Shown here: positions 1 to 26,081 of the stretch, piece after piece
How the letters are laid out: the number at the start of each line of letters is the position of its first letter
How positions within the stretch are numbered: the first letter of the stretch is position 1
Source: Acidobacteriota bacterium
GTDB lineage: Bacteria > Acidobacteriota > Blastocatellia > Pyrinomonadales > Pyrinomonadaceae
DNA length: 26,081 nt
Assembly (NCBI GenBank): GCA_020853255.1
Contig: JADYZI010000271.1
Span: 1 to 26,081, forward strand
Reading direction: 5' to 3'
Position numbers and translations under genes: made by a program
Notes under the pieces: model-generated
The model's database searches: none
Seen by the model: only the letters and a program-made list of their open reading frames with translations
Told to the model about the DNA's origin: nothing

Positions 1-1232
1 TCCGCGACAAAACGATCGCCGCGGGATTGCTGGAAGGTTATCGTTCGGTCCTGCCGCACGGAGTTTATCCGGTCGCGTTCCTGTTTGTCGATGTGCCTGT
101 CGAAGAGGTTGACGTAAATGTCCATCCCGCAAAGACGGAAGTGCGCTTTCGCCGAAATGAGGCCGTCAAGGATGTCATTGCTGAAGCGGTCCGCGGTTCG
201 CTTGCCCGCGCCGGTGTGGTACCTGAAGTTGATACGGACGCCGCTTCTGAGCGTGCGGCCGCCGCGTCGAACGGCGCCAACCCTCGGGTCGAGTTTGCCG
301 CGGGCGCCGAGCCGGTAAAGGATGATACTCCTTCCGATATTAGAGTTATCCAGCCCGTAATATCGTTTGATAACGGACAGAATGACACTGCGTCGGGTTT
401 CACAGATGTGCTGACACCGCCGCAGCTTTTTGCCGGCCTGAATGGTTCCGGGTCGGGCCCGGCGGCGGACGCGTCTGCCATGCTTGATTCGTCGGCCGAT
501 TTTGAACGCGCCGCCGAGACTAGAACGGACAGCAGCGAACCTCAGACTGACGACAGCGGCATTCCGCCACACGATCAGTCCTTTGTATTTGAGGTGCCGC
601 CGCTGAACTCAGCTGCAAGGTTGGTCAAACCGGCGGAAACAGAGAATCTGGCAACGTCGAAGATACGCCCGCTTGCCCAGCTGCACGACAGTTTTATCAT
701 TGCGGTTGACGACGAAGGCCTATTGCTTGTCGATCAGCACGTGGCGCATGAACGGATACTGTTTGATAAATTTCGTAAGAAAGAGACCGATCGGCCGATC
801 GAATCGCAGAACCTTCTGCTTCCGGAAACGGTCGATCTGACACCGGCCCAGGCTGAGGCGTTCAAGCTGGTCGAGGATCACCTCTCGGAGCTAGGATTTG
901 GCCTAATGCAGCTTTCTGGCCGGACCGTTGCGATCAAATCGATCCCGACCGACGTACCGCCGGCCGAGGCGAGGAATTTGTTCGCGGAAATACTTGATGC
1001 AATTGAGATCGAAAAACGCGGTTCTGCCAAAGCCTCCCTGCGAGACAATATTGCCGCAAGCCTGGCATGCAAGGCGGCGGTCAAGATCAATATGAAATTG
1101 ACGCTTGAAAAAATGCAGTGGCTGATCGACAGGCTGCTGCTGACATCGTCGCCGACCACGTGCCCACACGGCCGGCCGGTGATATTGCGGCTGACAATGA
1201 AAGACATAGAACGGGGTTTTCACCGGACATAA
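1..1232 (+). CDS. mutL: DNA mismatch repair protein MutL, C-terminal part (5' end outside window)
   Basis: The reading frame is already open at base 3, so the gene starts upstream of the window. MutL is the ATPase that links MutS mismatch recognition to strand incision. The first visible residues (RDKTIAAGLLEGYRS, then VDVNVHPAKTEVRF) are the end of the N-terminal transducer domain, with the family's NVHPAKxEVRF signature. A low-complexity, acidic, Ser/Ala-rich linker follows (about nt 210-650). The C-terminal dimerisation domain begins near PLAQLHDSFIIA. It carries DQHVAHERILFD, close to the endonuclease motif DQHAxxExxxxE but with A to V and the last E to D. It also has SLACKAA and CPHGRP, the zinc-site motifs of nicking-type MutL. 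This suggests an endonuclease-type MutL, unlike E. coli MutL. A TTG at base 27 is internal, not a real start. A small membrane protein gene begins 3 bases after the stop. Confidence 0.95.
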   Translation, partial: RDKTIAAGLLEGYRSVLPHGVYPVAFLFVDVPVEEVDVNVHPAKTEVRFRRNEAVKDVIAEAVRGSLARAGVVPEVDTDAASERAAAASNGANPRVEFAAGAEPVKDDTPSDIRVIQPVISFDNGQNDTASGFTDVLTPPQLFAGLNGSGSGPAADASAMLDSSADFERAAETRTDSSEPQTDDSGIPPHDQSFVFEVPPLNSAARLVKPAETENLATSKIRPLAQLHDSFIIAVDDEGLLLVDQHVAHERILFDKFRKKETDRPIESQNLLLPETVDLTPAQAEAFKLVEDHLSELGFGLMQLSGRTVAIKSIPTDVPPAEARNLFAEILDAIEIEKRGSAKASLRDNIAASLACKAAVKINMKLTLEKMQWLIDRLLLTSSPTTCPHGRPVILRLTMKDIERGFHRT

Positions 1233-1235
1233 GAT

Positions 1236-1373
1236 ATGCACGAAATGAGCGATAAAGTGCCGTCAACCGAACGGCCCGATGCATTCTGGCACCGTGTTTA
1301 TTTTGCGGTTGTGATAGTGACCGTTGTTGTGATCGGCGCCCTGTGGGTGTTTTCTAAGTACTTCTCGACCTAG
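1236..1373 (+). CDS. Small single-span membrane protein (45 aa), unknown function
   Basis: An ATG three bases after the mutL stop opens a 46-codon frame ending in TAG. The product has a polar N-terminus (MHEMSDKVPSTERPD), then one hydrophobic segment (about residues 20-40, YFAVVIVTVVVIGALWVF) and a short basic/polar tail (SKYFST). This is the layout of a one-helix membrane protein. The tight spacing suggests co-transcription or translational coupling with mutL. I do not recognise the family and no function can be assigned. It is supported only by the TM-like composition and the position, so it could be a chance ORF; a second in-frame ATG at codon 4 is an alternative start. Confidence 0.5.
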   Translation: MHEMSDKVPSTERPDAFWHRVYFAVVIVTVVVIGALWVFSKYFST

Positions 1374-1395
1374 CGCCGTTGGATTTCTTCTTCGC

Positions 1396-1480
1396 GGATC
1401 TTCGTATCATCTTTCGTGCAATTCGTGGTTCCGGTTTTGCCCCGAACCACGAAACGCACGAAATGGAAACACGAAGATCC
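1396..1480. repeat. CACGAA/TTCGTG intergenic hairpin repeat
   Basis: An imperfect inverted repeat fills most of the 182-bp gap between the small membrane gene and the symporter. Its outer arms are GGATCTTCGT and ACGAAGATCC, with inner arms TTCGTGGTTC and GAACCACGAA. A related hairpin occurs at 10722-10822 and a degraded one near 20950-21018. All are built from TTCGTG / CACGAA words, so this looks like a dispersed family. It lacks a U-tract that would mark it as a simple terminator. Confidence 0.7.
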
Positions 1481-1555
1481 ACGAGAAGGAACCGTATATA
1501 TCGCGTTGGAAAGAACGAAATTGAAAGTTGAACATCGCGTTTCTATACCTATTGC

Positions 1556-3256
1556 ATGAAACTTCTCGATTGGGCGGTCGTTGTCGCATATCTCGTTTAC
1601 GTGATATGGGACGGCATCCGGATGACAAAGCACAGCAACAGCAAGGAAGGATATTTTCTTGCCAACCGAAGCCTGCCGTGGTGGGCCGTCGGGCTGTCGG
1701 TCATGGCGACGCAGCTTTCCGCCATCACGCTGGTCGGCACGACCGGCCAGGCATACAGCGACGGGATGCGGTTCATCCAGTTCTATTACGGCTTGCCGTT
1801 CGCGATGATAATTCTGTGCGTGACGGTCGTGCCGTTCTTTCATCGGGCAAACGTTTTTACGGCGTACGAATATCTGGAAAAACGATTTGATGTACGCGTC
1901 CGGACGCTTACCAGCTTTTTCTTTTTGATCTCACGCGGGCTTGGCGTCGGTACGATAATTTCTGCCCCATCGATAGTATTATCGATCGTCTTTGGCTGGA
2001 ATTTGATCGCAACTATCTTTGCGATCGGCCTATCTACAACGATCTATACGGTCTTTGGCGGAGTTCAGGCCGTGACGTGGACGGACGTCAAGCAGATGAT
2101 CGTCATCTTCGTCGGTTTAGGCGTCTGTTTTGTCGTTATTTTATGGAGCTTTCCCGCCGGCGTCACACTGTATGACGGCTTGCATCTCGCTGGTTCGCTT
2201 GGAAAATTGAATACGGTCGATACGAGTTTCAGCCTGACCGAAAAGTACACGATCTGGTCGGGCTTGATCGGCGGGCTGTTCTTGATGCTCGGCTATTTCG
2301 GCTGCGACCAAAGCCAGGTTCAGCGTTTTCTGACGGCAAAATCGGTTGACGAAGGCCGAACGTCCCTGCTGATGAGCGCGTTTCTGAAGATACCGATGCA
2401 GTTCTTCATTCTGCTGATCGGCGTAATGGTATTTGTGTTTTATCAGTTTACGGCCCCGCCGATCGTGTTCAACGCAGCCGAGATCGCCAAGGCCGAAAAC
2501 GACCCGAGATTTCAAACCATCGAGCGAAATTTTGCGCAGGCGCACGCTATGCGCCGCGACGCCGCGATCAACTTTTCGGCAAAACCGATCACGGAATTCC
2601 GGCAAGCGTATATCGATACCGACAAGAAATTCAACGATACAAGAAAAGAGGCCGTCGCGTTCGTAAAGGAAACAAGCGACAAGAGTTTTAACGATGTCAA
2701 TTATGCTTTTCCGACGTTCATTCTCCAAAATATGCCGATGGGTGTTATCGGCCTGTTGATCGCCGCGATATTTGCCGCCGCTATGTCATCGATCGCGGCC
2801 GAGTTGAACGCACTGGCAACCGCAACGACCATCGACTTTTATCGCCGTTTATACATGCCTGAGGCCAGCGACAAACATTACGTCGCGGTCGGACGCATCA
2901 GCACATTTATCTGGGGAATCTTTGCCTGCATTGTCGCGATCTTTGCGACCAATCTCGGCTCGCTTATCGAGGTCGTAAATAAGTTTGGCTCGTTCTTTTA
3001 CGGCTCTCTCCTAGGCGTGTTCGTGCTTGCGTTTGTGGTGAAACGTGCAAACTCCCGCGGCGCTTTTTTCGGATTATTGTTCGGTATCGCATCGGTCTGG
3101 ATCGCAAGCTGGTACACAAATATTGAATTTCTCTGGTTCAATGTCATCGGTTGCCTGGTGACGGTCATCGCGGGTTATCTGATCAGCCTGACGGACAGCG
3201 GCGATAATAACCACAGAGACACAGAGGCACAGAGAGTTAGAGAAGAACTTATATGA
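1556..3256 (+). CDS. Sodium:solute symporter (SSS family) with a large hydrophilic loop
   Basis: The 566-residue polytopic protein has the SSS hallmarks. Residues about 162-183 read [17 protein letters not shown], and 251-263 read [13 protein letters not shown]; both are characteristic of SSS transporters such as the SGLT/PutP relatives. About 13 hydrophobic segments are visible. Transport would be Na+-driven uptake across the inner membrane; the substrate cannot be told from sequence. The stretch from about 301 to 385 is a charged, non-membrane insertion between two helices, larger than in PutP-like members. The last 15 or so residues ([16 protein letters not shown]) come from a CACAGAG repeat and follow the last helix, so they are probably an acquired tail. 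The stop overlaps the next gene's start (ATGA), implying coupling to the PIG-L protein. No clear ribosome binding site precedes the ATG. Confidence 0.9.
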
Positions 3257-3332
3257 AATTTATTTCGCATTCCGTAGTTGTGCGCCCTGTCGTTTTCCTG
3301 ATTCTTCTCTGTGTCTCCGTGTCTCTGTGGTT
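3209..3332. repeat. CACAGAG inverted repeat spanning a gene junction
   Basis: The left arm (about 3209-3237) starts AACCACAGAGACACAGAG. The right arm (3304-3332) is its near-perfect reverse complement, ending GTGTCTCTGTGGTT, with about two mismatches over 29 bases. The left arm encodes the symporter's hydrophilic C-terminal tail; the right arm encodes the hydrophobic core of the deacetylase signal peptide. Repeats of this wording are common between genes in Acidobacteriota and other environmental bacteria (from memory). Here the repeat is translated on both sides. Confidence 0.85.
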
Positions 3333-5868
3333 AAAATCACCGCAGCCAGTTGTAGCACAGATAAAGCCGGTTTACGACCAGGGAGCGCTTGGGCTTGGGC
3401 GGTTGCTTAAACGTTTGAATACGACCGCGAGCGCGATGATGATCGGTGCACATCCGGATGATGAGGATACAGCTTTGCTTGCATATCTTGCACGCGGCGA
3501 GAATGCGCGGACGGCGTATCTTTCACTCACACGCGGCGACGGCGGCCAAAATATCATCGGCCCGGAACTCGGCGAGGCACTTGGTGTTATCCGAACGGAA
3601 GAACTTTTGCAGGCACGAAAACTCGACGGCGCCGAGCAATATTTCACGCGCGCGTACGATTACGGTTTTTCAAAGACATTGGCCGAGGCAAAAGAGAAAT
3701 GGGATGAAAAGATCGTGTTGTGCGATGCGGTGCGGGCTATCCGAAATTTTCGGCCGCTTGTTGTCATTGCACAATTCACCGGCACGCCGGCCGACGGGCA
3801 CGGTCAGCATCAGTTCTCGGGCTATCTCGCACCGATCGCGGTCAAGGCGGCGACAGATAGCTCACTGTGCACAGACGCGGGCCCGGCGTGGCAGGTAAAG
3901 AAATTCTACATCAGGCATCGCGGCGCAAATGAGGCGGACCTTCGCGTCAACACCGGCAAATACGATGCAATGCTCGGACGCTCGTATTTTGAGATCGCTA
4001 TGGAGGCCCGCAGCCAGCATCGGACCCAAGAGCAAGGCGTGCTGGAACTGAAAGGGCCGTTTTTCTCATCGCTCGATCTTACATCCGCCGGCCCTGGTGC
4101 GTCGGAAGCTAACATTTTCACATCACTCGATACTTCGGTCGGCGGAATTGCATCGAACACCGGCGAGAGTTCGCCGCGATTCAATGAACTTGCGGAAAAG
4201 GTTGCGCGGGCGGCGTCGCAAGCTCTTGAGCGATATGACGTCCGCGATCCGGCGGTGATCGTCCCGATTCTGATCGAAGGCTATAATGCGGCGACGGAAG
4301 CCGGATCGAATGCTGCGTCACCGGGCGCGAAAGCGTTTATGGAGCAGAAGCAGCTTGAGTTCCTGGCAGCTCTTCGTTCCGCCGCCGGTATTCAGATCGA
4401 CGTTCTAAGCGATGGCGAAACCGTTGTGCCCGGCTCGACATTTTCCGTGTCGGCCCGCGTTTTTCACCCGTCCGATCCGACTATCAAAGTTAACAGCGTC
4501 AATATAAAAGCACCGCAAGGATGGACGGTGAAGGCGGCAGATCAAACCTCCCAAACTCAGGGCCAGCAATTCAGACGCGAAACGCCGAATTTCGGGGCAA
4601 ACTTTAGTGTGACCGTCGCAGCCGATGCTTCGCCGACACAGCCGTATTGGCTCGAACAGCCTCGGCGCGGTGATCTGTTTAGCTGGAAAAACGGGAGCGA
4701 ACAGACGCTTCCGTTTCAGGGGCCGGTGGCGATTGCTGAGATAGGAATAACGATCGCCGGAAAAAATGTCACGTTCCGCCAGCCGGTCGAATATCGTTAT
4801 GCCGATGACATTCGCGGCGAACTGCGGCGTCCGCTGGTGGTGGTTCCCGCGGCATCCGTTTCGGTCGATCAGGACCTGATGATCATCGCCCGCGGCCCGC
4901 GTCAAACGCAAAAGAAGATCGCTGTTACGGTCACTAACAATTCTTCGGGGCCGATCAACGGGAAGGTAGAATTAACATTACCGCCCGGCTGGACGGCGTC
5001 GGGCGATCCGACGTTCAGCCTCGATAGAAGAGGCGAGACCGCATCGGTGCCGTTCAATATCAAGATTCCCGCCAACCCTTCGGCTGGCAGCTTTCACATC
5101 AGTGCTTCCGCCGCAGCCGGAAATTCCACTTACGGGCAGACCATGCGGACGCTGTCTTACGTTCATATCCAAACGCATCGACTTTACAATGACGCTGCTG
5201 CGAAAGTGAACGTGTTCGATCTAAAGACCACTCCTGTCAAAGTTGGCTACATCGCCGGAAGCGGCGACCGCGTGCCGGAGGCGATGAAGCAGATGGGTTA
5301 CAGTGTCGAGACGATCGATGAGCGAACTTTGGCATCGGGCGATCTTTCGCGTTTTGATGTGATCGTCGTCGGAATTCGCGCCTATCAGGTGAGGCCGGAT
5401 GTTGTGGCGAACAACAAACGGCTGCTCGATTTTGCAAACGCCGGCGGGACGCTGATCGTTCAGTATCAGCTTCCGGGCTATACACAGCAGGATCTTGCAC
5501 CGTTTCCGGCACAGCAAGGGCCGCGGGTTTCTGATGAGTTGGCGAGAGTTACGATCGTTGCTCCAGCTAACCCGATTCTCAATTCGCCGAACAAGATAAC
5601 CGACAAAGATTTCGAAGGCTGGGTCCAGGAGCGGAATCTTTACAATTTTTCCACGATGGATGCTAAGTATGTTGGGCTATTAGAATCGCATGACGCGAAC
5701 GAGGCCGAAAACAAAGGCGGATTGGTCGTCGCGGACGTTGGAAAAGGGAAGTATATCTACTGCAGCTATTCGCTCTTCCGCCAATTGCCCGCGGGCGCGC
5801 CGGGAGCGTATCGCCTGCTTGCGAACATGCTTGCCTATTCAGGAAAAAATTCGCAAGCCGCACGTTAG
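3253..5868 (+). CDS. Secreted PIG-L family deacetylase with C-terminal Ig-like and GATase-like domains
   Basis: The protein has 871 residues. An N-terminal signal peptide (hydrophobic core about 12-27, likely cleavage after VVA near residue 35) directs export. The PIG-L / LmbE zinc deacetylase domain follows. AHPDDED at 66-72 supplies the His and Asp metal ligands, and GHGQHQ around 182-187 the later His ligands. This family removes N-acetyl groups from amino sugars such as GlcNAc conjugates. About 380-650 is beta-rich with [17 protein letters not shown] sequence, resembling NEW3/CARDB Ig-like modules. The last 180 residues (for example [14 protein letters not shown] and GGTLIVQYQ) look like a glutamine-amidotransferase-like Rossmann domain, as seen in large secreted PIG-L proteins. 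The ATG overlaps the symporter stop, which hints that the transporter imports a product of this enzyme (inference). The substrate is unknown. Confidence 0.88.
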
Positions 5869-6153
5869 TAAGGGCAATGCGTAAGCCCGCACGTCAGTAA
5901 GGGCATTTGCGGAAGCCAACATGTCAGTAAATCGACGCGATTCATATTATGCCTTACTTCGTGCGGTCTTCCGCATTCGACAGCACGATACCCTTACTTC
6001 GTGCGGGCTTCCGCATTCGACAGCACGATGCCCTTACTTCGTGCGGGTTTCCGCATTCGACAGGACGATGCCCTTACTTCGTGCGGGCTTCTGCACTTGA
6101 AAACACGATGCCCTTACTTCGTGCGGGCTTATGCCCTCGGGCTTATGCACTCG
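5869..6153. repeat. 40-bp tandem repeat array plus two inverted partial copies
   Basis: Five head-to-tail copies begin at 5951, 5991, 6031, 6071 and 6111, at an exact 40-bp period. The shared core is CCTTACTTCGTGCGG followed by TCTTCCGCATTCGA-type sequence; copies 4 and 5 are more divergent. Upstream, at about 5868-5930, two shorter copies lie in the opposite orientation (AAGCCCGCACGTCAGTAAGG and a variant), so the transcript could fold back. Related sequence recurs at 12355-12490. The array fills the gap between the convergent deacetylase and biotin-carrier genes, where it may act in transcription termination or 3'-end protection (inference). No other gene is seen here. Confidence 0.9.
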
Positions 6154-6177
6154 AATTCCGCGCTTTCAAACAGCGCC

Positions 6178-6684
6178 CTATTCAATGACGGCGAGAACAT
6201 CGCCCGCGGCGACCGTTGAACCTTCTTGGACTTTGATATCTTTTACCATGCCCGACCTCGGCGATTTTAGCTCGTTCTGCATCTTCATCGCCTCAACGAC
6301 CAATACGCCTTCGCCCTTCTCGACACTAGCACCTGCGGCGAGGATGATTCTCACTACCTTTCCGGGCATTGCTGTACGGATCTCCGCCGCCCCGTCGCCG
6401 TGATCGCTTCCGCTGCCTGAACCGCGAAGGCGTTTTGGGTCGACGAGCGATATTTCCAGCGAATGTCCGTCGGTTTGTACGAGGACAGGCTGATCTGATC
6501 TGGGTCGCGGAGAGACGAAAACTTCGGTGATCTTGCCGTTGTTCTTAAATAGATAAACGCCTTTTTCCGGTTCCGAAACTTCGAGTTCGTACTCGCGGCC
6601 GTCAACGCAGGCGAATGCTCTATTGCCGTCACGACGGACTTCGACCTCGTGTTTTTCGTTACCAAGTTGGGCCTGGAGTTTCAT
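6178..6684 (-). CDS. Biotin carboxyl carrier protein (acetyl/propionyl-CoA carboxylase type)
   Basis: This 168-residue protein carries biotin for an acyl-CoA carboxylase or a sodium-pumping decarboxylase. The C-terminal biotinyl/lipoyl domain (about 100-168) contains the canonical EAMKMQNE, with Lys134 as the biotinylated residue, preceded by the hinge AMPGKV and followed by the SPRSGMVKDI turn. Residues 85-100 are a Gly/Ser/Asp linker. The N-terminal half (about 1-80) is a beta-rich domain of the kind that precedes the biotinyl domain in propionyl-CoA carboxylase-type subunits. No carboxylase or carboxyltransferase gene is adjacent, so the partner cannot be identified from the window. It is the last gene of the minus-strand run and converges with the PIG-L gene across the tandem repeats. 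Confidence 0.9.
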   Translation of the reverse strand: MKLQAQLGNEKHEVEVRRDGNRAFACVDGREYELEVSEPEKGVYLFKNNGKITEVFVSPRPRSDQPVLVQTDGHSLEISLVDPKRLRGSGSGSDHGDGAAEIRTAMPGKVVRIILAAGASVEKGEGVLVVEAMKMQNELKSPRSGMVKDIKVQEGSTVAAGDVLAVIE

Positions 6685-6691
6685 GTTCGTT

Positions 6692-6815
6692 GCGGCTTGC
6701 CGCCCTATTTGCGGAAAAGCTCCCCTTTTCCGTTATCATTTCGAAGGTCTGCGCGGCTCTGCCGCTGCGTTCTCGCGGTAAGCTCAAGCCAAAGACCGTG
6801 CGGCGGCACAGCCGC
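6692..6815. repeat. Cluster of short palindromes (REP-like)
   Basis: The 281-bp gap between the biotin carrier gene and the peroxiredoxin holds several compact hairpins: GCGGC-TT-GCCGC (6692-6703), CGGAAAAG-CTCCC-CTTTTCCG (6712-6732), GCGGC-TCT-GCCGC (6753-6765) and GCGGC-GGCACA-GCCGC (6800-6815). The same stems recur at 13.1-13.4 kb, so they belong to a dispersed family. Several short ORFs on both strands cross them but look like nothing known. I see no gene in this gap. Confidence 0.7.
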
Positions 6816-6965
6816 AAAGGTAACGAGCTTACTATCGGCGAAGCACAGTTTCGCCGCAAATAGACGGGCAAAGCCCTGAATGATCAATTTTGCAGATGCT
6901 CTAACTTCCGAACTCTGAACCCTGAACGACAAGAGGCCGGCCGCGGCCGCTCACGGTTCTGACGG

Positions 6966-7625
6966 CTATGCCGACTGCGATTCGCCTTTTACCTTGTTTG
7001 GCTGCGGCGTAACCCGCAGATAAGGTTTTATTTCCTTCCAGCCGGCCGGGAATTTCTCTTTCGCGTCTTCGTTCGAAATGGACGGAACGATAATGCAGTC
7101 GTCGCCGTCTTTCCAATTTACCGGCGTTGCGACGCTGTAATTTGACGTAAGCTGCAGCGAATCGATCACTCGAAGCACTTCGTCAAAATTGCGGCCGGTA
7201 CTCGCCGGATAGGTGATCATCAGCTTGACCTTTTTATCCGGCCCGATGACGTAAACCGAGCGGACGGTCAGCGTGTCGTTCGCGTTCGGGTGGATCATAT
7301 CGTAAAGGTCCGAAACCTTCCGGTCCGAATCCGCGATCATCGGAAAGTTTACCGCCGTCCCTTGGGTTTCTTCGATATCCTTTTCCCAGCCGATATGCGA
7401 ATCGAGCGGATCAACGCTCAGCCCCATTACCTTGACATTCCTTTTGTCGAATTCAGGTTTGAGCTTTGCGGCCATGCCGAGTTCGGTCGTGCAGACAGGC
7501 GTGTAATCCTTCGGGTGCGAGAAAAGCACGCCCCAGTCGCTGCCTAGCCATTCGTGGAAATTTATCTCGCCCTGCGTAGTTTGAGCGGTGAAATTCGGTG
7601 CTTCGTCACCAAGTCTGATAGACAT
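6966..7625 (-). CDS. 1-Cys peroxiredoxin (Prx6 type)
   Basis: This 219-residue cytoplasmic enzyme reduces hydrogen peroxide and organic hydroperoxides. The active-site motif DYTPVCTTE places the peroxidatic Cys at residue 45, with the family Thr and Pro just before it. The long C-terminal domain (about 150-219, with TPVNWKDGDDCIIVPS) is typical of the Prx6 group, which usually lacks a resolving cysteine. There is a perfect AGGAGG nine bases before the ATG and an extended -10 (TGCTATACT) upstream, so it probably has its own promoter. It is a standard cysteine enzyme, useful as a contrast to the UGA-containing peroxiredoxin at 19.4-20.0 kb. Confidence 0.95.
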   Translation of the reverse strand: MSIRLGDEAPNFTAQTTQGEINFHEWLGSDWGVLFSHPKDYTPVCTTELGMAAKLKPEFDKRNVKVMGLSVDPLDSHIGWEKDIEETQGTAVNFPMIADSDRKVSDLYDMIHPNANDTLTVRSVYVIGPDKKVKLMITYPASTGRNFDEVLRVIDSLQLTSNYSVATPVNWKDGDDCIIVPSISNEDAKEKFPAGWKEIKPYLRVTPQPNKVKGESQSA

Positions 7626-7634
7626 AACAGAGGT

Positions 7635-7665
7635 CCTCCTTTTGTCTGGATCACTCAGTATAGCA
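7635..7665 (-). promoter_or_regulatory. Extended -10 promoter and ribosome binding site of the 1-Cys peroxiredoxin
   Basis: On the minus strand the extended -10 TGCTATACT lies at 7665-7657. A perfect Shine-Dalgarno AGGAGG lies at 7640-7635, nine bases from the ATG. The expected transcription start is near 7650. No good -35 box is visible, as is common for extended -10 promoters. Confidence 0.5.
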
Positions 7666-7685
7666 AATGGCGGCGGGGCAATACA

Positions 7686-9005
7686 TCAGGCCGCGGCGGT
7701 CTCATCAGCGGTTTCGATAGTTGAAGAGGCGGGCCGCAGCCGCAGCAATCCAACTTTTTTTTCATCTGCCTGGAGTACCTCGATATCCAGGCCGTAAAAT
7801 GAAAGCTTTTCGCCGATCTTTGGCACATAGCCGGCTTCGCTTGTAACCAATCCGGCCATGGTCGTAAAATCGTCGTCCTCGATCTCAAGATCGAATAATC
7901 GCTCGATCTTATCTATGTCTGTCGAACCCAGAACGTCCCAGTATCCGTCAGCGCCTTCTACTATTTCGATTATCTCTTCTTCCTCGGTGTCCTCGTCCTC
8001 GATCTCGCCAACTATCTCTTCGAGTATGTCTTCGACGGTAACGATACCGGCGACGCCGCCGTACTCATCGATAACAATTGCCAACTGCACGTGGCCTATC
8101 TGCATTGTTTTCAATAGTTCGGCCGCCGGTTTGGTCTCCGGGACAAAGAACGGGTCACGCAGGATCGAATCTATCTTTTCGTGCTCCTTGCCTTCGGCCC
8201 ATGCCTGCAGCAGGTCGCGAACATAGATCACACCCTCTATGTTGTCGATGTTGTCGCGGTAAACAGGCAGTCGAGAGTACTTTTCTTCGACCATCAATTG
8301 GCGTGCGGCAATTATCGTTGACTCGATCGGCAAGGCACAAATTTCGGTTCGCGGCGTCATTATCTCGTCAGCGCGGGTCTCGTTAAACTCGACCACCGAC
8401 TCGATCAGCTCACGTTCATTTTCTTCAATAATGCCTTCTGCCTCGCCAACTTCCATTAGGGCGTGAAAATCATCCGCGTAATCATCTGAGCGTTCGTCCA
8501 ACAGGTCCGGTGCGACCGTCGCGTCAAACCTGGCGGCTTCCTTTGGCGCAAAGAAACCCGCAAACGGCCGCGTTATTACTGCTGCGGCACGATACAACGG
8601 CCCAACGACCGGCAGCAGTAACAGGAGACGCCGCTCCGGATCACTTCGAACGAACATTCGAGGGAGTATCTGCCGGAACATCACGGTCGATGCTCCCGCC
8701 AAAACCAGCGCGAACAGGATCAGAGCCGCCCGATCATCACCCGCGAAACGCAGCACGATCAACGTCAGGACGACAGTTACACAAATTAGAAGGATCTGGA
8801 TCGTAGAGGAAAGGACGAAGCGGAAACGCGGCCGATCGTCCAGGATGTCACGAAGGGACCTTGCCGATTGCGGCTTATGTTCTTCGGTTTCGCTTGCAAC
8901 CCGGCGCAAACCAAGATCTGACAGATATGCGAATGCCATGTCAACCGTTGCCAGAAATGTTATGGCAACAAGGAGGCACGCAGCGATGACTATCTCAATT
9001 TCCAT
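7686..9005 (-). CDS. CorC/HlyC-type CBS-pair transporter-associated membrane protein
   Basis: The 439-residue protein has an N-terminal membrane domain (DUF21/CNNM-like; hydrophobic segments about 3-27, 65-87, 92-112 and 127-150). A regulatory region follows: EGIIEENERELIESVVEFNETRADEIMTPR at 190-219 is the family hallmark leading into a pair of CBS domains (about 215-335, including VIDEYGGVAGIVTVEDILEEIVGEI). The C-terminal CorC_HlyC domain (about 350-425) contains YWDVLGSTDID and DDDFTTMAGLV. Members are implicated in Mg2+/Co2+ export or tolerance and often bind nucleotides; 'hemolysin' labels are historical. In many genomes a corC homologue sits next to ybeY and phoH; here G6PD and a repeat region separate them. 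A very acidic stretch (335-348) joins the CBS pair to the last domain. Confidence 0.9.
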   Translation of the reverse strand: MEIEIVIAACLLVAITFLATVDMAFAYLSDLGLRRVASETEEHKPQSARSLRDILDDRPRFRFVLSSTIQILLICVTVVLTLIVLRFAGDDRAALILFALVLAGASTVMFRQILPRMFVRSDPERRLLLLLPVVGPLYRAAAVITRPFAGFFAPKEAARFDATVAPDLLDERSDDYADDFHALMEVGEAEGIIEENERELIESVVEFNETRADEIMTPRTEICALPIESTIIAARQLMVEEKYSRLPVYRDNIDNIEGVIYVRDLLQAWAEGKEHEKIDSILRDPFFVPETKPAAELLKTMQIGHVQLAIVIDEYGGVAGIVTVEDILEEIVGEIEDEDTEEEEIIEIVEGADGYWDVLGSTDIDKIERLFDLEIEDDDFTTMAGLVTSEAGYVPKIGEKLSFYGLDIEVLQADEKKVGLLRLRPASSTIETADETAAA

Positions 9006-9082
9006 CTTCTGTTGAATTCAGATGGTATTTTTCTATCCTGTGAAAAGCAAGTCCTTTGCCCTTGACGCTCGCATTTGCTTTC

Positions 9083-10594
9083 CTAGATCAAGGAGTTCTT
9101 CCAGCTGCGGCCATCGCGGCCGATCATGTCATCTGCTTCGGGCGGCCCCCACGAACCTGCCGGATAGTTCGGAAAACTGCGGGCGGGAATCGCGCCCCAT
9201 ACATCCAGGATCGGCGTGACCACGCGCCATCCCGCCTCGACCATATCCGCACGCTGGAACAGCGTGGCGTCGCCGACCATGCAGTCGTACAGAAGCCGTT
9301 CATAACCGGTTGAGATCTGTTCGCCAAAATGATCAAGGTAATTGAAATCCATGTCCACGGCCCCAATTTTCACGATCGGGCCTGGTATCTTTGCACCAAA
9401 ATGCAATGTGATACCTTCGTCCGGCTGAATGTGGATCACGATCCGATTGGTCGTCAGCCGGTCAACCGGCGTATCGCGGAACAGCGTAAGCGGCGCCTGC
9501 TTGAACTGAATGATGATGCTCGTGTGCCGGGCGGCAAGCCGTTTTCCGGTCCGTACATAGAACGGCACGTCCGCCCATCGCCAATTGTCGATCTCAAATT
9601 TTAGGGCCGCATAGGTCTCGGTATTCGAATTTGGCGCGACCTTTTCCTCGCTGCGATAGCCCGGAGCAGCTTTACCGTCGATCTCACCGGCGCCGTACTG
9701 TCCGCGGACCGCGCAATTTAGAGCATCTTCAGGTGAAAAGGGCTGGATCGCATGGAGGACCTTTACTTGCTCGTTGCGTACCGAATCGGCATCGAAGGAG
9801 GCCGGCGGCTCCATTGCCGTTAGTGTAACGAGTTGAAAAATGTGATTCGGGATCATGTCGCGCAAAGCACCGGCCGAATCGTAATATCCGCCGCGTTGTT
9901 CAACGCCGAGCGTTTCCGCGACCGTTATCTGCACGTGATCGACAAAATTTCGGTTCCAGATCGGCTCGAAAACGCTGTTGCCAAAGCGAAAGACCATTAT
10001 GTTCTGCACGGTTTCCTTGCCGAGATAATGGTCGATACGATAGATCTGTTTTTCGTCTAGGATCTTCAGCAGATCGGCGTTCAGCTTTTCGGCCGACGGC
10101 AGATCGCGCCCGAACGGCTTTTCAAAGATGAACCGCCGCCAGTTTCCATTTTCGCTGCGGCCAAGACCGTTTTTTACGATCTTCTTTGCCACATTTGCGA
10201 ACATCGACGGTGGGATGGCCATGTAATAAAAGAAGTTCGGCGGAATGTCGTTCGCCTCACACACATCGCGGAGCATGTCCTTGATATCGGCAAACAACTT
10301 TTTGTCGTCATCAAAATCGCCGCCGGTGTAGTAAGTGCGGTCGCAAAACCATTTGATGCCTTTTTCGTCCGCCTCCTTTCCGGCAAATTCCTTGAGGTCG
10401 GCGATCATCTGATCTCGGAATTCGTCAGACAGCATCTCTTGTCGCCCAACGCCGACGATGGCGAATTTGTCCGGCAGATGCCCGTCCTTGGCAAGATTGT
10501 AGAGAGCGGGAAAGAGCTTGCGTTTCGTCAGATCACCGGTCGCTCCGAAGATGACCATCACGCAGGGATCAGCGGTTTTGTCGGCACCAGCCAT
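9083..10594 (-). CDS. zwf: Glucose-6-phosphate 1-dehydrogenase
   Basis: The 503-residue enzyme catalyses the first oxidative step of the pentose phosphate pathway: glucose-6-phosphate plus NADP+ gives 6-phosphogluconolactone plus NADPH. The Rossmann dinucleotide motif [16 protein letters not shown] lies at 16-31, EKPFG at 158-162, and the catalytic substrate-binding signature RIDHYLGKE at 186-194. The length fits the family. No 6-phosphogluconolactonase or 6-phosphogluconate dehydrogenase gene is adjacent. The ATG start is preceded by A/T-rich sequence without a strong ribosome binding site. NADPH from this enzyme would support peroxide detoxification, but no operon link is visible. Confidence 0.96.
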
Positions 10595-10721
10595 AATTTG
10601 TTAAAAGAAAAGGTTAGCACAGATGCGGCCGTAAAGCCCTATTGTCAAAGCGGACAATGTCAGCCGGACCGTAGAATTGATGAAGCTATCCGCAATGTTT
10701 CATAGGTGAAGCCGGGCAGGC

Positions 10722-10822
10722 CTTTTCGTGAAGCTTCGTGCTTTTGTTTCGTGCTTTTCGTGGTTTGGGTTTTCCCCTTCACCACGAAAGGCACGAAGCA
10801 AGACACGAATATGCACGAAAAG
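10722..10822. repeat. CACGAA/TTCGTG intergenic hairpin repeat
   Basis: A long imperfect inverted repeat lies in the 273-bp gap upstream of zwf and downstream of ybeY. The left arm runs from CTTTTCGTG through TTTTCGTGGT; the right arm runs from ACCACGAAAG to GCACGAAAAG, around a TTGGGTTTTCCCCTTC-type centre. It is related to the repeat at 1396-1480. I see no gene in the gap; ORFs crossing it on either strand are low-complexity products of the repeat. Confidence 0.7.
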
Positions 10823-10867
10823 AATTGAAAGCTTCGAACCAATTTGGTTGCGCCAAAATGACAAGGC

Positions 10868-11293
10868 CTAACTTTCAATATCCAGCGCCTTTCGAAGTTC
10901 GAGTTCCCGAGCATTCATTTCGCCGTTGTCCGTTTCGTGATCGTAACCGCAGAGATGCAGAACGCCGTGGAGGATCAATTGTTTGATCTCAGCCTCAAGC
11001 GAAAGGCCGTTTTCATTGGATTGCTTTGCCGCTTGTTCGACCGAAATGACAATATCACCAAGGTTGTTTTTGTCCGGGTCAAATTCGTCTGGTTCATTTG
11101 TAAAAGAAAGAACATCGGTCGTCGAATCCTTTCCGCGGAAAAGTTTATTCAACTCCTTCATCCGCCGGTCGGAAACAAACGCGACCGAAAAATGCCGCAT
11201 TGCGATCTCTTCGACAGTTGCCGTAATTCCAGCCGCGAATGCGTTGAACGCCGAAGCCTCGATCTTAACTTTTCGTTGGAGATTGACGATCAC
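10868..11293 (-). CDS. ybeY: Endoribonuclease YbeY (16S rRNA maturation)
   Basis: The 141-residue zinc metalloendoribonuclease acts in 16S rRNA 3'-end processing and ribosome quality control. The signature [12 protein letters not shown] (109-120) provides the three zinc-binding histidines at 109, 113 and 119. TTDVLSF (58-64) and LGDIVIS (78-84) are further conserved family blocks. The start is GTG, overlapping the phoH stop by four bases (GTGA), which indicates translational coupling. The phoH-ybeY order is widespread in bacteria. Confidence 0.95.
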
Positions 11294-12264
11294 GATCGAT
11301 GTTCCGGTCCATGATCATTTGAATGGTTTTCATACGCCTTCACGATCATCTGAACCAGCTTGTGCCGGACGACATCTTTGTCGGTGAAATAGACAAACTC
11401 GATCGCGTCGATGTCCTTCAGCACGACTTCGGCTTCTTTTAAGCCGCTCCGTTGGCCTCGCGGGAGGTCGATCTGGGTCGTGTCGCCGGTGACGACGGCC
11501 TTTGAGCCAAAGCCGATGCGGGTGAGGAACATCTTCATTTGCTCGCTGGTCGTATTTTGGGCCTCGTCGAGAATGATGAATGCGTCTGACAATGTTCGGC
11601 CGCGCATAAATGCGAGCGGGGCGATCTCGATGATTCGCTTTTCGAGCATCTTTGTGACGCGTTCGCTGTCCACCAGATCGAACAACGCATCGTACAAAGG
11701 CCGCAGGTAAGGATCGACCTTGTCCTGCAGATCGCCGGGCAGAAAGCCGAGCCGTTCGCCCGCTTCGACCGCCGGCCGCGTCAAGATGATGCGGCTGACC
11801 TGCTTTTTGAAAAGCGCATCGACCGCCATCGCCACCGCCAAAAAGCTCTTACCCGTGCCGGCCACGCCGATCCCGAATACAAGGTCATTTTTCGCGATCG
11901 CGTCAAGATATTTTCGCTGATTAGCCGTTTTGGGCGCGACCTGCTTTTTCCCTGACGGATTGAACCGCGCTTTTAAAAAATGGTCCTTTAAACTATACGC
12001 CCGATCTTCGGCGATCTGTTTGAATGCGTCACGCAGCTCTTTGTCCGTAAAGGTATTTCCTTCGGCAAAAAGATCGGTGAAATCCCTTAGTATTTGCTCG
12101 ACAGTCCTTATATCCTGCTCGTCGCCGTCTATGAGAAGCTCGTTTCCACGCGCTCCTATATTTACGTCTAGAAGCGATTCCAGGTATTTGATGTTTTGGT
12201 CCTGTACACCGAAAAGCGTGTTGAGGCCCTGAGGCGGAAGTTCTAGTTTTCGAAGATTGCTCAA
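11290..12264 (-). CDS. phoH: PhoH-like ATPase
   Basis: This 324-residue cytoplasmic P-loop protein of the PhoH/YbeZ family often works alongside YbeY in RNA metabolism. The N-terminal 65 residues form the KH-like module found in this group ([20 protein letters not shown]). Walker A is GVAGTGKS at 133-140 and Walker [11 protein letters not shown] at 229-238; [12 protein letters not shown] at 259-270 completes the ATPase core. The start is a TTG ([10 protein letters not shown]...), with AGGTG about 12 bases upstream; no better in-frame ATG exists nearby. It is the first gene of a phoH-ybeY operon. A weak candidate promoter (TTGACA at 12337-12332, TAGTAG at 12316-12311, 15-bp spacing) lies upstream. 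Confidence 0.93.
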
Positions 12265-12338
12265 ATTCTGCGGGCACCTGCTTATTTCAATTGAATTTAT
12301 AGGATTGAGGCTACTAGAAACACGTTCGCGCTGTCAAT

Positions 12339-12490
12339 CGGTTTTCCGCACGAGCAGAGGCCCGCACATGCAGAAGCCCGCACGCAGTAATGGCATTTTA
12401 GCCGGTCGGTCGGAAGCCGCTCGACCGGCTCGCGCCTGTTGTGGGAGCGTTGTTCATTCACGCTCTTACTAACATGCGGGCTTCCGCAGC
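12339..12490. repeat. REP-like repeat region related to the 6-kb tandem array
   Basis: The roughly 300-bp gap upstream of phoH contains GCCCGCACATGCAGAAGCCC and GCACGCAGTAATGGCATTTT, which are diverged copies of the repeat at 5868-5930, and TACTAACATGCGGGCTTCCG near 12477 in the opposite orientation. Between them is a perfect 9-bp inverted repeat, AGCCGGTCG (12400-12408) with CGACCGGCT (12422-12430). The whole region could form a large cruciform. No gene is seen. Confidence 0.7.
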
Positions 12491-12493
12491 CAC

Positions 12494-12510
12494 TTGGCAC
12501 ACGTCTTGCA
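12494..12510 (+). promoter_or_regulatory. Sigma-54 (RpoN) -24/-12 promoter
   Basis: The sequence TTGGCAC-ACGTC-TTGCA matches the sigma-54 consensus (TGGCACG-N4-TTGCW) at every conserved position except the G after TGGCAC, with exact spacing between the GG and GC elements. Transcription would begin near 12520, giving a leader of about 50 bases before a GGGAGG ribosome site and the ORF at 12572. Such a promoter would need an AAA+ activator. No activator gene lies in the window. Confidence 0.6.
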
Positions 12511-12571
12511 CTTCGTTCTGCATAGCCAGAATGTTGTACCAGATCGGTTCACTGGGGAGGTATTTCAATCT

Positions 12572-12790
12572 ATGGTCAGCATTTTTATGAATTACGACAA
12601 GTCCGATCACACTAAAGTTGTGCTCGACCCGCATACGGCCAGTCCCGGCGGCCGCGTCGAATCGACGATCATTCGGAATCCGCGAACTCCCGTGATCGAA
12701 GCCCGGCAGACCGAGATCTTTACGCAAGCTCGGCGGATATTCAAGCGTGGAAGGCGGGCCTCGATGGTTCGAGGCTCTGGGATCATTTGA
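12572..12790 (+). CDS. Small hypothetical protein (72 aa)
   Basis: The ATG follows GGGAGG (12555-12560) by 11 bases and lies just downstream of the sigma-54 type promoter. The product (MVSIFMNYDKSDHTKVV...) is basic and hydrophilic, with no signal peptide or membrane segment, and ends RRASMVRGSGII. I recognise no family. A second ATG at 12587 is an alternative start. The frame is open further upstream to 12494, but that would start inside the promoter. The stop is 20 bases before the next small gene, so the two probably form one transcript. It could be non-coding leader sequence, but promoter, ribosome site and spacing argue for a gene. Confidence 0.5.
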   Translation: MVSIFMNYDKSDHTKVVLDPHTASPGGRVESTIIRNPRTPVIEARQTEIFTQARRIFKRGRRASMVRGSGII

Positions 12791-12810
12791 ACCGAACAAG
12801 CGAGGGAATT

Positions 12811-13002
12811 ATGCCAGAACGAAAGGACGGAACAAGCAAATACACATCCAAGCAGGAACGCAAGGCTGACCATATTGCCGAAAGTTACGAGAAAAAAGGC
12901 GTCTCCGAAAAAGAGGCCGAAAAGCGTGCCTGGGCGACTGTAAATAAACAAGACGGCGGCGGCAAAAACCCCGGCGGCTCCGGACGCAAAAAGTCCAAAT
13001 AA
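12811..13002 (+). CDS. Small conserved basic protein (63 aa), 'plasmid stabilisation protein'-like
   Basis: MPERKDGTSKYTSKQERK begins a 63-residue, highly charged protein with the core HIAESYEKKGVSEKEAEKRAWATVN and a Gly/Lys-rich tail ending GRKKSK. From memory, this core belongs to a widespread small-protein family in soil bacteria that is often annotated as hypothetical or plasmid stabilisation protein; its function is not established. A GAGGGA ribosome site lies just upstream of the ATG. An upstream in-frame TTG at 12787 overlaps the preceding gene and is unlikely. It shares a probable sigma-54 driven transcript with the preceding ORF and is followed by a hairpin terminator. Confidence 0.75.
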   Translation: MPERKDGTSKYTSKQERKADHIAESYEKKGVSEKEAEKRAWATVNKQDGGGKNPGGSGRKKSK

Positions 13003-13024
13003 GGCCGCATCCTGACACTGTCGG

Positions 13025-13050
13025 AACCACCTGCGGTGGCGGGTGGTTTT
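13025..13050 (+). terminator. Intrinsic terminator after the small-gene pair
   Basis: AACCACC (13025-13031) pairs with GGTGGTT (13042-13048) around a 10-base loop, and the stem runs directly into TTTT. It lies 23 bases after the stop of the 63-aa gene. The U-tract is short, so termination may be modest. Confidence 0.55.
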
Positions 13051-13124
13051 AGGTAACCAGGATATGCGCGACCGGTGTCAGATAATAAGCCGGTGTTGTT
13101 CTTTATATCTGAAACATAAAGAGC

Positions 13125-13412
13125 TGCGGCGGAGCCGCAAGAAGTTAAGTTTGGCCTATCGGAAAAGCGGAGCTTTTCCGCAAATCGACGGGGAAAGCCC
13201 GAAGAAAAGCGATGAACTCTTTGAGTTCGATCTTCATTAAGATCACCGGCGGCTTGGCCGCTTGATGTGCGGCGAAGCTCTGCTTCGCCGACAGCCGTAT
13301 CAGAACTCTCTGCGGCTATGCCGCCGCTCAGATCAGCGGCGGAGCCGCGTCGATCATTAAGAACATCTCCCGGAAAAGCGGAGCTTTTCCGCACATCGAG
13401 AGGCGAAGCCTC
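13125..13412. repeat. Array of short perfect palindromes (REP-like)
   Basis: At least seven hairpins lie in this stretch: TGCGGC-GGA-GCCGCA (13125-13139), CGGAAAAG-CGGAG-CTTTTCCG (13160-13180 and again 13371-13391), CGGCGAAGC-TCT-GCTTCGCCG (13270-13290), GCGGC-TAT-GCCGC (13312-13324), GCGGC-GGA-GCCGC (13336-13348) and GAGGC-GAA-GCCTC (13400-13412). The same stems appear at 6.7 kb. A 240-codon minus-strand frame stays open through them, but only because the palindromes contain few stops. The 745-bp region 13003-13747 holds no intact gene. Confidence 0.85.
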
Positions 13413-13450
13413 TGAAGAGAGAACCACCCCGTCCGCCGAAACGGCGTCCA

Positions 13451-13471
13451 CCCCTCCTTCGTAAGGAGGGG
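13451..13471. repeat. Perfect 9-bp stem palindrome CCCCTCCTT / AAGGAGGGG
   Basis: CCCCTCCTT (13451-13459), loop CGT, AAGGAGGGG (13463-13471). It is flanked by AACCACCCCGTCCGCCG (13422-13438), a wording I recall as a dispersed repeat in similar environmental genomes. It sits exactly where the methyltransferase-like remnant loses its similarity, so it may mark the insertion or deletion point. Confidence 0.7.
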
Positions 13472-13475
13472 AGCA

Positions 13476-13568
13476 CGAAAGCTCCGGCACCAGCTCGATC
13501 AGCCGAAACGGAACGTCCTTGTGATGCTTTACAACGGCTTCCTTGCCGATCCAGTTTAGAACAGGCAT
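13476..13568 (-). pseudogene. 5' remnant of a site-specific DNA methyltransferase (Type III Mod-like) gene
   Basis: The minus strand from ATG at 13568 encodes MPVLNWIGKEAVV, then KHHKDVPFRLIELVPELS. From memory this is the typical start of Type III-like DNA methyltransferases (M-x-x-L-x-W-I-G-K-x-x-V-x-x-H-x-x-V-P-x-R-L-L), which continue into a GDNLxAL segment and the DPPYNTG catalytic motif. Here the similarity stops after about 31 codons at the AAGGAGGGG palindrome, and no DPPY motif occurs anywhere downstream. I read it as a truncated, dead fragment. The 180 bp upstream (13569-13747) shows no other gene. The family assignment from 31 residues is tentative. Confidence 0.5.
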
Positions 13569-13747
13569 ATGGGGATAAGTTTGAGTATAATGCGGCACGG
13601 CCGCCAAGAGTTATCCGATTATCGGAAAAGCCGGGCATTTCCGCAAATAGGTTCCCACGACCGCCGGAACCATGCCGCCAAAACTCGGAAATCCGACAAT
13701 CCAAAATCCGCATTCGCAAATCGCGAATCGCAAATCGAAACCGGTCG

Positions 13748-14164
13748 TTATGTCTCGCGGGCCTTACGTTTTCTAACAATGCCGCCGACGGTCACTGTTT
13801 CGCGGAGGTTTAGGATGAGTTGGCCTTCGGCGGTTAGTTCGGGGCGGATGAAGCGTTCGGTAGTTGGGACGCGGATGTTGTAGTGGCGGCAAAAGGTCGA
13901 GGCATGTATGCCGAAGCCGTTTCCGGGAAGGCGGCGGACAGGGAAGTGCTCGGCGAATCGGTCATATGCCGGCTGGACGGCTATCTGGTCATCTTCGCGG
14001 CTGTAAAAAAGCGCGACCGCCTTTGGGCTGCCGAACAGTTCGTACATCTTTCGGTTCAGAAAGATCTTGCCTCTGAAGTTGATAGTGACACGCGGCTCAA
14101 GCGATTGGCCAAACGCATTCGCCGGCCCGCCGCGAAATTTTTCCCATTTTCTGTCAAGCGTCAT
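13748..14164 (-). CDS. Conserved hypothetical protein (138 aa)
   Basis: The best start is the ATG at 14164 (MTLDRKWEKF...), which has a perfect AGGAGG at 14182-14177, 12 bases upstream. A longer frame begins at 14212 but would start within the promoter. The middle, PRVTINFRGKIFLNRKMYELFGSPKAVALFY, recalls a small family I have seen in actinobacteria and other soil bacteria (INxRGxIxLNxxxYExxGxPxAVxL), possibly with a swapped-hairpin AbrB-like fold; this is from memory and carries no known function. The C-terminus is basic (GIVRKRKARET). It has its own promoter and a possible operator and stands alone among repeats. No membrane segment or signal peptide is seen. Confidence 0.75.
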   Translation of the reverse strand: MTLDRKWEKFRGGPANAFGQSLEPRVTINFRGKIFLNRKMYELFGSPKAVALFYSREDDQIAVQPAYDRFAEHFPVRRLPGNGFGIHASTFCRHYNIRVPTTERFIRPELTAEGQLILNLRETVTVGGIVRKRKARET

Positions 14165-14212
14165 ATTTTCGATGTTCCTCCTGTGTGTGGACGTGTGCTG
14201 AATACGGCACAA

Positions 14213-14250
14213 TGTTGCAAGAATAGCACGATTGTTTCAAGAATGCAACA
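14213..14250 (-). promoter_or_regulatory. Sigma-70 promoter with flanking inverted repeat (candidate operator)
   Basis: On the minus strand, TTGCAT (14248-14243) and TATTCT (14225-14220) are separated by 17 bp, a good sigma-70 promoter for the 138-aa gene. A 7-bp inverted repeat, TGTTGCA (14213-14219) and TGCAACA (14244-14250), overlaps the -35 box and the expected start point. This is how an operator would be placed, and autoregulation by the adjacent product is possible. Confidence 0.5.
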
Positions 14251-14435
14251 AGTTTTTTATCGTGTATTGGGTAAGCCTGAAATTTTTACTGAAGGATAGC
14301 CGCCGCTCTTGGTCTTAAAGAACTCGGGACGTATGGATGAACTCGCTGGTTTAGCCGAATATCGACTGATCTCGCCAAAAGCGGCCCAACGCGCCCTCAT
14401 TTCGCCATGTTTTGAAGCCGGCAATGAAGCCCTCT

Positions 14436-14519
14436 TGTCAGAACCGGGAGCGGTAGCGACTGGGTTCCTATTCTGACCTCCCTGTCAGAACGGGGAGCGG
14501 TCGCGACTGGGTTCCTATT
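14436..14519. repeat. Two direct 37-bp repeats, 47-bp period
   Basis: TGTCAGAACCGGGAGCGG... at 14436-14472 recurs at 14483-14519 with only two differences, ending GCGACTGGGTTCCTATT in both. It lies in the 418-bp region between the divergent 138-aa gene and atpD. The rest of that region (14251-14435) shows no gene. The wording resembles a dispersed repeat I recall from related genomes, and it is not tRNA. Confidence 0.8.
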
Positions 14520-14545
14520 ACGGCGAGCGGCATCTACTTCCGGCT

Positions 14546-14575
14546 TTGCGTACCGCCATCGGGCTATGCTATTCT
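14546..14575 (+). promoter_or_regulatory. Candidate promoter of atpDC
   Basis: TTGCGT (14546-14551) and TATTCT (14570-14575) with 18-bp spacing would start transcription near 14582. That leaves the AGGAG at 14613-14617 inside the leader, 13 bases before the atpD ATG. A TTGACA at 14588 paired with TATAGG is less likely, because its transcript would exclude the ribosome site. Confidence 0.4.
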
Positions 14576-14591
14576 TACTCCTTTGTATTGA

Positions 14592-16142
<1,551 letters not shown>

Positions 16143-16208
16143 GGAGAGGTCGTCATCTGGTTGGCGGGTCTAACTTGCAGACACGCCGGCGAGACGCTGC
16201 GTTCCGAT

Positions 16209-16607
16209 ATGCTGAAACTGGAAATAGTAACACCCGAACGACGGGTAGTTGATGAAACGGTCGATTCGGTGACGGTCCCGACTCTTTCGGGCGAGGCCGG
16301 AATTCTGCCTAATCACGCTCCGCTTATCTCGGCCCTAAAGCCGGGTATTTTGAGCTTCACTAACAAGGGCACAACAGAACGGCTTGCCGTGGCTGGAGGC
16401 TTTGTCGAGGTCAGTTCGGATATGGTTTCTGTTTTGACGGATGTTGCGGAAACCACGGCCGATATCAACATCGAAGCCGCCAAAGCGGAACGAGAGGCCG
16501 CCGAAAAGGCCCTGGCCGCCAACTCAACAAAAGCGGTAGAAGAGACCGAGGCGTTTCGGGATGAGCTTGATCTCGCCAATGCGCGATTGCAGCTTGCGGG
16601 ACGTTGA
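16209..16607 (+). CDS. atpC: ATP synthase F1 subunit epsilon
   Basis: The 132-residue epsilon subunit is part of the central stalk and can inhibit ATP hydrolysis. MLKLEIVTPERRVVDETVDSV begins the N-terminal beta-sandwich. GEAGILPNHAPLISALKPG is the family signature, and the C-terminal helical hairpin (about 85-132) is rich in Ala, Glu and Lys. The ATG at 16209 gives the usual length. An upstream TTG at 16161, following AAGGAGAGG, would add 16 residues that do not look like epsilon, so I prefer 16209 even though its ribosome site is weak. It lies 66 bases after atpD and just before a strong terminator. Confidence 0.9.
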   Translation: MLKLEIVTPERRVVDETVDSVTVPTLSGEAGILPNHAPLISALKPGILSFTNKGTTERLAVAGGFVEVSSDMVSVLTDVAETTADINIEAAKAEREAAEKALAANSTKAVEETEAFRDELDLANARLQLAGR

Positions 16608-16630
16608 GACGTGAGAATATTTTGACCTGG

Positions 16631-16657
16631 GGCCGTCCGAAATGGGCGGCCTCTTTT
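16631..16657 (+). terminator. Intrinsic terminator of atpDC
   Basis: GGCCGTCC (16631-16638) pairs with GGGCGGCC (16644-16651), with one G-U pair and a 5-base loop, followed by TCTTTTC. It closes the atpDC unit and argues against the longer xseA frame starting at 16642, which would begin inside the terminator. Confidence 0.8.
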
Positions 16658-16731
16658 CGTGGTGGCGAGGCGGTGACTCACCATTTGCCTTAGTGCCCGA
16701 ATTCTGGGCGGTTATTGTACAATCTTCTCGG

Positions 16732-18123
16732 ATGAAAGAACCGTTGCTTGCAGCCTTGTTTGATGATCTTGCTCCGCGGGCCATGACCGTGTCGGAGCTG
16801 AACTCCGACATTAGAGGTGCACTTGAGCGCAGGTTTTCAAATGTTTGGGTCGAAGGCGAGATCGTCAATTTTCTGGAAGCGGCGTCGGGACACTGGTATT
16901 TTTCCCTTACTGACGGATATTCGTTCATCAAGGCGACATGCTTCAAGAACCAGAATTATCGCATCAGGTTTATGCCGTTTGACGGCCTGCAGATCCGATG
17001 CCGGGGACGGATCACTACCTATGAGAAACGGGGTGAGTACCAGTTAAGCGTTGAAGCGATCGAACCGGTTGGTGAAGGTGCACTAACGGTCGCATTTGAG
17101 CAGATCAAGGCAAGGCTGTTGCGTGAAGGCCTGTTTGATGAAGACCTGAAGCGACCCCTGCCGCCGTTTCCTCGCCGGGTTGGCGCGGTAACGTCGCCGG
17201 ACGGAGCGGCGCTTCATGACATCCTCAACGTTTTGGATCGTCGGGCGAGGTCTGTTGACATCGTCCTGATTCCAACCCAGGTCCAAGGCGAGACGGCCGG
17301 CCGCCAGATCGCTGAGGCGATAATGCTCGCCAACCGATTCTGTGAGGGCTGTCTTGAGCAAGACAGGATAGATGTGCTTATCGTTGGCCGCGGTGGTGGT
17401 TCGGCCGAAGATCTTTGGGCGTTCAATCAAGAACAGGTCGCCCGAGCGATACGCGGTTCCAATATCCCGATTATCTCCGCAGTTGGGCACGAGGTCGATT
17501 TTACGATCGCGGACATGGTTGCCGACCTTCGGGCACCGACGCCGTCCGCCGCCGCCGAGATCGTTGCGCAGAGTGAGGCCGAGGTGATGGGGCGAATCGG
17601 CCAGTTCTCTCGCGATCTCGTTCGCCAAATGGAGTACAAAATGCTCAGGGCACGCAGTGTTCTTCAGTCTGTGAAGATGGCCGCTGTTTTTACGGAGTTT
17701 CCCGGACGGCTCAGGGAAACGCGGCATCGCGTCGAGCGGTTGGCTACGGCTGCGCAGATAGCTGCCAACGCGAGCCTGGCGAAACGAGGCGAGGCCTTTG
17801 ATGCTGTGTCGGACCGCTTATCTCCCGCACGGCTTGCGGCGGCTGTGGCCGAAAACTCAAAGCGGCTTTCGCTCCTCAATTATCGGGCCGAATCCGCCGC
17901 TGCCGAAATGACGAGCGGCCGGAATACAGACCTTGAGAACGCTATGGCCCGGTTAAACGCTCTTTCGCCACTGGGTGTTTTGACCAGAGGTTACTCGATC
18001 ACGCAAAAAACGAGCGGCGAGATCGTGCGTGACCCGCATCAAATCACCGCGGGCGAGCCGATACGTATAACGCTCGCCGGCGGCAGGATCGACGCTGAAA
18101 TTACCCGCAAAAGTGGATCATAA
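16732..18123 (+). CDS. xseA: Exodeoxyribonuclease VII large subunit
   Basis: The 463-residue catalytic subunit of exonuclease VII degrades single-stranded DNA to oligonucleotides. The N-terminal OB fold (about 18-110) contains MTVSELNSDIRGALERRFSNVWVEGEI and HWYFSLTDG. The nuclease core has VTSPDGAALHDIL (153-165), RGGGSAEDLW (220-229) and GHEVDFTIAD (252-261). The long C-terminal helical region binds XseB, and the tail TRGYSITQ is conserved. The length matches E. coli XseA. I chose the ATG at 16732 (MKEPLLAALF) over the upstream in-frame start because the extra 30 residues overlap the atpC terminator. Confidence 0.95.
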   Translation: MKEPLLAALFDDLAPRAMTVSELNSDIRGALERRFSNVWVEGEIVNFLEAASGHWYFSLTDGYSFIKATCFKNQNYRIRFMPFDGLQIRCRGRITTYEKRGEYQLSVEAIEPVGEGALTVAFEQIKARLLREGLFDEDLKRPLPPFPRRVGAVTSPDGAALHDILNVLDRRARSVDIVLIPTQVQGETAGRQIAEAIMLANRFCEGCLEQDRIDVLIVGRGGGSAEDLWAFNQEQVARAIRGSNIPIISAVGHEVDFTIADMVADLRAPTPSAAAEIVAQSEAEVMGRIGQFSRDLVRQMEYKMLRARSVLQSVKMAAVFTEFPGRLRETRHRVERLATAAQIAANASLAKRGEAFDAVSDRLSPARLAAAVAENSKRLSLLNYRAESAAAEMTSGRNTDLENAMARLNALSPLGVLTRGYSITQKTSGEIVRDPHQITAGEPIRITLAGGRIDAEITRKSGS

Positions 18124-18134
18124 GGAAAAAGGAT

Positions 18135-18902
18135 TTGGGCAATAACGTTGTTGGGATCGAAAAACAGGCCGCGTCCACGAGAGAACTCGATATATTCAGC
18201 GCTCGCACTGCATCGCCGCTCAGGGAGCGAAGCACGCTGAGAACCGTCTTTATTACTGCGGCCGCAACCGTCCTTATCGTCAGCGTGATCGGCGGGGCGG
18301 GAGCATTTTTCTATTGGCGGCATTTGGAATCGACACCACAATACTCGCTTGCGTTGATCGTTGACGCCGCGAAACGGAATGATGATAAGACTGTCAATGA
18401 ACTCGTTGATATCGATTCGGTAGTCGATGATTTTCTACCGCAAATAACCGGAAAGGCGGTAGAACTATATGGACGCAACCTGCCACCGGAGACGCTCGAG
18501 CGAGTGGAACGGATAGCCGCACCGGTGATGCCCGCGGTCAAGCAGCGTGCGAGGGAAGAATTACCGGGTGCCATCCGGCAAAAGACCGAGGCCTTTGGCA
18601 ATGTGCCGTTTGCGGCGATGGTTGTCGGAGCTGACACTTACCTGGATATTAAGGTTGAAAATGAGCAGGCGATCGTAAAAAGCAAGATGCCTGAGCATGA
18701 TTTTGAGGTGCGTATGGTCCGGGCCGGCCAAAAATGGAAGATCGCCGGCCTGCACGATGATGTGCTTGCGACTCGTATTGCACAGCGTATCGGCCAGGAG
18801 GTGATCGCGATCGCCTCAAACGGCGGCGACTCAAAGCAAAGTCTGCTTGGGGTGAAAAATATTAATGAACTCCTTCGCCGCGCGGAAGAGATCTTTAGAT
18901 AA
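18135..18902 (+). CDS. DUF2939-like membrane-anchored protein
   Basis: This 255-residue protein lies between xseA and xseB. It has a polar N-terminus, one transmembrane segment (about 36-60) and an exported domain beginning STPQYSLALIVDAAKRNDDKTVNELVDIDSVVDDF. That region resembles DUF2939, a family of membrane-anchored proteins of unknown role (recognised from memory). The C-terminal part (165-215, with VVGADTYLDIKVENEQAIVKSKMPEHDFEVRMVRAGQKWKIAGL) is a beta-rich module ending in a WKIAGL strand. The start is TTG, 11 bases after the xseA stop, with AAGGA about 8 bases upstream; no in-frame ATG is near. The stop is 2 bases before xseB, so all three are co-transcribed. Nothing in the sequence ties it to DNA repair. 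Confidence 0.8.
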   Translation: MGNNVVGIEKQAASTRELDIFSARTASPLRERSTLRTVFITAAATVLIVSVIGGAGAFFYWRHLESTPQYSLALIVDAAKRNDDKTVNELVDIDSVVDDFLPQITGKAVELYGRNLPPETLERVERIAAPVMPAVKQRAREELPGAIRQKTEAFGNVPFAAMVVGADTYLDIKVENEQAIVKSKMPEHDFEVRMVRAGQKWKIAGLHDDVLATRIAQRIGQEVIAIASNGGDSKQSLLGVKNINELLRRAEEIFR

Positions 18903-18904
18903 AT

Positions 18905-19129
18905 ATGGCAAAGACTTTTGAAGCTTCGTTGAACGAATTGGAACGGATCGTTAAGCAGTTGGAGGACGGCGATCTGGCGCTTGAGGAAAGCTTGAAGCTC
19001 TTCGAGGATGGCGTCCGCCTGTCACGTGAATGCCGGGAACGGCTGACAAATGCTGAGCGACGGATAGAAGTGCTGATGAAGGGACCGGACGGAACGGTAA
19101 GTCTGGAACCAGTCGGGCCGGTGGAATGA
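18905..19129 (+). CDS. xseB: Exodeoxyribonuclease VII small subunit
   Basis: The 74-residue helical protein binds the XseA C-terminal helices to form exonuclease VII. The family block FEASLNELERIVKQLEDGDLALEESLKLFEDGVRL occupies residues 5-39, followed by CRERLTNAERRIEVL. It ends the xseA - DUF2939-like - xseB operon and converges with the zinc-ribbon gene 20 bases downstream. No terminator is seen in that gap. Confidence 0.96.
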   Translation: MAKTFEASLNELERIVKQLEDGDLALEESLKLFEDGVRLSRECRERLTNAERRIEVLMKGPDGTVSLEPVGPVE

Positions 19130-19149
19130 AATTCAATAAATTGGCTGAT

Positions 19150-19410
19150 CTACCGCGTTGCAACCATCAGGGCCGCGAGAGCGGCGAACATTACGACAAC
19201 CAGGCCGAGGATCACGGCGCCGACGGCAATTGAGTAGAGTACGATTCCGCTGGTATTATCCTTTCCGGATTTTCCATTGAATGCTTTACCGCACTGGGGA
19301 CATTTCACGTGCGTGAGGATCCTGGGCCCCAGAACTCCGCCCCACCAGGTGAAGCGGACCTTTTGGGCCTTGGTGCCGCCGCATTGCGGACACGGTGCAA
19401 AAGCGTTCAT
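19150..19410 (-). CDS. Small zinc-ribbon membrane protein (86 aa)
   Basis: The N-terminal half has two CPxCG knuckles, CPQCGG (Cys7, Cys10) and CPQCGK (Cys37, Cys40), which should bind one zinc as a zinc ribbon. A linker rich in Gly/Lys/Asp leads to a long hydrophobic segment (about 54-84), so the protein is membrane-anchored with the ribbon probably in the cytoplasm. Its ATG overlaps the stop of the selenocysteine peroxiredoxin by four bases (ATGA), so it should be translationally coupled and made in proportion to full read-through of that gene. I recognise no named family. A role in the same redox function is inference from the overlap only. Confidence 0.8.
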   Translation of the reverse strand: MNAFAPCPQCGGTKAQKVRFTWWGGVLGPRILTHVKCPQCGKAFNGKSGKDNTSGIVLYSIAVGAVILGLVVVMFAALAALMVATR

Positions 19411-19964
19411 GGCTTTGGAGGCGCGACGACCAGCTTCTTTTCAAGAAGACTGCATGTTTCCAACGTGCTGGTCGGATCGATCGCCACGGTGTCCACCACG
19501 ACCTGCTGTATTTTGCCTTCTTTATCCACCACAAATGTTGCCCGTCGACCGAACCCGCTTGCTTCATTGTACAGGCCGTAAAGCTTGGTCACGTTTCGGT
19601 CCCAATCGCTAAGCAGTTGAAAGGAAGTGACCCCGATCTTTTCTGCAAAGGCTTTGTTGGAAAAACGCGAATCCATGCTGATCCCGAAAACCTTTGTATT
19701 GGCTCCTTCGAATTTGGCTATACCAGCCTGGTAAGCCTGCAGTTCCTTCGTTCAGCCGCCTGTGAAGGCGAATACATAAAAGGCAAGAACGACGTTGCTT
19801 TTGCCGCGATGATCGCTGAGTTTGACCTTTTGGCCGGCGGTGTCACTCAATGTAAAATCGGGGGCCTCATCGCCCACTTTTAATTTAACGGGCGCCGGCG
19901 CCTGGGCCGAGACAGCGATACAGAAGAACGCCGCGATCATTGCCGCAAGAGAAATTCTTTTCAT
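19407..19964 (-). CDS. Exported selenocysteine-containing peroxiredoxin (AhpC/TSA family), in-frame UGA at codon 71
   Basis: One minus-strand frame of 185 residues is interrupted only by TGA at 19754-19752. Residues 1-22 (ending SAQA) are a signal peptide. Residues 28-70 (VGDEAPDFTLSDTAG, then NVVLAFYVFAFTGG) are an AhpC/TSA peroxiredoxin up to the active site. After the TGA the frame continues TKELQAYQAGIAKF, then VFGISMDSRFSNKAF, WDRNVTKLYGLYNEASGF and RRATFVVDKEG, all normal family blocks. The TGA replaces the peroxidatic Cys of the F-T-G-G-C-T motif, and a SECIS-like hairpin follows at the right distance. I therefore read it as Sec71. Cys171 is the only other Cys in the mature protein and might act as a resolving thiol. 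The ribosome site GGAG is 8 bases from the ATG. It should reduce peroxides outside the cytoplasm. A nonsense mutation of TGC/TGT is the alternative, but nothing else in the gene is damaged. Confidence 0.85.
19716..19737 (-). promoter_or_regulatory. Bacterial SECIS element (selenocysteine insertion hairpin)
   Basis: In the mRNA, 14 bases follow the UGA and then a hairpin forms: GGCU pairs with AGCC and UACCA pairs with UGGUA, giving nine base pairs with a single bulged U on the 3' side and the apical loop GGC. The loop starts 23 bases after the UGA. Bacterial SECIS elements recognised by SelB have a small apical loop with a G in its first two positions, about 16-37 bases from the UGA, and often a bulged U (the E. 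coli fdhF element has one, on the other strand of the stem). The fit is good, but the fold was worked out by eye. Confidence 0.75.
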
Positions 19965-19980
19965 AGCGGAATCTCCAATG

Positions 19981-20022
19981 AAAACATAAAAACCGCTGAT
20001 CCGACCGTTGTCAGATCAGCGG
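19981..20022 (-). terminator. Intrinsic terminator of the Bax-inhibitor-1 gene
   Basis: Read on the minus strand, CCGCTGATC and GATCAGCGG form a perfect 9-bp stem around a 12-base loop, followed directly by TTTTTATGTTTT. It lies between the BI-1 gene stop and the peroxiredoxin ribosome site, so the peroxiredoxin probably has its own promoter or depends on read-through. Confidence 0.85.
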
Positions 20023-20045
20023 CATTTAGCTTAGCGCAGTTTAGG

Positions 20046-20750
20046 TCAATCACGTGAACTGAAAATGCTCAAAATATACCAGAACAGCAAAGCGATACTG
20101 GCAAACAGCGTCAGCGAAGCAGCGACGTGCTGGTTCGTATTGTAGCGGTGCATCACATTTGACGTATTGTACAGGATCGCGGTACCAGCAAATGCTACCA
20201 TCACGAACGCGAATACACTGCCGAGCGAAAAGCCGAACAAGAGGCTTGCGGCGATAAACCCAAGGGCCGCAAAACCGCCAATCGCCAGAATCGGGCCCAG
20301 GAAGCTGAAGTCGGTCTTTGTCAGAAAAACAGTCGCCGTGATGCCCAAGAAAAGGCCTAACGTGACGATTCCTGCCTTTGGTATCACAGTGGCGTCAGAA
20401 TAGACCGCGGCAATGAATATAAGCGGTACAAATATGACAGCCTCAGCCACAACGTATAGTCCAAGCCCTAGATACTGCATTGTAGACGACGTTTGGGAAT
20501 TGGCCCACCAGTTGGCTAGGAATGAAACGCCCATGAACGCTCCCAATACGATAAGCCACGAAAATCGCCCGCCAAGCATTGTCACCGCGATATCGTCCGC
20601 GAAACCTGACATAAAGATCGCAAATTCGATCCCAACAAAGGCAAGGACCGCCGCGGCGAGTAGAAGATATGTCTTGCGGATGAACCGCGCCCTTTCAGTA
20701 GGCGCTGCCTCAGTCGCCGATGCTCCGAACGATGTTGTAAAGTTTTCCAT
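20046..20750 (-). CDS. Bax inhibitor-1 / YccA family membrane protein
   Basis: The 234-residue protein has seven hydrophobic segments starting near residue 27. The N-terminal tail ERARFIRKTYLLLAAAVLAFVGIEF, the VTLGLFLGITATVFLTKTDFSFLG region and the C-terminal AILYNTSNVMHRYNTNQHVAASLTLFASIALLFWYIL are typical of bacterial BI-1/YccA (TMBIM) proteins, which form pH-sensitive calcium leak channels in the one structurally studied homologue (BsYetJ). The usual YDTS element reads YNTS here. It is transcribed alone, with a strong terminator after it. No clear ribosome site precedes the ATG, which lies just after ATCTAT. Confidence 0.9.
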   Translation of the reverse strand: MENFTTSFGASATEAAPTERARFIRKTYLLLAAAVLAFVGIEFAIFMSGFADDIAVTMLGGRFSWLIVLGAFMGVSFLANWWANSQTSSTMQYLGLGLYVVAEAVIFVPLIFIAAVYSDATVIPKAGIVTLGLFLGITATVFLTKTDFSFLGPILAIGGFAALGFIAASLLFGFSLGSVFAFVMVAFAGTAILYNTSNVMHRYNTNQHVAASLTLFASIALLFWYILSIFSSRD

Positions 20751-21013
20751 ATAGATAACAGTGACTTAGATGGCCCGCTCGCGGCAGATGTTTGCAACAA
20801 AACTATACGAGAGATAGCCGCCGCCCGTTCCAACCATACTGACACTTGTCGAACAGTATACACCAGTACACAAGAAAATCGGCCCTGGACCTTGCAGATC
20901 TCGGAGCCTATTCAAAGTAGAAGTTTTTCGCAGCGGTTCGTGTCCTCTTTTCGTATTGTTTCGTGGGGGCATGGTAGAAAACCGGACCGCCGCGAAATGC
21001 GGGCAAAGAACAC
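20751..21013. other. Intergenic region with degraded CACGAA repeat
   Basis: This gap of about 280 bp lies between BI-1 and the GGDEF-EAL gene, both on the minus strand. It contains GCGGTTCGTGTCCTCTTTTC near 20935 and AGAACACGAAAAACCC near 21008, remnants of the TTCGTG/CACGAA hairpin family, plus unassigned sequence that should hold the BI-1 promoter. No ORF with recognisable content is seen. Confidence 0.5.
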
Positions 21014-21034
21014 GAAAAACCCGCACCATCGGGT
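21014..21034 (-). terminator. Terminator after the GGDEF-EAL gene
   Basis: On the minus strand, ACCCG - ATGGTG - CGGGT is followed by TTTTCG, immediately after the stop codon. The stem is only five pairs, so it is a modest terminator. Confidence 0.55.
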
Positions 21035-23313
21035 CAGTGCAGAGTTACGCCTTCACTGATCGATCGACTGTCGTTGGGTTGATCTTCGCCTTCAGTACCT
21101 GATTCGCTTGGCAGCCATTGCGAACGCTTGTATAAAAGCTCTTCGGTTTCCTCGCGGCCCTTGGGCTTTGCAAGTAGATACCCCTGGCCGTAATCACAGC
21201 CAAGATTCTGTAGGACCGCGAGTTGCGACCCGGTCTCGATCCCTTCCGCAATGACCCGCATTTTTAGATTCTTTGCCAGCGAGATAACGGTTTGGAGCAC
21301 CTCAGAATCTTCACCATGCTCGCCTACCCGGTTAACGAAGGAGCGGTCGATCTTTAACGTATCGAACGGCAGTCGGTGCAGTACACTCAGGCTTGAATAT
21401 CCCGTGCCGAAATCGTCGATGCTCAACTGGACACCGATCTCCTTTAGCCGGTTAAGAATATGTATCGTATGTTCGGCATTCTCCATCGCAGTGCTCTCGG
21501 TTATCTCGAGCTTCAATGTGCGGGCGGCAACCCGAGAGGACTGCAACGCGCCGACTACGTCATCGATTAAGATGTCCTTTGTCAAATGTTTTCCTGAGAT
21601 GTTGACGCTCACCACCAGATCACGATATTCAGGGCCGATCTTCTGCCATTCTGCCAACTGCCGGCATGACTCGTGAAGTATCCAGATCGTGATCGGAAGA
21701 ATGAGGCCTGAGACCTCGGCGATCGGAATAAAACGGAAAGGCGGGATCATGCCCATCTTCGGGTGATGCCAGCGAAGCAATGCCTCGAATCCGATCAGCC
21801 GTCCGTCCGTTAGCGCAACGATCGGCTGGTAATGGAGACACATCTCGTTTCTCTCGACAGCATGGCGAAGGTCCATCTCAAGCCGAATACGCTCAAGAAA
21901 TCGGTCGCGCATCTCGCGATTGAATATGGCTGGCCCGTCGTTCTTCTCCTTTGCGAAATGCATTGCAATGTCGGCGTCGCGAAGAATCTCTTCCGGCGTG
22001 TCATATTCCGGATCGGATGGGGCAATGCCGATATTTAGGTCAATCGTGATGCTGTGGCCGCTAAGCGAAAAAGGCTGCGTAAGACTTTTGTAGATCCTTC
22101 GTGCGACTTTTTGCGCCTTGTCGGCGTTTGGCAGATCGCAGAGGATGATCGCGAATTCGTCTCCGCCAATGCGGGCAACGATATCGCCGGGGTTCAGCAT
22201 TCGGACAAACCGTTTGGCGGCCACGACAAGTACCTTGTCGCCGATCGTATGGCCCAGCGAGTCGTTGATATCCTTAAAGCCTCGAATATCGAGGAACAAT
22301 ACTTGGAAAGCGACCGATCTGTCCGCTTTGCTTTCCTCTATCATTCGCCGAAGCACATCTCCAAAATTCTTTCTGTTCGCAAGCCCGGTCAGCGAATCAT
22401 GCAATGCGGCGTGCTGAAAATCGCGCTCACTTTTACGAAGGGCAATATTCGCCTGTTCTTCCTTGGACAGGGCCAGTTGGAGCTGTGATGCATTGCTTTC
22501 AGCCTCAAGCCTGCGCTCACGCTCAGTTTCGGCCTTGGCACGCTCGGCCTCCTCGACCTGAGCAAAGGCGACGTTCACCTCGCCGATCGACTGACGGTAA
22601 GTGAGAAATGCGACGCCGATAGCGATCAGAGCGATCGCCGTCGAGACAATATCGCCATAGTTAATGACCTTAAAGATCACGCCAGCCAAACCGGCACCGA
22701 CGATATGCGTCATCGAACTCGAGAAGCAATCCGTCAGCCAGGTTCGCCAAAGCGTTGTTCCATTACTGAGGGAGCGATAAACGGCCGCAAAGAATGAAGT
22801 GACGAGAAACTGCGACAAGGCAAGTGTGCCGAGCAGCGTGATCAGGTGTTGACTACGAGTCGGTTCGAAACCGTGGCCGGCCGCGGCAACGAGAAAAAGC
22901 AGTATTAGGTAGGTGCAGCCGGTTGACACTGCGCTGACCGCGACATTCCACGCGGTCATTACGTTATCAAGTCTGAATCCGGAACGCCGAAGATAAAGAC
23001 AGCTGGATAACATTTCAAGGGCCGCAACAATGATCGCGGCCTCGCCGCCATACAGCAGAAAGGCGAGCAGAATAAGCGAATCAGCAAAGCTGATAGCAAA
23101 ATTGCTTCGCGGCAGCCGGAGCGTCATCCGCGGGGCAACCAGTATCGAGAAGAAAAGAAGCGAAAGCGACCCTGCAGTTATAGCCTCGCGCGGAAGGTTG
23201 ACAATAGCATAAACGAACGCAAGCGCACCGAAGACGATCACCAACCCTTTGAAAGCGTTATGGGACCGTTGCCGGTTAAGAACCTGTCGTTCGTCGATAA
23301 CTTCTGTAGACAT
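21034..23313 (-). CDS. Membrane-bound GGDEF-EAL cyclic-di-GMP enzyme
   Basis: The protein has 759 residues. The N-terminal 240 residues hold about seven hydrophobic segments forming a membrane sensor domain. A charged coiled-coil (about 245-298) links it to the catalytic part. The GGDEF domain begins HDSLTGLANRKNF (305-317) and has an intact active site, RIGGDEFAI (381-389); the position of the inhibitory RxxD site reads NPGD, so product inhibition through that site is unlikely. The EAL domain has FEALLRW (508-514), ITES (603-606) and DDFGTGYSS (632-640), the residues of an active phosphodiesterase. Both making and breaking c-di-GMP are therefore possible. It lies alone, with a terminator after its stop. 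The signal sensed is unknown. Confidence 0.93.
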   Translation of the reverse strand: MSTEVIDERQVLNRQRSHNAFKGLVIVFGALAFVYAIVNLPREAITAGSLSLLFFSILVAPRMTLRLPRSNFAISFADSLILLAFLLYGGEAAIIVAALEMLSSCLYLRRSGFRLDNVMTAWNVAVSAVSTGCTYLILLFLVAAAGHGFEPTRSQHLITLLGTLALSQFLVTSFFAAVYRSLSNGTTLWRTWLTDCFSSSMTHIVGAGLAGVIFKVINYGDIVSTAIALIAIGVAFLTYRQSIGEVNVAFAQVEEAERAKAETERERRLEAESNASQLQLALSKEEQANIALRKSERDFQHAALHDSLTGLANRKNFGDVLRRMIEESKADRSVAFQVLFLDIRGFKDINDSLGHTIGDKVLVVAAKRFVRMLNPGDIVARIGGDEFAIILCDLPNADKAQKVARRIYKSLTQPFSLSGHSITIDLNIGIAPSDPEYDTPEEILRDADIAMHFAKEKNDGPAIFNREMRDRFLERIRLEMDLRHAVERNEMCLHYQPIVALTDGRLIGFEALLRWHHPKMGMIPPFRFIPIAEVSGLILPITIWILHESCRQLAEWQKIGPEYRDLVVSVNISGKHLTKDILIDDVVGALQSSRVAARTLKLEITESTAMENAEHTIHILNRLKEIGVQLSIDDFGTGYSSLSVLHRLPFDTLKIDRSFVNRVGEHGEDSEVLQTVISLAKNLKMRVIAEGIETGSQLAVLQNLGCDYGQGYLLAKPKGREETEELLYKRSQWLPSESGTEGEDQPNDSRSISEGVTLH

Positions 23314-23709
23314 TCAGCGCGGTTGGTTGCAATGCAAGTGAGGGAGGTCCGGTCGCCAAACAAAGTTTAACATTGGTGAGGTCGAAAATACCAGTAAAAA
23401 AATCGGTTGATGATTGCCGGGTGGATACCAACTAACCAGATTTACGATGTATATTTCCTATACAGGTCTCTAAGTTAAGCAAATAATAGGATTAGATGAT
23501 CGCGGGCTATAATGTGTTAACGAAATATACACTTTGTTGATAAGTACCCATTCCTAACGAAACAACAGGATGTGCCTTGCTAAGTTGTTCATAGACAGCA
23601 TTTACGGCGTTCGGGTTGGCTCATGTGTTTTGTGGCACGGCGGTTGTAATAGTGAATGCCGGAAGGAAGCGAAAGGCTTCAAATCAAAACTGAAATCTGG
23701 AGAAGAAAA
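23314..23709. other. 396-bp AT-rich divergent intergenic region
   Basis: This region separates the GGDEF-EAL gene (-) from the repeat-protein gene (+). It is visibly richer in A and T than its surroundings. A perfect TATAAT occurs on the plus strand at 23508-23513 without a convincing -35 box, and a sigma-54-like site lies at 23633. Near 23670 GAAGC-GAAAG-GCTTC could form a small hairpin in the leader. No gene is seen. Confidence 0.5.
23633..23648 (+). promoter_or_regulatory. Possible sigma-54 promoter of the GIIVGN-repeat gene
   Basis: TGGCACG-GCGG-TTGTA matches the -24 element of the sigma-54 consensus exactly and has the right spacing, but the -12 element reads TTGT instead of TTGC, a change at a highly conserved base. 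Transcription would start near 23660, about 50 bases before the ATG. It is weaker than the site at 12494. Confidence 0.35.
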
Positions 23710-24042
23710 ATGAAAAACATCAAAAACATCGTCGCAGCCATCCTCGTAGTCGCAACCCTCAGCGTCAGCACAGTTTTCGCCGGTGACGGCATCATTGTCG
23801 GCAATCGTGACGGCATCATCGTCGGCAATCGTGACGGGATCATCGTCGGCAACGCTACCGGAACGCCCTGCACGGGAGACGGTGGGATCATCGTTGGCAA
23901 CCGTGACGGGATCATCGTCGGCAACGTTGTCGCCGCTCTTGGTGGGATCATCGTCGGCAACTTCGCAGGCGGCATCATCGTAGGTAACGTAGTCGCAGCG
24001 GACGGCGGAACCTGCCGCGACGGCATGCTCATCAGCGACTAG
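23710..24042 (+). CDS. Secreted GIIVGN-repeat protein (110 aa)
   Basis: The ATG at 23710 follows CTGGAGAAG. Residues 1-24 (MKNIKNIVAAILVVATLSVSTVFA) form a clear Sec signal peptide. The mature part is almost entirely built from seven copies of GIIVGN, mostly as (R)DGIIVGN, spaced by 8 residues in the first three copies and by longer Gly/Ala-rich linkers later. One Cys lies in the linker TPCTGDG and one near the end (TCRDGML), so one disulphide could form. Regular short hydrophobic/Gly/Asn repeats like this suggest a beta-solenoid or amyloid-like fibre (inference). I know no named family. The longer frame from 23656 would start with a non-signal sequence and is unlikely. It is followed by a strong terminator. 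Confidence 0.8.
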   Translation: MKNIKNIVAAILVVATLSVSTVFAGDGIIVGNRDGIIVGNRDGIIVGNATGTPCTGDGGIIVGNRDGIIVGNVVAALGGIIVGNFAGGIIVGNVVAADGGTCRDGMLISD

Positions 24043-24154
24043 TACACGTATCTCGCTTCTCTTCAGTGAGCCGAGTGGCTTCCTCCGAGAGGGCTTGGAC
24101 AAAGTCCAACGAAGTTGAAAAAACCTTGGGTAGATTGTCGTCCTTGGACCTCAA

Positions 24155-24184
24155 GCCCGCCGGATCGTTCGGCGGGCCTTTTTT
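24155..24184 (+). terminator. Intrinsic terminator of the GIIVGN-repeat gene
   Basis: GCCCGCCG (24155-24162) and CGGCGGGC (24170-24177) form a perfect 8-bp stem with a 7-base loop, followed by CTTTTTTG. The U-tract is on the plus strand only, so it serves the repeat-protein gene, about 110 bases after its stop. Confidence 0.85.
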
Positions 24185-24195
24185 GTTTTAACACT

Positions 24196-25392
24196 TCAAC
24201 CGATCGCGTTTTCTTCAGAACGCGCTGGTGAGAGCACTCGGAGGGCATTGATCGATCTCGGAAGCACATCGAGGACCCGGTCGACCTCCTCTTCGGTATT
24301 CGCCATTCCAAAACTGAATCGGATCGCCCCACGGGCGAGTTCATCCTCGCGGCCGAGGGCGCGGATGACTGGCGAGGGTTCGAGCGACCCTGACGAACAA
24401 GCAGAGCCGGTCGAGACCGCAATTCCCTGCATATCCAGATTGATCAAAAGCCCCTCGCCTTCTATTCCGCGAAATGAGATGTTGGAAATATTCGGCAGCC
24501 TTTGGGCCGGATCGCCGTTGAGAAGTGAGCCCGGGATATTTTCCAGTACCGAACGCTCCAACCGGTCACGAAGGCCGCCCAAACGAACCGACTCTTCTCC
24601 GAACCTCCTACCGGCGATCTCGCACGCCGCACCAAAAGCAACGATAAGCGGCACCGGTTCTGTTCCGCCGCGAACGCCCCGTTCCTGGCGGCCGCCGATG
24701 TTCTGCGGATGCAGGCGTACGCCGCGTCTGACGTATAAAGCTCCGATGCCCTTTGGTGCATTGATCTTATGGGCCGACGTCGAAAGCAGATCGCAGCCGA
24801 TCTCTTCGACATCGACGGCGATCTTTCCAGCCGCCTGAACGGCGTCGGTATGAAACCATATCTTTCTTCTACCGGCCCGTAGCTCGCGGACAAGTTTTCC
24901 TATTTCCTGCACCGGCTGTATCGTACCTATCTCATTATTTACGACCATCACCGAGACAAGTATCGTCTCCTCGCGAATCGCCGCTCGAACATCTTCGATC
25001 TTCACAATGCCGTTATCGTAAACCGGCAAATAGGTAACCGCAAAGCCCTGTCTTTCAAGGTCTTCGCAAACATTTTTGACCGATGGATGCTCGATGGATG
25101 ATGTGACGATATGCGGCGGCCCTGTTGTGCGGTTTCGCGACACCAGTCCGCGAACAGCAAGATTATTGGCTTCGGTCCCACCGGATGTAAATACGATCTC
25201 GTTCGGCCGAGCGTTGATCAACGCGGCGACCTGATGCCTCGCCTTATCGACGGCCGCTTTGGTTTCCTGGCCAAAGAAATGGATGCTTGATGCGTTGCCA
25301 AACTTTTCGGTCAGATACGGTATCATCGCGGCCAGCACATCCGGATCCACCGGCGTTGTGGCGCTGTTGTCGAGATATATCCTTCGGAACAT
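24196..25392 (-). CDS. Cysteine desulfurase (NifS/IscS family)
   Basis: This 398-residue PLP enzyme moves sulphur from cysteine to a persulphide for Fe-S clusters and other thio-cofactors. YLDNSATTPVDPDVL starts the protein. EIVFTSGGTEANNLAV (65-80) binds PLP phosphate, SAHKINAPKGIGALY has the PLP Lys at 209, and VSTGSACSSGS has the active Cys at 332 in a class-I-like loop. It resembles the stand-alone NifS/IscS-type enzymes rather than SufS. No iscU, iscR or thiI gene lies beside it. Some NifS-type enzymes also deliver selenium from selenocysteine, relevant given the nearby selenoprotein candidate, but nothing here proves that. A VIT-domain gene runs divergently upstream. Confidence 0.93.
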   Translation of the reverse strand: MFRRIYLDNSATTPVDPDVLAAMIPYLTEKFGNASSIHFFGQETKAAVDKARHQVAALINARPNEIVFTSGGTEANNLAVRGLVSRNRTTGPPHIVTSSIEHPSVKNVCEDLERQGFAVTYLPVYDNGIVKIEDVRAAIREETILVSVMVVNNEIGTIQPVQEIGKLVRELRAGRRKIWFHTDAVQAAGKIAVDVEEIGCDLLSTSAHKINAPKGIGALYVRRGVRLHPQNIGGRQERGVRGGTEPVPLIVAFGAACEIAGRRFGEESVRLGGLRDRLERSVLENIPGSLLNGDPAQRLPNISNISFRGIEGEGLLINLDMQGIAVSTGSACSSGSLEPSPVIRALGREDELARGAIRFSFGMANTEEEVDRVLDVLPRSINALRVLSPARSEENAIG

Positions 25393-25566
25393 TTCTTTAT
25401 TTTAGATCAGCAACGGGGTACGCACGAAATCGCCGGCTCCGGTGATCCAATCTGCGAAATACACGCCGGACGGGTGTGGCTTCTACTGTTTGATGGTGTG
25501 GATGTAAACGTTTCGGCGTTCATTTAGATGTCATAAGCTTGGCCAATGTTACGGGGAACAAACTTT

Positions 25567-26081
25567 ATGACATTATTTGGCAAAGGAATTCTTTATTGCG
25601 CTTGCCTATTTATTTTTGGCGGGTTTGTTGTTGGACAGGAACGGCAGTATGCGGACAAAACGGAATCGCCGTATTTTTTTGTACAAGGCGACCAGGCCAT
25701 TGACCGGCTGCCGTTGAAGGGCACCAAGGTCAACATTGCGGTTTCGGGAGTTATCGCTGATGTGACAGTCGTTCAAACATATCGCAACGAGGGGACAAGG
25801 CCGATAAACGCGACCTACTTGTTCCCGGCTTCGACCCGGGCAGCAGTCTATTCGATGCGGATGCGTATCGGGAACCAGCTGATCGTCGCAAAAATAAAAC
25901 AACGCGAGGCGGCGAAGCAGGAATTTGAGCAGGCAAAGAAAGAAGGCAAGAGCACCTCATTGCTTGAAGAGAACAGGCCGAATGTTTTCTCGATGAAGCT
26001 GGCCAATATGATGCCGAACGATGATGTTGAGATCGAGCTGCGTTATACCGAACTGCTGGTGCCGACTGACGGCGTTTATCA
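25567..26081 (+). CDS. VIT-domain protein, N-terminal part (3' end outside window)
   Basis: The frame opens at the ATG at 25567 and is still open at the window end, 171 codons later. Residues 1-24 (MTLFGKGILYCACLFIFGGFVVGQ) are a signal peptide. The mature part (about 35-171) is a VIT (vault / inter-alpha-trypsin) domain: LPLKGTKVNIAVSGVIADVTVVQTYRNEG, then YLFPASTRAAVYSMRMRIG, AKIKQREAAKQEFEQAKKEGKSTSLLEENRPNVFSMKLANMMP and EIELRYTELLVP are its standard blocks. In bacteria this domain is usually followed by a von Willebrand factor A domain in large exported proteins; that part would lie beyond the window. Its function here is unknown. Confidence 0.9.
   Translation, partial: MTLFGKGILYCACLFIFGGFVVGQERQYADKTESPYFFVQGDQAIDRLPLKGTKVNIAVSGVIADVTVVQTYRNEGTRPINATYLFPASTRAAVYSMRMRIGNQLIVAKIKQREAAKQEFEQAKKEGKSTSLLEENRPNVFSMKLANMMPNDDVEIELRYTELLVPTDGVY

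Follow-up and report, generated by a model that had tools for sequence, protein, structure and literature searches.

A predicted exported selenocysteine peroxiredoxin encoded across an in-frame TGA in an Acidobacteriota bacterium

The window analysed here is a stretch of 26,081 nucleotides from an Acidobacteriota bacterium. Its minus strand carries a peroxiredoxin gene with one in-frame TGA, together with the following features.

19407..19964, minus strand: predicted selenocysteine (Sec) peroxiredoxin gene, apparently exported (reading frame, Pfam domain, dN/dS, codon-71 column)
19902..19964, minus strand: likely signal peptide, residues 1–21 (MKRISLAAMIAAFFCIAVSAQ; read by eye, N-terminal hydropathy)
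19752..19754, minus strand: in-frame TGA, codon 71, at the peroxidatic position (AFTGG-U-TKE; TGA, TGC or TGT in 148/148 matches)
19716..19737, minus strand: bSECIS-like hairpin GGCUUACCA-GGC-UGGUAUAGCC with its apical loop 23 nt past the TGA (fold, covariation, synonymous shuffles, model fit)
19452..19454, minus strand: codon of the conserved C-terminal Cys171, a candidate resolving cysteine (Cys column in 101/105 clade rows)
19150..19410, minus strand: downstream ORF with an ATGA overlap, its 86 residues including a hydrophobic stretch and a pair of CPxCG motifs (ORF list; sub-threshold Pfam matches only)

The joined frame, translated from the window, runs on the minus strand from an ATG at 19964 to a terminal TGA at 19409–19407 and comprises 185 codons plus the stop; besides the TGA at 19754–19752 it contains no further stop or frameshift. 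The Pfam AhpC-TSA domain spans the TGA (residues 30–154) with a score of 124.6 bits, above the gathering cut-off of 26, which places the product among the peroxiredoxins. The ordinary ORF list holds only an 89-residue fragment beginning at an internal ATG at 19676. The sequence-only reading, which had described a single 185-residue AhpC/TSA frame split by one TGA and had expected annotation pipelines to mis-call it, is thus upheld on both points. The window contains 32 frame pairs that are each interrupted by a single TGA; the domain scan covered the peroxiredoxin pair and the other 31 were judged from the list, by our reading of which the peroxiredoxin is the sole pair with halves that form one known domain, so that its split frame is not put down to chance. 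The ORF at 19150..19410 is possibly translated in coupling with the peroxiredoxin.

The protein contains Cys15 (within the putative signal peptide), Sec71 as read here, Cys171 and no other Cys or Sec residue. Its AlphaFold2 model (pLDDT 90.1, pTM 0.83) ends in a helix (residues 165–180) that carries Cys171. The top Foldseek matches are the peroxiredoxins Bcp1 and Bcp4 of Sulfolobus and the 1-Cys peroxiredoxin AhpE of Mycobacterium tuberculosis, whose structures 3drn, 3hjp, 5id2 and 1xxu are the closest solved folds (TM-score by target 0.84–0.91, sequence identity 32–36%). These proteins also rank near the top by sequence, where the best chain is that of the peroxiredoxin-like protein 2ywn. AhpE, Bcp1 and Bcp4 have a cysteine at the active site, in contrast to residue 71 of the window protein, and a further difference is the Cys171-bearing helix with which the window model ends. 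The score against the BCP/PrxQ model NF006960 is 80.6 bits, below its cut-off of 140, and there is no Cys at position +5.

Genome G143 is colinear with window positions 16399–23009 at a DNA identity of 91.4–92.5% and contains the same TGA. Comparison with G143 gives a dN/dS of 0.07 for the part preceding the TGA, or 0.036 when the first 24 residues are left out, and of 0.027 for the part following it. With G132 the two values are 0.077 and 0.029; with G109, dS reaches saturation in the preceding part and the ratio for the following part is 0.067. Such low ratios on each side indicate that both halves are held as protein. The colinear genome, the loci of relatives and the class matches described below also bear out an earlier guess that the DNA is acidobacterial.

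A protein search returned 862 relatives at E ≤ 0.001, and among the best 120 of these many close relatives are 104–111 residues long and begin immediately past the TGA site. Two of them, P0004 and P0035, are 99.1% and 100% identical to the C-terminal parts of loci L096 and L001, respectively, which indicates that the 104–111-residue entries are products cut at the UGA. The same entries are what would be seen if UGA mainly terminated translation and an internal TTG or ATG start past it gave a separate C-terminal polypeptide. That piece would have neither the peroxidatic residue nor the N-terminal half of the fold, and constraint extends to the part before the TGA as well; we consider two separate products very improbable. 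Partial termination at UGA when selenium is low is likely for any selenoprotein and is compatible with selenocysteine insertion. If the gene does encode a selenoprotein, many of the short entries, for example P0004 ('redoxin domain-containing protein'), would be truncated selenoproteins.

The bSECIS model, as set out in the available text of a 2026 review (PMC13188914), has a loop of 3–9 nt that shows a G within the first two nucleotides, a stem of 4–16 bp, a distance of 16–37 nt from the UGA and an MFE of −7.5 or lower. The window hairpin fits it with a GGC loop, 9 bp, 23 nt and −8.9 kcal/mol. As coded here, the model is matched by 60 of 87 Sec rows (the window included) and missed by the remaining 27, and it is matched by two of nine Cys rows and by 16 of 120 synonymous-codon shuffles.

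Covariation was scored on an alignment of 49 Sec rows (48 distinct). Stem cells were paired in 82.4% of cases versus 73.1% after shuffling, cells with a double change numbered 36 versus 11.8, pairs with a double change six versus 3.8, and the covariation score was 0.220 versus 0.091; the fifth measure, further pair types, showed no excess (11 versus 11.0), and kinship alone may raise scores of this kind. Stems slid along the alignment gave lower values for paired cells, double-change cells and covariation, and not always for pair types. The wobble base of Tyr78 faces the second base of codon 81, and the two form UA in 31 rows and CG in 13 and are unpaired in four (n = 48), the silent choice of TAT or TAC at Tyr78 accompanying Asp or Gly at codon 81. 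The pair between the wobble bases of codons 77 and 82 is GC in 22 rows, AU, CG and UA in four each, UG in two and unpaired in 12. Rules for bSECIS elements could be tested on this naturally occurring set, in which a hairpin shows covariation from one codon position to another.

With the protein sequence held fixed, 88 Sec rows form on average 6.97 of nine template pairs (4.77 after synonymous shuffling), 56 of the rows falling in the top 5%; the nine Cys rows form 4.22 versus 3.70, none of them in the top 5%. The MFE lies within the best 5% of synonymous shuffles for 44/88 Sec rows and 3/9 Cys rows. Comparison with three loci (L095, L096 and L097) revealed no synonymous change in the seven codons of the hairpin, versus synonymous changes in 38/146, 58/141 and 59/129 of the other comparable codons, respectively. 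RNAalifold predicted no consensus structure for the 49-row alignment, perhaps owing to rows without the stem, and the window hairpin on its own showed no extra stability over dinucleotide shuffles (z of +0.35, −1.10 and −0.68).

Near relative G143 contains a tRNA-Sec with anticodon TCA, selB, a selA that is partial as the contig end cuts the gene, and a selD that itself has a single TGA. The subfamily (query P0001, E ≤ 1e-39) was found in 71 of 162 Blastocatellia genomes; in the whole set tRNA-Sec was detected in 145, selA in 145 and selB (E ≤ 1e-75) in 131. Among the 71 gene-bearing genomes, 66 have a tRNA-Sec match and 69 a selA match, leaving five and two, respectively, without one in assemblies for which completeness is not given. 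Eleven Blastocatellia genomes lack both, and one of these, G145, carries the peroxiredoxin together with selB and has no tRNA-Sec, selA or selD match. The association of the gene with the Sec trait is weak (Fisher p 0.024, ignoring kinship). Eight Blastocatellia genomes (G080, G081, G108, G123, G125, G126, G128 and G138) have neither tRNA-Sec, selA nor selB and no P0001 match at E ≤ 1e-25, which suggests either that some lineages have lost the Sec trait or that the assemblies are incomplete. G148 also lacks tRNA-Sec, selA and selB, yet has a selD with one TGA.

The first loci came from 38 genomes, 34 reached through a TGA match and four through a Cys match. Because the tRNA-Sec model is unspecific at E ≤ 0.001 (a match in 14/14 control genomes, above the cut-off in five; at E ≤ 1e-9 a match in 3/14), we set our own line at 56 bits for this set. 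At that line tRNA-Sec is absent from G009, G018 and G029 (TGA) and from G023 and G024 (Cys); SelA is absent from G019 (TGA), G023 and G024, and SelB above its cut-off from G001, G005 and G010 (TGA), G023 and G024. Of the 12 tRNA-Sec stretches fetched first, ARAGORN confirmed 11 (the exception being G004), and it also confirmed both of two later ones. On the window itself, Rfam at the gathering threshold and ARAGORN gave no match.

Selenoprotein systems are known to insert another residue in certain conditions, and the UGA could in principle be read through with, for example, cysteine. The tRNA-Sec, SelA and SelB of G143, its SelD gene with a TGA of its own and the maintained bSECIS-like hairpin all argue for selenocysteine, and we regard a different residue as highly unlikely.

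Codon 71 was read at the DNA level in the 148 matches within the fetched loci that cover it, and is TGA in 102, TGC in 37 and TGT in nine; no other codon occurs. This agrees with two statements made from the sequence, that the TGA falls on the catalytic residue and that column 71 should be Cys or Sec throughout. The GTDB genome scan gave at least 80 loci, and further loci came from class searches. The one scan pattern that covered codon 71 spelled it as Trp or Cys and never as TGA, so that any bias would act against TGA. Among the Blastocatellia subfamily matches listed at E ≤ 1e-39, every one that spans codon 71 contains a single internal TGA; some also show an ordinary stop close to the match end. 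The position of the TGA was confirmed on DNA in the 30 loci fetched in the Blastocatellia search.

A TGA derived from TGC or TGT by nonsense mutation, in a pseudogene, or by assembly error would leave a gene that is dead or misread, and it is true that ordinary ORF calls split the gene and that a one-base change would strike precisely the Cys of the homologues. Extra stops do occur in a few relatives, namely one TGA and three TAA in a more distant match (G094:C21) and one TGA and two TAG in the tandem second copy of G218 (L138). An identical TGA across many assemblies, purifying selection before and after it and the single internal TGA of the listed Blastocatellia rows leave damage with a negligible likelihood; the earlier claim that the frame is not decaying holds for those rows, with these few exceptions.

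Reading of UGA as tryptophan (code 4) in the host can be set aside with equal firmness: W is printed at the site in 25 of 121 proteins (the best 120 matches plus the window entry), and in P0073 likewise, but eight of the 18 window genes on our gene list end in TGA, the peroxiredoxin among them, the same 18 genes contain 60 TGG codons, all 46 non-TGA matches are TGC or TGT and none is TGG, and Trp would abolish the active-site residue. The W entries are best read as the work of gene callers that apply code 4 to short contigs. C is printed in 40 proteins, including the window's own entry, in which it stands for TGA.

The TGA is best read as selenocysteine and not as decay, a reading that draws on the codon-71 column, the Sec machinery of G143, purifying selection on both sides and the hairpin that fits the bSECIS model. 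On this sequence evidence the gene product is almost certainly a secreted enzyme that destroys peroxides and has selenocysteine at the active site. In the mechanism that we propose with high confidence for this thioredoxin-fold peroxidase, the bSECIS hairpin 23 nt downstream would direct decoding of UGA codon 71 as Sec by SelB and tRNA-Sec, and the protein would be exported to the periplasm. Sec71 would there reduce peroxide and become a selenenic acid, which would most likely condense with Cys171, either in the same chain or in that of a partner, and form a selenylsulfide; a periplasmic thiol reductant would then reset the cycle.

Of the 118 rows placed in a tree, 105 lie on one side of a branch with SH-aLRT 97 (quick method, unrooted). 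This clade comprises 87 Sec and 18 Cys rows, and 17 of the 18 Cys rows fall within one sub-branch of 23, a nesting which, in an unrooted tree, suggests change in the direction from Sec to Cys. A strongly hydrophobic N-terminus is found in 81 of the 83 clade rows testable by length (six are too short), versus two of 20 testable rows outside the clade (39 too short), and the column of Cys171 is Cys in 101 of the 105 clade rows. The Terriglobia Cys orthologues (for example L007 and L154), mostly AAFTGG-C-TKE, belong to the same clade and share the C-terminal Cys; they differ in having TGC or TGT in place of TGA, in keeping the Pro at −7 (17 of 18 clade Cys rows) and in that two of nine match the bSECIS model.

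That Pro belongs to the motif PxxxTxxU, as the family motif is stated in the available text of PMC13188914. In 81 of the 87 clade Sec rows V, I, L or T stands in its place; the window protein has V64 seven residues before the Sec and retains T68 and U71. On the starred branches, loss of the Pro and the Sec/Cys state could be compared in three independent pairs (all rows) or two (clade), with a sign-test median p of 1; given so few independent changes, the loss is not tied to the Sec/Cys state.

PrxU is reportedly a selenocysteine peroxiredoxin of Eubacterium acidaminophilum, said to have been described by Sohling in 2001. The window protein resembles it in its AhpC/TSA fold, its T-x-x-U motif and the place of the UGA, which falls on the peroxidatic residue. 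It scores 77.7 bits against NCBIfam NF040737, the cut-off of which is 270, and so falls outside that equivalog. Unlike PrxU, the subfamily occurs in Acidobacteriota and has an apparent signal peptide, a conserved C-terminal Cys and mostly no motif Pro. The likening to PrxU made in the sequence-only reading thus stands in so far as Sec-peroxiredoxins are an established kind, and fails for strict PrxU membership.

As far as the available texts of these sources go, the Prx (TxxU) selenoprotein family had 12 members in 2006 (PMC1794560) and 91 members in 78 organisms in 2016 (PMC5029168), and a broad definition combines PF00578 with TxxU (PMC13188914). The window gene lies inside this definition, sharing the TxxU active site and the existence of Cys homologues in other bacteria, and differs in the motif Pro described above. 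The available text of the 2006 survey counts four selenoproteins of three families in Acidobacteriota (PMC1794560), and that of another paper three selenoproteins in Occallatibacter riparius (PMC12013277); some of these may belong to the exported subfamily. The words 'Acidobacteri', 'periplasm' and 'signal peptide' are absent from the main text of PMC13188914, and a literature search, with supplements and most subscription papers outside its scope, found no exported acidobacterial Sec-peroxiredoxin subfamily. To judge from the available parts of the sources, Sec-peroxiredoxins with TxxU (PMC1794560, PMC5029168, PMC13188914) and acidobacterial use of Sec are known, and the exported acidobacterial subfamily appears to be new. 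The early survey, in its available part, linked bacterial use of Sec to low oxygen (PMC1794560).

The subfamily is widespread. In the class of G007, 191 of 399 genomes have a match at E ≤ 1e-35; at least nine listed rows lack the TGA, and all nine are TGC or TGT on DNA. Together with its presence in 71 of 162 Blastocatellia genomes, this qualifies the novelty claimed earlier: the exported acidobacterial form stands, and it is a common one. Acidobacteriota are abundant in soils, and a conserved, apparently exported Sec-peroxidase in such a phylum would widen the place of selenium in peroxide defence. We suggest tentatively, as a picture somewhat short of probable, that exported Sec-peroxiredoxins are a long-standing and widespread peroxide defence of Acidobacteriota, a phylum with near-general use of Sec in the class examined. 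On this picture Sec would perhaps be ancestral in the subfamily and Cys derived, most Sec forms would have exchanged the otherwise conserved active-site Pro for an aliphatic residue, and truncated or code-4 'Trp' entries would have kept the family hidden.

In genome G007 the exported peroxiredoxin is present in both forms, with Cys (TGC, L007) and with Sec (TGA, L173), and the Sec copy has the hairpin motif. Among the 30 loci from the search of the class of G007, at least ten (L136, L138, L141, L144, L147, L148, L150, L151, L152 and L156) carry tandem pairs of TGA-type peroxiredoxins about 500–700 bases apart, and the second copies form branches of their own in the tree. In the database protein P0045 a Cys-containing peroxiredoxin domain is followed by another peroxiredoxin domain, and the sequence stops at ...AFTGG, exactly at the point expected for a second Sec codon. 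A second Sec-peroxiredoxin group, with a motif like PLxWTPV-U-xxQMPxY, keeps the Pro and apparently lacks a signal peptide; with TGA it occurs in Acidobacteriota (L029, L032, L036, L045, L046, L048, L049 and L065 among the loci) and in Chloroflexi, Schinkia and Sulfobacillus records, and Rokubacteria records contain a related PLDWTPG-U form.

Directly upstream of the peroxiredoxin, at window positions 20046–20750, lies a gene for a Bax1-I (BI-1/YccA-like) membrane protein, and Bax1-I-matching DNA adjoins the peroxiredoxin in several relatives (for example L002, L108, L109 and L118). A hairpin followed by a T run is located between the two genes (19988–20022); in L095 the hairpin is kept and the T run is not. 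Elsewhere in the window, positions 6966–7625 encode a second peroxiredoxin, with an ordinary Cys and of the 1-Cys/Prx6-like type (NF009668, 214.3 bits versus a cut-off of 211), and positions 23656–24042 a short secreted-looking ORF of repeated GIIVGN units with no Pfam match.
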